A DNA stretch of 64,000 nucleotides, from NCBI RefSeq assembly GCF_000732725.1, contig NZ_JPNB01000001.1, forward strand, positions 1,860,001 to 1,924,000. The letters are read 5' to 3'. Position 1 is the stretch's first letter. Each line of letters opens with the position of its first letter. The notes under the pieces are model-generated. The model saw nothing but the letters and a program-made list of their open reading frames with translations, ran no database searches and was not told the DNA's origin. This DNA comes from Kineothrix alysoides (GTDB taxonomy: Bacteria; Bacillota; Clostridia; Lachnospirales; Lachnospiraceae). Shown one piece after another: positions 1 through 64,000 of the stretch. Both the position numbers and the translations under genes were made by a program.

Positions 1-1189
1 CCATCGGACTGACAATGGCGTGTTCAAATGACTTCGCCAACTGATCCATCGGTACCAAATCCTGTGGACGCTTCGGACCGGAAAGGCTGGTCATCAGATG
101 AGAAAGATCTACCTCAATCACCTTGCTGTACTCCACAGTATCATTTGAATCATAGAATAAGTGATTCACCTTCAGATAAGCGGATATCTTTTCAATTTCT
201 TCCGGGTTTCGCCCTGTCAGTTCCAAATAACGGAGAGTTTCAGCATCCGGAGGGCAATAACCACAGGTGGAGCCATATTCGGGCGCCATGTTTGCAATGG
301 TAGCACGATCAGCAAGCGAAAGGCTTTCATATCCTTCGCCAAAATACTCCACAAATTTTCCTACCACATGATTCTCACGCAGTACATGCGTAATCTCCAG
401 CGCCAAATCGGTTGCCACAACACCGGCAGGCATGCGGTTTATCAGGCGCACGCCAATTACTTCGGGCATTGGGAACACGGAAGGCTCACCCAGCATACAA
501 GCCTCCGCTTCTATTCCGCCAACGCCCCATCCAAGCACACCCAGACCGTTGATCATCGTGGTATGAGAATCGGTGCCGAAAACCGAATCCGGCTGAAGAA
601 AGAGCGCATTCTCTATTTTCTTCTCAATGACTACCGGAGAAAGATATTCAATGTTGATTTGGTGAACAATGCCGGTATCCGGCGGAACAACCCGCAGATT
701 CGAAAACTCCTTCTGAGCCCATTTCAGCATCTGGTAGCGTTCCATATTTCGTTCAAATTCCAGCCTTGTGTTGCCAATCGCTGCACGATCATTACCGGCC
801 ATATCAATTTGTACGGAGTGGTCAATGATAAGGTCTACCGGGATTTCGGGATTAATCTTACTTTCCTTCAGCCCCAGCCTAACAGCGGCATCGCGCATAG
901 AGGCCAAATCGACAATGCAAGGTATCCCGGTATAATCCTGCAGCAAAATTCTGGACGGATAAAACTCGATTTCAGAGTTGATATTTTCTTTCCAGTTTAA
1001 GACCTTTGAAACATTGATCCTTAATTCTTCCTCCGACTTAGAATTTCTTATGACATTCTCGAGTACAACACGAATCGAATACGGGATTTTCTTCAAGTCA
1101 GTACGAAACTCTTCCGCTGCCTTTTCTAAATCGCAATATTCATACTCCTGTTTTTTTACCCGAAGCTTTGAGTTAAAAAAATGACGCAA
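1..1189 (-). CDS. acnA: Aconitate hydratase AcnA (N-terminal part, cut by window edge)
   Basis: The protein isomerises citrate to isocitrate through cis-aconitate in the cytosolic TCA segment, using a [4Fe-4S] cluster. About 396 residues read open off the left edge, so roughly the N-terminal 45% of a usual ~900-residue AcnA/IRP1-type aconitase is present. Recognisable stretches are KKIPYSIRVVLENV, VDLIIDHSVQID, FGTDSHTTMINGLGVLGWGV and the MAPEYG region. I chose a TTG start at 1189: it lies 9 nt after a perfect AGGAGG, and the reading frame with homology has no ATG there. The first ATG upstream is out of frame and stops quickly. The gene stands alone; its downstream neighbour is outside the window. 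Family assignment is firm; the exact start is inferred from the ribosome binding site. Confidence 0.93.
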   Translation of the reverse strand, partial: MRHFFNSKLRVKKQEYEYCDLEKAAEEFRTDLKKIPYSIRVVLENVIRNSKSEEELRINVSKVLNWKENINSEIEFYPSRILLQDYTGIPCIVDLASMRDAAVRLGLKESKINPEIPVDLIIDHSVQIDMAGNDRAAIGNTRLEFERNMERYQMLKWAQKEFSNLRVVPPDTGIVHQINIEYLSPVVIEKKIENALFLQPDSVFGTDSHTTMINGLGVLGWGVGGIEAEACMLGEPSVFPMPEVIGVRLINRMPAGVVATDLALEITHVLRENHVVGKFVEYFGEGYESLSLADRATIANMAPEYGSTCGYCPPDAETLRYLELTGRNPEEIEKISAYLKVNHLFYDSNDTVEYSKVIEVDLSHLMTSLSGPKRPQDLVPMDQLAKSFEHAIVSPM

Positions 1190-1797
1190 TTCATTTTCCC
1201 TCCTTCTCAAAATTATTGCCGCCTGATTTATCAATACTAGCACGCACCGTTAAATACAGCATAAGCAATAAGATCTTGTCCTTCCTTGTCATTTTACCAT
1301 AGTTTCTAAAATCATCCAACAATGTTTCCCCGGCACAAGGTACCGGGTTGTTTTGAAAATATGACTATCTATACGATACGCCAAAGCCTTACCATAAAAA
1401 CTATGCTTATTCCCACTCTTGTTTCTAAATATTTAATAAAAAGCTATTCCGGATGAATCTCACCTACTGTTGAGGATTCGTAACGAATTGTTCTGTCTTT
1501 ATAAGCAGTACCAATTTTTTGATATTTCCGATATATTAAAGAAGATAGTTTGACCCTGCGTAAATCCCTATGCGGGCTGCAAATTAAATATAATACTTTT
1601 TCTTCATAGCAATAAAAGTGTCCCCCAAAAGCAGAAAAGTAATTAAATTAATTAATCACTTTTCATGCGGTATAAGATGTAATTTATTTATGAGTCTGCA
1701 TGTATAGTATGAAATTTGCGTACACGAGTGCACCTTCAACAGAGGCTTTGTTTTGTAAAACTCAATATGTAAACATTAAAAACAGGGTATAAAAAAC
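1190..1797. other. Intergenic stretch without a recognisable gene
   Basis: About 600 bases between the divergently transcribed aconitase and lipoprotein genes. It is AT-rich and has no convincing open frame. An imperfect inverted repeat near 1635-1662 (AAAAGTAATTAA against TTAATCACTTTT) is the only structure seen and has no clear role. Confidence 0.5.
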
Positions 1798-1825
1798 TTG
1801 ATATTCCTTATTAATAAATTATAAT
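1798..1825 (+). promoter_or_regulatory. Candidate sigma-A promoter of the lipoprotein gene
   Basis: TTGATA (1798-1803) and TATAAT (1820-1825) are separated by 16 bases, ending 53 bases before the start codon. The -10 box is a perfect consensus and the -35 has one mismatch. Assignment is by pattern only. Confidence 0.5.
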
Positions 1826-1878
1826 TTGATATATAAGCAATTCGCATACATGGAGGGGAAATTGAAAGAGGGATATCA

Positions 1879-2643
1879 ATGAAAAAAATGAAAATTATAT
1901 CAATATTAATGATTATCCTTGTTATTACAGGATGCGGTCAAAAAAATGCAGAAGGAGAAATCGAAGCCCCGAAAGTAACAGTTCTTGAAGAACGGGAAGC
2001 AACAGAATCACCGAAAGTTGATATACCGGATAACGAAACAAAAAAGAGTAGGCCAGAAGAAATATTGAGCCCAAGCAAGGATGAGGTACTAAGTAAGAGG
2101 GCACAAGTTCTTGATGGCATGAGTGACGAAGAAATCGACGATATGAATCAGGTTATCAAAGATATCAATATTGAATTCGAGCGGGCAATTATGTGGGACA
2201 ACTGTTTGGTAAGATTGAGCGATCCGGAAGATATGCTGTGGAACTTGCTGAGTAACACCGGTGAAGTACAAATAGGATGGGCCTATGAAGAGGAAGCCTT
2301 GAAGATAAAGAAAAATACTGAACTATCAGAAGACGAGTTCAATAAACAGTACGGTACAAAAGTCATACAATATAATGAATATACTGCTGAGGACTTCATT
2401 GTATGTATGGAAAAATTGCGCGAAAGCACAAATTGTGAGGACTTAAAAAAAGATTTTGATCAACTGATAGATAATATGGAAAAGGCCGAAGAAACCCATA
2501 ATGTAGAATATATAGAAGCGATATATAAAATTGTGCATGATATGGATTATTTTTTGCTCCGTTATGGTCCTGAAGATGTAGGCAAATATACAAAAGACAG
2601 TTCAACAGTCGATAAATACTATGGTGCATTGAATGTGTATTAA
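1879..2643 (+). CDS. Putative lipoprotein of unknown function
   Basis: A 254-residue protein with a short positively charged N-terminus (MKKMK), a hydrophobic stretch and the lipobox VITGC, so Cys19 should be lipidated and the protein anchored outside the membrane. The mature part is very acidic and Lys/Glu-rich, with a low-complexity linker (residues ~20-65) followed by a predicted helical domain. I recognise no catalytic motif and no named family. It is monocistronic: a candidate promoter lies just upstream and the next gene converges from the other strand. It could be a substrate-binding or regulatory lipoprotein, but nothing in the sequence shows this. Confidence 0.75.
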   Translation: MKKMKIISILMIILVITGCGQKNAEGEIEAPKVTVLEEREATESPKVDIPDNETKKSRPEEILSPSKDEVLSKRAQVLDGMSDEEIDDMNQVIKDINIEFERAIMWDNCLVRLSDPEDMLWNLLSNTGEVQIGWAYEEEALKIKKNTELSEDEFNKQYGTKVIQYNEYTAEDFIVCMEKLRESTNCEDLKKDFDQLIDNMEKAEETHNVEYIEAIYKIVHDMDYFLLRYGPEDVGKYTKDSSTVDKYYGALNVY

Positions 2644-2756
2644 GAGATTATAAATTATGCAGATAAGTGCTACCACTTTTGTTAATTAATAATTCCGGCA
2701 TATCTTTATCTCCTTTTTTGTTTTTAACCGGTCAGGCACATAAAGGAGGTTATGAT

Positions 2757-2813
2757 ATGAAAATGCGGCGCTGCTTATTCGTGGCGGTAAGACTTGCAGC
2801 GGCCGAATTATAG
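2757..2813 (+). other. 18-codon open frame with strong ribosome binding site
   Basis: AAAGGAGG sits 7 bases before an ATG that opens an 18-codon frame ending in TAG at 2813, rich in Arg, Ala and Leu. The frame overlaps the tail of the convergent methyltransferase gene. The near-perfect ribosome binding site is the only support; it may be a peptide or the truncated start of a lost gene. Confidence 0.2.
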
Positions 2814-3371
2814 AAACCGCCTGACTCTTTTACAGTATTCCATATACTTTTCACCGTATATCTTTTTCAGCGATTGTTCCTCAAGCCGGATTTGGCGATT
2901 GAAAAGCCATATACCGGTAAAAACATAAATCAATATTATCCAATTCGGAATAATCAAAAATATTCCTATCAGGACCAACCCGAATGCTGAATATATTGGA
3001 TTACGACTGATAGAAAATGCTCCCGTGGTCACTAGCTCTCCGGGATGATCTTCGTCCAAACCGACACGAAAGCTTTTTCCAAATGAAATCAGAGCATATA
3101 TAAATAATAAAATACCCATTACGCATACGGCCACGCCTATCCAGCCAACCAATTCATTATTAAATAATTCAGCTCCGATTTGCGGTAAGCCAAACGCGCT
3201 TGCGAATACAATGTAAAATAACAGTAAGGCGAACGGCGGAATTAAAAAATCCTTTTTATCCATCTCTCCAAATTGAATAGCCTTTATCCCCAATTTTTTT
3301 AATTGGAAAGCCCGTGATAAAACGAGTGCTACAAGCAAAAACAATGCCGCTACCGCAATATATCCGGTCAT
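2808..3371 (-). CDS. Isoprenylcysteine carboxyl methyltransferase (ICMT/PEMT-like) family membrane protein
   Basis: A 187-residue polytopic membrane protein with about five hydrophobic segments. The C-terminal half carries the family signature: SRNPIY (about residue 124), then the final LEEQSLKKIYGEKYMEYCKR block with the conserved Glu-Glu and Tyr. Members are SAM-dependent methyltransferases of the ICMT/PEMT superfamily; in bacteria the substrates are mostly unknown lipids or small molecules, so no specific reaction is claimed. The start is supported by GAGGAGG just upstream. The gene stands alone and converges with the lipoprotein gene. Confidence 0.8.
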   Translation of the reverse strand: MTGYIAVAALFLLVALVLSRAFQLKKLGIKAIQFGEMDKKDFLIPPFALLLFYIVFASAFGLPQIGAELFNNELVGWIGVAVCVMGILLFIYALISFGKSFRVGLDEDHPGELVTTGAFSISRNPIYSAFGLVLIGIFLIIPNWIILIYVFTGIWLFNRQIRLEEQSLKKIYGEKYMEYCKRVRRFL

Positions 3372-3667
3372 ATCATTTCCTCCTCTTTATGATAAAATAA
3401 GCAAACCCTTCGTCAATGATCCAATACCTCTAAACGTTTCCATTAAACAGTATCCATATTTTCCTTATACCCTGTTGCCGCAATGCTGATGGCCGCTAAA
3501 GGGAGCTTATCCGGGACTTCCCCTGCAGCGCATTGTCAAAAAATCCTCCGAATATACACTCATACCAACCTCACGACTCCGCAGGCTAAAATGAATGCCG
3601 AAGTATATGATAAAACTCAAGAATAAAAGCAGACATTAAATAATCTTATTTTCTCTGAAATGAATTG

Positions 3668-3952
3668 CTATTTTGATGGCTTCCCGAATAATTCTACGAC
3701 CAAAATTATGACGCCCATCAAAAGAATAATCGATCCAAAAACAAAGGGTAACCCTAGATTTAAACTTAAATTCACTTCGTTGACGCGATTAGGCGTTCCG
3801 AAGACAGCGTACCAGAACTTTGAGCCGGTCCAACTGGTTATTAATCCTTCCCCGTTACATAAATGCTCTCACACAATCCGCCTTTTATGTACACCCTCTC
3901 TTCTATAAGAGCAAAAGCAGCAATCTGCCTTCACTAATTCTTCACCGTCCAT
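3668..3952 (-). pseudogene. Remnant of a small membrane protein with an in-frame TGA
   Basis: On the minus strand a 95-codon frame opens at ATG 3952 and is broken by one TGA (3869-3871, codon 28). After it the same frame continues with protein-like sequence (FWYAVFGTPNRVNEVN) and a clear hydrophobic segment near the C-terminus (FGSIILLMGVIILVVELF) before a TAG at 3668. The two halves being in one frame suggests a recently decayed small membrane protein. No good ribosome binding site is seen at the ATG. Family unknown. The open frame on the opposite strand here is judged a shadow. Confidence 0.35.
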
Positions 3953-4168
3953 ATTAATGCTTATATTATAACCGAGATTATTGAACTTGTGTAGTAATAC
4001 CATATACTATTTCGTATCTATTTTTGAATTCTTTCTATTGGTACGGTTTATTGTCATGCCCTAATCTATACGGGGCTTTTGCCCCGCCGAGGAAACACCA
4101 TCAACCATTATGTGCATCATGCGTCGGACACAGTCATTCATCGGAAAATTCAATAATATTTGAAACAC

Positions 4169-4198
4169 TTGACAGATGCATGAGTGTGCATATATAAT
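4169..4198 (+). promoter_or_regulatory. Promoter of the arsR-like gene with operator in the spacer
   Basis: TTGACA (4169-4174) and TATAAT (4193-4198), 18 bases apart. The spacer holds the inverted repeat ATGCA-N6-TGCAT (4176-4191), a textbook position for autorepression. The same TGCA-N6-TGCA core recurs in front of the next gene at 4601. Confidence 0.65.
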
Positions 4199-4219
4199 TA
4201 CAAATAGGACGGTGAGGAT

Positions 4220-4564
4220 ATGGGAAAAAAATATGACCCGCAGGCATGTGGCAAACTGATACAGGATAATATTGATTTTGAATTCTTCAAGACACTATTA
4301 GATCCGGTACGCACGGAGATTTTAGTTTATCTTGTCTCTAATGGGACTAAGAACATAAAAGAAATAGCGGAAAATTTTTCACAAGACCGTTCTGTTATAT
4401 CACGGCATTTGGATTTAATGTACCGCTATGGCATAGTGGATAAAACCAAGGAAAACCGTAATATCTACTATGAAGCGAATAACATTTTTGTCATAGATAA
4501 ATTTGACCAGACTATAAACAACATTAAAAATTTATTATCATTGACGAACAAATCAAAGGAATAA
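4220..4564 (+). CDS. ArsR/SmtB-family winged-helix transcriptional regulator
   Basis: A 114-residue DNA-binding regulator. The winged-helix domain spans residues ~20-100: LLDPVRTEILVYL starts the fold, the recognition helix is around SQDRSVISRHLDLMY, and the wing is GIVDKTKENRNIYYEA. There is no obvious Cys-rich metal site, so the inducer is unknown. It has a GGTGAGGATATG ribosome binding site and lies directly upstream of an EFR1 ferredoxin gene on the same strand. A shared TGCA-N6-TGCA motif occurs in both promoter regions, so it probably represses itself and the ferredoxin gene. Confidence 0.85.
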   Translation: MGKKYDPQACGKLIQDNIDFEFFKTLLDPVRTEILVYLVSNGTKNIKEIAENFSQDRSVISRHLDLMYRYGIVDKTKENRNIYYEANNIFVIDKFDQTINNIKNLLSLTNKSKE

Positions 4565-4567
4565 AAC

Positions 4568-4586
4568 AGGCAGAAATGCCTTTTTT
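4568..4586 (+). terminator. Short intrinsic terminator after the ArsR-family gene
   Basis: AGGCA-GAAA-TGCCT hairpin with a GNRA-type tetraloop followed by six T residues, 4 bases after the stop codon. The stem is short, so it may only attenuate. Confidence 0.6.
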
Positions 4587-4600
4587 ATCTGTAATATATG

Positions 4601-4614
4601 TGCAAATATGTGCA
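4601..4614 (+). promoter_or_regulatory. Second copy of the ArsR-type operator, upstream of the EFR1 gene
   Basis: TGCA-N6-TGCA followed by TAT, identical in core and spacing to the element at 4177-4190, and located 60 bases before the ferredoxin start codon. The match implies that the ArsR-like protein controls both genes. Confidence 0.55.
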
Positions 4615-4674
4615 TATTAGCTCATTGTAATCAAACTGAAATACAAAACAAACAAGTAGAAAGGATATTGCATT

Positions 4675-5466
4675 ATGAGTAAGAACATTATTTTCGTTTT
4701 TTCAGGAACAGGTAACAGCCTGTGGGCAGCAAAAGAAATAGCAAAGGAGTTGGGAGACTGCGAGATTACGACCATGGGCAGCAATGAAAAGCCTTCATTG
4801 CCGGAGGGATACGACAGCATTGGCTTTGTCTACCCTACCTATGCAGGGGGAATGCCAAAACGAGTAAAGGAGTTTGTTTCACATCTCGATTTGCGTAATA
4901 ACAAGGATGCCTATTTCTTTGCGGTCGCAACTTGCGGGAGAATATCCAGAGCTCAAAACGTCGTTACACAGATGCGCAATTTGCTGAAGCATAAAGGTAT
5001 TAAGCTTAGCTACGGAGAACGCCTTGATATGTTTTCCAACTATGTCGTCGGGTATGAAATGCGCGATACGGTCAGAGAGGAAGCAGATCAATCAGCTGCC
5101 GATATAAAACCAATGATTGAGAGCATCAAAATTCATATGACAAATAACGGGAATACACTTCTAACCCCAAGACAACTTACTTCAATAGGGTTTATGCACA
5201 TTGTGCCAAATATGGATAAAAATTTCAATGTGTCCGACGCTTGTACAAGCTGCGGCATTTGTGAGAAAGTTTGTCCGGTGGGCAACATCGAGCTGGAAAG
5301 GGATGCAAAGCCATGTTTTGAGCATCACTGCGAACAGTGCTTGGCCTGTATTCAATGCTGCCCAAGCAAGGCAATCAATTATAAAGACAAAACGCAGTAC
5401 AGAAAAAGGTATATCCACCCCGATATTTCATGGAAAGAACTTGCGGAATTGAACAAAAAAGGATAA
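4675..5466 (+). CDS. EFR1-family ferredoxin (flavodoxin-like domain plus two 4Fe-4S clusters)
   Basis: A 263-residue redox protein. Residues 1-150 form a flavodoxin-like domain beginning IIFVFSGTGNSLWAAKEI, whose SGTGNS loop should bind the FMN phosphate. Residues 186-233 hold two 4Fe-4S motifs: C190-x2-C193-x2-C196-x3-C200-P and C219-x2-C222-x2-C225-x3-C229-P. This architecture defines the EFR1 family common in gut Clostridia; it likely passes electrons between ferredoxin- and flavin-type carriers in the cytoplasm, with partner unknown. The gene follows an ArsR regulator and shares its operator motif, so expression is probably switched by an unidentified ligand or stress. Confidence 0.88.
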   Translation: MSKNIIFVFSGTGNSLWAAKEIAKELGDCEITTMGSNEKPSLPEGYDSIGFVYPTYAGGMPKRVKEFVSHLDLRNNKDAYFFAVATCGRISRAQNVVTQMRNLLKHKGIKLSYGERLDMFSNYVVGYEMRDTVREEADQSAADIKPMIESIKIHMTNNGNTLLTPRQLTSIGFMHIVPNMDKNFNVSDACTSCGICEKVCPVGNIELERDAKPCFEHHCEQCLACIQCCPSKAINYKDKTQYRKRYIHPDISWKELAELNKKG

Positions 5467-5514
5467 CGCTTTTATCCCCCGATGCGTAACACAAATTCAG
5501 ATAATATCACACTC

Positions 5515-6219
5515 TTAAATGATTTCCGTAAAACTGAACGGGCTGCCGTGACCCGGATAAACGGTTTCTATGGTCAAATTTCTTAGTCTGTTGATACTAT
5601 CGGCTAATTGTGGAAAATCGCCGGCATTAGGAGATGGACTTGGCTTGCCGGTGCTTGCAAACGTATCACCGGCAATCAAGTCCCCGCTTTTTGTCAGAAT
5701 TGCAATAGACCCCTTGGTATGGCCGGGTACATGAATAACCTCTGCGTCAAAACCATATGGCGACAAATCAAAACCATCTTCCAACAAGACGTCCGGGGAA
5801 AACCTCTCGAATTCGTCAAGCATTCTGCAAGTGACTTTTGTTATAAAATCCTTGTATTGCAGAAACATTTGTTGCAATTCCAAAGAGTCATATTGATAAC
5901 TCTCCATCCATTTTTCTAATGTCGGATTCTCAACTAATTCCCTGTCACCATCGTTCATGGCTATTTTAGTTTTGAAATGTTCTCTTAGATATGCGGCATT
6001 ACATGAATGGTCGTTATCGCCGTGAGTTAATACGATTAGGCTAAGATTATTCTTTGTACAACCGGCGGCTTCAAGCTCCTTTAACAAAAGCTCGCGCCGG
6101 TTTGTGAACTGCTGATCCATGGCGGTATGGCCACCAGTGTCAAACAAAATGAAATTGTTCATACACTTAACAAGATAACTATTTACACCATTCAAATCAA
6201 TTCGGCTAATCTCTGACAT
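5515..6219 (-). CDS. MBL-fold metallo-hydrolase
   Basis: A 234-residue cytosolic metallo-beta-lactamase-fold hydrolase. Metal ligands are visible: LTHGDNDH (about residues 64-71; Asp in place of the second His, a common variant), HVPGHTKGS (His near 165), the bridging Asp in AGDTF, and the final His in YPGHGSPF. Such proteins hydrolyse thioesters, phosphodiesters or lactones; the substrate here cannot be told. It starts 3 bases after the stop of a broken PadR regulator gene on the same strand, so the two formed an operon and repression has probably been lost. Confidence 0.85.
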   Translation of the reverse strand: MSEISRIDLNGVNSYLVKCMNNFILFDTGGHTAMDQQFTNRRELLLKELEAAGCTKNNLSLIVLTHGDNDHSCNAAYLREHFKTKIAMNDGDRELVENPTLEKWMESYQYDSLELQQMFLQYKDFITKVTCRMLDEFERFSPDVLLEDGFDLSPYGFDAEVIHVPGHTKGSIAILTKSGDLIAGDTFASTGKPSPSPNAGDFPQLADSINRLRNLTIETVYPGHGSPFSFTEII

Positions 6220-6222
6220 TAT

Positions 6223-6625
6223 TTATTCCTCCCTTTGCATCAACTCTGATAATGGTTTGCCGACCCGGATATGCCGGCACCATCGGATAAATTGATGGTC
6301 GCGAATTTCGGGTGGCAGTTTATAAAAAAAGTAAACTTTTGCTAAATATGTATTTGTTCCATCGAGAACATTCATCGGTGTCACAAGGCAATCCATGAAA
6401 ATTTTATTTCCCTCATCTATGAGTGTATAAAATTTCTTCTGCCGGCTACCCCGTAGTTCTTATGCATGACGATTAAACCTTTTCAGTTAGCTTTTTCAAG
6501 GCAGGATATAAACTACCAAAGCTTGCCTTATAAAAAGTACCTATTCCGTTTTCAATAAGCTTTTTAATGTCATCCCCCGTTAAATCCTCATTTAATACCA
6601 TACTGAGAAGGATTTATTCTATCAT
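6223..6625 (-). pseudogene. PadR-family transcriptional regulator, broken by a stop and two frameshifts
   Basis: A GGAGGGG ribosome binding site precedes ATG 6625. Read in pieces, the frame gives a PadR winged helix: IENGIGTFYKASFGSLYPAL then LKKLTEK, then LIVMHKNYG in another frame, then QKKFYTLIDEGNKIFMDCLV and a C-terminal helix region ending LMQREE. Damage seen: TAA at codon 4, a frameshift after LKKLTEK and another after the HKNYG part. It sits immediately upstream of the MBL hydrolase, which it probably once controlled. Confident as a remnant; clearly non-functional. Confidence 0.7.
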
Positions 6626-6721
6626 AAAACCCCTCCAACAAATATATCTCATAGATATATTGTACTGCTATATCATGAGTATGTAAAGCTTTTTAAAGAA
6701 TTAATGCCAATAAATAAAAAA

Positions 6722-6760
6722 AGTGCCTGTGGAATGGCAAATTTCCAGCCCACAGGCACT
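6722..6760 (-). terminator. Intrinsic terminator of the helicase gene
   Basis: A perfect 11-bp stem (AGTGCCTGTGG / CCACAGGCACT) followed on the minus strand by seven T residues. It lies about 180 bases beyond the stop codon of the minus-strand helicase. The other side also has a T-rich run, so it may work in both directions. Confidence 0.8.
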
Positions 6761-6942
6761 CCAATCTTTTTTACATATATCCTATCTTCTCACCCACTAT
6801 AATCAAACCTGCCTTCCCAACTCCTCCTGATTTTTAACAAAAAATCGCCCCCGGAAACGGTATTCCATTATTTTTATAGGGAAATCAACGGACATGCCGC
6901 AATACCTAAAAAACAGTGAAGGTTTTCAATAAATACAGGGGG

Positions 6943-9669
6943 CTACTCCCATTTTGTAACCCTTCTCCCTTTCACAACCGCATCATTGGCGTTCATATAA
7001 GACTTCCTGCGGCATTTCAGAAGTTTTTTTCGTCCATTTTCATTTCTGGTATAAAACAGATCAAATCCACCGCTGCTTTTCTGGAGGTAGCGTACCAATA
7101 CTTCCACGTATTCTTTTTTTCTGTCAATAATCGACGGGCAGGCGTAGCTGTGATTGTAATTTCTTACGGAGAACCATAAAAATTTCATCCGTTTAATTAA
7201 TATATAACGCGGATTGTCTATAGCCGAAAGCATTTCCTTAATCGCTTTGGCAAATATACTTTTTTCGTAATTGGTAGCTTCCGTCAAGGTGCAATAAATG
7301 TTAAATCCCATTACATCTGCTTTTACCTTTAATTTTGCTTCCCTACTTTCGATTTCGCCAATCTCTTTCAACGTGTTTAAAACACAACCTGCCAGTGTCT
7401 TAACAGTATGTTCCGGCGTCAAATAGCGGAAAATTCTAGCCGCTCCCATCAACAGAAAATATCCGAAGAACATAATCAGGGCCAAATTGATGAGAAACCT
7501 GAATACACTGCTTACATCCGCAAATATTACCTGAGGAACTATCTCCATGACTTTATAAAATATCAGGAGAAAAATGGTCTCTCCCAGAAGATTCCGGAAC
7601 AGAAATCCTTTCGGTTGAACCTTAGGAGATATTTCATTCAGTTCTATAATGTCCGAATGTCCCCCGCTGCCGAAAGTCCTTTCCCAACGCTTCGCCATCT
7701 CCTCTCTCGCCCCTGCCAGCTCCAACATTTCCTTATTGATCCTGTCTATCCCCTCCTTATTAAAGGGAGGCCTTATCACATCCAGTCGTTCTATTCCGCT
7801 TTCAATCACATCCCGATGATAGGCCGGAGCAAGGAAGCCTGAGAAACGACGCTCCAGCGTATCAAAATCATTGCTGATAAATGTGCTGTCATTTTCCGTA
7901 AACTTTGTGAGTAGAGAAGGTAAACCTTTCTCGTGTATCATGGGTGGTTCGACTGTAACCAAATGCCAGATGTTTGAAACCTTATCGGGATTATTTCGAT
8001 CTACCCGGATTGCGCGCCCCCGCATTTGATTAGAAAGCATAAAACTTCCGACAAAACTGGCAAGAATCAGAGAGTTGATGCAGGGAGAATCCCAGCCTTC
8101 GCCAAGCAAAGCCTTTGTGCCAATCAAAATCTGAATATATCCCCGTTGAAATGCCTCCGTTATAACATGGACTTTATTTTTATTAGAACCTGAAAACATC
8201 ACGATACTGTATTGCACGTCTCTCAGTTCCCGGCAAGAACAGGAAATCTGTTCTTGCCGGGCAAGTTCCAGTACAGGCTCAAGAATCGCATTGGGCAGGA
8301 TAACTAACGTTCCTGACAGCAATGCAATGCTGACGCGTCCATCCACAGCCCGCCGCACGGACTCAAAAATCGGAACAGTGCCTATCGCATCGATCGGTTC
8401 TTTTGTTCCTACTATTTTTATCATGTCTTTTTTTATATGATCGGTGAGAATCAACATGCGCAAATCATTGCCCAATTGTCCGGATTCAAAACAGACGATT
8501 TCATTAATACTGTGCAGCTTCCCGATGGAGGAAACCAACAATCTGTTTATTTTTTCATTTGTGGCAAGGCATACTTTTCTCTTTTCGATCAAGGTATTCT
8601 GAGCAAGTTTTGTTCTTAATTGTTCTGAAATATCCTCTCCAAATATTTCAGAATTGTCGATAACAAATTGAAATGCCGTTTCCGCATAGGAAATTTTAAA
8701 TAAAGGTAATTTGCCGCTCGGCGATACCATCCTGACCAGCTTCCGGGGAATCTCTATACCACTGCATCGGGCCAGACAAAATAAGGCAATAAACTGCTTC
8801 ACATTCTCAAGAATCAATTCTTCTTTGCCCCGATGGGTCTCCAAAACGCCAACTGCCTGCAATATTTCCCCCAGCATCCCGCCGTGCAGGATCTCATCTG
8901 TACAGGATAATGCTTTCGTCTTGTAGGCTTTTAATATTTCAATTTCTTTTTCAGCAGGATAATTGAAATAAATATAGTCCTGGTGTGGGCAAAGTGTTTT
9001 TTGAGCAACCAGCTGCGGAACAAAAATCTCTTCGTCAATTTCGCCGCACAAGGAAGTATAACGGTTCCATTCGGCAGGAGTACCATCGTAAGGGGGGGTT
9101 GCAGTAAGCGCAATGACGGTTAGATCTTTTGCCATTAAGTCAAGAAAGCTCTCCAGTGCCTTTTGCCATTCGCTATGTAAATGGTGCGCTTCATCCAAGC
9201 AAATCGTCCGAACTCCTGCCTGTTTAATCATCTTGATCAAATCAAAATCAGAAAAACTTTCTGTGGTTTCAACTTCAAGTTCCTCTTCACTTTCACTATT
9301 CTGAAGAGTAGTTTTATTATATGCGGCATAAAGGGCCTGATAAGTCACAGAAGTGATAAAACTGGGCGATTTCAAGTCAAAAGAAAGATATTCTTTCATA
9401 TTTTCTGTCTCCCGCAAAAAATTGCTTTCAAATCTTTCTCCCCATTGCTGGCGTATTGTTACAGAAGGGGACAAAATCAAGGCCGGATGACCAAGGCGGC
9501 GTATCAACTCCAATCCCAGAATCGTCTTCCCGCTTCCCGGAGCCGCAACAATATGAATTTTTTTATCCTTCATATGTTTTTCAGCATGATCCAGAACTTT
9601 TTGCTGATAATCACGGAATACACCATGAAAGCTGATTTGATTTAAGTTTTGAAACAATATATTTGCCAT
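6943..9669 (-). CDS. Superfamily II DEAD/DEAH-box helicase with C-terminal membrane segments
   Basis: A 908-residue SF2 helicase. Motif I is AAPGSGKT (residues ~42-49), motif II CLDEAH (~157-162), motif III TATP (~189-192), and the second RecA domain holds LIGTKALLGEGWDSP and QMRGRAIRVDR (motifs V and VI). After a linker there are two hydrophobic segments (~698-717 and ~727-745), then a basic ~160-residue C-terminal domain of unknown fold. Membrane segments are unusual in SF2 helicases. The start is ATG 9669, preceded by GAGGAG, rather than the further upstream GTG. Monocistronic, with its own terminator. It might be a defence or nucleic-acid surveillance protein; the sequence alone does not show which. 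Confidence 0.85.
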   Translation of the reverse strand: MANILFQNLNQISFHGVFRDYQQKVLDHAEKHMKDKKIHIVAAPGSGKTILGLELIRRLGHPALILSPSVTIRQQWGERFESNFLRETENMKEYLSFDLKSPSFITSVTYQALYAAYNKTTLQNSESEEELEVETTESFSDFDLIKMIKQAGVRTICLDEAHHLHSEWQKALESFLDLMAKDLTVIALTATPPYDGTPAEWNRYTSLCGEIDEEIFVPQLVAQKTLCPHQDYIYFNYPAEKEIEILKAYKTKALSCTDEILHGGMLGEILQAVGVLETHRGKEELILENVKQFIALFCLARCSGIEIPRKLVRMVSPSGKLPLFKISYAETAFQFVIDNSEIFGEDISEQLRTKLAQNTLIEKRKVCLATNEKINRLLVSSIGKLHSINEIVCFESGQLGNDLRMLILTDHIKKDMIKIVGTKEPIDAIGTVPIFESVRRAVDGRVSIALLSGTLVILPNAILEPVLELARQEQISCSCRELRDVQYSIVMFSGSNKNKVHVITEAFQRGYIQILIGTKALLGEGWDSPCINSLILASFVGSFMLSNQMRGRAIRVDRNNPDKVSNIWHLVTVEPPMIHEKGLPSLLTKFTENDSTFISNDFDTLERRFSGFLAPAYHRDVIESGIERLDVIRPPFNKEGIDRINKEMLELAGAREEMAKRWERTFGSGGHSDIIELNEISPKVQPKGFLFRNLLGETIFLLIFYKVMEIVPQVIFADVSSVFRFLINLALIMFFGYFLLMGAARIFRYLTPEHTVKTLAGCVLNTLKEIGEIESREAKLKVKADVMGFNIYCTLTEATNYEKSIFAKAIKEMLSAIDNPRYILIKRMKFLWFSVRNYNHSYACPSIIDRKKEYVEVLVRYLQKSSGGFDLFYTRNENGRKKLLKCRRKSYMNANDAVVKGRRVTKWE

Positions 9670-9813
9670 CTGTTTTATCTCCTCAAGGGTCACTTTGCCA
9701 CAGAATCTCTGAGAGCGATCAAAGCCCTTATTTTTTATTTATCAATAGACAAACAGTCTTGACATTCTGCTATTTCTTACAGACACAAAACTGATAGGTA
9801 CAAATACTTTTTT

Positions 9814-12054
9814 CTACTCCGTTCCCGCTTTCAATGCTTCGCTCATCGGAATTCGCGCCACCTTTTTTCTGCACATCCATTTGGCAAACTCATACGTCGC
9901 CATCACAATAATAAAACCAAGCAGAATATATAATACGTTCAGTTTGACCGGCAGAACAATCTGCAAGCTTTCCGTCAGAGAGCCGTAGAACGCCCCCACT
10001 GTCCCCAGCAGGGCGGGGATGCCGAGCAAATACCCCAATATTACAATAAAGGTATTGCTGCCAAGTATCAGTTTGCCGATCTCCTTTTTCCGATATCCGA
10101 ATACCTTCATAAGTGATATACTTGACCGGCTTTCGTCTACCACCAAGCCTGTCACGACATAGATAATGATTAGCCCCAGAATGAAAGCGGCAGCGATCAG
10201 GCCGTAAATCATAGGGCCCATTTGATCAAGCAGCTTGCCAAAGCCAGCGACGATGGCATCGATTGATTTCGTACTCTGGATTTCTCCTTGCGCGAAGGTC
10301 ATCGCTTCATCGCTCCATATACCGATATAAGCATTCGCGGGCAGCCCAAACTCCGTGTTGAACTGCTCAAGTGGCATAAACAGAAAATCTCCCGCATAGG
10401 TGTCGGCCATTTTCTCAATAGTAAATGTGTGTTCTTTACCGTTTTCCGTATCGAACACTGTCACACTGTCGCCAATATTTACGTTCAGCTTTTGCGCCAG
10501 CGGAACCGTAATCGTAATCTTCTCCGGTCTGAACCTTTGTCCGTAAGTATCTTTTAACTTAATCTTATCGGTGCTGGGCAAAACCCCGGTGACATAAAAG
10601 CTAATGTCTTCATTATCTGCAAGGCTCACATACGAAGCATTGAACTTTTCGGTTCCCGCTGGAGGTATACCATTTTTTTCCGATATGAAAACATATTCGT
10701 ACTTGAGGTTATACAATTCGCCCATCCCCTCGTCCAGCATATAGTCGACGGAGCTTTTCATCGTTAATCCATACAGCATGAGCATCGTAGCGACAACGAC
10801 ACCAAACAGCAGGAAGAGGGTTCTGGACAGGCTGCGCACCTGCTCTCGGATTTTAAATTTCATGCCAAACCCCAAGCGGTCAATGCGCAGTCCCCGCTCT
10901 ATAAAATTAACCTTACCCTTTGTTTCCCCGCCTTTCATGAGTATTGCCGGAGCCGTTTTCAGTGTTCTGCCGATAATCGCCCATGTAACGCCGCAAAGGA
11001 TTAGCACCGGAAGAAAAATCGCGAAAATGGCCAACAAGGGATTTATTATTGTTTCATAAACCGGCATAGGGAAAGCGGTCAGCATGAAACCGAACATGCT
11101 GTTCACCAGCAGCAACCCCAATACAGAGCCGATTACAGAGCCAATCACGGATATCAAAAGGGGAAACATCAAATAGTGTCGGCGTAATTCCCTCCTCCGA
11201 TAGCCTTGGGCGTAAAAAGTTCCGATGATGACCGATTCACTTAGAATCATCCTCCACATCAACATTCCCAATAAGATACAGGTAAGAGCAAGCATGGCAA
11301 AGGGCACGGCAGCGCTCATTGTGGACAGCACACTGACTTCCATGGGAACATATGATACATTGATTTTCCTTTCGGTGCTCTGCCAGTTCGTTATTTGGAC
11401 GCCCTGCGAACGCAGCGCATTCTTTACGGAAGCCTCCTGGGATTTGATATTTTCCCTGTCATCAAAACGAATGGCGTAAACCTGATTCCTGTCCGGCAGG
11501 GTGCCAAAATCCGATTTGCCTACAACACCCACGCCGAAAGCTCTTGGGTCGTTCATCATTTGTTCCTTCGATTTGATCACATAGATAAAATTGGGCAGAA
11601 GCGTATATCCCGAAACGGTAAACTCCTTACCAGCCACGGTGATGGTGTCGCCGATTTTGTATCCGTTCGTCTTAGAAAACAGACGGTCTAGCATAATCTC
11701 CGAATTCCCCGGCAGCTTTCCTTCCTGAACGGCGGGGATATTAACCGCGTTCATCATGGAGAACACCCGAAGAGTCTGACCGGGGTTTACTTCGCAGTCA
11801 GCCGTGCCGCCGGTCTCAACTGAGGCAGCAAATTGCCGGCCGAGAGTGGTCACGTCGATTTCGGCATCGGTGGAAAATTCCGCGTCGGACAATGCATTTT
11901 TCCCGGAAAATGTCGTGAACGTATTGTCCAGATTCATAGACGTCATATTCATCATCACGAACATCATACTGCTGATTATGAGCAGCAGCATAGAGCCGAT
12001 GTACCGGGCTTTTTGCTCCAGCATGGTCCGTATTACTTTTTTAAACAGTGTCAT
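9814..12054 (-). CDS. ABC transporter permease, FtsX/MacB-like
   Basis: A 746-residue permease with an N-terminal membrane helix (IGSMLLLIISSMMFVMM), a large extracytoplasmic domain (~residues 35-235), three central helices, a second extracytoplasmic domain (~435-610) and three C-terminal helices. This duplicated FtsX arrangement is typical of peptide or lipoprotein exporters and antimicrobial-peptide resistance pumps. The ATG at 12054 overlaps the TAA of the ATPase gene by one base (TAATG), so the two are translationally coupled. It is the last gene of a TetR-ATPase-permease operon and is probably induced by the compound it handles. Confidence 0.88.
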   Translation of the reverse strand: MTLFKKVIRTMLEQKARYIGSMLLLIISSMMFVMMNMTSMNLDNTFTTFSGKNALSDAEFSTDAEIDVTTLGRQFAASVETGGTADCEVNPGQTLRVFSMMNAVNIPAVQEGKLPGNSEIMLDRLFSKTNGYKIGDTITVAGKEFTVSGYTLLPNFIYVIKSKEQMMNDPRAFGVGVVGKSDFGTLPDRNQVYAIRFDDRENIKSQEASVKNALRSQGVQITNWQSTERKINVSYVPMEVSVLSTMSAAVPFAMLALTCILLGMLMWRMILSESVIIGTFYAQGYRRRELRRHYLMFPLLISVIGSVIGSVLGLLLVNSMFGFMLTAFPMPVYETIINPLLAIFAIFLPVLILCGVTWAIIGRTLKTAPAILMKGGETKGKVNFIERGLRIDRLGFGMKFKIREQVRSLSRTLFLLFGVVVATMLMLYGLTMKSSVDYMLDEGMGELYNLKYEYVFISEKNGIPPAGTEKFNASYVSLADNEDISFYVTGVLPSTDKIKLKDTYGQRFRPEKITITVPLAQKLNVNIGDSVTVFDTENGKEHTFTIEKMADTYAGDFLFMPLEQFNTEFGLPANAYIGIWSDEAMTFAQGEIQSTKSIDAIVAGFGKLLDQMGPMIYGLIAAAFILGLIIIYVVTGLVVDESRSSISLMKVFGYRKKEIGKLILGSNTFIVILGYLLGIPALLGTVGAFYGSLTESLQIVLPVKLNVLYILLGFIIVMATYEFAKWMCRKKVARIPMSEALKAGTE

Positions 12055-12752
12055 TACCACTCAATCCTTTCCGATGCAACCGTTTCGTCATGACGGATTG
12101 CTTCAACGATTTCTCCGCTGCGCAGCTTGTAAACCACATTCGCCATATCGCCAATGGCGGTGTTATGGGTGATCATCAAGATACTCGTTCCGAATTCACG
12201 GTTGACTTTTTGTAAAAGGGAAAGCACATCGCGAGATGTTTCATAATCCAACGCACCGGTCGGCTCATCACACAAAAGGAGCTTGGGATTCTTGACAATA
12301 GCACGGGCTATGGCTACACGCTGCTGTTCCCCTCCTGAAAGTTCTCTTGGGAAACTCCTTCGTTTTACTTCAAGGCCAACCGCTTTCAGCACCGCATCAA
12401 TATTCAGCGGGGCTTTGGATATGTTAGAAACTACCTCTATGTTTTCTGTAACAGTAAGATTAGGTATGAGATTATAGAACTGAAAGATAAAACCGACCGA
12501 GTCCCTACGGTAGTCCGTCAGCTTATCGTCGTCCAATGCTGTTATTTCCAAGCCGTCGACATGGATACTACCGCTGTCTGCGTGGTCGACGCCCCCTATA
12601 ATATTCATCAGTGTTGATTTCCCTGAGCCGGATGGACCGAGTATCACGCCTATTTGCCCTTTTTCAAGCTCAAGGCTTACCTCTTTTAATATCTCACTTT
12701 TATTTTCACCCGCACTATAACTCTTTTTTAAATTTTTTACTATGATAAACAT
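12054..12752 (-). CDS. ABC transporter ATP-binding protein, MacB/LolD type
   Basis: A 232-residue nucleotide-binding subunit with Walker [11 protein letters not shown]-loop [14 protein letters not shown], signature [14 protein letters not shown], Walker [13 protein letters not shown] and switch His in MITHN. It energises the neighbouring FtsX-type permease. GGAG lies 8 bases before the ATG, and the gene begins 2 bases after the TetR regulator stop. Length and motifs are full; nothing is missing. Confidence 0.93.
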
Positions 12753-12754
12753 AC

Positions 12755-13390
12755 TTAGCGCTCCATTCCTTGTTTTAATAATGTAACCATGCTTTTCACA
12801 AGACTTTCTGTCTCGACAAGCTGTTCTTCCGTAGGCTCAGACTCAAAATTCTTAACCTTTGCTAAAATTTCCATATTGAATTTTTCAGTTACCCCTTGAA
12901 AAAACAGCAAAAGGATTTTATCGTCCACGTCATCGCGAATCGTTCCTCTTTTTTTACCATTGTCTATTAATTTCAGCTCATATTCTTCGCTGACCCGTTT
13001 TAACTCTCTGTTTATTTCTTCCGCCAGACTGCCGTACTTGCCATAGGTAAAGTCAATGGCAAATGAAACCAATAAAGGTTCTTTTCTTATCATTTCAAAA
13101 CGTTCGCGGCTTCCCGAAAGAAAATACTCATAGACATCCATGTCTTTCATAGGAGTCTGCCTGTCAATCATCTTCATAAAATTCTCTATCGCCCATGTGA
13201 CGGAATATAAAAACAGTGCCTTTTTATCATCGAAATATTGATAGATGCTGCCTTTGGCGACTCCCGCATTTTGGGCAATGCTTTCAATTTTAGCATTTTC
13301 AAATCCATGAGCTTGGAATTCTTCAATCGCTGCCCGCATAACTTTTTCTTTTTTGTCGTCATCCAGACGATTGAATGTTCTTTTTGGCAA
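12755..13390 (-). CDS. TetR/AcrR-family regulator of the ABC exporter operon
   Basis: A 211-residue repressor. The N-terminal HTH covers residues ~10-55, with the recognition helix in AGVAKGSIYQYFDDKKALF; the rest is the ligand and dimerisation domain. I chose TTG 13390: AAGGAGG lies 8 bases upstream and the protein then starts MPKRTFNRL, as in relatives. A longer frame from an ATG at 13432 would begin inside an operator palindrome. First gene of the operon with the ABC ATPase and permease; it probably represses all three through the palindromes upstream. Confidence 0.9.
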   Translation of the reverse strand: MPKRTFNRLDDDKKEKVMRAAIEEFQAHGFENAKIESIAQNAGVAKGSIYQYFDDKKALFLYSVTWAIENFMKMIDRQTPMKDMDVYEYFLSGSRERFEMIRKEPLLVSFAIDFTYGKYGSLAEEINRELKRVSEEYELKLIDNGKKRGTIRDDVDDKILLLFFQGVTEKFNMEILAKVKNFESEPTEEQLVETESLVKSMVTLLKQGMER

Positions 13391-13416
13391 TAAAATATCC
13401 TCCTTTTTCACGCACC

Positions 13417-13484
13417 ATGACCTTTCGGTCATTAAAAAAATGAATTCACAGTCATATTATATGACTGTGAATTCATTTTGTCAA
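13417..13484 (-). promoter_or_regulatory. Perfect consensus promoter inside a TetR operator, plus a second palindrome
   Basis: On the minus strand, TTGACA (13479-13484) and TATAAT (13456-13461) are 17 bases apart: a perfect sigma-A promoter. It is covered by a palindrome with 20-base perfect arms and a 3-base centre (13437-13479). A second palindrome, ATGACC-N4-GGTCAT (13417-13432), lies in the leader just before the ribosome binding site. Both are plausible sites for the TetR protein encoded next. A strong promoter under a tight operator fits an inducible exporter. Confidence 0.75.
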
Positions 13485-13718
13485 CATTATCACCGACTCC
13501 ACTGCATAGATTTGATTCATCTGATGCGGAGTAATCTCTGTTGGTATCAGATTCTCTTTCATAGCATCTGTATAAATACGATAATTGATTTTTACCAAAT
13601 TTCTTTTAATGTCCCACCCCTGCTGTCGATGTTCTTCATCCTTCAGTCTTTCAAATTCTTTCATTAAATAAATTTTGAATTCCGGGCTAATCCACATCCA
13701 AAATTCAAAGGCTATATC
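13473..13718 (-). pseudogene. KilA-N domain protein fragment
   Basis: An 81-codon fragment of a KilA-N DNA-binding domain, recognisable from DIAFEF, WISPEFKIYLMKEFERLKDE and the NLVKINYRIYTDAMKENLIP block. The N-terminal part of the domain is missing (a stop precedes DIAFEF) and the frame drifts off the family after PHQMNQIYA, ending in the exporter promoter. KilA-N proteins are usually phage or mobile-element encoded, so this is a leftover of a past insertion. Confidence 0.65.
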
Positions 13719-13835
13719 TTAGCTATTTTAATAGTCTCTATCATTAATTTTAGTCATTGTAATATGTTAGATTGTATTATAAAAGGTCTTATAAAACTCC
13801 CCGGATTGTAATGGGTATCCCCCCTGCACTCCGCT

Positions 13836-14357
13836 TTAATAATCGTTCTTTGTCCGCTGTACAACCGCCGCTGCCAGGAATCTCCTTTGTTCTTCCGTAA
13901 GCTCGATTTCCGGAGAATTAGACAAGTCCGTGTCCCTGTTTTCAACAATCAACACCATAGTGTCTCTGCTTAGCGTATGGGAGTGCCAAGTAGATTTTTT
14001 TACATTGTATAGCTTATTCTTTTCCATAGATTGACTATAAATGGTTCCCACTGTATCCGTTCCTTCCGCCACGTAAAGTATACATTCTCCCTTTAATAGG
14101 ACAAATATCTCGTCCGTCTCCTCATGCTTTTGGAATTTATGTATATTCCGAGGTTCGAGTTCTTCACAATAATTCAGTATGGCCACTCGCCATGTACCGA
14201 AATCAATTACCGGCGAATAACCTTCCTTAGTATATTCCATAATTTCCAGCAAATCATTCTGCTCCCTCATGCCTATCCTCTCTTTCAACTCCGCAGTCAG
14301 TCTGTATATCCGGTCTCCATCCAGCTTTTCCAACGCTTCTTTGAAAAAATGAATCAC
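13836..14357 (-). CDS. Cupin-fold protein of unknown function
   Basis: A 173-residue soluble protein. Residues ~65-145 have a cupin-like pattern: IHKFQKHEETDEIFVLLKGE (His/Glu motif 1) and LYNVKKSTWHSHTLS (motif 2). The N-terminal ~50 residues look helical. GGAGG lies 6 bases before the ATG. No neighbour gives a pathway. It may bind a metal or a small ligand; the enzymatic role is unknown. Confidence 0.65.
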   Translation of the reverse strand: MIHFFKEALEKLDGDRIYRLTAELKERIGMREQNDLLEIMEYTKEGYSPVIDFGTWRVAILNYCEELEPRNIHKFQKHEETDEIFVLLKGECILYVAEGTDTVGTIYSQSMEKNKLYNVKKSTWHSHTLSRDTMVLIVENRDTDLSNSPEIELTEEQRRFLAAAVVQRTKNDY

Positions 14358-15005
14358 GTGCCTCCGGTCTTACCCCTATTTCCATTTCCTCCAAACAGAT
14401 CTTTCCTGTTTCATGATTTCCATATTCCAGGCAATCCTCGTTTTGATAGCTTTATACTAAGCCTATCCCCGAATAAACAGTAAATATGGGCACAATACCG
14501 TCTTTTCCAAACCTTCTCCGATGTTCTCATACACATTGTTTCTTCTTTATTCACCAAGTATAATGTATACAAGTAGCGTTAGTATATATTAAAAATGTGA
14601 TTTTCTATAACAATGTTGTCTACAGGATAATTTTTTCTATCCATTGACATCCCGAAGTGGAATTCACCGCCAGAACAGCCAGACTCTCTTTATCTGCTTA
14701 TCAAACTATCGAATACAAAAAAGCCTTCCAATCTTGCCGGTACTTCCATTATCATAAAGTATTCCTTTTTGTTTATTGTTTTCTTTTTATTATACCCGTT
14801 CTTTAATGTGCCGAGTGCCCCTCTTTTTTGCAAGAGAATAACCGTCTCCATATTCCTATAGACGGACGTTTTATACTACATGACAGGAGTAAACTGATGG
14901 ATTCTTAGGCGGGGTAAAATTTACCCCACCTGCTACCGTTTCCCCTGAAAATCTTTTAATTAATGGCAAAATCAATTGCCCGACCTTACAAACTGAAAGT
15001 TGTTA
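14358..15005. other. Intergenic stretch without a convincing gene
   Basis: About 650 bases, AT-rich. The one clear structure is the perfect palindrome GGGGTAAA-A-TTTACCCC at 14911-14927, downstream of the VOC genes on the minus strand and without a T-run, so it could be an operator or a weak stem-loop. Confidence 0.4.
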
Positions 15006-15368
15006 TCAAACAAACTCAACTACCACAATCTCATTTCCATCAATATCATTCAGACGAACTTCATAAGTACCCCAGTCATATCTAATTGCATCGGGCAATA
15101 CGACACCTTTCTTCTTCATCTGCTCAATTGTAGAATCGAGGTTTGGGGTATAAAAAACAAAAGATTGATGCCCAGTTGGTTCTACATTACACTTTTTGCA
15201 ATCCCATATACAAATCATAGGTACATTTTCGAAAAAGCCAAAATAAACACCATTTGTATTATCATCATCTGCTTTGATAATCGGTATTTCTAATATTTGT
15301 GTATAAAATTCAATAAGCTCTTCTGCTTTTTCGGAGAAAATATTTGTACAGTAATATCCTGTTATCAT
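15006..15368 (-). CDS. VOC-family (glyoxalase/bleomycin-resistance fold) protein
   Basis: A 120-residue single VOC module, with beta-alpha-beta repeats around AEELIEFYTQILEIP and a C-terminal strand ending DIDGNEIVVVEF whose Glu is at the usual metal-ligand position. The frame extends further upstream into the next gene without family similarity; GGGAGGTGGG before ATG 15368 decides the start. It lies 49 bases after another VOC gene on the same strand, so the pair is probably cotranscribed. Substrate unknown. Confidence 0.8.
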   Translation of the reverse strand: MITGYYCTNIFSEKAEELIEFYTQILEIPIIKADDDNTNGVYFGFFENVPMICIWDCKKCNVEPTGHQSFVFYTPNLDSTIEQMKKKGVVLPDAIRYDWGTYEVRLNDIDGNEIVVVEFV

Positions 15369-15417
15369 TATCCCACCTCCCTCAAATTCCGAATTGCATT
15401 CCGATATAACTGGGAAT

Positions 15418-15837
15418 TTATGTTTCATTCGTACTACCGATTTCAAGTAGATTTCCCTCAGGGTCGGCAACATAAAAGTTGCGAATACCAAAAGGATAGG
15501 TGATGGGGCCACCTGTAGGAAATTGTAGACCCAGCTTTGATAGCCGCTCATATTCCATATCCACATCAGCAAAGCTGGGCAACCAAAGGGCAATTTCAAA
15601 GGTCTGATTGATTCCTTTTGGCGGAATATAACTTTCCCCGATTGCCTTCACGAACTCTTTCCTACTATACATAAATAGGGATAACATATCGCTTGCAGTC
15701 TCAAACTCTGCGAAATCCCCACCAGTCCACTCCGTATGAAAGCCTAAAGTATCTCTGTAGAACCGAACCATACTGTCTATATCGTCAACTAATAGACCCG
15801 CACCTATCCTTACATCTTTTCCGTCCAAAATCATCAT
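15418..15837 (-). CDS. VOC-family protein, glyoxalase-like
   Basis: A 139-residue VOC protein: GAGLLVDDIDSMVRFYRDTL opens the first half and NFYVADPEGNLLEIG closes the second, the Glu being the typical metal ligand. AAAGGAG abuts the first ATG, so the true start may be a slightly later in-frame ATG (15834) or TTG (15828). Follows a truncated TetR-like gene and precedes a second VOC gene. Could be a lyase, dioxygenase or drug-binding protein. Confidence 0.82.
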   Translation of the reverse strand: MMILDGKDVRIGAGLLVDDIDSMVRFYRDTLGFHTEWTGGDFAEFETASDMLSLFMYSRKEFVKAIGESYIPPKGINQTFEIALWLPSFADVDMEYERLSKLGLQFPTGGPITYPFGIRNFYVADPEGNLLEIGSTNET

Positions 15838-15855
15838 CTCCTTTATATTTGAAAG

Positions 15856-16197
15856 TTAATTTACAAATTCCAATTTATCTCTCAGCCACAAGACAAAAGT
15901 GCTTATTCTACAAAATTCAAACCTTTTGCCAAAACGTTCATTTCCCTTACCCCACCACGGTAACCGGAAACATATTTCACCTTGCTCAATTACTGCTCTA
16001 TTAAGCGATTGTAGCATCATACTTAAAGCTAATGTGTCAATATTACTATCAATTTCTTCTTTTGATTTTGCATACTCTATCATTTGAACAAACAGTGACT
16101 CCGCTTGTTTATCTCCTTCCATGACAACTGCCCGCTTTGCAGCCTCATTATACTCCTTTGAAAATTGTTCCCCTAAGGCCGCATTGTCAATTAACAT
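15856..16197 (-). pseudogene. TetR-type regulator C-terminal domain lacking its HTH
   Basis: A 113-residue frame that resembles the ligand-binding half of a TetR-family protein (EEIDSNIDTLALSMMLQSLN and following helices) but has no N-terminal HTH; full proteins are ~190 residues. ATG 16197 has a GGAGG 6 bases upstream, though that GGAGG also forms part of a hairpin. It is probably a truncated gene, upstream of two VOC genes it may once have controlled. It might still be translated. Confidence 0.5.
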
Positions 16198-16253
16198 AAA
16201 AAGCCTCCACACTCTAATTCAAATAATTCAGATTAAAATACACGAGGCTCTTT
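16198..16253 (-). terminator. Possible intrinsic terminator after the acyltransferase operon
   Basis: On the minus strand AAAGAGCCTC pairs with GAGGCTTTTT across a 36-base loop (10 bp with one G-U pair) and the 3' arm ends in five T residues, 33 bases after the acyltransferase stop. The long loop lowers confidence. Confidence 0.4.
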
Positions 16254-16285
16254 CATATCTGTACCAGCTTAAAGGAATGGAAAAC

Positions 16286-19192
16286 CTATACTAATTTCAC
16301 GCGGCTATGCTGTTTTATTTTTTCTATAAAGGCCGATAGCAGCAGCGGAAGCACAAATGCAGTCACTGTAACTGCTACAGGATAGGCTTTTGTGATGCTC
16401 GTATAAGCAAACCAGAAAAACCATAATACGCTCATGTGCCAAATGTATACAGGAAGCGTACACTTAGAGCCAAGCCACCAAACAATCCCTTTACTTCCTA
16501 TGTTGGGATAATACAAACAAATAAGAACAACAAGATATACGAGCACTTCAATACTTAAGTATGGTACTCCGGTATTTTTCCATATTAAATACTCGCCCGC
16601 AACAAACAAACCGAAAGCTGCCGCTGTACTGATTAATATGCCCGGCTTAATTATTTCCCGGATTTTCTGTTTGTACCGATGAATCAAACATCCCATCATG
16701 AAATAGGGCAGTGTCACAATGAGTACATTTCTATACTTGATGAATTCTCCTTCTCCATTGTAAGCCAGATAAAGATAGATACAAAGGAATACCGGCGCCA
16801 AAAACAAAAAGTTCTTATGAATCTTAATCTTTATTAGTACCAGCATCAGTATAAGTGCATAAAACAAAGAGCCTAAAAACCATAGATGATCTGCTACCGG
16901 TGACTGATTATAAAGAAGTAAATCTACAATGCTTGAATCGTTGACCCTCTTTTGAATCCCTACCGGCATGAGTCCAAGCTTATTTCCGATTAAATATAGA
17001 TATACATATAAAAAATTAGCGCCCACGCAGAGCATAAAGATACGCTTTGCCTGTTTCTTAATTCTTTTCTCGAAAATTTCTGTTTTATCGGAGAAGCAAA
17101 AGTAACCGCTTACTACAATAAAGAAGGGAACTGCCATCTTTCCAAAGCAAAAGAAAATTTCTCCTGCTTTTCCTCCAAACGGTGAGTGAATAAACACTAC
17201 GAAAAATGTCATTAAGAGCCTCATACAATCAATAAAATATTCTTTTTGACTATTTAATTTAGTGTCTTTTGGTGCTTCTATACCTTCTCCACCGCCTCCG
17301 CCCGGCTTTTTCCCTATAATAAGGGCGATGGCCCTCTGGTCAAACTCATGAAGCAGCACTGCCATTGAAATAGCTAATATATATACAGATATTATATATA
17401 TGAAATCATTTTTAATTTCTATTTGATTTCTCAAATATATAATAAATAGGTTGTGAATAATGTAAAGCTCAATTGCAATTTTCCCTAAGAAAGCCAGAAA
17501 ATTGTTTTTAAATTGAAACTTCATCGTAACTAAGAAAAATGTTATAACCATAAATATGATCATCGGAAGCTGACATGATAACGTCTGTATTTTTTCCAGA
17601 TACCCCGGGTGTCCGTCCCACTCTGACCAATAGCCTTTTGTTTTTAGCATATATTCTGTTAAGGCATAAAAAATGCCGCTTCCTATCAGACCGGCTGACA
17701 GCCATAGCCGGTAATTCTTTTTAATGTTTGAAATCAGAACATTATAATATCTGGAGAATATCATCCCTACATAAAATAAAAGAATACTGTTATACCACCA
17801 TTCACCTCTTAACCAGGCACCACCGCTTTTTGTCCGGAAATCGTGTCCAAGAAATAAGCTTGCAGTCATAATGGCAATAATAAATACACCCATAAAAATA
17901 AAAGCGGTCTTCTCATTTTTCAAAATCTTAAATATGATGTAAAAGACAATATATAATATAAAGATTTCTACAATAAACCAAAGTTGTGTATTCAATAAGA
18001 CCCAACCCGTAAGGGCACTGATTAATTCTGCTTTTGTAAATGTCTCGCCAAACAATATGGCTGTCAGTACAAATATCGTATTTCCTGTATAAAACGGCAC
18101 CAAAATTGTCGACAGCCTTTTAGTGAGAAATCCTTTTAAATAATCCGGTTTCGTTTTTAGGCTCGTGTACACTCCATAGCCTGAACAAAAGAAGAATACT
18201 CCGACAAAAAAAACACCAATATCACACATCAAATTCAGCGTTCCCTTATCAAGATTATTATTCTGCGTAATAGCCTGAGCCAAATGGTGCAATATAATTC
18301 CAGCGGCACAAAAGCCTTGGAGTCCTTTCATAACCGACAGGGAAAAGGCATCTTCGTGAAATTCCTGTTTCTTTTTCCCTTTTACTCCGACAAGTAATAG
18401 TACAAAGAGAAGGATTATAAATATACCGAGCGATATCTCTATCACTTCTTTCTCTGTCGTGACATTTTCCGGGCTCTGCTTTGTGACAGCAGTATCTTCT
18501 GCTTTGTTTCCTCCGTCCGCACTCACTGCAGTTTCTTCCAAGCAATAACTTTGCAGAATCTCCCCTACTATTTTTTCCTTTTCTGATATAACCTCTTCCT
18601 CATTTCGGGATAACGTCATAATTGTAAAAACTCTTCCACCGCTTACCGTGCCGGCTACTATATAATGATAATCCTGATAGGAAAGAGTAATAACCGCAAA
18701 ATCCGCATTGGTTCCTTCCACTAAATATGTATCTCCCAGGTTCATTCCCGATTCGGACTTCATTTGCTTTCCATAAGCTTCTAAAAAGGATTGCTGCACA
18801 TCCTCAGGCTGTTCTTTTAATTCCTTATACTCAAGCGAAAATTTTTCCGTATCCTCCAACATAAATAAATCCATACCATTTTCACTTTTAAGAGCTCCAG
18901 TCTGCGAATTCAAGTCAACATCCGCCGCATTAACTGCTTCCAAAATGGCTCCATCCAAACGTTTTTGAAAGCTCTCATAGGAATCTAATTGATACATCGT
19001 ATAGATTTCTTCTAAATCTTCTTTTCCTTCATACATCACATACCAGTCATCCGGAAATGAGATGGAATGCCCCTGTACTTTATATTCCGTATACCCCTCC
19101 GGTGCCGCACTGCAAATCATCGGATTCATCAAAGCAATTACAACACCCCCCAAAAATCCCAAACAGCCGGTTGCTAACTTACCAATCTTCAT
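16286..19192 (-). CDS. Membrane protein with two acyltransferase-3 domains and an N-terminal extracellular domain
   Basis: A 968-residue protein. An N-terminal signal-like helix (residues ~5-28) leads to a ~200-residue extracellular domain, a membrane helix (~255-270), then a first acyltransferase-3 domain (~280-615, starting SVMKGLQGFCAAGIILHHLA) and, after a Gly-rich linker, a second one (~650-960, starting EYFIDCMRLLMTFFVVFIHS). Each has about ten hydrophobic segments and an early His as in OafA-type O-acyltransferases that decorate cell-surface sugars. Two such domains in one chain are unusual. GGAGG precedes the ATG. It starts 3 bases after a paralogous acyltransferase gene, in an operon led by an XRE regulator. 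Confidence 0.82.
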   Translation of the reverse strand: MKIGKLATGCLGFLGGVVIALMNPMICSAAPEGYTEYKVQGHSISFPDDWYVMYEGKEDLEEIYTMYQLDSYESFQKRLDGAILEAVNAADVDLNSQTGALKSENGMDLFMLEDTEKFSLEYKELKEQPEDVQQSFLEAYGKQMKSESGMNLGDTYLVEGTNADFAVITLSYQDYHYIVAGTVSGGRVFTIMTLSRNEEEVISEKEKIVGEILQSYCLEETAVSADGGNKAEDTAVTKQSPENVTTEKEVIEISLGIFIILLFVLLLVGVKGKKKQEFHEDAFSLSVMKGLQGFCAAGIILHHLAQAITQNNNLDKGTLNLMCDIGVFFVGVFFFCSGYGVYTSLKTKPDYLKGFLTKRLSTILVPFYTGNTIFVLTAILFGETFTKAELISALTGWVLLNTQLWFIVEIFILYIVFYIIFKILKNEKTAFIFMGVFIIAIMTASLFLGHDFRTKSGGAWLRGEWWYNSILLFYVGMIFSRYYNVLISNIKKNYRLWLSAGLIGSGIFYALTEYMLKTKGYWSEWDGHPGYLEKIQTLSCQLPMIIFMVITFFLVTMKFQFKNNFLAFLGKIAIELYIIHNLFIIYLRNQIEIKNDFIYIISVYILAISMAVLLHEFDQRAIALIIGKKPGGGGGEGIEAPKDTKLNSQKEYFIDCMRLLMTFFVVFIHSPFGGKAGEIFFCFGKMAVPFFIVVSGYFCFSDKTEIFEKRIKKQAKRIFMLCVGANFLYVYLYLIGNKLGLMPVGIQKRVNDSSIVDLLLYNQSPVADHLWFLGSLFYALILMLVLIKIKIHKNFLFLAPVFLCIYLYLAYNGEGEFIKYRNVLIVTLPYFMMGCLIHRYKQKIREIIKPGILISTAAAFGLFVAGEYLIWKNTGVPYLSIEVLVYLVVLICLYYPNIGSKGIVWWLGSKCTLPVYIWHMSVLWFFWFAYTSITKAYPVAVTVTAFVLPLLLSAFIEKIKQHSRVKLV

Positions 19193-19195
19193 CCT

Positions 19196-20437
19196 CTACC
19201 TCCATCTTGACAAATAATCATTTTTGTCCAATACCCATAATTTTATTTTATAGATAGTCATGGCCGCCAATATCGTTGCCGCAAACACCGCTATGATATA
19301 TAGGATTTCGTTTATAACAGCAAGCTTTAACAGAGATACGATAAACACATTATTAATCAGTATGACTTCAAGTGAGAATCTGCCAAAAAAATCCAACGCT
19401 TTGTTATAAAACGTAATTTTCATCATAAACAATAGAATTACCGCAACAGAAAACACAACCATAGGTAGCTGGAAAGCCAATGTTTCAATTTTTTCCGTAT
19501 ATCCCTTATAAAATATATCCTCAATCCAATAACCTTTTTCTTCAAGCAGCCTTTTCGATATAATTCCAAAAAACGAGCTGAGGACCAGAAGCATACTCAG
19601 GCATAAATAATACCTTTTTTTAATCCATGGCAGTAATTTTTCTTTAAAGCGGGCGGCAAGCATTCCAATAAAAAATACAAAGGTCGTATTATACCACCAT
19701 TCGCCCCGGAACCAGCTGACAATCTCACCGGTTGTCAAATCATGGCCCAATAGCAGGCTGCCACCCATTACAGCCACAACGCAAACCCCCATAATCATAT
19801 AAGCGACTTTTTCCCGCCTGATAAAACGGAAAATGACATAAAACAGAATATACAAAAACATAATTTCCACGGCAAACCACATTTGGGAATTTAAAAGCTT
19901 TACTCCAAAAAAGACACACAGCAAATCACTCATCGCATACTTTCTACCCATCAGAAGCATCGTTGTCAAATAGACATAATTACATATAAAAAAAGGAACT
20001 AACACAGTAAATATTCTCTTTTTTATAAAGCCTTTTAAATAATTATCCTTTTGATATAAGCTCGTAATAAGTCCATATCCTGATGCAAAAAAGAAAAAGC
20101 CTACAATAATAACTCCTGAATTTTTAAACATAATCAATGCACCTTTGTAATCGAGTTCGGATAATAATACTATGTACATATGGTGCATGATAACGCAAAC
20201 TGCCAAAAATCCTTGAAATGCTTTACTTTTTTTTAAGCTGAAGGCCGCTTTCGTATAACCTCCCGCCGGAGCTTTTTGGGATCCATAAAACAACAGCACC
20301 ATTAACAACGCAGGAAGCAGCCAGCCTGACATTTTATTTTCCGATATTTTTTGCACTTCAATAAAACCCGACACACATAAAAAAACACACCACGCTATAA
20401 ATATAAAAAATGTGGTAACCACTTCTTTCTTTTTCAT
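19196..20437 (-). CDS. Acyltransferase-3 family membrane protein
   Basis: A 413-residue protein with ~10 membrane helices. FQGFLAVCVIMHHMYIVLLS carries the early His of the OafA/acyltransferase-3 family, followed by VGFFFFASGYGLITSL. It closely parallels the first acyltransferase domain of the next gene (SGYG, KGFIKKR, FRGEWWYN), so the two arose by duplication. I start at ATG 20437 (MKKKEVV) because the upstream extension overlaps the XRE gene. Probably O-acylates an envelope glycan; the acceptor is unknown. Confidence 0.82.
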   Translation of the reverse strand: MKKKEVVTTFFIFIAWCVFLCVSGFIEVQKISENKMSGWLLPALLMVLLFYGSQKAPAGGYTKAAFSLKKSKAFQGFLAVCVIMHHMYIVLLSELDYKGALIMFKNSGVIIVGFFFFASGYGLITSLYQKDNYLKGFIKKRIFTVLVPFFICNYVYLTTMLLMGRKYAMSDLLCVFFGVKLLNSQMWFAVEIMFLYILFYVIFRFIRREKVAYMIMGVCVVAVMGGSLLLGHDLTTGEIVSWFRGEWWYNTTFVFFIGMLAARFKEKLLPWIKKRYYLCLSMLLVLSSFFGIISKRLLEEKGYWIEDIFYKGYTEKIETLAFQLPMVVFSVAVILLFMMKITFYNKALDFFGRFSLEVILINNVFIVSLLKLAVINEILYIIAVFAATILAAMTIYKIKLWVLDKNDYLSRWR

Positions 20438-20444
20438 GCTCCAC

Positions 20445-20921
20445 TCACTCCCTTTCTTTATATTCCGGCTCATTTATGTAGATAAAATTTTGTTGTTCAC
20501 TGAACTTCCGGTTATCCTGTACCGTTTCCGGCGCCGTTGTAAGGGAAATAATATTTAGTATGATAGAGATAAGAAGCATAAGACATATAATACAAAAAAT
20601 AATAATATTTTTGCTTTTTGCATGCACTCTGGATATTTCCGCGTCTGAAATGGCAATAGAATCATGAATGAGCTGCTTGGCATCCTCCGTCGATATACAG
20701 CTTTCGTCCTCAATGCATTCTCCTTTCAGCAATTCCATTACCGTTATATCCAGAGCATTGGCCAACGGTTCCAAAATTGAAATATCGGGAAGACTAAGTC
20801 CTCTTTCCCATTTTGAAACTGCCTTATCGGTCAGATATAATATCTCTGCCAGTTCTTTCTGTGTCATGTTTTTTTCTTTTCTTCGGTTAGTGACAAATTT
20901 CCCAAATTTGTCTTTATCCAT
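20445..20921 (-). CDS. XRE-family HTH regulator with a membrane anchor
   Basis: A 158-residue protein. Residues 5-65 are a classic XRE HTH (MTQKELAEILYLTDKAVSKW, ERGLSLPDISILEPLANAL). Residues ~110-130 are a single membrane helix (IIIFCIICLMLLISIILNII), followed by a ~25-residue tail that would lie outside. AGAAGGAGG precedes the ATG. It is directly upstream of two acyltransferase genes and likely controls them, perhaps sensing envelope state through its membrane helix. Confidence 0.85.
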   Translation of the reverse strand: MDKDKFGKFVTNRRKEKNMTQKELAEILYLTDKAVSKWERGLSLPDISILEPLANALDITVMELLKGECIEDESCISTEDAKQLIHDSIAISDAEISRVHAKSKNIIIFCIICLMLLISIILNIISLTTAPETVQDNRKFSEQQNFIYINEPEYKERE

Positions 20922-20934
20922 GGAGTTCCTCCTT

Positions 20935-21165
20935 CTACCTATGTTTATTGTAACTAACCATGTATAAAAAGCTATCGACCATCAGTAGAATTAGCATTTT
21001 TTCAATTGGTGTTTTTATCTCATTCTTAGTAACTATTCCTTTTGCAAACTCTATAAAAGCTTCATGAGGAAACGACTCACTTGTGTTCTTACTCTTTTGG
21101 GATATTATAGTAGTGGAGCTGTTTACAACATCGATTAGGGTGTCGTACAGCGTAAAGAGTAGCAT
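20935..21165 (-). CDS. Hypothetical 76-residue protein, possibly a truncated regulator
   Basis: A short frame ending KMLILLMVDSFLYMVSYNKHR, 13 bases before the XRE gene. The helical C-terminal pattern is reminiscent of TetR-type ligand domains, but there is no HTH and no clear ribosome binding site. It may be a gene fragment. Identity unknown. Confidence 0.3.
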   Translation of the reverse strand: MLLFTLYDTLIDVVNSSTTIISQKSKNTSESFPHEAFIEFAKGIVTKNEIKTPIEKMLILLMVDSFLYMVSYNKHR

Positions 21166-21204
21166 CAGACGGGGGATTTAATAGTTCAGCTACATTTTCA
21201 AAAA

Positions 21205-22209
21205 TTAGTCAACTAAATCATTTTGAAATCTTGAAAGATGCTCGTACGGAAGAATAAGCCGTCCCCGATATAGACCGCATCCATCGTTAATAAGCGAATT
21301 ATTCACTGCCGAAAACATATTTACATCCAATTTCGATAATTCAAGCTGCTGCAGCATAATACCTCTTTCATAAGCATCATCAAAATAAATATTTTCTCCT
21401 TTTGGGATTGCATTTCGTTTCGCTCTTTCACTTTCCTGCCGTTTTTCGTAACCCAAATGATTAGCAGGACCAATTTCAGCAAAATCGTCCATTTCTTTTG
21501 TACGAAGTTGTACTTCCACGTAACAACGTGCAATGTTATCATAAAATGTTATATGCAGAGAACGGTAGCCACTCGTCTCTGGATTTACAACATAATCTCT
21601 GTAATATGGGCTTACGCTCTCCCTTAACAAAGGCGATTTTTTCTGCCCCTTTAAAGAAGCTATTTCCGCGGTAAATCCGCGCTCCTCCATGAAACCAAGC
21701 AACTGGTTGGCAACATCATATAGATATTTATTTTCTTCATCCGTCCAAATTTCGCCTTCTTTCAGATGACATTTGGGAAGAGAAATCACAATTCTGTATG
21801 CAATCAGATCCCGAAAACAGTTTAAATAATTTTTCAGTTCAGGAAGAGAAGGGTAATTGCCGTGTTTAATATAATAATCATAAATATATTCCACAATGTA
21901 TCCGTTAAATTTTGCTTCCGCGCGTATCAGAGATTTGATTCTGCCCTTAAAAGTAAATGCAAGGAAAGGGTATTCATTTGCCATATGTTTATAGAATTCC
22001 CTGATCCGCTGAGACTGCGAGGTCAGGAATTCGTTGTGCTGCAAAAGTTCCGCAATCTGAAGCAGAAAATTACAGTGCACAAGATCAATTTGATTATGAG
22101 TTTCTTTTGACGACTGTTTCAAATCCTCACTATATCTCTGCAGTATCTTAAGAACGGTATCGCCTGAGTATAAATAATCATTTATTTTTTTCATTATGGT
22201 TTTCCGCAT
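21205..22209 (-). CDS. RelA/SpoT-domain alarmone synthetase-like protein
   Basis: A 334-residue protein with a central RelA/SpoT nucleotidyltransferase domain. Seen in order: FKGRIKS (~residues 87-93), the RDLIAYRIVIS motif (133-143) whose Asp would bind Mg, the G-loop ETSGYRSLHI (211-220) and EVQLRTKEMDDFAE (232-245). The N-terminal ~80 residues are helical and not the HD hydrolase domain, so this looks like a synthetase without a paired hydrolase. Such proteins transfer pyrophosphate from ATP to GDP or GTP, or in toxic forms modify other targets. The ribosome binding site is weak, so start may be ATG 22209 or 22194. A small unknown gene lies upstream. Confidence 0.8.
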   Translation of the reverse strand: MRKTIMKKINDYLYSGDTVLKILQRYSEDLKQSSKETHNQIDLVHCNFLLQIAELLQHNEFLTSQSQRIREFYKHMANEYPFLAFTFKGRIKSLIRAEAKFNGYIVEYIYDYYIKHGNYPSLPELKNYLNCFRDLIAYRIVISLPKCHLKEGEIWTDEENKYLYDVANQLLGFMEERGFTAEIASLKGQKKSPLLRESVSPYYRDYVVNPETSGYRSLHITFYDNIARCYVEVQLRTKEMDDFAEIGPANHLGYEKRQESERAKRNAIPKGENIYFDDAYERGIMLQQLELSKLDVNMFSAVNNSLINDGCGLYRGRLILPYEHLSRFQNDLVD

Positions 22210-22363
22210 CTGTTCGCTTCTCGCAGACGCACTCTCCTTTCCTATGCCTTTGTCATCAATACTGCCGCGGACACCGGCCCTTTGGCCGTCCCCTATTATA
22301 TTTTTTGAAACATCGTTTGAGTGTATTCCCTGGTATCATTCGGATTAATCATATTATACAATT

Positions 22364-22525
22364 CTAACCTCTTTTTTCTTCTTCAAAAGCTGGGTTTTTT
22401 AGGAATATAAATACTCGCTCTGTCGCTGTATCAAATACTTCACAAAAGCAGCCAAATTCTTCAATAAAGTATGTATTAAAATCATCTGAACATCTTACCG
22501 CCGCCCTTTGAAACATATCACGCAT
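22364..22525 (-). CDS. Small hypothetical protein (53 residues)
   Basis: AAGGA lies 8 bases before ATG 22525; the frame runs 53 codons to TAG. The protein is Phe- and acid-rich and ends KNPAFEEEKRG. No family recognised. It is co-oriented with and ~155 bases upstream of the alarmone synthetase; between them is a GC-rich hairpin (around 22269-22291). It could be a partner, an antitoxin or a decayed gene. Confidence 0.35.
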   Translation of the reverse strand: MRDMFQRAAVRCSDDFNTYFIEEFGCFCEVFDTATERVFIFLKNPAFEEEKRG

Positions 22526-22673
22526 ATATTCAATCCTTTAACACTTTCTCCTTAGTTTTATAGGTTTTTACATCAGTACCAGTTGCCGAGGATTCCTCGG
22601 TAACTGCTTCTCTTGTCAATTCACCTGTTTTAGATATTTTTTTAGATGTAGTGATATATTATCGATGCGACAA

Positions 22674-22927
22674 TTAAACAACTAGACTAAAATGCTTCAA
22701 AGCGTTCAATATGACCTCTTCCTTTTCCTTCGGACATTTGGGAACCCTTGCATTATCATTCTTAGCAAGATGATAATTCTCCCCAACTTCCAACTCACAT
22801 TTCCTTTTCACCTGCGAAATATACAGATTGGAAACCTTCAAACCATGCTTCTCATACACATAATCACGAATCTCCTGATAGGTAGCTTTCGTCTCAGCCG
22901 AGGTAACATCCAGTTCATCTAAGTCCA
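22674..22927 (-). pseudogene. Frameshifted C-terminal tail of the RlmD-type methyltransferase
   Basis: About 84 codons starting DLDELDVTSAETKATYQEIR and ending ILNALKHFSLVV. In many clostridial RlmD/RumA homologues this domain is joined in frame to the methyltransferase. Here the upstream gene reads DRIEIGLR-stop; deleting one G near 22928 restores RIEIDLDELDVTSAE. So it is the tail cut off by a single-base insertion, not an independent gene. It has no own ribosome binding site. Confidence 0.65.
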
Positions 22928-24327
22928 ATCTCTATCCGGTCATCCGGTTTTTGTTGGGACAAAAGAACCACCGTCTCCACATTCGCCGTCCAAGGAAACT
23001 GATCCACCGCTACAGCCCTTACCACCTCATACCCATTCTCCAAAAACACCCCCAAATCCCTCACCAAGCTAGTAGGCTTGCAGGATATATAGACCAATCG
23101 TTCCACCCTATAATCAATAATCTTCTTAAGCGCCTTGGGATGCACTCCATCGCGGGGCGGATCCAAAATAATCAGGTCCGGCTTTTCTACAATTTCATCA
23201 AGAACTTTCAGTACATCCCCCGCTATAAATTCGCAGTTATGTAACCTATTGAGCTCCGCATTTTTCTTCGCAGCTTCCACCGCTTCCTCCACGATTTCCA
23301 CCCCGATCACTTTTCCGGAGACCGGCGCCATCATCTGGGCGATTGTTCCCGTCCCACTGTACAAATCAAAAACTATCTTCCCCCGTTCTCCTTCCGGCGA
23401 AAGATAACCGATATACTCTCTTGCCGTCTCATAAAGTACCTCTGCGCCAAAAGTATTCGTCTGGAAAAAAGAAAATTGAGAAATCTTGAATTTTAAACCT
23501 AACAACTCCTCATAAAAATAGTCTTGTCCATAAAGAATAACCGTTTCGTCACTCTTTACCACATCGGCTACAGAATCGTTTTTCGTATGCAAGAGGCCGA
23601 CGATTTTCCCTTCCAAATCCAGTGCTAACAGCATCTCCTTAAATTCCGTTAAATCATATTCCTCCTGCGTAGTTGTAACAAGGGCAATTAATATTTCCCC
23701 CGTCTTTGCAGCCTTCCTTACGAGCAAGTGCCGCAAATAACCTTCATGGCTCAATCTATGATAAAAGCTCATCTTTCTTTCAGCGAAAAAAGCTCTCGTT
23801 CCGGCTAGAATCCTTCTATAGTCTTCATCCATGATCTTGCAATCAGAGACAGTAACAATATCATAAAAGCTTCCTCTTTTGTGCATGCCAAGAGCAAGCG
23901 GCCCATCCTTGATTTCATCCCCAAAAGAAAATTCCATTTTATTTCTATAGCCATACATCTTGGGGCTTCCCTTAATCCCCTCAAATTTATATTTAGATTC
24001 TTGTTTACATAATACAGAATCCAACAACTTCTTCACCTGCTCCTCTTTCAGAAGAAGCTGTTCTTCATATGGCAAAGACAGATAAGTACACCCGCCGCAG
24101 ATTCCGAAGTGTTCACAAGGACTTTCCATCTCGAGCGGAGACTTTTCCAGTGTCTCAATCAGCCTTCCCTCCGCTTTTCCTTTTCTCACCTTATTAATCC
24201 TACATAAAACCCGCTGCCCCGGAAGCGTATTCTTTACTACACATACCCCTTCTTCACATTCCACTATCCCCTTATTCGGGAAATCAACTCTTCCCACAAC
24301 GCCTTCTATTACCTGTCCTTTTTTCAT
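22915..24327 (-). CDS. rlmD: 23S rRNA (uracil-5)-methyltransferase, RlmD/RumA family
   Basis: A 470-residue enzyme that methylates a uridine of 23S rRNA with SAM. An N-terminal TRAM domain (~1-60) is followed by the 4Fe-4S ligands in CEHFGICGGCTYL (~71-83), a SAM-binding domain (FDLYSGTGTIAQMMA) and the catalytic block DPPRDGVHPKAL / YISCKPTSLVRDL with the nucleophilic Cys. The methyltransferase core is complete. The protein stops at IEIGLR because of a frameshift that separates the usual clostridial C-terminal tail. Whether it acts on U1939, U747 or both cannot be told from sequence. Confidence 0.88.
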   Translation of the reverse strand: MKKGQVIEGVVGRVDFPNKGIVECEEGVCVVKNTLPGQRVLCRINKVRKGKAEGRLIETLEKSPLEMESPCEHFGICGGCTYLSLPYEEQLLLKEEQVKKLLDSVLCKQESKYKFEGIKGSPKMYGYRNKMEFSFGDEIKDGPLALGMHKRGSFYDIVTVSDCKIMDEDYRRILAGTRAFFAERKMSFYHRLSHEGYLRHLLVRKAAKTGEILIALVTTTQEEYDLTEFKEMLLALDLEGKIVGLLHTKNDSVADVVKSDETVILYGQDYFYEELLGLKFKISQFSFFQTNTFGAEVLYETAREYIGYLSPEGERGKIVFDLYSGTGTIAQMMAPVSGKVIGVEIVEEAVEAAKKNAELNRLHNCEFIAGDVLKVLDEIVEKPDLIILDPPRDGVHPKALKKIIDYRVERLVYISCKPTSLVRDLGVFLENGYEVVRAVAVDQFPWTANVETVVLLSQQKPDDRIEIGLR

Positions 24328-24441
24328 TCTTGTATCTTTATCCTTTCAACTAAACTAATATCGCAACTGCAAAACTCATAACCTTCGCAAATTTTATGTG
24401 CAATTTTACTACCTAATCCACCGATTATACAATACCAAAAA

Positions 24442-24467
24442 CGGAATGTACGCACAAGTACATTCCG
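24442..24467 (-). terminator. Intrinsic terminator of the small acidic membrane protein gene
   Basis: CGGAATGTAC and GTACATTCCG form a perfect 10-bp stem with a 6-base loop, followed on the minus strand by five T residues, about 50 bases past the stop codon. Confidence 0.75.
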
Positions 24468-24516
24468 CCCTATTACCTATCATCTAAAATAACTGCCCTA
24501 TGTGACACGGCCTGCA

Positions 24517-24789
24517 CTACTTCTCCGCACCCTCATCAAAACCATCATCTTCATCTTCAAAAAAATCGTCGTCAAAGTCCTCATCGAAGTCATCTTCGAA
24601 ATCCTCCAAATAATCCGGAGTAAAATAGCGGTATACCGCATAAGCAATCGCTGCAACAGCGGCAATAGCACCAATGATTGCAAATACCCAAAGAACAGTA
24701 TTGCATTTCTTCTTCTCTTCTTTTCTTCCCAGAAGCTCGTTGATTCTGGACATATCAATATATTCTTCCAATTTACTTAATTTGTTCAT
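24517..24789 (-). CDS. Small membrane protein with acidic tail
   Basis: A 90-residue protein: a basic N-terminus ending RKEEKKK, one membrane helix (about residues 30-50, VLWVFAIIGAIAAVAAIAYA) and a strongly acidic C-terminus rich in Asp, Glu and Phe. Similar short proteins are common next to pcrA in Lachnospiraceae; their role is unknown. GAGAGG lies upstream of the ATG and a terminator follows. Confidence 0.7.
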   Translation of the reverse strand: MNKLSKLEEYIDMSRINELLGRKEEKKKCNTVLWVFAIIGAIAAVAAIAYAVYRYFTPDYLEDFEDDFDEDFDDDFFEDEDDGFDEGAEK

Positions 24790-25020
24790 AGCGCATACCT
24801 CTCTTTGCCTTTATTCGATTTATTGTTACCGTTTATAACTCAGTTTATGAATTATTTTCATGAATTATTTATTTGAATGACGGCAATACCAACTTTTGTA
24901 TATTCCAAAAACTATCCTATTAATAATATAACACCAATTCCCATATTTTACTATAAGTTTTTCATTAAATTTAACTCAACATTGTAACCGCCCGATACCT
25001 TCAACGTTACCAATTCGCGA

Positions 25021-27486
25021 TTACAACTTTTTTAATTTTGCAAAGGCTGCATACATGACCTTCTGCCCGACCTCATCAAAAACCACTGTCACCTGATAGT
25101 CGCGAGGCCCCTTCTCCATTTTGGCAACCGTACCTTCCCCGTATTTAATGTGACGTACTCTGTCGCCCACGCCGTAGCTTAACTCTCCCGCTTCCGGCGC
25201 TCCCTTCGATAAGCCGTTTACACCGCTCAAACTTCCGGCTCCTCCTCCCGCTATAAATGGTCTGTTTTCCGCCGGAGTACGCTTAGGCACCGCAATCGCT
25301 TTAGGCTTTGATTTGACAGGCTGTGCTGATACACCTTTGTCGAAAATCCTCTGGTAGCTTCCTGATGCTCCTTCTCTTGAAAAAACGGACTGTCCTGCTT
25401 CCGACCCCCTATAAGAAGCTTCCTTATCACTGCTTTTTTCTGCTGCTCCGACTCCATATTGAGACATATAACTCATGCCAAAGGGCTTTGCCTTGAAATG
25501 GCTGCGTTCGTAGGAGTCCTCCTCGTATTCCGTATAATCCCGGTTTCTGACAGACGGCAACTTGCCGTCTAACAGCTCCTCCGGTATCTCCTTTACGAAA
25601 CGGCTGATAGGGTTATACTGTGTCTCTCCCCGAAGCATTCTCTGCCTTGCATAGGTAATCGTCAAATCCTCCTTCGCTCTCGTAATTCCTACGTAAGCGA
25701 GGCGTCTTTCTTCCTCGATGTCCTCGGGATTATCGGAAGTGATAGTCATATAACTTGGAAATACGCCATCCTCCATTCCTGCCAGATACACGTGAGGGAA
25801 TTCCAGTCCCTTTGCACTGTGCAAGGTCATAAGAAGCACCCGGTTCCCGTCGTCCTCAATCCTGTCTATATCGGCAACCAATGCAACTTCCTCCAAGAAT
25901 TCGCTCAGTTTCGGCTCCTCATGGGTATCCTGATAAGATACTATTTTGCTGAGCAGTTCATCGATATTGTTAATTCTATCCTCCGCATCCTCCTCGTCGG
26001 ATTCCTCCAGCGCCTTCACATAGCCGGTAGTCTCGATGATATCCTTCATCAGCTCCTCCAGACTGTAATACTCCAATTTGCTGCGGAAGGTCTGTATCAT
26101 TGTAACAAAAGGCGCAAGCTTTACGGCGCTCTTTCCTATCGTCATAATCTGATCCGCTTCCCTCAAGGCATCGTAGAAGCTGATATTCCTCATATCAGCA
26201 TATTCCTGTACCCGCACGATCGTGGTAGCACCTATCCCCCTTTTAGGCACATTGATAATTCGTTTCACCGCAACGTCATCCCTGCCATTGTCGATGGTCT
26301 TTAAATAGGCCAGGATATCTTTTATTTCTCTTCTGGAGTAAAAATTCGTACCTCCCACCACATCATATGGAATCCCCTTCACTACGAAGCGCTCCTCCAG
26401 CATACGGGACTGCGCGTTGGTTCTGTAGAGAATAGCACATTCTCCATAAGAAGGCATTCCCTCTCTTTTTTTCTTTGCCACATCATCACAAATATATTCC
26501 GCCTCCTCAAAGGCGGTGTCAAATTGTTTGAAATGGATTCTGCTGCCTTCTCCCTTTCTCGTCCAAAGAGCCTTGTCCTTACGGCCGACGTTATTCTGAA
26601 TAACCGCATTTGCTGCATCTAACACGTTCTGGGTGGAGCGGTAATTCTGTTCCAGTTTGATAACAGTGGCTTCCGCATACACCTTTTCAAAATCGAGTAT
26701 ATTTCGAATATTAGCGCCGCGGAACTTATAAATGGACTGATCATCGTCTCCCACCACACAAAGATTGCGGTATTTGTCCGCCAGCAGCCGGATAAGCTCG
26801 AACTGCGCCGTATTCGTATCCTGATACTCATCCACCATGATATAGCGGAAACGCTCCTGATAACTATCAAGCACCTCCGGACACGCCTTAAAAAGCTCTA
26901 CGGTCTTTACGATCAAATCATCGAAATCAAGAGCATTATTCTTGCGGAGCACCGCCTGGTATTCATGATAAACACCGGCAATTTTCGCTTTATTGTAATC
27001 ACCCATAGCCTGAAGCTGGTAATCGATAGGAGAAATCAACTCATCCTTTGCGGAAGAAATCGCGCTTAATAAAGTCCTTTCCTTTAACATCTTCGTATCT
27101 ATTTGAAGACGCTTGCAAATATCCTTCATTACGGTTTTCTGATCGTCCGTATCGTATATGGTGAAATTATTATCAAAGCCCAATCTGTCTATGTATCTTC
27201 TAAGGATTCTTACACAGGTGGAGTGAAATGTGGATACCCATACTTGCTCTGCGCCATGACCAATAATGCTGTCGACGCGTTCCCTCATCTCTCCTGCCGC
27301 CTTATTGGTAAAAGTAATCGCCATGATATTCCATGGCTGCACCCCGAATTCATCGATTAAATATGCAATCCTATGGGTCAGCACCCTTGTTTTACCGCTT
27401 CCTGCTCCCGCAAGCAGCAAAACGGGGCCGTCCACCGTAAATACTCCCTGCTTCTGTTGTTCATTCAGTGTATCGTAAATACTCAT
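25021..27486 (-). CDS. pcrA: ATP-dependent DNA helicase PcrA/UvrD
   Basis: An 821-residue SF1A 3'-5' helicase of repair and plasmid replication. All motifs are visible: AGAGSGKTRVLTHR (I), TFTNKAAGEMRERV (Ia), MVDEYQDTNTAQFEL (II), VVGDDDQSIYKFRGA (III), LEQNYRST (IV), TLHSAKGLEFPHVYLAG (V) and YVGITRAKEDLTI (VI). The C-terminus after residue ~650 is a low-complexity linker ending in a ~60-residue conserved module (GDRVRHIKYGEGTV) thought to bind RNA polymerase in PcrA. Length is normal. Monocistronic or first before the small membrane protein. Confidence 0.96.
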   Translation of the reverse strand: MSIYDTLNEQQKQGVFTVDGPVLLLAGAGSGKTRVLTHRIAYLIDEFGVQPWNIMAITFTNKAAGEMRERVDSIIGHGAEQVWVSTFHSTCVRILRRYIDRLGFDNNFTIYDTDDQKTVMKDICKRLQIDTKMLKERTLLSAISSAKDELISPIDYQLQAMGDYNKAKIAGVYHEYQAVLRKNNALDFDDLIVKTVELFKACPEVLDSYQERFRYIMVDEYQDTNTAQFELIRLLADKYRNLCVVGDDDQSIYKFRGANIRNILDFEKVYAEATVIKLEQNYRSTQNVLDAANAVIQNNVGRKDKALWTRKGEGSRIHFKQFDTAFEEAEYICDDVAKKKREGMPSYGECAILYRTNAQSRMLEERFVVKGIPYDVVGGTNFYSRREIKDILAYLKTIDNGRDDVAVKRIINVPKRGIGATTIVRVQEYADMRNISFYDALREADQIMTIGKSAVKLAPFVTMIQTFRSKLEYYSLEELMKDIIETTGYVKALEESDEEDAEDRINNIDELLSKIVSYQDTHEEPKLSEFLEEVALVADIDRIEDDGNRVLLMTLHSAKGLEFPHVYLAGMEDGVFPSYMTITSDNPEDIEEERRLAYVGITRAKEDLTITYARQRMLRGETQYNPISRFVKEIPEELLDGKLPSVRNRDYTEYEEDSYERSHFKAKPFGMSYMSQYGVGAAEKSSDKEASYRGSEAGQSVFSREGASGSYQRIFDKGVSAQPVKSKPKAIAVPKRTPAENRPFIAGGGAGSLSGVNGLSKGAPEAGELSYGVGDRVRHIKYGEGTVAKMEKGPRDYQVTVVFDEVGQKVMYAAFAKLKKL

Positions 27487-27529
27487 GCTTCTCTATCCGT
27501 TTCCTTTCAATCGATGCGATAAAGACCTG

Positions 27530-28285
27530 TTACTGTACCTCTCTCACATCGCTAAATGTCCATACCTTAATGTTCAATTCCAATACCGGGGTACCGCAGT
27601 ATTCACATACCTTAGCCCCAAGTCCTGAAATGGGGGCACCGCAGTTCGGACAGTTTAAGCCGAGCCCGAAGTCCCGCTCCTCTTCCACCAGATTTCTGTC
27701 CTGTATATAAATCAAATGAATATTGTATTTCGACTGCGTGAGTCTGCTCTTATTCCCCTTCGTTACCTTCCCGTCTCTGTCACTGTCATATCCGTAATAC
27801 TGCACTGACGCCTGAAACGTAATAATGCAGCGTCCCTGCTTTTTCTGGTAGGCAGCTATTTCCGTCCGGTGGATTTCCACGCTTTCAAAATGCTCCCTGA
27901 TTCCTGCTGCCCTGTTCATCTCGATTTCTGAGCGCAACTTATCCTTTAGTTCCTGATTACCGTCCTTTAAAAGCGATGCGTCCTCCTTGTCCTTTCCCAT
28001 AAGATAAGATACAAGGACATTTTCTGCCCGCCCTTTCATTTCATCATATTTAAACTCCGGAAAATCTGCAGTGATCTTCGGCAAGTACAAGCTGGTCATT
28101 GCAGATACCGATTTCGGCGTAGAAGCATATTCCTCCTGCATCTTCTCGATGCCCTCAGTAACAGAATCCGTTCCCCATGCCAATCGACTGAAGGAACGCA
28201 CCTTCTCCCTTATCGCACTCACCGCAAGAAATCCAATGAACAAAACTGCAAGAAGCAGCACTAAAATAACGATGACCGCAACCAT
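27530..28285 (-). CDS. TIM44-like domain protein with C-terminal zinc ribbon
   Basis: A 251-residue protein. An N-terminal membrane helix (MVAVIVILVLLLAVLFIGFLA) is followed by a TIM44-like domain (~residues 60-200, including IREHFESVEIHRTEIAAYQK) and a zinc ribbon CPNCG-x9-CEYCG. I start at ATG 28285 after GGGGTGAGG; the longer frame lacks a ribosome binding site. It probably sits on the membrane facing the cytoplasm. The neighbouring SPFH protein also ends in zinc ribbons, so the two may work together. Confidence 0.75.
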   Translation of the reverse strand: MVAVIVILVLLLAVLFIGFLAVSAIREKVRSFSRLAWGTDSVTEGIEKMQEEYASTPKSVSAMTSLYLPKITADFPEFKYDEMKGRAENVLVSYLMGKDKEDASLLKDGNQELKDKLRSEIEMNRAAGIREHFESVEIHRTEIAAYQKKQGRCIITFQASVQYYGYDSDRDGKVTKGNKSRLTQSKYNIHLIYIQDRNLVEEERDFGLGLNCPNCGAPISGLGAKVCEYCGTPVLELNIKVWTFSDVREVQ

Positions 28286-28402
28286 TTCCTCACCCCCGTT
28301 TTCTCGTTTTAAACTATAAAAAGTACACAACGCAGACTCTTCCAAAGAAAGACAATACTTCTACGTTTTACCATAATAAGGGCTTTCCTATAATATATAT
28401 AT

Positions 28403-28629
28403 AGAAGAAAAGTGTGCTTCACACATTCTCTCTGCCAAGCGCTTTGGCTGCACAGCTTTTGTTCCGCGCGCGTAGCTGCGCATAATTACTTCTGTAATAG
28501 GGGCTCCTATTACAGAACAAAAGTGTGCTCCGTACATTCCCGCAGCCAAGCACTTTGGCAGCATAGCTTTTGTTCCGCGCGCGTAGCTGCGCATAAATTA
28601 CTTCTGTAATAGGGGCTCCCTCCTATTAC
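28403..28629. repeat. Tandem duplication of a ~111-bp palindromic element
   Basis: Two imperfect copies (28403-28513 and 28514-28629) share long identical blocks such as TTTTGTTCCGCGCGCGTAGC. Each holds a near-palindrome GCCAAG-CGCTTTGGC, a GC-rich GCGCGCG-N-GCGC block and the hairpin TTCTGTAATAGG-GGCT-CCTATTACAGAA (12-bp perfect in copy one). An open frame on the minus strand repeats MRSYARGTKA in both copies, most likely by chance. It looks like a non-autonomous intergenic repeat rather than a gene. Confidence 0.75.
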
Positions 28630-28637
28630 AGAAGTAA

Positions 28638-28677
28638 AGTCCTCTTGTAGATATCCGCTTACAAGAGGACTGTTTTT
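28638..28677. terminator. Intrinsic terminator-like hairpin beside the repeat
   Basis: AGTCCTCTTGTA / TACAAGAGGACT forms a perfect 12-bp stem with a 10-base loop. On the plus strand it is followed by G and six T residues; on the minus strand, where the SPFH gene ends about 30 bases before, the T-run is weak. Likely a terminator of the SPFH gene or bidirectional. Confidence 0.55.
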
Positions 28678-28708
28678 TCTTTATATTTTTTAAAGCAAAA
28701 GCCTTCCT

Positions 28709-30037
28709 CTACTGCCTTACATCGCCCTCATTAAAGGAATCTCCGCATTCCGGACAGAATTTAGGAGGATTCTTAGGGTCTTCCGGTTCCCATCCGCACT
28801 TGTCACATTTATACAAAGGTTCGCCTGCCGGCTTTTTCTGACCGCACTCGCTGCAGAATTTTCCTTTATTCACCGCGCCGCAGGCACATGCCCAGCCATC
28901 CACAGGCTTTGGAGTGCCGCATTCCGCACAGAACTTGCCCGTATTTCCGGCTCTTCCACAGGAACAGCTCCAACCCTCCTCGGTCTGCCTCGTCTGTACA
29001 GGAGCTGCTTCCTGACTGTGTTGCTGTCCTGCCATGCCGAATAAGGTGTTGGCGTTCATTCCACCAGCCATATTCGCCATGTTCATCCCGGCAAAAGCCA
29101 TCATCGGCCCGGTGGATTCGTTGGATGCCGCCGCTTTCATCGCTTCCGCCTGCGCCCCCACCAAGGTGGCTGCCGCCATATCGGGAGTTCTGAGTACGGC
29201 AGACCTTTGAAGCTGCTTGATCATCTCCTCATCCTCTTCGGATGCCTTTACGGAGTTAACGCCGAAGGAAACGATAGAAATACCTCTTAACTCCGACCAC
29301 TTCGCAGATAATACTTCATTCAAAGCGTCTGACAGCTCCATCGTATGAGCAGGCACGGCACTATAGCGGATTCCCATGTCGGAAATCTTAGCGAAGGCCG
29401 GCTGCAATGCGGTCATCAGCTCCGCCTTTAACTGGCTGTCGATCCTATCCCTCGTATAATCCTCCACCACGTTTCCCGTTACATTCGTGTAGAACAAAAG
29501 CGGATCCGTAATCTTGTAGGAATATTCCCCGTTACAGCGAATAGCAATATCCACATCCAGACCGATGTTGCGATCTACTACACGGAAGGGAACCGGACTC
29601 GCCGTACCGTATTTATTACCCATGATTTCCTTCGTATTGAAGAAATAAATTCTCTGATCCTTCGCTGTATCCCCGCCAAAGGTAAAACGCCTGCCTACGG
29701 TAGAGAAGGTACGGCCTATGTTTTCTCCAAAATCCCCGTAGAATAACGTCGGCTCAGTAGAAGTATCATATGTAAATTCTCCCGCTTCCGCACAGAACTC
29801 CACAACTTTTCCCTGATCCACGATAATCATGCACTGTCCTTCATTGACTGCTACAACGGAACCGTTGGTAATAATATTTTCCTCACCTTTTGTATTGCTG
29901 CTCTTTCCTCCGTTAATGCGCTTTTTTCCCTTGGTTACTAATACATCACCGCTAAGAGCGTCACAGTAAAAATATTCTCTCCACTGGTCTCCCATAGCCG
30001 TGCTCACAGCACTTGTAATAGATTTAATCAATCCCAT
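28709..30037 (-). CDS. SPFH-domain protein with C-terminal zinc ribbons
   Basis: A 442-residue protein. Residues ~30-290 form an SPFH/band-7-like domain (VFAVNEG-type start, then VDVDIAIRCNGEYSYKITDP and a long helix EEMIKQLQRSAVLRT). A Met/Ala/Gly-rich linker leads to three zinc ribbons, CSCGRAGNTGKFCAECG, CACGAVNKGKFCSECG and CDKCGWEP with its matching CPECG. Relatives are called virion core or YdjF-like proteins in genome annotations. It may scaffold membrane complexes. AGGG precedes the ATG. No clear client; the TIM44-like gene is downstream. Confidence 0.8.
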   Translation of the reverse strand: MGLIKSITSAVSTAMGDQWREYFYCDALSGDVLVTKGKKRINGGKSSNTKGEENIITNGSVVAVNEGQCMIIVDQGKVVEFCAEAGEFTYDTSTEPTLFYGDFGENIGRTFSTVGRRFTFGGDTAKDQRIYFFNTKEIMGNKYGTASPVPFRVVDRNIGLDVDIAIRCNGEYSYKITDPLLFYTNVTGNVVEDYTRDRIDSQLKAELMTALQPAFAKISDMGIRYSAVPAHTMELSDALNEVLSAKWSELRGISIVSFGVNSVKASEEDEEMIKQLQRSAVLRTPDMAAATLVGAQAEAMKAAASNESTGPMMAFAGMNMANMAGGMNANTLFGMAGQQHSQEAAPVQTRQTEEGWSCSCGRAGNTGKFCAECGTPKPVDGWACACGAVNKGKFCSECGQKKPAGEPLYKCDKCGWEPEDPKNPPKFCPECGDSFNEGDVRQ

Positions 30038-30221
30038 ATTCTACTTACCCTCCACACAGCCGAAACATTCCCCTCCGGCCGCTTCATATATTTGTATTTA
30101 TAAAACATTATAACTATTTTAATGCCTATTGTCCAGCCAAACAAGTGCCGTCGGACAAACACATTTTCATTCCTCCTTCATACAATAAACCATCGATATT
30201 TTATGGAGGAATTATGAAAAA

Positions 30222-30713
30222 ATGCTGAAACATACTTCTTTTTCTTTAACTCGCAAAGTCATTTCTCTCATTTTGTGCCTGCTGTTTCTGGTAAGCTGTA
30301 TCACCGGATGTCAAAAATCAGGAAATAGTACAGTTCCCGGCAAAGATTTGACGAAGGTTACTTTAAACGAAGTGGCGCACTCGATTTTCTATGCTCCCAT
30401 GTACGTGGCAATCGAGGAAGGCTACTTTGCCGATGAAGGCATCGATTTAGTTCTCGTTACTGGCTTTGGTGCAGACAAAACGATGACCGCCGTACTCACT
30501 GATGAGGCCGATATCGGCTTTATGGGAAGCGAAAGCACTATCTACACATATATCGGAGGCACGCAGGACTATGTGGTCAACTTCGCACAGCTCACCCAGC
30601 GCGCCGGAAATTTCCTCGTATCGAGGCAGCCTATCGATAATTTTTCATGGGATATGCTGACCGGCAAAAAGATACTTGGCGGAAGAGCCGGTGTTGTCAT
30701 TATAAATATGTAA
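30222..30713 (+). pseudogene. Truncated ABC transporter substrate-binding lipoprotein (NMT1/ThiY-like)
   Basis: The first 157 or so residues match a NMT1/THI5-like periplasmic-type binding protein: lipobox ITGC (Cys near residue 29), then EVAHSIFYAPMYVAIEEGYF, DIGFMGSEST and GKKILGGRAG. The usual continuation (GGMPEM...) is missing; after 30,690 the frame reads VVIINM-stop. Full proteins have ~330 residues, so more than half is lost at the left border of the accessory island. A second oddity: the GGAGG-spaced ATG (30211) stops after three codons, leaving the ATG at 30222, 12 bases from GGAGG. Confidence 0.75.
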
Positions 30714-31136
30714 ATATTGAGTATATAGTGATTGTTTGTAATTGGATTGATAGGGTGATTGCTGCGAAAGTTGCTGTTGTTGATCATAATGCCATTAATC
30801 CAAGATATGAAATAATGCCTGATTTCAGCCTTTAAAAAACAAAAAGCAACCGAAGTAAACCGGTTCTGATTGCCTTCCTGTTAGTTAACAGGATACCCAC
30901 CTCTGGTTTAGGTCACTTTTGAAAAATGTAAAATTCTTAAAAACCCTAAATCAAGGTTTCTTGGATATTTTTTAGCAGTATCACAAACTAAACATATCTT
31001 GATTTTTCTATTTAGATATACATTTCCAACTATGTGACTTAAAGCGGGATTAAGGAATAATATAAACTGCTCTCCTAAATGAGATTTGTCTAAAAAACTT
31101 ATAAGTTTTTAATTATGTAAAATTTGTTCTTTAATT
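30714..31136. other. Junction region between the truncated gene and IS66
   Basis: About 420 bases. A plus-strand fragment ending around 30835 (AAKVAVVDHNAINPRYEIMP) is protein-like and could be the C-terminus of a lost gene; I do not recognise the family. A small hairpin CCTGTTA-GT-TAACAGG lies at about 30878-30893. The rest is AT-rich with no gene. Confidence 0.4.
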
Positions 31137-31248
31137 GTAAGCGTCAAATATGTCGGTGTATATTTTTTCACTGCTAGTTGTGAGATAATGTCTCTAATTC
31201 TAAAAGTCTTAAAGAACTTAAGTGCCTTAAGGGATTGGAGATTTATCC

Positions 31249-31623
31249 ATGGATCATTTAACCGTAGCAACTGATTCCCAGAAACTCAGCCTTTGGATCG
31301 GACGGATCTGGGAATGCAGGGCAAGCAATCAGAAAGTGTCTGATTGGTGTACTGCTCATGATGTCAGTATAAAGTCCTATTATTACTGGCTTCGCAAGAT
31401 CAAGCGCGAAGCGTTTGATGCAATTCCTGCTGAAAGAAAACCTAAAGTTCCAATCGTTGCCTTAAAGCCCTCTATGTTTGCTGAAGTTGCGTATACAACT
31501 GCCAATTTCAGCTCATCAACTGCTGTCATCCTCAGACTTGGAAATACAACTCTGGAAATCCAGAATGCTGCGGATCAGGAAACAATCGAAAATATCCTTC
31601 GCACCATCAGGCACCTATGTTAG
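31249..31623 (+). CDS. tnpA: IS66 accessory protein TnpA
   Basis: A 124-residue small DNA-binding protein of the IS66 family. The N-terminal helix-turn-helix (QKVSDWCTAHDVSIKSYYYW followed by LRKIKRE) and the C-terminal AVILRLGNTTLEI block are typical. The stop overlaps the tnpB start by 7 bases, as usual in IS66. The reading frame is intact although the partner genes are broken. Confidence 0.88.
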   Translation: MDHLTVATDSQKLSLWIGRIWECRASNQKVSDWCTAHDVSIKSYYYWLRKIKREAFDAIPAERKPKVPIVALKPSMFAEVAYTTANFSSSTAVILRLGNTTLEIQNAADQETIENILRTIRHLC

Positions 31624-31973
31624 GCGATATTTCAAAGGCAGAACATATCTATCTTGCCTGCGGTTATACGGATATGCGCAAATCCATTGATGGCCTGTCC
31701 GCCATCGTACAGCAGAACTTCAGACTAGATCCTTTTTCCAACAGCCTGTTTTTGTTCTGTGGACACAAAGGTAACCGCATCAAAGCTCTCTTCTGGGAAG
31801 GTGATGGTTTTGTCTTACTTTATAAGAGGCTTGAGAATGGAACATTCCAGTGGCCAAGGACGCAGGCGCAGGTACGGCTGATTTCAGGGCAGGAGTTTCG
31901 GTGACTCATGGAAGGTCTGTCCATTCACCAGCCAAAAGCAGTGAAAAAATCCCACCCGGAAAGAATTATATAA
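31617..31973 (+). pseudogene. tnpB: IS66 TnpB with a nonsense codon
   Basis: The TnpB protein reads LACGYTDMRKSIDGLSAIV and WPRTQAQVRL and then EFR, where a TGA (31902-31904) replaces the Trp codon expected at this place. In the same frame it goes on LMEGLSIHQPKAVKKSHPER to a stop at 31973. The single G-to-A change removes the last ~22 residues. Confidence 0.85.
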
Positions 31974-32027
31974 AAGTCCTCCAAATGCCGTATTTACTGG
32001 ATTTTACGGCACCTTTATGGTATAATT

Positions 32028-33424
32028 ATGACAGTTAAAAAGCAAAGGGACAGTCATCAAATGGCGCATAACGATCAGATTAAAAATCTCGAAAACCGCA
32101 TCGCTGCGTTGGAAAAAAGAAAACCTTCTTCTTCACGAAAAGGTCATTTTTCTGACCAGAAAGCTTTATGGCAGGACTACGGAGCAGACATTATCTCTGG
32201 GACTCGATGGACAGATGTCTCTTTTTGATGAAGCGAAAGTCTCTGCAAATCCGAAGGCTGCAGAACCGGACTTAAAAGACGTTGCCTCCTACCGCCGCCG
32301 GAAACATAAAGGGTAAAAGGAAGAACTGTTAAAGGATATCCCTCATGAAAAGAAACTCTGTACTCTTGCGGAAGCGGACCGTTTCTGCGAGGCTTGCGGC
32401 ACTCCCCTTGTATCTGTTGGGGAAGAATTTGTCCGCACAGAGATTGAATTCATTCCTGCCAGCGTAAGTGTCATTGATTATTACCGTGAGACCTTTGAAT
32501 GCAGAAAGTGCCGTAAAGAAGGAAAAGGAATGGGAAAACCTGGGAGTAGCCTTAAGCCGTGCAACGATGTCAAACTGGATCCTTACCAGTTACCGGGGCT
32601 GGCTTTCCCCGGTGGTTGGGCTTCTTCATAAAAAACTGTTAAAGCAGCAATACCTTCACATCGATGAAACGCCCGGACAGGTCATGAATGAACCGGACCG
32701 AAAGAATACAGCGGGTTCTTATATGTGGGTATACTGCTCCATCAAAGACTCCGGGCAGCCAGTCCGCCAGTTCGTTTATCAGCCAGGGCGGAGCGGAACA
32801 TATCCCCAGGAATATCTGAAGGGATACCATGGATTCATTCATACCGATGCTTACAAAGGTTATGAAAAAGTATCCGGTATTACCCGGTGCATCTGCTTGA
32901 CCCATCTACGCAGATACTTTGTGGAAGCACTTCCCAAAGATGTCGACAGCCCGGAAGCAACCATTCCAGCCCAGGCAGTCAGATATATCAACCAGCTTTT
33001 TGAGATTGAAAAAAACTGGAGATTCTATCCCCTGCAGGGCGGAAGGAACAGCGTTTGGTACAGGAAAAGCCTGTACTGGATGCCTTTTGGTCGTGGGTAA
33101 AAGAGACCTCACCGAAAGTACTTGCGGGTTCCAGACTGGGCAAAGCCTTTCAGTATGCGGATAACCAAAAAGATGGACTGACGAATTATCTTCTTGATGG
33201 CAACTGCAGCATATCAAACAATCTGGCTGTTCTCAGGAAGTCCCAAAGACGCAGAATCAAGTGCAGGTATCTATACTTTAATTGAAACGGCCAAAGCCAA
33301 TGGACTCAATCCATGGAAGTACATAAAGTTCATTCTCAGTGATATTCACGGAACTTCATTTCTTGAATATCCAGAAGATCTGAAAGAATATATGCCATGG
33401 GATCCGATGATTCAAAAACTTTGA
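32028..33424 (+). pseudogene. tnpC: IS66 transposase TnpC, broken by frameshifts and stops
   Basis: Pieces in different frames reconstruct a TnpC: a coiled N-terminus (KNLENRIAALEK), the zinc-binding region (CEACGTPL and CRKCRK), the DDE part with HIDETPGQVMNEPDRKN, YKGYEKV, CLTHLRRYFVEALP and the C-terminus NNLAVLRKS / AKANGLNPWKYIKFIL. At least four breaks are seen, including a TAA at ~32315 and shifts near 32130, 32520 and 33040. The element cannot transpose by itself. Confidence 0.85.
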
Positions 33425-33503
33425 CGTTAACAGACAGCCTTCCATTATAAACACGGCTGTCTGTTTTTCTATACACCAACTTATTTGACACTTACCTTTA
33501 ATT

Positions 33504-33743
33504 AATAAACTATTTTTATTATATGAATTTAATAAATATATTGAAGTTGATGAAAATTATATATAAATAACAAGGACAGGGGAATGAAATCTTATACATA
33601 AAACATCCTGTAATATTGAAATTAAAAAATAGATTGTATGTGGCATAACGAATTTAAATCTAACGTTACCATACCTCCCCATATAAATAAATATTCTATT
33701 TTCTTACTTGATTATTTAAGTAAACTCGGAAAACTTATTAAAA
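33504..33743. other. AT-rich stretch without a gene
   Basis: About 240 bases between the IS66 target duplication and the end of the isomerase gene. No open frame with a ribosome binding site and no clear terminator for the operon was found. Confidence 0.4.
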
Positions 33744-34178
33744 TTATTTTTTATAATTCTCTACTATATCTAATCGATTTTGATGACGACCATGCTCATA
33801 TTCCCCTTCTAACCATATTTTAACAATCATTATAGCTAACTCACTACCTACAACTCGGGCCCCAAGAGATAAAATATTTGAGTTGTTATGTTGTCGCGAT
33901 AATAAAGCAGAGTATGGTTCGCTACATACAGCACATCTAATTCCTCTAATTTTATTCGCCGCAATAGCCATTCCTATTCCCGTTCCACAAAATAATATTC
34001 CCCTTTCAGCATCTCCACGAACTATCATTTCCGCAACTTTAAAAGCATAGTTAGGATAGTCCCCCCGTTCTCCTTCATATGTTCCTATATCCATATAATC
34101 AATATTATTCCTCTCAAAGAAATCAATTATAACGAGTTTTAAAGAAAACCCTGCATGGTCACTTCCAAGTATAATCAT
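33744..34178 (-). CDS. rpiB: RpiB/LacAB-family sugar-phosphate isomerase
   Basis: A 144-residue isomerase of the RpiB family. GSDHAGFSLK at the start, the catalytic-Cys loop FCGTGIGMAIAANKIRGIR and SRQHNNSNILSLGAR are all present. RpiB converts ribose-5-P and ribulose-5-P; some members act on allose-6-P or galactose-6-P. Last gene of a six-gene operon and only 4 bases behind an epimerase most like D-allulose-6-phosphate 3-epimerase, so allose-type chemistry is as likely as housekeeping ribose chemistry. Confidence 0.88.
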   Translation of the reverse strand: MIILGSDHAGFSLKLVIIDFFERNNIDYMDIGTYEGERGDYPNYAFKVAEMIVRGDAERGILFCGTGIGMAIAANKIRGIRCAVCSEPYSALLSRQHNNSNILSLGARVVGSELAIMIVKIWLEGEYEHGRHQNRLDIVENYKK

Positions 34179-34182
34179 ATTA

Positions 34183-34878
34183 TTACACCCCGTTCATACT
34201 TCTTATAAATTCATTTTTCATAGTTTCACACGCAATTATCAAGTCATTATGCTTACCAAACAAAGCAGCTTCACCTAAAACAAATGATTCTGCACCAGCA
34301 TCATATAGCTTTTTGTAAGTAGAATTCTTAACTCCACCATCACACTGAATTATAAAATTACTATTTTGTTTTTCCTTTATTTCTCTTGCTATTTTTATCT
34401 TGTTTACCATAGTCTCTATCAATGGTTGTCCAACAAAACCTGCGTCTACCATTAACAAAGTTAGTATATCTATATCTCTCAAAAGAGGTACAATTGAACT
34501 AATAGGAGTTAATGGGCACAAAGCAATTCCAACTTTTCTTCCTTTAGATTGGATATCATTTATTAATCTAAAGGCACGCTTTGTAATAGATTCTGCATGA
34601 AGAATTATTGTATCCGCGCCATTATCAAGTAATATATTAATAAACTTTTCTGGCTGCTCTACCATTAAATGTACTTCTATCGTAAGATTTGTTACCTTTC
34701 GTACAGATTTAACAAATGAAGGAGATAGATGAATAGAATCACAAAAATGTCCATCCATGATATCAATATGTAAAATATCAAAATACGTGTTTAATATCTC
34801 TATTTGACCTTTCACTTCGAGCAAATCCATACACATTAGTGATGGCGAAAAAAACACTTTTTTATCAATATAACTCAC
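34183..34878 (-). CDS. Ribulose-phosphate/allulose-6-phosphate 3-epimerase family protein
   Basis: A 231-residue TIM-barrel epimerase. The start FFSPSLMCMDLLEVKGQIE, HIDIMDGHF, EVHLMV, VDAGFVGQP and IQCDGGVKNSTYKKL match the family, and the SPSLMCMDLL opening is closer to AlsE than to standard Rpe. The metal-binding His and Asp residues are in place. GTG 34878 lies 7 bases after GGAGG; a TTG 3 bases earlier is too close. Fifth gene of the operon, between the serine hydrolase and RpiB. Probably supplies or consumes a keto-sugar phosphate in this pathway. Confidence 0.83.
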   Translation of the reverse strand: MSYIDKKVFFSPSLMCMDLLEVKGQIEILNTYFDILHIDIMDGHFCDSIHLSPSFVKSVRKVTNLTIEVHLMVEQPEKFINILLDNGADTIILHAESITKRAFRLINDIQSKGRKVGIALCPLTPISSIVPLLRDIDILTLLMVDAGFVGQPLIETMVNKIKIAREIKEKQNSNFIIQCDGGVKNSTYKKLYDAGAESFVLGEAALFGKHNDLIIACETMKNEFIRSMNGV

Positions 34879-34898
34879 CAATCTCCCTCCTTTTTTTA

Positions 34899-35846
34899 TT
34901 ATTTAAATAAACCTAAACAATCAGACACCGGTTGCGTATCTGATTGATATCCTGTCGTGGTGATTACAATCTCTTTTTGGGGAATAATTATTAAATATTG
35001 TCCATCTGTTCCATCACAATAATACGTTCCGTCTTCACAAATCCACAAGTTTAATCCGTAGGACCATTTAGGGAAAGATCTTTCTGCAATGTATCTATGC
35101 GTTGGATGAGCCACTTGCGGTGTTCGCATTTTTTCTATCCATTCTTTAGAAACAATATGTTTACCATCATAAACACCATTATTGTAAATAAGTAAACCAA
35201 TTTTATGCAAATCTTTGTTTAATAGTTTAAGTCCCGTGCACCCAGCTGTATACTTGCCAAATTTTTTCCAAGTATAATCTTCAATATTAAGTTTTGAAAA
35301 AATATATTTATCAACAAAGTATTCTGCACTCTCACCAAGATACTCTGTAATCAAAGTTGATATAATAAATGTTCCTGCATTAGAATATACAAAATGTGAA
35401 CCAATTCTTTCTGTAATCGGATAGTTGACAACGTAATTAACTAAATTATCTTCATCTTGCATTTTTACATCTGCACTAAACATAATTCCTTTACCATGTC
35501 CTAAGGTAATTCTAAAAAGATCAATTAACCTTATTTGATTCCACTTTTCTTCCTGTTCAGGATGTGATATCTTTGCATATTGTGACACAAATTGCCAGAT
35601 AGGTGTTTCAAGACCTATTTTTATATTACCAAAATATAAACCTTCTTCAATAGCTGCTCCTACTGCAAGGCAGAGTATAGGCTTTGCAATAGACCTAATA
35701 TCAACTTTTTCTTCTTCTTTAAAAAAATGCTGATAATGCTCTCCACCACATGAAATGATTAAACTAACCATATCAAGATGTTTACCATTCTTATCTAGCA
35801 TATTATTCATCTCATTGACTACTTTGTTAAAAAGTTCCTTTTTCAT
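34899..35846 (-). CDS. Beta-lactamase-fold serine hydrolase (class C/PBP-like, PF00144 type)
   Basis: A 315-residue protein without signal peptide, so probably cytosolic. The catalytic SxxK is S52-I-A-K55 (RSIAKPILCLAVG) and the second motif is YSN in VYSNAGTFIIST (about residue 157). The third motif region is DGTDGQYLIIIP. Such proteins act as esterases, amidases or transacylases as well as beta-lactamases. AGGAGG precedes the ATG. Position between the IucA/IucC-like gene and the sugar enzymes suggests that it trims or transfers an acyl group on the pathway product; this is inference. Confidence 0.8.
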   Translation of the reverse strand: MKKELFNKVVNEMNNMLDKNGKHLDMVSLIISCGGEHYQHFFKEEEKVDIRSIAKPILCLAVGAAIEEGLYFGNIKIGLETPIWQFVSQYAKISHPEQEEKWNQIRLIDLFRITLGHGKGIMFSADVKMQDEDNLVNYVVNYPITERIGSHFVYSNAGTFIISTLITEYLGESAEYFVDKYIFSKLNIEDYTWKKFGKYTAGCTGLKLLNKDLHKIGLLIYNNGVYDGKHIVSKEWIEKMRTPQVAHPTHRYIAERSFPKWSYGLNLWICEDGTYYCDGTDGQYLIIIPQKEIVITTTGYQSDTQPVSDCLGLFK

Positions 35847-35857
35847 AATAATTCCTC

Positions 35858-37087
35858 CTATCGATAATTGGGATTTGGATGTGGGTAATATGTCCTTCGA
35901 GTACCCGGCTTTCGCTCTGTGTTGTCACAATAATACCAAAAGCCATCTGGTGGGAAGTAATTAGGTGGTAGTCTATAAGTATATATAGAATTAACATAGT
36001 CTCTAACATATCTCTGAATTTGTTTTACATCTAAGTTATATTCTTTAGCCACTACATTAATAATCGGTGAGATAAGATATTCTCCAAGTTTAAAATCATA
36101 CATATATGATGCCCTAATATCATAAAAATATAAACTTCTATCAAAGCAACATTGTGGATAGCTCTCCCAATTCGTATTTAAACCTAAAAATTCTGCCAAT
36201 GGAATATCCTTATCAACCGAATCCATGTCTTTAACCACCATTCTAACTATATTATAATTTTCATCTACTTCAAAAAGGCAGTTTTGTCCATGACATTCAA
36301 TATGAAATCCACAATTAAGCACAATATTCCAGTAACAATCAACAATAATTGTCAAAATTCTCCTTAAATATACCAGTGGGTCATAGCCTCCCAGTCTAAT
36401 AAATTGAATGATTAATGGATTCTTTATCTCATTATCTTTTTCATAAAATAAAGAAAACCCTGGAATAAGTTGGACTTTCTTTTTGATATAAGGATACGGG
36501 GTTTTTTCTCTAAATATTACTCCCCATTCATAAATATCATTTCCTACCGGAAGCATGGTAACTTTTGCCGAAGGCTCGAGTTGCATTGACATAGTATTAG
36601 GAAAGCCACCTTTATCAAAAACTCTTTTTAACGTCTGGCTTGATTCACAACTTGCAAGACAATGTTTTTTTGAGAGTTGTCTATCTACGCGACCAATCCT
36701 TGATACATCATATGTAAGTTTTAGATATCCCGAAGGATATCTATTCCACACAAACATTGTCCGTCCTCCAGATGTCGGAGAAACTTCAAATTCAGAATTT
36801 CTCAAGATTCTATTGGACATATTTAAAATGCGTGATAAAACTGAATCTGGGTGCGCAAAGTTATGTTTATTTGACCAAAACTCTGGTAATTCTTCCCCCA
36901 ATATATATGATTCTAGATCACTATCGTCAAAATAAAAAATAGGAAACTGACTTTTTCCAGTAAAAGGATTTGTTTCTTCTGAGGTTTTATTCACTTCTGT
37001 AAACCCACTAGGCGAACCACTATTCATATATCTTTCCATAAAAATATAAGAATCATTCAAATCTGTAAAGAATTTCCTTGCATCCAT
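35858..37087 (-). CDS. Short IucA/IucC-like (NIS synthetase family) protein
   Basis: A 409-residue protein. Several blocks match the IucA/IucC superfamily: YLKLTYDVSRIGRVDRQLSK (~121-140, like the KLSLDI...R region), VIFREKTPY (~190-198), HIECHGQNCLFEVDE (~262-276, the EAHGQN signature) and VVKDMDSVDKDIP (~284-296). NIS synthetases adenylate a carboxylate such as citrate and join it to an amine or alcohol. Usual proteins have ~580-620 residues, so N-terminal parts are missing or replaced. No siderophore exporter or receptor is nearby. GGAGG lies before the ATG; it starts one base after the toroid gene. Confidence 0.6.
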   Translation of the reverse strand: MDARKFFTDLNDSYIFMERYMNSGSPSGFTEVNKTSEETNPFTGKSQFPIFYFDDSDLESYILGEELPEFWSNKHNFAHPDSVLSRILNMSNRILRNSEFEVSPTSGGRTMFVWNRYPSGYLKLTYDVSRIGRVDRQLSKKHCLASCESSQTLKRVFDKGGFPNTMSMQLEPSAKVTMLPVGNDIYEWGVIFREKTPYPYIKKKVQLIPGFSLFYEKDNEIKNPLIIQFIRLGGYDPLVYLRRILTIIVDCYWNIVLNCGFHIECHGQNCLFEVDENYNIVRMVVKDMDSVDKDIPLAEFLGLNTNWESYPQCCFDRSLYFYDIRASYMYDFKLGEYLISPIINVVAKEYNLDVKQIQRYVRDYVNSIYTYRLPPNYFPPDGFWYYCDNTERKPGTRRTYYPHPNPNYR

Positions 37088-37088
37088 T

Positions 37089-39449
37089 TTACGCCTCCTT
37101 CACATCATTTTTTTCGTTCCTAAAAATCTTATCTTTTACATATCCATAAATACCCATAAATATTAATCCAAGTACTACTCCAATGAATCCAAAAATAAAT
37201 TCAGAACGCCAATTACTGAATAATTCTTTAATTACTTCAGGGTGGTCTGTAAGGCCTATACCAACTAATATCATCATAAATCCAAGAATTAATAGGGTAA
37301 CAAAAGAAGAAAAAAATAATAACTTATATACTTTTTTACGCGCCATTGTACTGTTAAGAATATTTATCAATTTGTTCTTTTCCTGGAGATTCTCTCTTAT
37401 TATTTGTTCTCTTTTCTGAATCTCTTCTAATGAACATTGCAGCGCATCAGTATTATTAATTATATTTATTTGGTTTAAAATCTGATTACTCTTTATATTC
37501 ACATAATTAAAAAAATCATTTGCAGAAAAATTGTTAATTTTATCATATAATCCTAAAGCATATATAGATTTAACAGTAGCATTGATATCATTTTCCCAAT
37601 TATATTCAATCTTATTATATTTAATAAATATAAATTCAATTGCATTTAAAATGCTTTCATTAACAATTTCTATTTGATGACCAAGTGCTTTGTCATCCAA
37701 TGTAATAATTTGAAATAACCACAAGACTACTTCTCCTGTTTCACTTGTATTTCTCCATGATCCGTCGGTATTTTGCTTAAGTAATAGAACATCGATAATT
37801 TCCTTAATTATTTCTTGTGATGAATTTTCCGGAAGATAATTACTCTTTTTTAATTGTGTTGTCAACCAAATAATTTGGCATAACAAGACATTACTACAAT
37901 AATTATAATTTGCGGATCTGTATGCTGAGATTACTAATAAAGCCATTTTATTTATTTCAGATTTATTAGCATCATTATCCACGCATCCAATTACATACAA
38001 TGTTCTAAGTATATATACTTTATCTTGATTGGAAATATCAGCTCCAAATAATAAATTATATATCCAATCTTTCACAGCATCATACACGTGTTGTATAGGA
38101 TATTGTTTATATATTTCTTGTTCAGACTCTTTATTCGGCAGAAAAATAAAATATAAAATTTCTAACATCATACACGTAGCATTTACTACGCAATCATAAC
38201 TATTAATTAAGACATTGTTTTTAGTAAAGTGCTTTGATAATTCCTCGTAAATGTATGGTAAGTATTGGATGTAATCAATATTTAATTCATTCATCATAAG
38301 TAGTGTGTAATTAAACGTCCAGATACTTCTTCCCCAAAGTTCTGGAAAAAATTTACGCGCAAGCCAGTTTGCCACCTCATCAACCATAGTATTAATAGAT
38401 GTTGCATTTGAATAATGATGACAAACTAAACCTTGCATCGTTTCAACTAGATGATAAACTGTTAATGCATTTTCTGATTCTACCGATTTATGCCAAAAAT
38501 TACTTACCTCTTGAACCTCATAATCTGGTGAGAAAACAAATATATTATGAGGTAATTCAAGCAACATTTTATCATTAATATCTTCATAAACTCTAAATGG
38601 AATTTTTACTGTTTTTGCTCTTAATATGTATGAAGACATGATGTTGTTTGTTTTTCCATTACTTTTTCTAACGAATGCAAACTGTGTGATTCCTTCAGTA
38701 ATATAAACAAGTATATTTTCAATTAATTCATCATGTGATGCCCAATCAAGTGCCATTGTAGTTACAACAACTCGTTCTGATAAATTTCCTGAACGTAATA
38801 ATAGTTTCCGATGTTTTTCAGGAGCATCAATTAATTCGGGTGGAATTTCATTTTGCAATATTTCATCTGCCAATAAAGTTATATATTGAGAGCCATCCAC
38901 TGGAACAATGTGCGAGCGATATTTATGTACCATAAAAGAATTATGTATGCAATGATATTCAATTAATTGATTTGTGATTTTTGTTGGATATGATAAAATT
39001 GGATCTTCACATGCTATAGTTGCCACCCCTTCAGCCGAAGATTTTTCTGTTCTATCATAAATATAAATATCATACTTGTCAGGCAAAAAACCAATACTCT
39101 TAAATATATTTCCGCTTTTTATACTAAGTTTTTTTTGTGATGAAACAAAAACTCCCTTACCACTATTAATGAAAGTTTCGGTTATAGATTTGTTCCTTAA
39201 CAATATATTATATAAATCTAAAGAATTTGTCGCATTAGTTGCAATGAACAAACTATCGAAGGTTAACAAAAATAATTCATCTTCAACTTTAAAAAGACGT
39301 TTTATATTATACTTATCAAAAACAACAAAACTATAATACTCTTTTTTATTATCGCCTAGTGTAACTGGTTTTTCTAGCACAGCTAAAGAATCCGCAAAAG
39401 CAGAATGTGCCACTTCATTTTCATTTATAATGATAGCAACCCGAAACAT
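37089..39449 (-). CDS. Large membrane-anchored protein: amidotransferase-like N-terminus, alpha-toroid-like middle, two C-terminal helices
   Basis: A 786-residue protein I cannot assign to a named family. Residues 1-200 have an alpha/beta look with FRVAIIINENEVAHSAFAD and LFIATNATN...FINSGKGVFVSS, resembling class-I-amidotransferase-like domains without a visible Cys triad. Residues 220-270 (ERVVVTTMALDWASHDELI) link to a helical region (~345-650) with one QNTDGSW (559-565), the hallmark of squalene-cyclase/prenyltransferase toroid repeats. A coiled coil (665-700) precedes two membrane helices (708-732, 750-771). Second gene of the operon. Enzyme or scaffold; function unknown. Confidence 0.7.
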   Translation of the reverse strand: MFRVAIIINENEVAHSAFADSLAVLEKPVTLGDNKKEYYSFVVFDKYNIKRLFKVEDELFLLTFDSLFIATNATNSLDLYNILLRNKSITETFINSGKGVFVSSQKKLSIKSGNIFKSIGFLPDKYDIYIYDRTEKSSAEGVATIACEDPILSYPTKITNQLIEYHCIHNSFMVHKYRSHIVPVDGSQYITLLADEILQNEIPPELIDAPEKHRKLLLRSGNLSERVVVTTMALDWASHDELIENILVYITEGITQFAFVRKSNGKTNNIMSSYILRAKTVKIPFRVYEDINDKMLLELPHNIFVFSPDYEVQEVSNFWHKSVESENALTVYHLVETMQGLVCHHYSNATSINTMVDEVANWLARKFFPELWGRSIWTFNYTLLMMNELNIDYIQYLPYIYEELSKHFTKNNVLINSYDCVVNATCMMLEILYFIFLPNKESEQEIYKQYPIQHVYDAVKDWIYNLLFGADISNQDKVYILRTLYVIGCVDNDANKSEINKMALLVISAYRSANYNYCSNVLLCQIIWLTTQLKKSNYLPENSSQEIIKEIIDVLLLKQNTDGSWRNTSETGEVVLWLFQIITLDDKALGHQIEIVNESILNAIEFIFIKYNKIEYNWENDINATVKSIYALGLYDKINNFSANDFFNYVNIKSNQILNQINIINNTDALQCSLEEIQKREQIIRENLQEKNKLINILNSTMARKKVYKLLFFSSFVTLLILGFMMILVGIGLTDHPEVIKELFSNWRSEFIFGFIGVVLGLIFMGIYGYVKDKIFRNEKNDVKEA

Positions 39450-39477
39450 GGTTTATCCCCCTCTCCATGAATAAATA

Positions 39478-39594
39478 TTATAAACTTCTGATTTTGAAAT
39501 TGAATTTGATTAACCTTATAAATTTTTCAATTGCTAGAATAATTGTCCCCAACGTAACTATTATCTCAATTAGTGTACGTATTTTATACCACAT
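39478..39594 (-). CDS. 38-residue single-pass membrane peptide at the head of the operon
   Basis: GAGGAG lies 8 bases before ATG 39594; the frame ends in TAA at 39478, 28 bases before the 786-residue protein. The peptide has a basic N-terminus, one hydrophobic helix (LIEIIVTLGTIILAIEKFI) and a basic C-terminus. It is likely a real small membrane protein, co-transcribed with the five genes behind it. It may stabilise the large membrane protein or act as a toxin-like peptide; nothing decides between these. Confidence 0.55.
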   Translation of the reverse strand: MWYKIRTLIEIIVTLGTIILAIEKFIRLIKFNFKIRSL

Positions 39595-39732
39595 AAATAT
39601 CGCTCCTCATTAAATGTTAATTAAACAAAGTTTTTATTTATAACGTTTTTATTATTTTACTTTACAATAGATATATGATTTTTTTGCTCTCGTTTTACTA
39701 ATTTATTATACTCTATAGTCGAATTTTCCAAC

Positions 39733-39758
39733 AAAAAGGCCCATAAAATAAAATGGGC
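39733..39758 (-). terminator. Intrinsic terminator before the six-gene operon
   Basis: GCCCAT and ATGGGC pair over an 8-base A/T loop, followed on the minus strand by C and five T residues. It lies about 180 bases behind the chimeric pseudogene and would shield the six-gene operon from upstream transcription. Confidence 0.55.
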
Positions 39759-39935
39759 GATCAATAAAAATATTTTGATAATTTATAGTTTATGATTCCC
39801 CTTTATATCTTTAAATATATACTGAATTAAAAAAGATATCAATCTATAAATTACATTTTTCGCTATTTTATATAATATTTAATGTTATATATCAAAGAAA
39901 TAGCATTTCATTTTAATTTTAAAAAGTAAATATAA

Positions 39936-40418
39936 CTAGTAAGCGCTTTCTTCGAAAACATGATACACCACCTTATATCCAATTTCTTCATAGCTACCTA
40001 ATATGTATTTAAATTCTTCTCCTCTGTTTTTAGTAAGCATTATTGACGGTGCTTCTAAAAGAAACATTTGGGGAAATCCATTGTGAATAATATTGAATAT
40101 ACTATTGTTGACACCATTTTGGTCAATTTTTATTTTATGAGTAAAACTAAAGCCTTGGACAATAATTTTTCCTATAATAATATCTGTATATGACAATTCT
40201 TTGGGTGAAATATCTTTTAAATCTCTATAGATAAAATTATTATTTGCTGTCACCTTTGGATATATAGTTGCACATTCCTTATCATTATCAAATGCACATA
40301 TAACTTCAAATCCTGCTTCTTTAGGGTATTTTTCACTCCATTTCCCAGCAAAAGAACCCAATTCAGATAAAGCAGTTTCTTCCGTTGGGGTTGCGTACAC
40401 ACGTTTCAGGTCTGTCAT
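39936..40418 (-). pseudogene. Chimeric remnant: IS256 transposase start fused to a cytosine methyltransferase fragment
   Basis: The 160-residue frame begins with IS256 transposase sequence (MTDLKRVYATPTEE, then FAGKWSEKYPK, residues 1-33). Without a break it continues as a decayed C5 cytosine methyltransferase: GFEVICAFDNDKECATIYPK, LKDISPKEL, then DIIIGKIIVQGFSF, where the family has PPCQGFS, so the catalytic Pro-Cys is gone. The end (FLLEAPSIMLTKNRGEEFKY) aligns with the ENV region. Neither part can work. Such fusion marks a deletion or recombination scar. Confidence 0.75.
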
Positions 40419-40640
40419 AAGTGGTTTAATCTCTTTGTAGGAAACGAATTTTGTTGTGTTTCTGATTTGATGGATGATGCGCTGCTGGATTTCGGTTTTG
40501 GGGTAAACGGCTTATATCTCCTGAGGAAAACCGGAAATCCCATCCACACAAGCAATCAGAATATCCTCTACCCCATGGTTTTTAAGCCGTTCAAAATAGA
40601 AAGCCACCACCTTGATTACTAGTAGTTGAACTATTGCTTT
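40319..40640 (-). mobile_element. IS256-family (Mutator) transposase internal fragment
   Basis: On the minus strand, reading FERLKNHGVEDILIACVDGI then SGFPQEI, stop, AVYPKTEIQQRIIHQIRNTT and VSYKEIKPLMTDLKRVYA, all in one frame with a single TAA near 40510. The VEDILIACVDG and AVYPKTEIQ blocks are diagnostic for IS256 transposases. Only about 100 of ~400 residues remain; it passes in frame into the methyltransferase fragment at about 40318. Confidence 0.8.
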
Positions 40641-40930
40641 CTACCCCTTTATTTCCTTTTAATTTCATCAAATAGTAAATTCTATATACATGACATTCTT
40701 TACCACTCAAAGCCCCATCCCCCTAAAACATGCTTTCATTAACAAATGTCCTCCGATCTATTTCATAAATTAATTCCCGTATCTTCTCGAACCTCTCTTA
40801 AAACTGCCCGTTTAGAAGTCTCTCACATATACACGCCGCCACCAATGCTATAATAAGTAGTCATCTAGGATACTGACTTTGGGGGATAATAGAAAGCCCA
40901 TTGTATCGGTTGTTTTAGACCTTTTGAATA
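40641..40930. other. Intergenic stretch after the AIPR gene
   Basis: About 290 bases between the IS256 fragment and the end of the AIPR gene. No gene or convincing terminator was recognised. Confidence 0.4.
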
Positions 40931-43021
40931 TTATACTGGTATTTGCGCTTTTCGGATTTTTTCTCTAACTTCCATAATTCGCTTAAATTGAAATTGAGGG
41001 AGGCCTCTCTTACCGGCACAATATTCAGCAGCAAGTTTTAAAGTCTGAAAATCGCTACCATTAATGACGCCTTGTGAATTAGCAATCTCACAAAGAGCGT
41101 CCCAATAGTCTGCTCCAAAGTTAAAAACATCTACTTCAATGGATATACCATCTATGAACTTTTGGTTCTTTTTTGCAGCACTCTTTTCATCATGAATATC
41201 GTCCTTACTAACCAAAAATGCCTTAGTCAAAACGCTTAACTCGTAGGATAACTGCTTTACTTGCTCCCAACATTCGCTTTTCTTACAATAGGTCTCCACA
41301 TTACCGATGTTAGGACGAAAAAAAACCTCGCGCGTAATATAGGCAATCTGCATGATTTCTTCAATCAGAAATTCCGGTAACTCTTGCTTATCCCAAATAT
41401 ACCTGTAGTTCATAAACAAACCAAACTTTTGTACTTCATATATAAGTTTTGCAAAAGCATATGTCACATTCTGAATCAAGTAACCATTTCGTTCTTTATA
41501 CCAGTCTTGCTTTAAAATGGTCTTTCTGATTGTACTAAAAAGAATCGCTTTTGCAATCAAATCGCGAAAATAAGATTCATTGAAAACAGAAGGATCAGCT
41601 TTCCACTGCTTCTCCATTTCAGTTTGAAAGCGCACCGAGTTAATTTCTCCCCCCCACGAAACATGGTACGGCAACATTTCAGCGGAGTTTATGTACCGAG
41701 CCAAGTCTTTCTTATCGAACCGTTGGTTGGATGGATTAATCCTTTCGTACGTTGCCCTTTCACCTTTTGTCATTTTCATTTTCGGTTGTTCGTATTGACC
41801 ACGCGAGCGTTCAAAAAACCAGATTGTTTGGTATGGCAGTCCTTTGGATGGTGGAGCGTAGAGCTTACGTGAAAATTCTTCTATACGTAGATAGAACTGA
41901 TGATTTGATACCAAGTCTGCTGCTGTGACTTTATTTTGGCTGTTAGCATATTGTGATGTGTTTCTTATGAACTCATCGCCCTCTTCGCCCTCATCAAGGG
42001 TTACAGTCAGTTTCATCTGCACTAAAATTCTGTCTAGTGGAGCGTTATCCTTGATGCTTGCTGATGCTAATGATGCAGTAGTTTGGCCACCATTAATTAT
42101 TTGAAAATCAGTGAATGACGTAATACAATGCCCCTTACACGGAATATCTTCAATAGTTACGCTTTTCGCTGTGGTTGAAATTCCATTATTATAGGAAAAA
42201 AAGTTCTCACTCTCATTAAGAATCGTTGCTCTAATCCCTTTATTTACACCACCCCGCAATTGTAAGAAAGAGCGAACATTTCTTTCAAGCAATCTTGGCC
42301 CAAATTTTTTATAAATATTTGAAAGGAATTCGCCCGGAACGACTGCCAAATACGCCTCATAACGTCCAGATCCTATATCGGCACGGATACAAGGTATCCC
42401 CTCAGTGCCAAAATCAGTAACTTTGATAATGATATCTTCTTTTTTGGTATTGGCAAGCTGTGCATTATATATTTTCTCCATGTCTATTACATCCAACTCA
42501 ACCTTGTATGTTTTGCCTTGAAACTGAACATCATCTAGATCTATATTTTTAACGCGCTTGCTTAGTTGGTTGGTACTGACAATAAAAAGGTTAACTTTGT
42601 ATATGTCTTCTGCATTTTTCTTAATATCAAGTCCGAGTTGGACAGCAGGGTTAGATTGCTCTCCATTGGAAAAGTACCCCTTGAGTGCATTCTCAACAAA
42701 ATTAATCATCTGCGCGCTATGAGTGCTAATATCTGTATTGGTAATACTAGCTATCTCATCTGAGTTGAAGTCTGCATATAGCAAGTTTATCGTATTTGTG
42801 GACAATTCCAGCGAGCCTGCATGTATAAGCATACTCTTGAATGCACGAGTTCCTGTTGGTACAGAGAAATGGCACTGGTCAATAGAAGACAAAAGAGACC
42901 AGTCACTGACCATTATTTCAGATACCAAATCAATAAATACCTCATGTGCATATCGCTCTTCTTCAATTGCAGTTGCTTTAATTTGATTTATGTAATATTC
43001 TCTGTATTCCAACAAGTCCAT
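40931..43021 (-). CDS. AIPR-family (abortive infection phage resistance) protein
   Basis: A 696-residue protein with the AIPR core: RNVRSFLQLRGGVNKGIRAT, then FFSYNNGISTTAKS and FQIINGGQTTASLASAS (about residues 245-320). Family members are found in phage-defence and restriction loci; their biochemical activity is not settled. An N-terminal ~200-residue region may be a nuclease-like or recognition domain. AAGGAGG precedes the ATG. Last of five tightly packed genes after a cytosine methyltransferase, so likely an effector or accessory of that system. Confidence 0.85.
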   Translation of the reverse strand: MDLLEYREYYINQIKATAIEEERYAHEVFIDLVSEIMVSDWSLLSSIDQCHFSVPTGTRAFKSMLIHAGSLELSTNTINLLYADFNSDEIASITNTDISTHSAQMINFVENALKGYFSNGEQSNPAVQLGLDIKKNAEDIYKVNLFIVSTNQLSKRVKNIDLDDVQFQGKTYKVELDVIDMEKIYNAQLANTKKEDIIIKVTDFGTEGIPCIRADIGSGRYEAYLAVVPGEFLSNIYKKFGPRLLERNVRSFLQLRGGVNKGIRATILNESENFFSYNNGISTTAKSVTIEDIPCKGHCITSFTDFQIINGGQTTASLASASIKDNAPLDRILVQMKLTVTLDEGEEGDEFIRNTSQYANSQNKVTAADLVSNHQFYLRIEEFSRKLYAPPSKGLPYQTIWFFERSRGQYEQPKMKMTKGERATYERINPSNQRFDKKDLARYINSAEMLPYHVSWGGEINSVRFQTEMEKQWKADPSVFNESYFRDLIAKAILFSTIRKTILKQDWYKERNGYLIQNVTYAFAKLIYEVQKFGLFMNYRYIWDKQELPEFLIEEIMQIAYITREVFFRPNIGNVETYCKKSECWEQVKQLSYELSVLTKAFLVSKDDIHDEKSAAKKNQKFIDGISIEVDVFNFGADYWDALCEIANSQGVINGSDFQTLKLAAEYCAGKRGLPQFQFKRIMEVREKIRKAQIPV

Positions 43022-43024
43022 CAG

Positions 43025-43954
43025 TTATACCTCCTTGAACCGCTCTAAAGAGTTGATAATAAGCTCATAACTCACTTTACAAATTTCCTTGTACTTTATG
43101 TCATTTTCCTGTAAACGTGGGAATGTATTGTCAACAAGATACGATTGTTCTGAAACTACATTAAACTTCTCGGAGCAGCACTCGTCGGTAAGACAAATTC
43201 CGTAAGTTTGAATCTTACTAAGAAAGAGTTCCTTAGTCTCGTCTGTATCAATTCTTTGCAGTATACTATCAAATAACTCGCCAATACTCGACTTCCCATT
43301 GGTAAACATAGGTGACATGGACTCCAATTTTACAATAACAAGATGTCCGGGGATTGCTGATGACAACTGGGATACCGACGAAATTTTGACGCTAACTGAT
43401 GAAGCAGAAACAGCTTTAATTTCGAACCAGTCTAAATCCTTGGAAAAGTCCTTTGCTGTTCCGTCCGTTCCACTCCAAGATCTTATGGCATCGGTAACGC
43501 CATATTTTTCGACAAGTTTTGTATTGAGAAAATACAATTCGCCAAATAGTCCTTTTATTAACTCGGCAGAAATCACAGCATTACTTTTTTTAAACAAGGT
43601 CTTCCATATATGAAAGCGATTTTTCAAATAAACAAGAGCTTTTTTTTCATCATTTGTCCCATTAACAGCCTTAACAAGATCACTACAAAATGAATAAAAC
43701 ACTTGCTTCGCTGTAGACTCAAGTAAGTCGAAGTTAGTCCAATAAATACGCTCGCTTTCCTTTCCTTGCACCACCTTTAAAAGTTTTGTAGAATCCATTT
43801 TTGGAGGAACAACCGTAGATAAAAATGAAAGCCGAGGATTACCCTCATTACTAATCCCATAATAGACTTTGACTGCAGCATCTACATCTATTAGTTTCTG
43901 CGAACCCATCTCATTTGAAATAGTTTCGAACATTTCTTTCCCATAATCACTCAT
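43025..43954 (-). CDS. PD-(D/E)XK motif protein (DUF4420 type)
   Basis: A 309-residue predicted nuclease. GLFGELYFLN (about residues 145-154) gives the first Glu and KDLDWFEIKAVSAS (~183-196) the D...ExK catalytic core of the PD-(D/E)XK fold. It would be the DNA-cutting subunit of the system. The start overlaps the end of the Z1 gene by 8 bases and AIPR follows 3 bases later, so it is translationally coupled to both. Confidence 0.82.
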   Translation of the reverse strand: MSDYGKEMFETISNEMGSQKLIDVDAAVKVYYGISNEGNPRLSFLSTVVPPKMDSTKLLKVVQGKESERIYWTNFDLLESTAKQVFYSFCSDLVKAVNGTNDEKKALVYLKNRFHIWKTLFKKSNAVISAELIKGLFGELYFLNTKLVEKYGVTDAIRSWSGTDGTAKDFSKDLDWFEIKAVSASSVSVKISSVSQLSSAIPGHLVIVKLESMSPMFTNGKSSIGELFDSILQRIDTDETKELFLSKIQTYGICLTDECCSEKFNVVSEQSYLVDNTFPRLQENDIKYKEICKVSYELIINSLERFKEV

Positions 43955-46733
43955 TGCTTAACTCCTCCTCGTCAAAATCATCGTCAGCGTTTATCGCGGC
44001 TACCATCACAAGATTGCCTCTGTACACTATCCGTTCCTTTGCTTCTTTGGATGGAAATCCAACAGCAAAACCAACAAGCAAATCTGAACCAAATGCTTCT
44101 TTTACAGAGACATAACGATCACGCTCTGAAAGCGACAGCTTCGAATTGTCAATTTTAAGATCGATAAAGTAAATAGCCAATAGAGGTCGCTCACGCAATT
44201 TTAACCAGTCCGTAGCAGTCAACTGATCAGCTGGCTTGTTTGCATTTCGTGTCCTTTTCTTTGAAAGTATTTCTTGACGCTGTTCAGGAGTAATTGTGAC
44301 GCCACTATTAAAAATACCGGGATCAACAATTCGATTATTTGAACCACCCATTCGAATATAATTTTCGTCAGATGCCCCCAAATGGAAAGTACGCTCTGTC
44401 GCGGACAGGGATTTGCCTTGGATATAAGAAGTTCTTTCCGAATCGCCAGTTGCAATAACAACATCCCATTCGGGAAATAGTTTACTCTCAGATGTATACG
44501 CTGCCAAATTAACACAATCAAATCGCTGATTAATGCCACGGCCACTTGGTATAATAATTTGCTTTATAAGCGAAGCGATGTCATCTTTGCTCACATGGCT
44601 CATCATAAAGCGATTATCGATGGTAACGAACAATTTACCTTTTTTCGCCTGTGCCGCAATAAATGTTTCTACAACCAAATGATTTTTTCGATTTTTTTCT
44701 ACATCCTTAAACAACTTTGAAGTATCTGCGTACACACCTCCATAATTGACATAGTGTTCAAAGACCTGCGTGTTCCGCATTTTGTTCCTTGCTGTAACAA
44801 GCAGTGTGGTTTCGAGTGTCGCAGGTGACTCTTTGACCATAAGTCCGAAGTCTTCAGGCTTCTTCCCCTGTAGTTCCATCTCTCTAAACTGCTCTTTTAA
44901 ATCTCTAACTGCATCCAGTACCGAACCAAAACAATCAATACTTGCCTGTGACATATAAATGCGGCATAGATCCTGATAGCGGGGACGATAGCCAAACCAA
45001 CGACACATCTGAAGCAATGTGTCATATGCCGCAGCACTTCGGCTATAGTAACTCACACAAAGCCCCTCCAGTGTAAGCCCACGCGAGAGCACAAAACCCC
45101 CTATTACAATTACCCTTGATCCTATATCGGCATGGGCATTGTAATCATATCGAAAATCGCCACTATATCTGTTATTAATAATAGTTGTTTCAACCAACCT
45201 TATTTCTGCATACAAGCCATGCTGAATATCAACCCAAGCAAAATCATTACGGACTTGCGCATAGAAATCCGTCTGAGTTTCATCTCCAACAGTGAACAAA
45301 TCGTATATTTTACGCATCTCCGCGTTTTTTATAAAATCTTTCTCAGGTTTGTATGCATCCTGCTCGATAATGTTCTTCAGCAATGCTAGATAACTCTTTA
45401 CAGCCTCACTAACGCTCTCTTGGGGGGCGTTTAACGCAGTTACATTAATCATCATTGAACGATGCTTGTACTTATCACCACGCAAGCTACGAACAACATT
45501 GTTAATTAAAAAAGACAAAATAGCCTCTTTTAAACTGTCTGGTAAAGCAGAAACGACAAAGTCCTTTTTGTGCTTGACTGGAATAAAGTTTTTTTCCTCA
45601 GTGTCCAGCATTCTAATCATCGAAGGAATAGAACCATCTCGAGGGAAAACGCTCTCTCCGCCAAAATAGTAATCTGGTGCGTTAAGTTGGACAATAAAAT
45701 CGTGAGGGAACAAGTCTTGGTCGTCATCGTTTACATCAAAAGGGTTTATAAAGATGTTTGCAAATGGTGTAGCCGTAAAACCAATATAAGAAGCAATAGG
45801 AAATTTATTGTATATGTCTCGTATTCTACGATTTACTGCCGAGGGGTCATATTCAGGCCTTTTTGTGTTGGGAGACGCATTATCAGCCTCGTCATCAATA
45901 ATTAGGATGCTATTTCCCGAAATGTTATCACCTGGCTTCAGCCAGTCGTGAACGCTCTTGAGAATAGAAGCGTTTTTCTTAACCACCAAAATAACAGGCT
46001 TATTGAAATCCATAGCTTGGGCATTTGTGTTCTTTTGAATGAATTTTTTAAAATCCCAGTCAGCATTTGTAAGAGGAATGGCGTAATATTGATGAACAGA
46101 TTCGCCAACGCCTATGTAGTTTATCAACCCGCTGCCAATGGAATTACTATCTGCACCAATAAAGCCCATATCTACACGATCCTGAGTTTGCTGTCGTAGA
46201 GAGTTCGTCAGGCCAGCAAGTAAAACAATGACATGGTACCCAAAATCACAAGCCAAATTTATTAGTCCCAGATAGTTTGCAGTCTTTCCCGCTTGCACAT
46301 CCCCCATAACCATACCACGCTTTTTTGAGTCCATAGAATCTGGAGATTCTTTTGGGTTAGCACATCTCGAAAGCGTACGTTCACAATTGACTTCTAGATT
46401 ATCAATGACATCTTCATCCCATCCAGATTGACGGAGGTAGGTACGATAACGTTCAAAATAAGGGCGTTCACCATCACGCTCTGATGTAAACCAAATATCA
46501 CTACTCGAGTCATTTACAAGAATGTCTGGATCAAATGTCTTGATTCCTACATTGGTTTCGTATCTACTTACCACTTCGTTCAGAATGCGATCAAAATCTT
46601 TATCTGTCCGGAAAACTCTTATTACACTTAAAATAGTTTCCGCTTGGGTTACTAGCTCTTGATGCGCTGTTGGTTTTTTCTCTAAGAAAGCTTCAAGCAT
46701 TGTTAACGCCTTTGTAATAGTGTTATTATCCAT
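43947..46733 (-). CDS. Z1-domain ATPase/endonuclease-associated protein
   Basis: A 928-residue protein. It has a Walker A loop MGDVQAGKTANYLGLI, Walker B ILIIDDEADNASPN, helicase-like YIGFTATPFANIF, VIGGFVLSRGLTLEGL and the arginine motif LLQMCRWFGYRPRY, the last being the Z1 domain. Known members sit beside MORC-type ATPases and DNA methyltransferases, where they are thought to drive ATP-dependent DNA translocation or restriction. ATG 46733 is 10 bases after AGGAGG and the gene overlaps the MORC gene by 8 bases. Full length. Confidence 0.88.
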   Translation of the reverse strand: MDNNTITKALTMLEAFLEKKPTAHQELVTQAETILSVIRVFRTDKDFDRILNEVVSRYETNVGIKTFDPDILVNDSSSDIWFTSERDGERPYFERYRTYLRQSGWDEDVIDNLEVNCERTLSRCANPKESPDSMDSKKRGMVMGDVQAGKTANYLGLINLACDFGYHVIVLLAGLTNSLRQQTQDRVDMGFIGADSNSIGSGLINYIGVGESVHQYYAIPLTNADWDFKKFIQKNTNAQAMDFNKPVILVVKKNASILKSVHDWLKPGDNISGNSILIIDDEADNASPNTKRPEYDPSAVNRRIRDIYNKFPIASYIGFTATPFANIFINPFDVNDDDQDLFPHDFIVQLNAPDYYFGGESVFPRDGSIPSMIRMLDTEEKNFIPVKHKKDFVVSALPDSLKEAILSFLINNVVRSLRGDKYKHRSMMINVTALNAPQESVSEAVKSYLALLKNIIEQDAYKPEKDFIKNAEMRKIYDLFTVGDETQTDFYAQVRNDFAWVDIQHGLYAEIRLVETTIINNRYSGDFRYDYNAHADIGSRVIVIGGFVLSRGLTLEGLCVSYYSRSAAAYDTLLQMCRWFGYRPRYQDLCRIYMSQASIDCFGSVLDAVRDLKEQFREMELQGKKPEDFGLMVKESPATLETTLLVTARNKMRNTQVFEHYVNYGGVYADTSKLFKDVEKNRKNHLVVETFIAAQAKKGKLFVTIDNRFMMSHVSKDDIASLIKQIIIPSGRGINQRFDCVNLAAYTSESKLFPEWDVVIATGDSERTSYIQGKSLSATERTFHLGASDENYIRMGGSNNRIVDPGIFNSGVTITPEQRQEILSKKRTRNANKPADQLTATDWLKLRERPLLAIYFIDLKIDNSKLSLSERDRYVSVKEAFGSDLLVGFAVGFPSKEAKERIVYRGNLVMVAAINADDDFDEEELSNE

Positions 46734-48192
46734 TACCAAGCAACCTCCTTGTGATATAGTCAGTTTTTTCTTTCAGATTGCTGTATACCTCAGTTGAAAG
46801 CAATCTACTAAGAAGTCCAGCCTTATCATTTGGCTTTGCCATAGCCAAAATATCTGTTAACTCGCTTATTTGTTGTTCCTCATCAAACATATCCGTTCTA
46901 TCTGATATTCGAAGAGTGTCATCTGTATGGTCGTTCCAAATAGAATGTTTTGGCAGTGAGGTTTCTATTTGGGATAACAGAATTTCAAGAAGCTTCGCTT
47001 CGCCATGCCCCAAATTATCAAATAATTCAACAACAAGTGGATTATCACGATTAACGCTGTACAATGCCGTCTTCTCTTGCATATTTATTGTCCGTATCCA
47101 CACAGGGCTTTCTGTTCGTTGCTCCTTTATACCAGGGAAACGTACAGTTTTCTTACTACGAACAAATGAATCCTTGACGGAGGCTCGGAGTTCCTCTCGG
47201 ATTACATCTGGTATTCGTGCGGAGGACTTCTTTACATCCAACATCCAAATAGAATCCAATGTTGAGGGGATATCCACTTGAACACGAGCAAGCTTATTCT
47301 GCTCACTTTTTAAACCCATTCGAAACCAACTGCCCCACGAAATAAGTCTTCTATTTCGGTAGAGGTAGAATCCTTGGTCGTCGTGAATACTCTTCGGATA
47401 TCCCAATAAGGCCTTCTCCTCGTTCATGATAGTGTTCCAAAAGGGGAGTGTATAAGGTGTCACATCTATGTAATATCCATTAACCTTCAATCGCTCGGTG
47501 TGCCCGGTTTGCTGTCTTGGGGCAGAGCCACATAGGAACGGGTCACGCTTTTCAATTCTTTGATAGTTAAAATAAATTTCATGGCTTGCATAAAAACGAT
47601 GGAACACTAATTCCACATGTTTCTTTGCTTCTGCTATCATCTCACGAAAGGTATCCTCAAACTTCTTTGAATGTCCCTGAATTTTATCAAAATCCTGCCA
47701 AATCACCAGAGTTCCTGATGTAAATTCAAACAATTTATCTATATTAGGCAACTTATTAATTTCATCTGTATCTAGAACTCGCAAATTCCATTTGTTCTTT
47801 TCTTCAATAAGATTCAGGTCAAATGTAATAGCACCGCATTCATCGCCGACCTTGCTTGCAACCGTAAATATACGACATTGAGAGAGTGAAGCAGCTTTTA
47901 ACCCCAAGCCAAAACGTCCAAGTTCCAACTCGCTGTCTTCTCGTCCTTCTCGAATAGAGCCGAGAAGCATCGCATTCTCTAGTTCGTCATAGTTCATACC
48001 TATACCATCATCAAGGAATTGGACATAGTTGGAACTGCCGCCTACTTCACTGATTACGTTAATATGGCGCGCCTTTGCAGAGATACTGTTATCAATAATA
48101 TCCGCGACTGCTGTTGAAAAACTGTATCCGATCGCACGTATACCAGTTATTAACGCCTTAGCCGGCGGTTCTTTAACAATGATTCTCCCCAC
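46726..48192 (-). CDS. MORC/MutL-like GHKL ATPase
   Basis: A 488-residue protein with a GHKL ATPase domain: AVADIIDNSISAKA (D31, N34), FLDDGIGM (59-66) and LGRFGLGLKAAS (91-102) are the N, G1 and G2 boxes. The rest includes a probable S5-like transducer domain and a helical C-terminus. Prokaryotic MORC-like ATPases occur in restriction-type operons and may form ATP-gated clamps on DNA. GTG start after GAGGAG with a 5-base spacer. Placed between the methyltransferase and the Z1 gene. Confidence 0.87.
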   Translation of the reverse strand: MGRIIVKEPPAKALITGIRAIGYSFSTAVADIIDNSISAKARHINVISEVGGSSNYVQFLDDGIGMNYDELENAMLLGSIREGREDSELELGRFGLGLKAASLSQCRIFTVASKVGDECGAITFDLNLIEEKNKWNLRVLDTDEINKLPNIDKLFEFTSGTLVIWQDFDKIQGHSKKFEDTFREMIAEAKKHVELVFHRFYASHEIYFNYQRIEKRDPFLCGSAPRQQTGHTERLKVNGYYIDVTPYTLPFWNTIMNEEKALLGYPKSIHDDQGFYLYRNRRLISWGSWFRMGLKSEQNKLARVQVDIPSTLDSIWMLDVKKSSARIPDVIREELRASVKDSFVRSKKTVRFPGIKEQRTESPVWIRTINMQEKTALYSVNRDNPLVVELFDNLGHGEAKLLEILLSQIETSLPKHSIWNDHTDDTLRISDRTDMFDEEQQISELTDILAMAKPNDKAGLLSRLLSTEVYSNLKEKTDYITRRLLGNG

Positions 48193-48206
48193 GACAGCTC
48201 CTCCTC

Positions 48207-49361
48207 TCAGTTATCTGAAATCGGTTTTTGGGCAATTCCATACTGTCCAGCAAACATTTCACGGAATATTTCGGCCAGCACATTTACGACTATGGAATTA
48301 CCAATCAACTTGTTCATTCTCCTATATGTAAAGTCTAAGTGTATCGTTCTCTCGTATTCCTCTTCTGTGAAGCCCATAAACAAAAACGCTTCACGTATAG
48401 TCAAACGCCTAAAAGTTTTACCCAAAGCTCCTGTGTATTTAAATAGAGCTGCCGTGTATGTTCTGTCCATATTACAAGTTATGGTTCTAATGATGGTATT
48501 CTCATTGGCCACCTTGCCATTTATTGCCCACATCTTCTGCCGAGATGGTGTGGCATTTAGTTGTGCAATATTGGCTTCATTGCGCAACATTTCGCGTTCA
48601 TAATCTAATCTTAAAAATTGAGTTGCATCAAATTTTCGCTCTTGTTTTCCGCAATCAATGCGTTCGGATACTCTAACGAGATTTTGGCCCAGTTTACTTA
48701 CAATAAAAGCTCGAACTCTATCCTGTGGTATTCCAAAGTCGAGTGCATTTAATACCATAGGCACATCGTTTTGATATCCTATTGACTCAAGAAATTCCAA
48801 GAAGGCCTTCAAATCTTCCTTGAAAGCATCACACAACACCGTTTTAACGTTTTCCATCAGCAAATAATCTGGAAGTTTATCCAATGCGTGAAGTTCTTTA
48901 AGAAGACGCTCAATTTCCCATAAAAGTGACGAACGTGTGCCAGAACCCTTTTTCATCCCCTTACCATTTCCACCAGTTGATAAGTCTTGGCATGGAAAAC
49001 TATAAATGAGGAGATCACATTTTGGCATTAATTCGCCTTTAAGTTGCGAAATAGAACCGTAATTTTTACTACGCTTATTAGCAATATAAAGTCGTTCGAT
49101 AACATCCCGATCCAATAAGTTTAAATTCGTCTTACGTACCGAATCGCGGCTAAAATCATATTGTGACAGATACTCCATCTGTTCTTCATAGGAGGGTACT
49201 TCAATAACTTCTTCGTCAGAATGATGAATGGCGTCATAACAAATAATTGCATCTACCATCCACTCGCTTATGCCAACTATTTCATAATCTGCACAAAGGC
49301 GATCTAAAGCAGTAGCTTGTGCACCGATACCGGCAAAAGCCTCAAATACACGCAAAGCCAT
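48207..49361 (-). CDS. DNA (cytosine-5)-methyltransferase, Dcm type
   Basis: A 384-residue C5 methyltransferase. Motif I is FEAFAGIGAQATAL, motif IV IYSFPCQDLSTGG with the catalytic Cys, motif VI LLMENVKTV, motif VIII FGIPQDRVRAFIV, and motifs IX-X RRLTIREAFLFMGF and KLIGNSIVVNVLAE. It should protect host DNA at the site used by the downstream genes; the target sequence is not deducible. ATG 49361 follows GAAAGGAGG; the further upstream extension overlaps the regulator gene. Head enzyme of the defence operon, behind an XRE regulator. Confidence 0.93.
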   Translation of the reverse strand: MALRVFEAFAGIGAQATALDRLCADYEIVGISEWMVDAIICYDAIHHSDEEVIEVPSYEEQMEYLSQYDFSRDSVRKTNLNLLDRDVIERLYIANKRSKNYGSISQLKGELMPKCDLLIYSFPCQDLSTGGNGKGMKKGSGTRSSLLWEIERLLKELHALDKLPDYLLMENVKTVLCDAFKEDLKAFLEFLESIGYQNDVPMVLNALDFGIPQDRVRAFIVSKLGQNLVRVSERIDCGKQERKFDATQFLRLDYEREMLRNEANIAQLNATPSRQKMWAINGKVANENTIIRTITCNMDRTYTAALFKYTGALGKTFRRLTIREAFLFMGFTEEEYERTIHLDFTYRRMNKLIGNSIVVNVLAEIFREMFAGQYGIAQKPISDN

Positions 49362-49416
49362 AATAGCAACCCCTCCTTTCTCATTTTTATAAAGTTCATT
49401 ATTTTGAATCGCTTTC

Positions 49417-49635
49417 TTAAGTATTGTCTGCCTTTTCAGGAGTCGAATCAACAATATCAGCAATATTGCAATTTAGAGCTTTGCATATTTTTAATAAAGA
49501 AGCCATCGTAACAATCTCTCCCTTTGATAGCTTTGCAATAGTCGCTGGACTAACATGCGCCATTTTGCGCAACTGAGTTTTGTTTATGTCTTTGTCGATG
49601 CATAACTTCCATAATTTCTTGTAGCTAACAGTCAT
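49417..49635 (-). CDS. XRE-family HTH controller protein of the defence operon
   Basis: A 72-residue single HTH protein (KTQLRKMAHVSPATIAKLSK then IVTMASLLKICKALNCNI). Size and place, 55 bases ahead of the methyltransferase, fit a C-protein-like controller that times methyltransferase and nuclease expression after transfer to a new host. AAAGGAGG precedes the ATG. Operator boxes were not identified. Confidence 0.8.
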   Translation of the reverse strand: MTVSYKKLWKLCIDKDINKTQLRKMAHVSPATIAKLSKGEIVTMASLLKICKALNCNIADIVDSTPEKADNT

Positions 49636-49683
49636 GGTTTTGACCTCCTTTAGATGCTACCGCCTTTAAAATATCCATTTACA

Positions 49684-49914
49684 TCACATTTCCAACTGTA
49701 CATATATTGTTTCTAAATGATGATATTCTCTTTGCTTTTCATCAAAGATAGAGGTGCCTTGTCCAAAAATATATTGTTTCATAACGGGGTATCGTTTTTG
49801 CAAGATATAAAAGATTCCAACTCCACTTATACTCGACAACAGCAATATTTGTGTGAAACCCGCATAAGACTTCCGATCTAGAATCGACATAATGCTTCTG
49901 TGTGGCAAGGTCAT
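49684..49914 (-). CDS. Hypothetical 76-residue protein with one hydrophobic segment
   Basis: A short frame with a possible membrane helix (FTQILLLSSISGVGIFYIL, residues 20-38). No ribosome binding site precedes the ATG and no family is recognised. It may be a small membrane protein or a fragment. Confidence 0.3.
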   Translation of the reverse strand: MTLPHRSIMSILDRKSYAGFTQILLLSSISGVGIFYILQKRYPVMKQYIFGQGTSIFDEKQREYHHLETIYVQLEM

Positions 49915-50072
49915 AGGGTTATTAGCAACGTATTTCGACTAAATAATCCTATGTTTTCTATTATAAACGCCAAAAAAATATATATCAATAGTAAAGCTTC
50001 ACATATACGAATCTTTTATATGTGTAGGTGAATGAAAAATTCTAATATCTCTTATTTTATTATTGTCTGAAT

Positions 50073-50142
50073 ATTTGTAAACATTTGTAAACGAGATGCA
50101 GGTTTTGTAAACGAAAATCCACATTTGTAAGCGAAATGCAGT
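50073..50142 (+). repeat. Three and a half direct repeats with exact 20-bp period
   Basis: Units start at 50083, 50103 and 50123, with consensus WTTTGTAARCGAAATGCAG; a half unit (ATTTGTAAAC) precedes at 50073. This iteron-like array sits in a gene-free stretch between the defence operon and an IS30 remnant. It could be a replication or transposase binding site, or a controller-protein operator. Confidence 0.7.
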
Positions 50143-50283
50143 TTGATTTTTTGCTTTTTCTGACGTATGATAATAGAAAATAGATATGCCAAAAGGAAGT
50201 CAACTCCCTCTCGATTTTTTTGTAATCGGAGAACCGACCCCCTTTCTCAGTTCTTTATGAGCTGTTGGTGGCACTGTTTTATA

Positions 50284-50750
50284 TTATTTTTTGAGAAGAG
50301 CTGGTTTTAACATGATGTCATTGGCGACAACCGGTGAACATCCAAGTTTATGTAAAACCTCTTCTCCGTGATAAAAGCTGAACGTTTCGTACGGACTACG
50401 ATTATTCAGCTTTTTTCTTTTGTATGAATTAATGTGATTCATCATTAAGTTGATATCTTCTTGTGTCAGATAATTTATGCTGGTTCCTTTGGGAATCACA
50501 CAACGTATTATTTCGTGGTTCACTTCAATCGTTCCCTTTTGATAAGGACTACCTGCATCACAATAGAGTACGCGGGTTCTTAAACAAGCAAATTTTTTAT
50601 TACCATACTCAATGGATTTCTGATTCTAAAACCCACTTCCGTTGTCTGTTTAAATGCCAAAAAAATTTAACAAATTTTTCTTTGCCAAGGATATCACAGA
50701 GTATGTCATAACTATCAGTAACGCATTTTGATGTGTTATGAAAGCAGGGC
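50284..50750 (-). pseudogene. IS30-family transposase remnant
   Basis: The C-terminal part is open (residues IPKGTSINYLTQEDINLMMN, SYKRKKLNNRSPYETF, GEEVLHKLG). Upstream on the minus strand TDNGSGF and RTRVLYCDAGSPYQKGTIEV appear, interrupted by stops after FGI and GSGF; these correspond to LTDNGSEF and YCDAGSPYQKG in IS30 transposases. About 155 of ~330 residues remain. A GTGGCACTGTTTTAT stretch at about 50270 may be part of the terminal repeat. Confidence 0.75.
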
Positions 50751-50839
50751 ATTCACAAACCTACACTCCATAAGAATTCGTCTTCTGCCCTCGGTTGACT
50801 AGGGTGTGTCTAGAAGCACAAACAACTTGTACTAGTCAT

Positions 50840-51089
50840 CAACCACCAGTTCAACTGGCGGTTTGTTATTAGCCCTCATAAGGGCTATATTACCGCTTGC
50901 TCCAAAGAGCGGTATCGCAAGCACTTTTTCGGATCCGCTATAAAGCGGTACTTATTGAATCTTCTTTTCTTAATTCTTCTGCTTGCTCTTTTATATATTT
51001 CCGAACTGCTTCATCTGTTATGAAGCCACTTGTATCAACATAATATCCTCTTGCCCAAAAAGCTTTATCCCATTTGTTTTGCAGTTCTT
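50840..51089 (-). mobile_element. IS200/IS605-type TnpA 3' fragment with terminal hairpins
   Basis: The minus strand from 51089 to 50938 encodes KWDKAFWARGYYVDTSGFIT, DEAVRKYIKEQAEEL and a stop, the C-terminus of an HUH (IS200-like) transposase. Downstream are hairpins as found at IS200/IS605 ends: CCGCTATAAAGCGG, ACCGCT-N8-AGCGGT, AGCCCT-CATA-AGGGCT and CCACCAGTTCAACTGGCGG (50842-50951). The N-terminal two thirds are missing, so it is inactive. Confidence 0.65.
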
Positions 51090-51157
51090 AATGTCTGTAA
51101 TAAACCATCAATATACTTTTGCCTTTTAGATATCTCATAAACATTGAAAGGCTTAGC

Positions 51158-52195
51158 TTAGTCCGGCCTTGTCTGCTCCTCAAGCTCCAATAAGAACTTA
51201 TCATAATCGGACATAAACAACTTGTCCTGCACAATACGATATTTTTCAAATTCTGTTTCTGCATATAGCTTTGCCTGTTCCGCACTTATCTTTCCTGCAC
51301 CAGTAAGTATCTCATTGCCATTAAACTCCAGAAAACCATCAAGGCGTTTTGCCCAATCCTCCATACTCATAGGAATCTGGCGTTCAGCCTGTAACTCTGC
51401 GTAATCAAGGTACAAGGATACGATTCTTTCCATGTAAGATATTTCATTGTCGCTCAGATAATTCTTCGCAATCGACACATCAGCTTTTACAATCTTTCCG
51501 TCTGGAGCAGCCTCCCAAGTGGTTAATCCCATATGCTCTTTTTCTGCATTAGCACGTTCCACGATAAGTTCCGCCGCTGTATGTCTGTGTACAGCCCAAT
51601 GCATTTTGTTTTGCACCGTTTGGAAGAAACGCTTGGTAGTCTTAGCATCTTTATCGTAATCAAAGGCTGTCGCATACAGGTCAGTAATTTTTTGATAGAA
51701 TTTGCGCTCAGAGAGACGAATTTCTCGAATATTTTGTAACTGACGTTCAAAATATTCATCTGTGAACATATGACCTTTTTTCAATCGCTCCTTATCCATT
51801 GTCCAACCTTGAATGGTATAATCTTTGACGATTTGTCCAGACCATTTGCGGAAGCGAACAGCACGGTCATTGTTTACCTTGAAGCCGACAGCGATGATTG
51901 CCTGTAGATTATAGTGCTTTGTATTGTATGATTTTCCATCTGCTGCAGTTATTAAGTATTTCTTAACAACTGAATTTTCCTCCAATTCATCATCTGAGAA
52001 AATAGTTTTCAAATGCTGATTAATCGCCGGAACTGATACATCATACAACACTGCCATCATTTTCTGTGTCAGCCATATATTTTCATCTTCATAGCGCATC
52101 TCCATGCTGTCAGCATTATCACCAACCGCCGCCACATAGGTCAGATATTCAGCCGCCGAGCTATGAATGGTTATTTCATCCTTCTTTTTACCCAT
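51158..52195 (-). CDS. RhuM-family protein
   Basis: A 345-residue protein of the RhuM family: ENIWLTQKMMAVLYDVSVPA near the N-terminus (a HTH-like segment), NLQAIIAVGFKVNNDRAVRF and FRKWSGQIVKDYTIQGWTMD are the conserved blocks. RhuM proteins occur in pathogenicity islands and mobile elements; function is unknown but the N-terminus suggests DNA binding. AGGAAAGGG precedes ATG 52195. It borders the IS200 fragment at one end, so the gene may be island cargo. Confidence 0.8.
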   Translation of the reverse strand: MGKKKDEITIHSSAAEYLTYVAAVGDNADSMEMRYEDENIWLTQKMMAVLYDVSVPAINQHLKTIFSDDELEENSVVKKYLITAADGKSYNTKHYNLQAIIAVGFKVNNDRAVRFRKWSGQIVKDYTIQGWTMDKERLKKGHMFTDEYFERQLQNIREIRLSERKFYQKITDLYATAFDYDKDAKTTKRFFQTVQNKMHWAVHRHTAAELIVERANAEKEHMGLTTWEAAPDGKIVKADVSIAKNYLSDNEISYMERIVSLYLDYAELQAERQIPMSMEDWAKRLDGFLEFNGNEILTGAGKISAEQAKLYAETEFEKYRIVQDKLFMSDYDKFLLELEEQTRPD

Positions 52196-52414
52196 AACAG
52201 TTCCCTTTCCTAACACATATTATATCTGTCTAATATTAGTTTTTTAATTTTTATCCTGCATAAAAATACTCTGTTTTGCTGTATAAAGCTCTGCTTATGT
52301 TACTCATCCGATAAGCAATCCGTTATTTTTAATCCACTTAAAGTTTTCAGAAATCAACGAAGATAAGTATTCTATGTCCAGTAATCATATCCTGCTAGCT
52401 CGGTAAATACTGCA

Positions 52415-52579
52415 CTAGCCACGATCTTCTCTCATCTTCTTCAATTTTTCTTTCACTTCATCAATTGTACTGGTTCTGCCGTCCTTCATTGCCTTATATC
52501 CTTCACCGACTAAACGATAAAATTCTAATTTTTCAATATCAGTTAGTTCTAATACTTTCTGTGCATTTGCTACTAACAT
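52415..52579 (-). CDS. Small antitoxin-like protein without a toxin partner
   Basis: A 54-residue protein starting MLVANAQKVLELTDIEKLEF with a C-terminal basic helix (STIDEVKEKLKKMREDRG). This resembles small prevent-host-death/RelB-type addiction components. The start is taken at ATG 52579 after AAAGGGTG. No toxin frame follows; the 200 bases downstream hold none, so it is an orphan or a solitary regulator. Confidence 0.5.
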   Translation of the reverse strand: MLVANAQKVLELTDIEKLEFYRLVGEGYKAMKDGRTSTIDEVKEKLKKMREDRG

Positions 52580-52856
52580 ACAACCACACCCTTTCTTCAT
52601 TTATAAAATACCATATTTATTTATCTTCAACAATCACTTATTGTTTAATACTTTTACTAAATACAGCATACTTATCAGCCTCATCTGTCAAAAACTATTA
52701 TTAAAATTTTTCCAGACAAATAAAACATCTTAAGTAAGCACGCTTTGTATCTTAACAATATAATAAAAACGATAAAATCATATTCATAAATATACGTAAT
52801 AAAGTTTTAAATTATCTTATATTTGCAAATAATGGGTTGAAATTACCAAATACCAA

Positions 52857-54089
52857 TTACGAAAAGCAATGAATCAGTTCTTGCCTCTGTTCATTTAATA
52901 GCATTTCGCATCGCTCAGCATTAACTATTTTATCATAAGTATAGAGAAGATTGGGAATTCGCGGTATATTCCACTCCCTTGGAATAGTAACCGGATTGAT
53001 ATTTATTTCTTCGAGATCATTCAATGTCCGCCGGAAAGTTGCCAATTCCTCACCTTGAAGCATAGCCCTGACTTTATGTATTCCCCGGAATCGGCTAATT
53101 CTCTGCAATTCGCTGATAAGCCTTTCTTCTTTTTTGGGCTTATAAGATTTGCTCTGCACCCGCCGGATAGCCCCATCCAGTGTAAAGTAATCGCCTCTGC
53201 GTACGATCCGGTAAAAGTAGTCTCTAATGATGTCGGCGCAAAAGTCATCGGACAGCATTTCACTTATTACATCAAATTCCGATATGTCTTGTTTATCTTT
53301 GATATTTTTTGATAACAAATATGTCTTTTGATATTTGCATTGTACTTCAAAACGAATAATATTCTGTGATGCTTCTAAACTTGGGCATTGCTGAAACTCC
53401 TTTATTAACTGAGCTTCTTTTCGATAACAGTTAATGGTAACAGATCTACTTTCCAAATAAAAACTGTCTTTACAAGACATCTTTCTTTTGGATATATTGT
53501 TGTATTCCATTCGTTCTGAATAATGCTTGGGGATATCTCCATGCTTAATAAGGTATACCATCTGCTCGGCGGTACAAGGAATCTCCATTCCTTTGAGGTC
53601 AAAATTAATACAGTAATCAGGCCGATTTAATGAAAATTGGCTATAGTCCCCTAAGATAGGAGAAATTTTCCTCGCTTCGATATTAAATGAAGATGTAACC
53701 TTATCAAGGTAAGCAGCAGTGGCAGCTGCCAAATAATTGTTTTCAGACGCTAGAATTTTGGGATTGATTGTAACTTTAATACTACAAGGTCTGTCGTCCT
53801 CACCCGGTTTAATAAATCCTGGAGACTTATGAGCAATTCTTAACAACCATAAGATTCCTTTGCTTTGATTTGGATAATACACTTTATAATATTGCGGCGA
53901 CGAGGAATATAGCCACTTTATAAATTCATCCGAGTTGTCAGTACCCTTAACATTACGAATTGGGAAAATCCTAATTTCTTTTGTTTTTTCCTTGTAGATA
54001 TAAAAATCATTTAACAGTTCCTTTGCTTCTTTTTGAGTCAATTTCTTAACAATGCTTATTGTATGAAATCCTAGTGATGTATTTTCCAC
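52857..54089 (-). CDS. Possible phage/plasmid replication protein (gene II/X-like)
   Basis: A 410-residue basic protein. DSFYLESRSVTINCYRKEAQ followed by IIRFEVQCKYQKTYLLSK resembles the replication proteins of the gene II/X type (rolling-circle initiators), as does SIKVTINPKIL earlier. The catalytic Tyr and His cluster cannot be identified with confidence. AT-rich non-coding flanks on both sides would fit an origin region. If right, this element once replicated autonomously. It may equally be an unknown mobile-element protein. Confidence 0.45.
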   Translation of the reverse strand: MENTSLGFHTISIVKKLTQKEAKELLNDFYIYKEKTKEIRIFPIRNVKGTDNSDEFIKWLYSSSPQYYKVYYPNQSKGILWLLRIAHKSPGFIKPGEDDRPCSIKVTINPKILASENNYLAAATAAYLDKVTSSFNIEARKISPILGDYSQFSLNRPDYCINFDLKGMEIPCTAEQMVYLIKHGDIPKHYSERMEYNNISKRKMSCKDSFYLESRSVTINCYRKEAQLIKEFQQCPSLEASQNIIRFEVQCKYQKTYLLSKNIKDKQDISEFDVISEMLSDDFCADIIRDYFYRIVRRGDYFTLDGAIRRVQSKSYKPKKEERLISELQRISRFRGIHKVRAMLQGEELATFRRTLNDLEEININPVTIPREWNIPRIPNLLYTYDKIVNAERCEMLLNEQRQELIHCFS

Positions 54090-54649
54090 AGTAATTTTTC
54101 TCGCTTTCTATATGATTAAATTATCTCTTTTTTATAATATCTGTTCTATATATTATGTATAAAATAAAATACAACATAGAATTTTATAAGAAAATACATG
54201 GTCTTATACGAGAATAATACGTACTGTAGCATTATTTCTAACCTATGAATTATTTACAGAAAATGCGTATTACATTTAACAATATATTAAACAAAAACTA
54301 CCCGTTGAATATGCTTTCAAAGATACAGCAGCCACCCTTATAATGATGACTGCCATACCTTGAATTGCAGATAAAATAATCTAAGTATCGTAACAATTCC
54401 AATATTGATGTTATCGCTAATCAATCCTGCAAATTACGATTCTTGTTATTCATGAGACAATTGAAATAAAAGATATAAACTTGTTTTTGAGTTCCTTAGA
54501 TACCGTAATTCCATGGAGAATAAACCATTGAAAATCAAACATTTAAAACAAATTCATTCATTACGAGGGATGGCTCATCACCTTCTTATTCAGCCATTCT
54601 TTAAGCCTATTTCAGAGCTATTCTTTCCATTGACATATTCTTGTGAAAC
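54090..54649. other. Non-coding stretch beside the replication-like gene
   Basis: About 560 AT-rich bases. A region near 54331-54356 (GCAGCCACCCTTATAATGAT) could fold into an imperfect hairpin and has a similar AGCCACCC motif near 59747. No gene was recognised. Confidence 0.35.
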
Positions 54650-55630
54650 TTAACTTATGGAGATGACATTTTCGCCTATTACCTTATCGCAGCGTACCAA
54701 TTCATGTTTTGCAGTATTGTACTCGTATATATAATCAGACAGCCGCTCCTCTACGGAAACATGCCTAAGATTTACCTCCTGTACCATCGTCTCCAGTTCC
54801 CTGAAATCAATATCCGCTGTTTTGGGCACAATCAGCGTTTCATGAATTGACGATGGAATCATATAGAAATCCCCACCAAGCTGTTTTGCTATCTGCTTCT
54901 GTACCTTTGTATTTAAGATACAGGCCGCCCCATTTACTCTTGCTTTATTGGTCAGGCAGTACATAGGTATACCACTCTCCGGAACCGTACTTTCAAAAAA
55001 TCCTCGAATCAATTCTTCTTCAACTTCAAACTGCTTTGCGATATCCGGTATCAGCAGTTCTTTCACCACCTCTTGCAGCGTTGAAAATAAGGCAGGCATA
55101 AGCTGTTCCATATTGGAAAGAGCGGTCTGATGCAAGGTTTCCTTGTCTATTCCATATCCTTCCAATAACCCATTATGTATCGTAATGGTAAAACTGCCTT
55201 CCTCTCTTTCTTCCAGTATAATCAAGTAAATAACTGCCAAATCTTCTATCTGTGTAAATGGTTTATTTTTTAGGAACTTCTCATTTTTCTCTGCATTCAC
55301 CAACTTGCATATCACCTTATCTTTTACCTTCTCCCAATCCGTAACGATGGATGAATCAAATCCTTTTGGTATATGGTAATCCATACGGATCTCTGCTATA
55401 GCTTGAAGAATACTTTCCATGCTCCTACCATTCTCATACTCTTTAAAATAATCATCCAGGCAAATGATTGGTGTCATATTGCTCCCATTTTCACCGATTT
55501 GCAGACCATCCAAGAAGCAGTCATTATTCTTTACAATCTCTTCAATCTGAATGTTACTATCCGCATATTTTTCCGGTAAGTTCTCTAAAATATGTTCCCT
55601 AACATAATTCTTAAATTCCGTGTAATTCAT
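54650..55630 (-). CDS. DUF5688-family protein
   Basis: A 326-residue soluble protein recognised as DUF5688: NYTEFKNYVREHILENLP at the start, ITIHNGLLEGYGIDKETLHQ in the middle, and the MYCLTNKARVNGAACIL block. The family is frequent on mobile elements of Clostridia and has no known function. Located beside a serine recombinase gene on the same strand. Confidence 0.8.
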   Translation of the reverse strand: MNYTEFKNYVREHILENLPEKYADSNIQIEEIVKNNDCFLDGLQIGENGSNMTPIICLDDYFKEYENGRSMESILQAIAEIRMDYHIPKGFDSSIVTDWEKVKDKVICKLVNAEKNEKFLKNKPFTQIEDLAVIYLIILEEREEGSFTITIHNGLLEGYGIDKETLHQTALSNMEQLMPALFSTLQEVVKELLIPDIAKQFEVEEELIRGFFESTVPESGIPMYCLTNKARVNGAACILNTKVQKQIAKQLGGDFYMIPSSIHETLIVPKTADIDFRELETMVQEVNLRHVSVEERLSDYIYEYNTAKHELVRCDKVIGENVISIS

Positions 55631-55689
55631 TCTATTTATCCTCCGTTAAGACAATCGGTTCGAGCAGATCACTTCCGTTCCAACCGCAT

Positions 55690-56247
55690 CTATTTCTTAT
55701 TCTTTTCCTTTACTTTTCGATAAAATGTAGATGGCTTCATATGCAGCCTACGCATAGCCTCCACTGCCGATATATCCCCTGCTCTCCATTTAGATACTAC
55801 CTGGTCAAACTCTGGATGAACCATCGGTTTACGGCCTTTGTATTTGCCTTGTTCCTTCGCAATAGCGATACCTTCCTGTTGTCGTTGCAGGATATATTCT
55901 CGTTCCAGTTCCGCTACAGCCCCAAATACTGTCAGCATAAACTTTCCGGTAGGAGTGGTGGTATCAATGGCTTCTTTCTTTGAAATAAAGGCAACCTTCT
56001 TTGTAGTGAGCTGTTCCATCAGTTCCAGTAAATCCTTGGTATTGCGGGCAAACCGACTAATGGATTCTACAATTACCGTATCCCCCTCACGGACATAAGC
56101 GATCATCTTTTTTAATTCCGGTCGGTCCGTATTCTTACCACTGGCTTTATCAATAAAAACAGCATCCACATCAAGTTCCGCTAATAATACTTCCTGCCGA
56201 ATGGTATTCTGTTCTGTGGTGCTCACTCGGATATATCCTATTTTCAT
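55690..56247 (-). CDS. Small serine recombinase (resolvase/invertase)
   Basis: A 185-residue recombinase. The catalytic Ser is in YIRVSTTEQN (Ser9), followed by DKASGKNTDRPELKKMI, DTVIVESISRFARNTKDLL, TPTGKFMLTVFGAVAELERE and a C-terminal HTH (ISAVEAMRRLHMKPSTFYRK). Size and domain order match Hin/Tn3-resolvase-type enzymes that act on res or inversion sites, not the large integrases. GAGGATAAAGAG precedes the ATG. May resolve or invert the element; target sites not identified. Confidence 0.9.
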   Translation of the reverse strand: MKIGYIRVSTTEQNTIRQEVLLAELDVDAVFIDKASGKNTDRPELKKMIAYVREGDTVIVESISRFARNTKDLLELMEQLTTKKVAFISKKEAIDTTTPTGKFMLTVFGAVAELEREYILQRQQEGIAIAKEQGKYKGRKPMVHPEFDQVVSKWRAGDISAVEAMRRLHMKPSTFYRKVKEKNKK

Positions 56248-56421
56248 CTCTTTATCCTCACAAAAATATCCCTATAGGCTACAGTCTAATGATATATTAT
56301 AAAAGTATCCCAATAGAGTTGCTTTTCACGTTTTGGCATATGCCACATTTTAGAACAACCCTATTGAGAACCCGATTTCAACGTAACCTATTTCATTCTG
56401 AAAAAGCCTTTGCCACTTTCG

Positions 56422-57210
56422 TTACCCGGCTTCCTGAATCATAGGTTCTATGTCTATTTCTACCGTGTTAAATATCTCCATGAACTGCTTGCCAAATTCT
56501 TTTGCATGAACGGCTTCTTCCAGATTAAGGGTCCTGACCGATTCAAACTGATATTTGGCATATGGTTTTCCGTCCTTGCTGGTGGCTTTCTCCAGCGAAA
56601 TCTTTGTAACAATGCTGTTTATCGATGTCATGTTACTGAGCAGACGGGTGGTATATTTCAGAAAAATCATCTTGCTCGACACCGGAATCCGAACCAAAAG
56701 CGGAAGGATATTCTTCGGTCTGAGCAGAAATACGATGACCGATTCTTTACAGGCCTTTGCTCCGGATTCCCCGTTCTTGGAACCAAAATCATTAAACGGG
56801 CACTGACTGCAGGGCTTTCCTTCATAGGAAACCATACTGTCAGGACTGGAACATACCGGCGGTGTTCCTTCCACAGGGTCAGGAGTATCCCAGTAAGCAC
56901 GGGGTGTGAGGTAGCCCAGAATAATTCCGGTCAGTTCTTTTTCTGCTTCTTCTCCGGCAAGTCCGGGAACAGAAAACACCACCGCACCGCCGGAAGGTGA
57001 CTTTACAAGGTCAAACAGCGGAAAGGACAACGGCTGGTTCTTTAAGTTCTCTCGAAGAATCTCCAGTGCATGGTTGGAAAAGGCAACATAGTCCGAGTGA
57101 ACTGGGGGAATGATGGTTTCCTGTGTATGTAACAGCTTTCTTTCCTCCACAGGCTCTGTACTTGCCTTTATCTTACTATCTAATTGTTGTTTTAATTTTG
57201 AATTCTCCAT
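56422..57210 (-). CDS. Phage-type protein with Cys cluster, partner of YqaJ
   Basis: A 262-residue protein. The central region has PPVCSSPDSMVSYEGKPCSQ then CPFNDFGS and GAKACKE, a four-Cys pattern known from phage single-strand-DNA-associated proteins. ATG 57210 follows GGAGG by 5 bases. It lies 13 bases after the YqaJ exonuclease gene, so it may load the exonuclease or act on single-strand DNA in recombination. A Bet/RecT signature was not seen. Exact function unknown. Confidence 0.65.
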   Translation of the reverse strand: MENSKLKQQLDSKIKASTEPVEERKLLHTQETIIPPVHSDYVAFSNHALEILRENLKNQPLSFPLFDLVKSPSGGAVVFSVPGLAGEEAEKELTGIILGYLTPRAYWDTPDPVEGTPPVCSSPDSMVSYEGKPCSQCPFNDFGSKNGESGAKACKESVIVFLLRPKNILPLLVRIPVSSKMIFLKYTTRLLSNMTSINSIVTKISLEKATSKDGKPYAKYQFESVRTLNLEEAVHAKEFGKQFMEIFNTVEIDIEPMIQEAG

Positions 57211-57223
57211 ATGGACCTCCAAG

Positions 57224-58171
57224 TCATACCGCTTCTTTTACGGAAAAACGGCGGAATGATGTTTTATTTGCATATTTTTTATACAGGACTGGATGCTCCG
57301 CTTTCAGGGTTTTGCTATCCAAGCGTTCCTGCGACATGCTTTTCCAGATAATTCTCTTACTTGCAATACTCCCGACTTCGTTTTCTCCCATCATCTGCTT
57401 TAACAGGTTCTCAGCTTCCTGCTTCTGCATCGTATATTGTTCCACCTTTTCACAGGCAGTCTCATATTGCATAATCAGCGGAGAAGCGGTATCCGGCAAT
57501 CGGATTTGGGATTTAGGGATACTATCAGGAAATCTTTCCGCCAGAAACTTAACGGAAGCATCCGTACCGTCAAGAGGCGGCGGAACAGACGATTCTACAT
57601 GATTCCAGAAGTCAGATTCCAGTTGAATTAACATAGTAATCAGTTCTTCATCCCGCTCCACGAACTTCCACCGGAAGGTGTTGCCGCCGATGAGTACCGC
57701 AATATACGCGCCCCGATATCCGGTAACCGCCATATAATGCTGGATCTGTAACAGGTATTCATCCGGCAGGGAATCCTCCTCCCACTCCCCGCATTTATAA
57801 GCGGAAGCTGTTTTCGCTTCAAAGATACAGGGCCCGTACTTCGGATGTTCACAAATACCATCCAGATTCGCCTGCATAAAGGAATGTTCTTCATTTTGCA
57901 GAAGATAAGGAACCAGATTTACTTCCATGCCGGTACGTCTGGTAAACTCTGTCCGTACCAAAGCTTCCAGCTGTGTGCCCCAATAGGCTGCTTCTCCTGC
58001 CTCCTGATAAGGGCGCTGGTCCGTCTTTTCCATCCAGAGCTCTACCGGGGATTTATAGCGGTTCATGCCGCATACAATGGAAGCGTCGGAACCGCCAATC
58101 CCCTTCTTTCGATAGGCAAGCCATTCCTCATAAGACATATGTTCCGTGGATACGGTAATAATTGCTGCCAT
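57224..58171 (-). CDS. YqaJ-family viral recombinase (lambda-type exonuclease)
   Basis: A 315-residue nuclease: GIGGSDASIVCG (start of the fold), QANLDGICE (catalytic Asp), CIFEAKTASAY (Glu and Lys) and LLQIQHYMAVTG (Gln and His) form the YqaJ active site. It digests one DNA strand from ends to give substrate for annealing during phage-type recombination. ATG 58171 after GTGAGG is preferred to the longer frame. Flanked by DUF932 and the Cys-cluster protein, an arrangement seen in prophages and ICEs. Confidence 0.88.
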   Translation of the reverse strand: MAAIITVSTEHMSYEEWLAYRKKGIGGSDASIVCGMNRYKSPVELWMEKTDQRPYQEAGEAAYWGTQLEALVRTEFTRRTGMEVNLVPYLLQNEEHSFMQANLDGICEHPKYGPCIFEAKTASAYKCGEWEEDSLPDEYLLQIQHYMAVTGYRGAYIAVLIGGNTFRWKFVERDEELITMLIQLESDFWNHVESSVPPPLDGTDASVKFLAERFPDSIPKSQIRLPDTASPLIMQYETACEKVEQYTMQKQEAENLLKQMMGENEVGSIASKRIIWKSMSQERLDSKTLKAEHPVLYKKYANKTSFRRFSVKEAV

Positions 58172-58231
58172 ATTTATAACCTCACTTTCCGTAAAACAGG
58201 GCATGCAGAAGGAAACTGCATACCTCGTGAT

Positions 58232-59164
58232 TCATGCTGCCAGAGCCATTTCATAGGCTTTATCGACCAAAGGATTTCCTTCGATCGTCTTGGCAAACAT
58301 GTTTTCCCGATAATTGGCGGTGGCCCTGAGCGGCTCGGCATGGGTGGCAAAATCAGAGACCGCACAAAGAAAGCGGTACGCATTTTTTCCTACCTGCTTC
58401 AGGTCAGGCGCATCGAAGTAGCGAATTTTTAAATCTTCACGGATACGGGTCACATTTTTCCTGTGAATGTCCGTGGGTACTTCATCCATAGGAAGTAACA
58501 GGTCGATATACTCTGTCACTTTTGCATCACTCAGCTTGATTTTTGATAATCTGGAAAACTCCGTGCCCAGTCTGCCCATGTACTTTTCTGCCAGAAGCAA
58601 CGTATTGTGTGCCTCATCCATCTTGTTTGCCAAATCCCCTACATGAACGGTGGACCATACCCGTTTGGCAGAGGACAGGGCAATGTTCAGAGTGTTCTGG
58701 CAGACCACACGGACCGGAGTCATGGCCGCCTTGATCGCGCCGCTTCCATCGTGGGAACTGGAAAATACCAAAAATGGTTCTATCTGTTCGCCTTCGATGA
58801 TGTATTTGTCCGGGAGCTTGGCAAGGAGCCATATCTTACGCCCTTCCTGTAAAGAGCCTGCGGTTTCATACTTTACCCCCTCCCCTAACAGGGCATCGGT
58901 AAAGGCAAAGGCCTCTTCGTTCTGTACCACACGGTAACGGTCGGTAACTACGCCGAGGACCTTTTCATCCGTGTCCCTGATATTTGCTTTGTACCCGGGA
59001 ACCGGAGCATAGGCATCGGTCATAATCGGACGTTGAATTACCTTCCAGTCCAGTCCCGACACCTGCAGGGCCTCTTTCGAACTTACCGCGGATTCGACAC
59101 GGACACCAAGGCCGTGCCAGGGGGCTGTTCTTGTGTAAAACATTGTTTCTACATTTGCTGCCAT
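58232..59164 (-). CDS. DUF932 phage/plasmid protein
   Basis: A 310-residue DUF932 protein: TAPWHGLGVRVESAVSSKEA, VLGVVTDRYRVVQNEEAFAF, GRKIWLLAKLPDKYIIEG and TPVRVVCQNTLNIAL are the family landmarks. Members accompany plasmid and phage recombination genes; function is unknown. AGGAGATGTAAAAA precedes the ATG. First of three genes in a recombination block. Confidence 0.88.
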   Translation of the reverse strand: MAANVETMFYTRTAPWHGLGVRVESAVSSKEALQVSGLDWKVIQRPIMTDAYAPVPGYKANIRDTDEKVLGVVTDRYRVVQNEEAFAFTDALLGEGVKYETAGSLQEGRKIWLLAKLPDKYIIEGEQIEPFLVFSSSHDGSGAIKAAMTPVRVVCQNTLNIALSSAKRVWSTVHVGDLANKMDEAHNTLLLAEKYMGRLGTEFSRLSKIKLSDAKVTEYIDLLLPMDEVPTDIHRKNVTRIREDLKIRYFDAPDLKQVGKNAYRFLCAVSDFATHAEPLRATANYRENMFAKTIEGNPLVDKAYEMALAA

Positions 59165-59277
59165 TTTTTACATCTCCTATCTTTTTTTGTGTTGAGGAAA
59201 GCTGCCTTACAGCGGTATCTGCATTTCCCTTGAAGACAAACAAAGAACCTCCGTTATGGAAGCTCTCTGTTTGCGTT

Positions 59278-59394
59278 TTATGAAGTTTCACTATTGGTAT
59301 CCGATGGGTCGTCCTTTTCATAAAAGGTCTTTATGATGGTGAGCAACACGGAAATGAACAATAAGACTGCATCAATTATTTTCTTCTTTTTCAA
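59278..59394 (-). CDS. 38-residue single-pass membrane peptide
   Basis: A frame of 38 codons from TTG 59394 (GAGG 9 bases upstream) to TAA 59278. It has a Lys-rich start, one hydrophobic helix (IIDAVLLFISVLLTIIKTFY) and an acidic, Ser/Thr-rich tail. It fits holin-like or phage-type small membrane peptides. No homologue was recognised. Confidence 0.4.
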   Translation of the reverse strand: MKKKKIIDAVLLFISVLLTIIKTFYEKDDPSDTNSETS

Positions 59395-59488
59395 CAGGAA
59401 ACACCTCACTCTCTATGATGATTACTGTCTTAGAATATATAGTTGGAACATGACGTTATGCGATTGAATGCGTTCCTGTTCCTTAAAT

Positions 59489-59674
59489 TTAGAAGTGACT
59501 TTCCCTGTTTAAAAGGGAGCCATTTCCTGTCTTCCACTTTTGGAACTGCTCAAATGCTTGAAAGCCGTTCTTCTTGCATGGAAAACACGGGGAGATAACA
59601 GTGTGTATCACTCCCAATCGATATGGACATTCAGGGCAAGGCGGCTTACTCCTCCATAATTTACTTTTACTCAT
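59489..59674 (-). CDS. Small Cys-rich (putative zinc-binding) protein
   Basis: A 61-residue protein with CPECPYRLGVIHTVISPCFP-C, a treble-clef-like or zinc-ribbon Cys pattern. AAGGAG lies before ATG 59674; the longer frame has no ribosome binding site. Found among recombination genes; similar small zinc proteins occur on phages and ICEs. Role unknown. Confidence 0.5.
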   Translation of the reverse strand: MSKSKLWRSKPPCPECPYRLGVIHTVISPCFPCKKNGFQAFEQFQKWKTGNGSLLNRESHF

Positions 59675-59807
59675 TGCAATAGTTCTCCTTCTTATGCGTT
59701 CATGGTACCGATAAGAGGTATCTTTCTTTTTCCATAACATAACAGCCACCCTGATGGACTAAAATTTCTATCAGAATGGCTGTTTCTATAACTTTCTATG
59801 TAACGAT

Positions 59808-61259
59808 TTAATAAACTAATGCGTAGATGCCGAATACATTGGCCGAAATGGTAACGGTATTGGGGTCGGAATCCATATCTTCAAATATAACGGCATTGCC
59901 GCTTGTGTCCCGACAGAGAATAGATAATGTTTTCCCTTGTAAATGCTTTGGCGTACCAAATACCATTGTGACAGGTTCCTTTGAATCCTTTATGGATGCA
60001 ACCGTTCCCTGTGCCGTAATGGAATATATATCCGCATGAAAACAAGCCGCTACCGTTTTGCTTTGTGCACCTGCAAGTGTCTTCAGAGCCTCGTTAACTT
60101 CCTTATTCGTGCTGTCACAGAAATACGCACTGACATTGGTACTTTCACCCGCGATACCCAGCGCATTTTTCACATCATTTTGGGGAGTGGTAATTGCAGT
60201 TCCATCTACTGCTTTGGCAATGTATACTCCATGTATCGTGGAGGTAACCAAACTGCCATCAGCGAGAGATACCACATTGGTAGAAGTTTCTATCACTGTC
60301 GGCACTTCTGAATGACTACTTGTGGATGGATTGCTTTTACTATTATTAGATGCAGGTTCTGGGGTTTCATTTGGAGTTCCTTCTCCCATTAAAAACGCCA
60401 GATCATTATCTCTTAGGGCTTGTTCTCCGGTGTTTACTACTATCATTGATTTTTTAATGACTTCAGCTATTTCCGGATAAGATGTTTCCAAACCTGCATC
60501 CTGTCCCATTTCAGCAACAATTGTTCCGGCAATATAATCCACCCAGACACGAATGCCTTGTACATATGTACCCCACGTCACTTTATCAACATCCGATGGC
60601 ATATTATCTAAATCCAAAGCCATGGTGTCAAGTTCCGAAGCCATGATCTCCCAACTATTAATATCAACGCTATCCCCTCTTGGGTTGGTAACAGTATCTC
60701 TCATTGGGAAGAATTGTCCTGCACTAATACATTGATTTACCGCAGACTTTAAATCCTTAATTGCTGTAGATACCTCACTTTTATTGAAGATTTCATCGCT
60801 AACGCGGAAACTAATTGTTACAGTTGTCCAATACATAGGAGGTTGTCCCAATTCATTAAAATACGGAACATCTATGTTGACTGAATAGAGTTTCGGGGTA
60901 TTTAAAATAGATTGCACAGGTATTATTTTAAAACATGCAAGACTCTCACCGGGATTAATGAAAATATTATCTCCCTGACTGAGAGCATCCTCGGTCCAGT
61001 CTAATCTAAACCAGTCTCCGGTGTTTCCGGTAAAACGAAACTGAGTCTCATTGCCTAAACTTATCACTTCTGTCCCATTATTTGTAATAACGATGTCCTT
61101 CCAATCAGGCGGAGTTGCTCCTATCTGATAATCTTCAAAAATAACATCACTTCCTACCGCCGAGATACCATTTGCCATGACGGGAATTGGCAGCATTGTC
61201 ACAAGTAATAATGTAGATAATAGTGCCGTAATTAACCTTTTGTTTTTTAGTGCTTTCAT
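59808..61259 (-). CDS. Secreted protein of unknown function with Ser/Asn-rich linker
   Basis: A 483-residue protein with a signal peptide (residues 1-29, LITALLSTLLLVTMLPIPVMA) and no anchor. A beta-rich domain (~30-155) is followed by a helical one (~160-290), a Ser/Thr/Asn/Pro-rich linker (~295-320) and a C-terminal beta-rich domain ending VFGIYALVY. There is no sortase motif. Similar two-domain secreted proteins occur in Lachnospiraceae surface clusters. Possibly an adhesin or matrix protein carried as cargo. Confidence 0.7.
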   Translation of the reverse strand: MKALKNKRLITALLSTLLLVTMLPIPVMANGISAVGSDVIFEDYQIGATPPDWKDIVITNNGTEVISLGNETQFRFTGNTGDWFRLDWTEDALSQGDNIFINPGESLACFKIIPVQSILNTPKLYSVNIDVPYFNELGQPPMYWTTVTISFRVSDEIFNKSEVSTAIKDLKSAVNQCISAGQFFPMRDTVTNPRGDSVDINSWEIMASELDTMALDLDNMPSDVDKVTWGTYVQGIRVWVDYIAGTIVAEMGQDAGLETSYPEIAEVIKKSMIVVNTGEQALRDNDLAFLMGEGTPNETPEPASNNSKSNPSTSSHSEVPTVIETSTNVVSLADGSLVTSTIHGVYIAKAVDGTAITTPQNDVKNALGIAGESTNVSAYFCDSTNKEVNEALKTLAGAQSKTVAACFHADIYSITAQGTVASIKDSKEPVTMVFGTPKHLQGKTLSILCRDTSGNAVIFEDMDSDPNTVTISANVFGIYALVY

Positions 61260-61460
61260 TTCTTTCTCCTTTTGTTTGCTTGTTTTTTGTATGTTTCATA
61301 ACAAATAACTTTCGGTAAAAATCTTCTTTTTATGTCTACTTACATTTATTCGTAAATTTCAATTCTGCCGATATTCTAGCGAATGTCTTTTTGCCTTTTT
61401 CATATACCGCATTTAATATGTAATTACTAATGTTATGCGGTAATTCTTTCCCTTTTCTGT

Positions 61461-62168
61461 TTATTGATAACTAAGAACCGTTTTAACTTCATCGAAAGAA
61501 TATGGAACATCCCACGTTATTGTCCATCCTCTGATAACAAGTCCAGTAAATGTTCGATTCTCGTAATCAACTGATAATACAAATATCTCATCATCGGGAA
61601 CTACTACCTTCTTTTCTTTCAACCATGCTCCATTCTCATAATCAACACCTGTCGTAATCCAACTATATGGCTCAATGTTATTAACATCTATCGAGCTTAT
61701 AAGAGGATACGTTTCCTTTTCCCCATATATCTCTTTACTCATTAAATGTATTAGCGCACGTCTCCATGCAAGTTCATAGGTCAAAGAACCCTCGGTTTTT
61801 ATTCCATCTACAGTAAACGAAGAATATGTGACGGGGATTCGAATAGTGCCATCCCACGTACTCCCATGAGGATAAAGCTTTCTCATTTTCGCTATGGCTT
61901 TCTCTGCTTCTGCATTAACTTCTACCGCTTTTGAATCAGCCGTTGCTTTTCTTCCCTCATTTTTACCATACTCAACATAATGCTGATACAGCTTGTCTGT
62001 CTCAGTTCCGAATACCTCAATAACATCCGGATATGTTCTCGCATAATACTCAGGGTCAAACATGGTTCCATCTTTCATTTTTTGAGGAGATGCCTGAGCG
62101 GTTAACGAAACGGTAAAGCTGAGTGCAAGCGCTAAAGTCATTAATAATAAAGTTTTTTGTTTTTTCAT
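61461..62168 (-). CDS. Secreted protein with a YPDV-type repeat domain
   Basis: A 235-residue protein with a signal peptide (residues 1-26, LLLMTLALALSFTVSLTAQA). Residues ~35-75 (MFDPEYYARTYPDVIEVFGT and LYQHYVEYGKNEGRKA) match a helical domain common in clostridial secreted proteins (FDxxYYxxxYPDV). The remaining ~160 residues are beta-rich and unassigned. Precedes the other secreted protein on the same strand and may be linked with it. Confidence 0.7.
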   Translation of the reverse strand: MKKQKTLLLMTLALALSFTVSLTAQASPQKMKDGTMFDPEYYARTYPDVIEVFGTETDKLYQHYVEYGKNEGRKATADSKAVEVNAEAEKAIAKMRKLYPHGSTWDGTIRIPVTYSSFTVDGIKTEGSLTYELAWRRALIHLMSKEIYGEKETYPLISSIDVNNIEPYSWITTGVDYENGAWLKEKKVVVPDDEIFVLSVDYENRTFTGLVIRGWTITWDVPYSFDEVKTVLSYQ

Positions 62169-62492
62169 AGTCTTTCTTCCTTTCCTACTAAGAATTTATC
62201 ATGTACTTTCCGTACCATTGTTATAATATATCTTTGGATTTGTAACATATCCGGTAATTATGGAATGACTATGCGGCATATGAATAACGTAATTAAAGTT
62301 GTTATTTATGATATATCCCCTTGCTTATAATTGATTATATTTCCAGTAAATCAGATAAATAAAACCATATGATTTATTATTTATTATAATAAATATATCG
62401 CAAACACTTCTTATAGTCAACAATATATCATATAGACCGTTAAATCTTTTATTCAGTTCGCTTATCCTTTATTTAGTAAAGGAGATGAAATA
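62169..62492. other. Divergent promoter region
   Basis: About 320 very AT-rich bases between the secreted-protein gene and the divergent XRE regulator. No clear operator could be assigned. Confidence 0.4.
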
Positions 62493-62837
62493 ATGTATAC
62501 GATTGATTATAAGGAACTTGGAAAACGCATTCGCTCAGAACGTCGAAAACAAGATTTGACACAAGAAAAGTTAGCGGAGATGGCAGACATAAGCGAATCC
62601 TTCATGGGACATATTGAGCGGGGCGGACGAACATTAAGCATAGAAACATTGGCTAAAATAGCCAATGCTCTGAATCTGAGTATTGAGTATATTATTTGTG
62701 GAGAATTTAATTATCGGCCGGATATGCTCCCGTCGGAAATAAATGATGCTTTAAATCAAATGAGCAGCAGTCAGCGTAAAGTATTTTTGAATATAATGAA
62801 GACATTGGCTGCATCCTCTGATATGTGGCCTGTATAA
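62493..62837 (+). CDS. XRE-family HTH regulator
   Basis: A 114-residue regulator: IRSERRKQDLTQEKLAEMAD, ESFMGHIERGGRTLSIETLA and KIANALNLSIEYII form a SinR-type HTH (residues 8-68). The C-terminal part (SSSQRKVFLNIMKTL) is helical and probably dimerises. AAAGGAG lies before the ATG. It is the only plus-strand gene in this part of the element and is divergent from the secreted proteins, which it may control. Confidence 0.87.
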   Translation: MYTIDYKELGKRIRSERRKQDLTQEKLAEMADISESFMGHIERGGRTLSIETLAKIANALNLSIEYIICGEFNYRPDMLPSEINDALNQMSSSQRKVFLNIMKTLAASSDMWPV

Positions 62838-62842
62838 AAATA

Positions 62843-63220
62843 CTAATGCTTTAGATTTATAATGTTTATTTTTGCATAAGGACGATAATAAAAAGCAATT
62901 CGTAAGTCCTGGAACAGAAAATGATGTTGGAACTCCATATATATGAGGCCATCTGGTTTGCGTACCGGCTCATCGTCTTCCTGCATATCTTTTAAGTATT
63001 GCGAAACCTTGGCATTATACAAATGATTGAATTCATCCATAACATAGAAAGTGAAATCTTCTATTCCGACCATCGTTGATGTGCCACTTTTTTCTTTCAC
63101 TGTAATGCTAAATGTCAGCATCAGTGCGTCAAGGTCATGTTCCAATGGACTTTCCAACAATACGCTGACAGAAATATTTTCATCGTTGTAGGCTCCGTCA
63201 TACCCTAAGTTTTTTAACAT
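62843..63220 (-). CDS. Hypothetical 125-residue protein
   Basis: A small acidic protein with alternating strands (SVLLESPLEHDLDALMLTFS, MVGIEDFTFYVMDEFNHLYN). GGAGG before the ATG supports it. Family not recognised. It converges with the XRE regulator gene, with 5 bases between their ends. Confidence 0.6.
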   Translation of the reverse strand: MLKNLGYDGAYNDENISVSVLLESPLEHDLDALMLTFSITVKEKSGTSTMVGIEDFTFYVMDEFNHLYNAKVSQYLKDMQEDDEPVRKPDGLIYMEFQHHFLFQDLRIAFYYRPYAKINIINLKH

Positions 63221-63567
63221 AGCTTAATTCCTCCTTTAAGTAGAAAAATCACTCTGACATATATGCAGAATGATTTGTTATTATATAACTTATAATATAT
63301 AAAAAAGTTTACTCAAAATCCTTTTATCTTGATATATTCATCTCAAGGGGGATATGGCGAACTCAAATAAAAGAATTTCCATCGTGAGCAGGACATTTCA
63401 AAGCGAACGATTGGCGTGCCGTCAGACAAAAGGCATCTGATATCTGGTAAACAACAAGGGGTTAATGCAAAACTTCGCTAGGGCAGATTTCCCGCTCTGT
63501 TCCCGTTAGTGATAGCCATTTCATGAACGATATCAGACAGGAATATTCAGTTACTAACGACTAAATA
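63221..63567. other. Intergenic stretch
   Basis: About 350 bases. No open frame or repeat was identified, although the sequence from 63,360 to 63,520 is less AT-rich than its surroundings and may be a remnant of a lost gene. Confidence 0.4.
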
Positions 63568-63568
63568 A

Positions 63569-63602
63569 ACAATGACTCTCCGAAATTTGGAGGGTCATTG
63601 TT
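63569..63602 (-). terminator. Intrinsic terminator of the DUF6076 gene
   Basis: ACAATGACTCTCC and GGAGGGTCATTGT form a 13-bp stem with one T-G pair and a 7-base loop, followed on the minus strand by TTTATTT, right after the DUF6076 stop codon. Confidence 0.7.
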
Positions 63603-63612
63603 CTAAAGATAT

Positions 63613-64000
63613 TTACTTTTTGAGCCATTTTTCAAATTCGGAACTTTCCAGTATACCAGCTCTGGCTTCATCTAACTTTTCCTTTGCCTCCTTTTTCCAT
63701 TTCGAAAAGGCATCTCTAGTAAAAGTATCGTTGTTAATCCGCTTATAATGGGTTTTATAGGCTCTATTATATAGCTTTAATGGATAGTCGGTTTCAAGTT
63801 TATTATCAAACGTACTCTTTGATCCAATTATATTGCAAGCTTTTTCTTCCCCTTCGGCCACACGAAAACAATATCTCATATTCAGATTTGTTACAATAAA
63901 ATACCGGTCACAGTGTTTACACTTTCTTATAATAGTATTTGTTTCTATCATCTTTAATATTTCAAGGAATAAAAGCTGATATAAATCAGTAATTTTATAC
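63613..64000 (-). CDS. DUF6076-family protein (C-terminal part, cut by window edge)
   Basis: The frame is open to the right edge, so the visible 128 residues are the C-terminal end of a larger protein. The zinc-finger-like motif KCKHCDRYFIVTNLNMRYC, the later CNIIGSK and the final FTRDAFSKWKKEAKEKLDEA fit DUF6076. An internal ATG at 63951 exists, but upstream codons (LYQLLFLEILK) continue the family. Function unknown; common on mobile elements of Clostridia. Confidence 0.7.
   Translation of the reverse strand, partial: YKITDLYQLLFLEILKMIETNTIIRKCKHCDRYFIVTNLNMRYCFRVAEGEEKACNIIGSKSTFDNKLETDYPLKLYNRAYKTHYKRINNDTFTRDAFSKWKKEAKEKLDEARAGILESSEFEKWLKK

Follow-up and report, generated by a model that had tools for sequence, protein, structure and literature searches.

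What the products of a compact six-gene operon in Kineothrix alysoides do together is the question raised by this locus, which lies in a 64-kb stretch of the genome (the window; the whole genome comprises 4.68 Mb in 3 contigs). An earlier note had described six minus-strand genes with gaps of 1–28 bases, and we located all six ORFs at the same positions, together with their gaps and ribosome-binding sites. Read from the first gene, and all on the minus strand, they encode a 38-aa membrane peptide with a single span (39478–39594), a 786-aa protein (37089–39449), a short NIS-type (IucA/IucC-fold) synthetase of 409 aa (35858–37087), a PF00144 serine hydrolase or acyltransferase of 315 aa (34899–35846), a 232-aa protein resembling D-allulose-6-phosphate 3-epimerase (AlsE; 34183–34881), and a 144-aa RpiB-family sugar-phosphate isomerase (33744–34178), with intervening gaps of 28, 1, 11, 17, and 4 bases. 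The gene starts lie behind purine-rich ribosome-binding sites, the weakest being at RpiB, and the AlsE gene begins with TTG followed by an in-frame GTG. The six genes have a G+C content of 25–35%, compared with 39% in the window. Both boundaries previously proposed were found as well: broken IS66 ORFs lie downstream (∼31.2–33.4 kb), and a terminator-like hairpin of 6 pairs lies upstream (39739–39758, minus strand). With four terminator-like sites in the region versus 2.1±1.4 in shuffles, the upstream hairpin is weak by itself. Another of these four sites (34946–34918) falls at the 3′ end of the hydrolase gene, immediately ahead of AlsE.

The 409-aa protein, which the earlier note had called IucA/IucC-like, falls under the Pfam cut-offs when searched alone (IucA_IucC, E = 0.0019, 18.2 of 25 bits; FhuF, E = 0.0038, 18.2 of 25.2 bits). 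The assignment gains its support from a profile of seven NIS relatives, which matched AsbB (8.5e-8) and AcsD (0.0017) in the PDB, and from a Foldseek search with the predicted model, in which 23 of 23 matches at E≤0.001 were NIS synthetases; profile and model searches thus both point to the NIS fold, with the models of the 409-aa and 786-aa proteins being of low confidence (pLDDT 50.5 and 41.8, respectively). The equivalents of AcsD R281, T282, K293, R305, H444, Q446, N447, and D464 are retained in all seven relatives and that of E442 in six, the Methylocystis relative carrying Q. The S279 equivalent is G in two of the seven (the window protein and that of a second locus, L008, described below), and the T301 and N302 positions, which belong to the citrate pocket in AcsD, are occupied in all seven by G or S and by R, respectively. 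The AcsD report names the general-base glutamate along with R305 and H444 and states that the E442-to-Q change abolishes activity in that enzyme (PMC3323832). We placed the remaining AcsD labels through the profile alignment. The window protein is not full length: by the model alignments, ∼90–145 N-terminal residues are absent, model residue 14 aligning with IucC residue 101 and residue 23 with about residue 144 in several others. It therefore resembles AcsD, AsbB, IucC, and DesD in its predicted fold and ATP-site residues but not in length (409 versus about 540–620 aa). Judged from these alignments and models, the protein is a short NIS-type synthetase that retains nearly all of the ATP-site residues and lacks the N-terminal part.

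Short NIS proteins also occur in alphaproteobacteria (Methylocystis, Gluconacetobacter), where they are 405–407 aa long, 22–24% identical, and carry the same conserved residues; the one that was scanned passes Pfam IucA_IucC (3.5e-8). Unlike the Lachnospiraceae set, these genes neighbor DUF1259 and chromate-resistance genes, with an MFS transporter in Methylocystis; the Gluconacetobacter neighbors, including a ChrB-like one, were judged partly by eye. The DUF1259 gene adjoins the short NIS gene in both (L003, L004, L011, and L013).

To our knowledge, NIS synthetases are known almost only from siderophore pathways, which, along with the MFS transporter that adjoins the Methylocystis relative, speaks for the window operon being an ordinary siderophore or metallophore pathway. 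Such a pathway is nevertheless very unlikely here, given an operon without transporter, receptor, or amine supply and the G or S and R found at the T301/N302 positions in every relative. Compared with known NIS synthetases, the window protein differs in its S279-to-G change and its altered T301/N302 positions, and its operon has no siderophore genes. A siderophore product is unlikely. The arginine at the N302 position may point to a more acidic substrate, and the presence of a short NIS protein on a mobile island, with an unclassified membrane protein and no transporter, suggests chemistry reused elsewhere than in siderophores.

The 315-aa protein had been called a serine hydrolase, and the family score (PF00144, 4.5e-15, 56.1 bits versus a cut-off of 27) upholds this. 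Like other PF00144 hydrolases and acyltransferases, it retains SxxK (at 52) and YSN (at 154, a YxN motif). Its N-terminus has no hydrophobic segment, and from its sequence the protein looks cytoplasmic. It differs from 3-succinylated cholic acid synthase (NF045925), against whose profile it reaches only 74.5 bits of the 800 demanded. Relatives occur in 7 of 150 family genomes at E≤1e-20, the own genome included, and in 41 plasmid records, 15 of which were listed; besides the L008 copy, the relatives are at most 30% identical among the matches listed.

The 786-aa protein has no family over cut-off in Pfam or NCBIfam. It is predicted to comprise an N-terminal α/β part (residues about 1–350), a helical part (about 359–665) with QxxxGxW at 559, a long helix thereafter, and two hydrophobic C-terminal helices (706–737 and 747–772) that are predicted membrane helices; a weaker hydrophobic stretch (419–438) falls inside the helical part. 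The putative toroid of the earlier description has behind it a single QxxxGxW motif and the helical prediction, the model being too poor to add to it, and we found no support for the cyclase role that had been suggested. The 38-aa peptide contains one hydrophobic stretch (residues 4–29).

Does this set of genes occur together elsewhere, as the check proposed in the earlier note asks? The NIS gene is rare: it is present in 2 of 397 family genomes and in 1 of 16 genomes of the genus, the own genome being counted in each case, and a scan of genome contigs gave six NIS loci. For a four-gene core the answer is yes in one other genome, that of Bacterium 1xD8-48 (L008), where it recurs in the order peptide, NIS, hydrolase, 786-type protein; because this core recurs, even in a differing order, the operon is more than a chance grouping. 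The identities are 53% for NIS, 59% over 247 aa for the hydrolase, and 29% for the 786-type protein. The peptide relative (L008 5086–5193) shares 9 identities in 21 aligned positions; among 5000 full shuffles none reached this local score, and among 5000 segment-preserving shuffles one did. The core relative at L008 6566–9833 is damaged: the hydrolase has a stop inside the first catalytic motif and the 786-type protein ends before the membrane helices, and therefore the L008 copy is decaying. The L008 contig belongs to a draft assembly and ends near the core. The genes beside the core are weakly conjugation-like: one protein matches TrbC and TrwL under the cut-offs, another contains a C39-like peptidase domain, and four of the five neighbors scanned matched no NCBIfam family. 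A more distant arrangement is found in the goat-omasum Lachnospiraceae genome RGIG2885 (L005, L009), where Nudix, histidine phosphatase, NIS (34%), and membrane protein genes stand together. The membrane protein there has two overlapping hydrophobic stretches at 18–66 and a TPR-like look, the latter without Pfam support.

The two remaining genes are assigned by family scores (PF00834, 1e-50, for the 232-aa protein; PF02502, 1.2e-54, for the 144-aa protein) and by their closest counterparts, both of which belong to a Chloroflexota D-allose operon (alsE, rpiB, alsK, transporter). Against NCBIfam NF007266 (AlsE), the 232-aa protein reaches 262.3 bits, under the cut-off of 271, and against the Rpe family it reaches 170.6 bits (cut-off 212.6). 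In the tree, it groups with AlsE rather than Rpe, paired with the AlsE of the Chloroflexota operon (46% identity, support 91/91) within a group of seven that includes one long-branch row (90/91); no set with strong support (95/80) contains it. With 43% identity to the window AlsE, a plasmid protein that carries an rpe annotation falls inside the 41–46% range of the AlsE rows, though it groups elsewhere. For RpiB, the counterpart in that Chloroflexota operon shares 56% identity with the window protein. The own genome holds four members each of the AlsE/Rpe-type and RpiB families, to which the window proteins are less close (27–33% for AlsE; 48%, 46%, and 29% for the other three RpiB copies). 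The AlsE-like and RpiB-like labels given earlier are borne out. Unlike in a D-allose operon, an allose kinase and a sugar transporter are absent among the six operon genes.

Whether this pair belongs with the NIS core is less clear. AlsE matches reach at most 32% in the L008 genome, which tells against the earlier proposal of a single system, and at most 35% in the goat-omasum genome. A realistic, if less than even, possibility is that the operon combines two independent sets, with an AlsE-RpiB pair acting on rare-sugar phosphates as a hitch-hiker beside the four-gene core: in L008 the membrane protein directly follows the hydrolase with no AlsE between them, RGIG2885 has Nudix and histidine phosphatase genes instead of AlsE-RpiB, and the last part of the hydrolase gene contains a terminator-like hairpin. 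Against such a division, hydrolase and AlsE are only 17 bases apart, with a strong ribosome-binding site in between, which suggests one transcript, and the draft state of the L008 assembly, with its contig ending near the core, weakens the comparison.

The operon was said to lie between two mobile blocks and beside a restriction operon. The mobile and defense surroundings were found; in place of two mobile blocks, a single integrated island of 38.9 kb holding both operons is the better description. Its left part spans 30692–64000 of the window, and it continues about 5.6 kb past the window to an extended coordinate of about 69596. In congeners, the DNA left of window position 30691 joins the DNA at extended coordinate 69597 of this genome. 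The left flank was matched in 15 of 16 genus genomes (own included); among five congener loci, four are continuous across the junction (L043, L044, L045, and L047), which is the empty site, and L046 matches on the left flank only. The insert splits a gene for an NMT1/THI5-like substrate-binding protein and carries a large serine recombinase at its end (L051 5673–7610); no transfer genes were seen among the island proteins scanned, which were a subset of the ORFs. The neighboring Mza-type operon (39936–49463) gave PADLOC matches to MzaB, C, D, and E, MzaD being the weakest (32 bits). It includes two cytosine methylases, one of half length (39936–40418) and a fuller one (48207–49463) that was left out of the PADLOC scan.

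Systems that pair an enzyme with a membrane effector offer an analogy by which infection would lead the NIS protein to make a small signal, with the two-helix membrane protein as effector. The island shared with the Mza-type operon, the L008 core beside genes weakly resembling conjugation genes, the two neighboring hydrophobic helices in each of the window and RGIG2885 membrane partners, a membrane protein that diverges faster than NIS or hydrolase, and the rarity of the NIS gene all fit this. We consider it unlikely, since PADLOC gave no family at E≤0.1 for the five larger operon proteins (the set scanned), the L008 membrane protein has no membrane helices, our literature search yielded no paper on such a gene set or system among the matches listed, and location in a defense island is association only; a signaling or defense role has low probability. 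More improbable still is a specific form in which a NIS-made intracellular acyl-conjugate signal would control a two-membrane-helix effector in a mobile defense or competition system, with interchangeable tailoring modules (AlsE-RpiB-hydrolase or Nudix-histidine phosphatase). Its basis is association only: the location on the island, paired hydrophobic helices in two different membrane partners, and the faster membrane-protein divergence. If true, it would mean a defense or competition signal derived from siderophore-type chemistry.

We tentatively favor, at somewhat less than even confidence, a mobile accessory cassette for a small molecule, in which an acyl conjugate would be formed through an acyl-adenylate and would involve a membrane partner. 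The product of the operon is probably a small molecule. The short NIS synthetase would activate a carboxylate with ATP and join the resulting acyl-adenylate to an amine or alcohol, and the serine hydrolase would move or remove an acyl group. As a guess, the small membrane peptide and the helical protein anchored in the membrane might be the targets of the product or might handle it, and, equally as a guess, the acceptor may be D-allulose- or D-allose-6-phosphate that AlsE and RpiB make from fructose-6-phosphate. From the families we infer adenylation and acyl transfer, as well as the epimerase and isomerase reactions. The observed base of the favored reading is the gene order, the NIS relationship with its active-site residues, the core in a second genome, and the island location, to which the membrane protein beside NIS in RGIG2885 and the closeness of AlsE and RpiB to the pair in the Chloroflexota allose operon may be added. 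Counting against it are an AlsE-RpiB pair seen beside the core in the window alone, with the L008 contig ending; a core found in one other genome only, and damaged there; the lack of an exporter, carrier, or amine-making enzyme among the operon genes; the low-confidence models; and Q in place of E442 in the Methylocystis relative. A sugar-linked product, such as the carboxylate that had been proposed, is possible. The NIS protein and its membrane partner offer a concrete, testable enzyme and partner.

Elsewhere in the window, an intergenic repeat at about 28400–28640 (up to about 240 bases) matched no Rfam family at the gathering score and has many scattered copies in the own genome and in two congeners.
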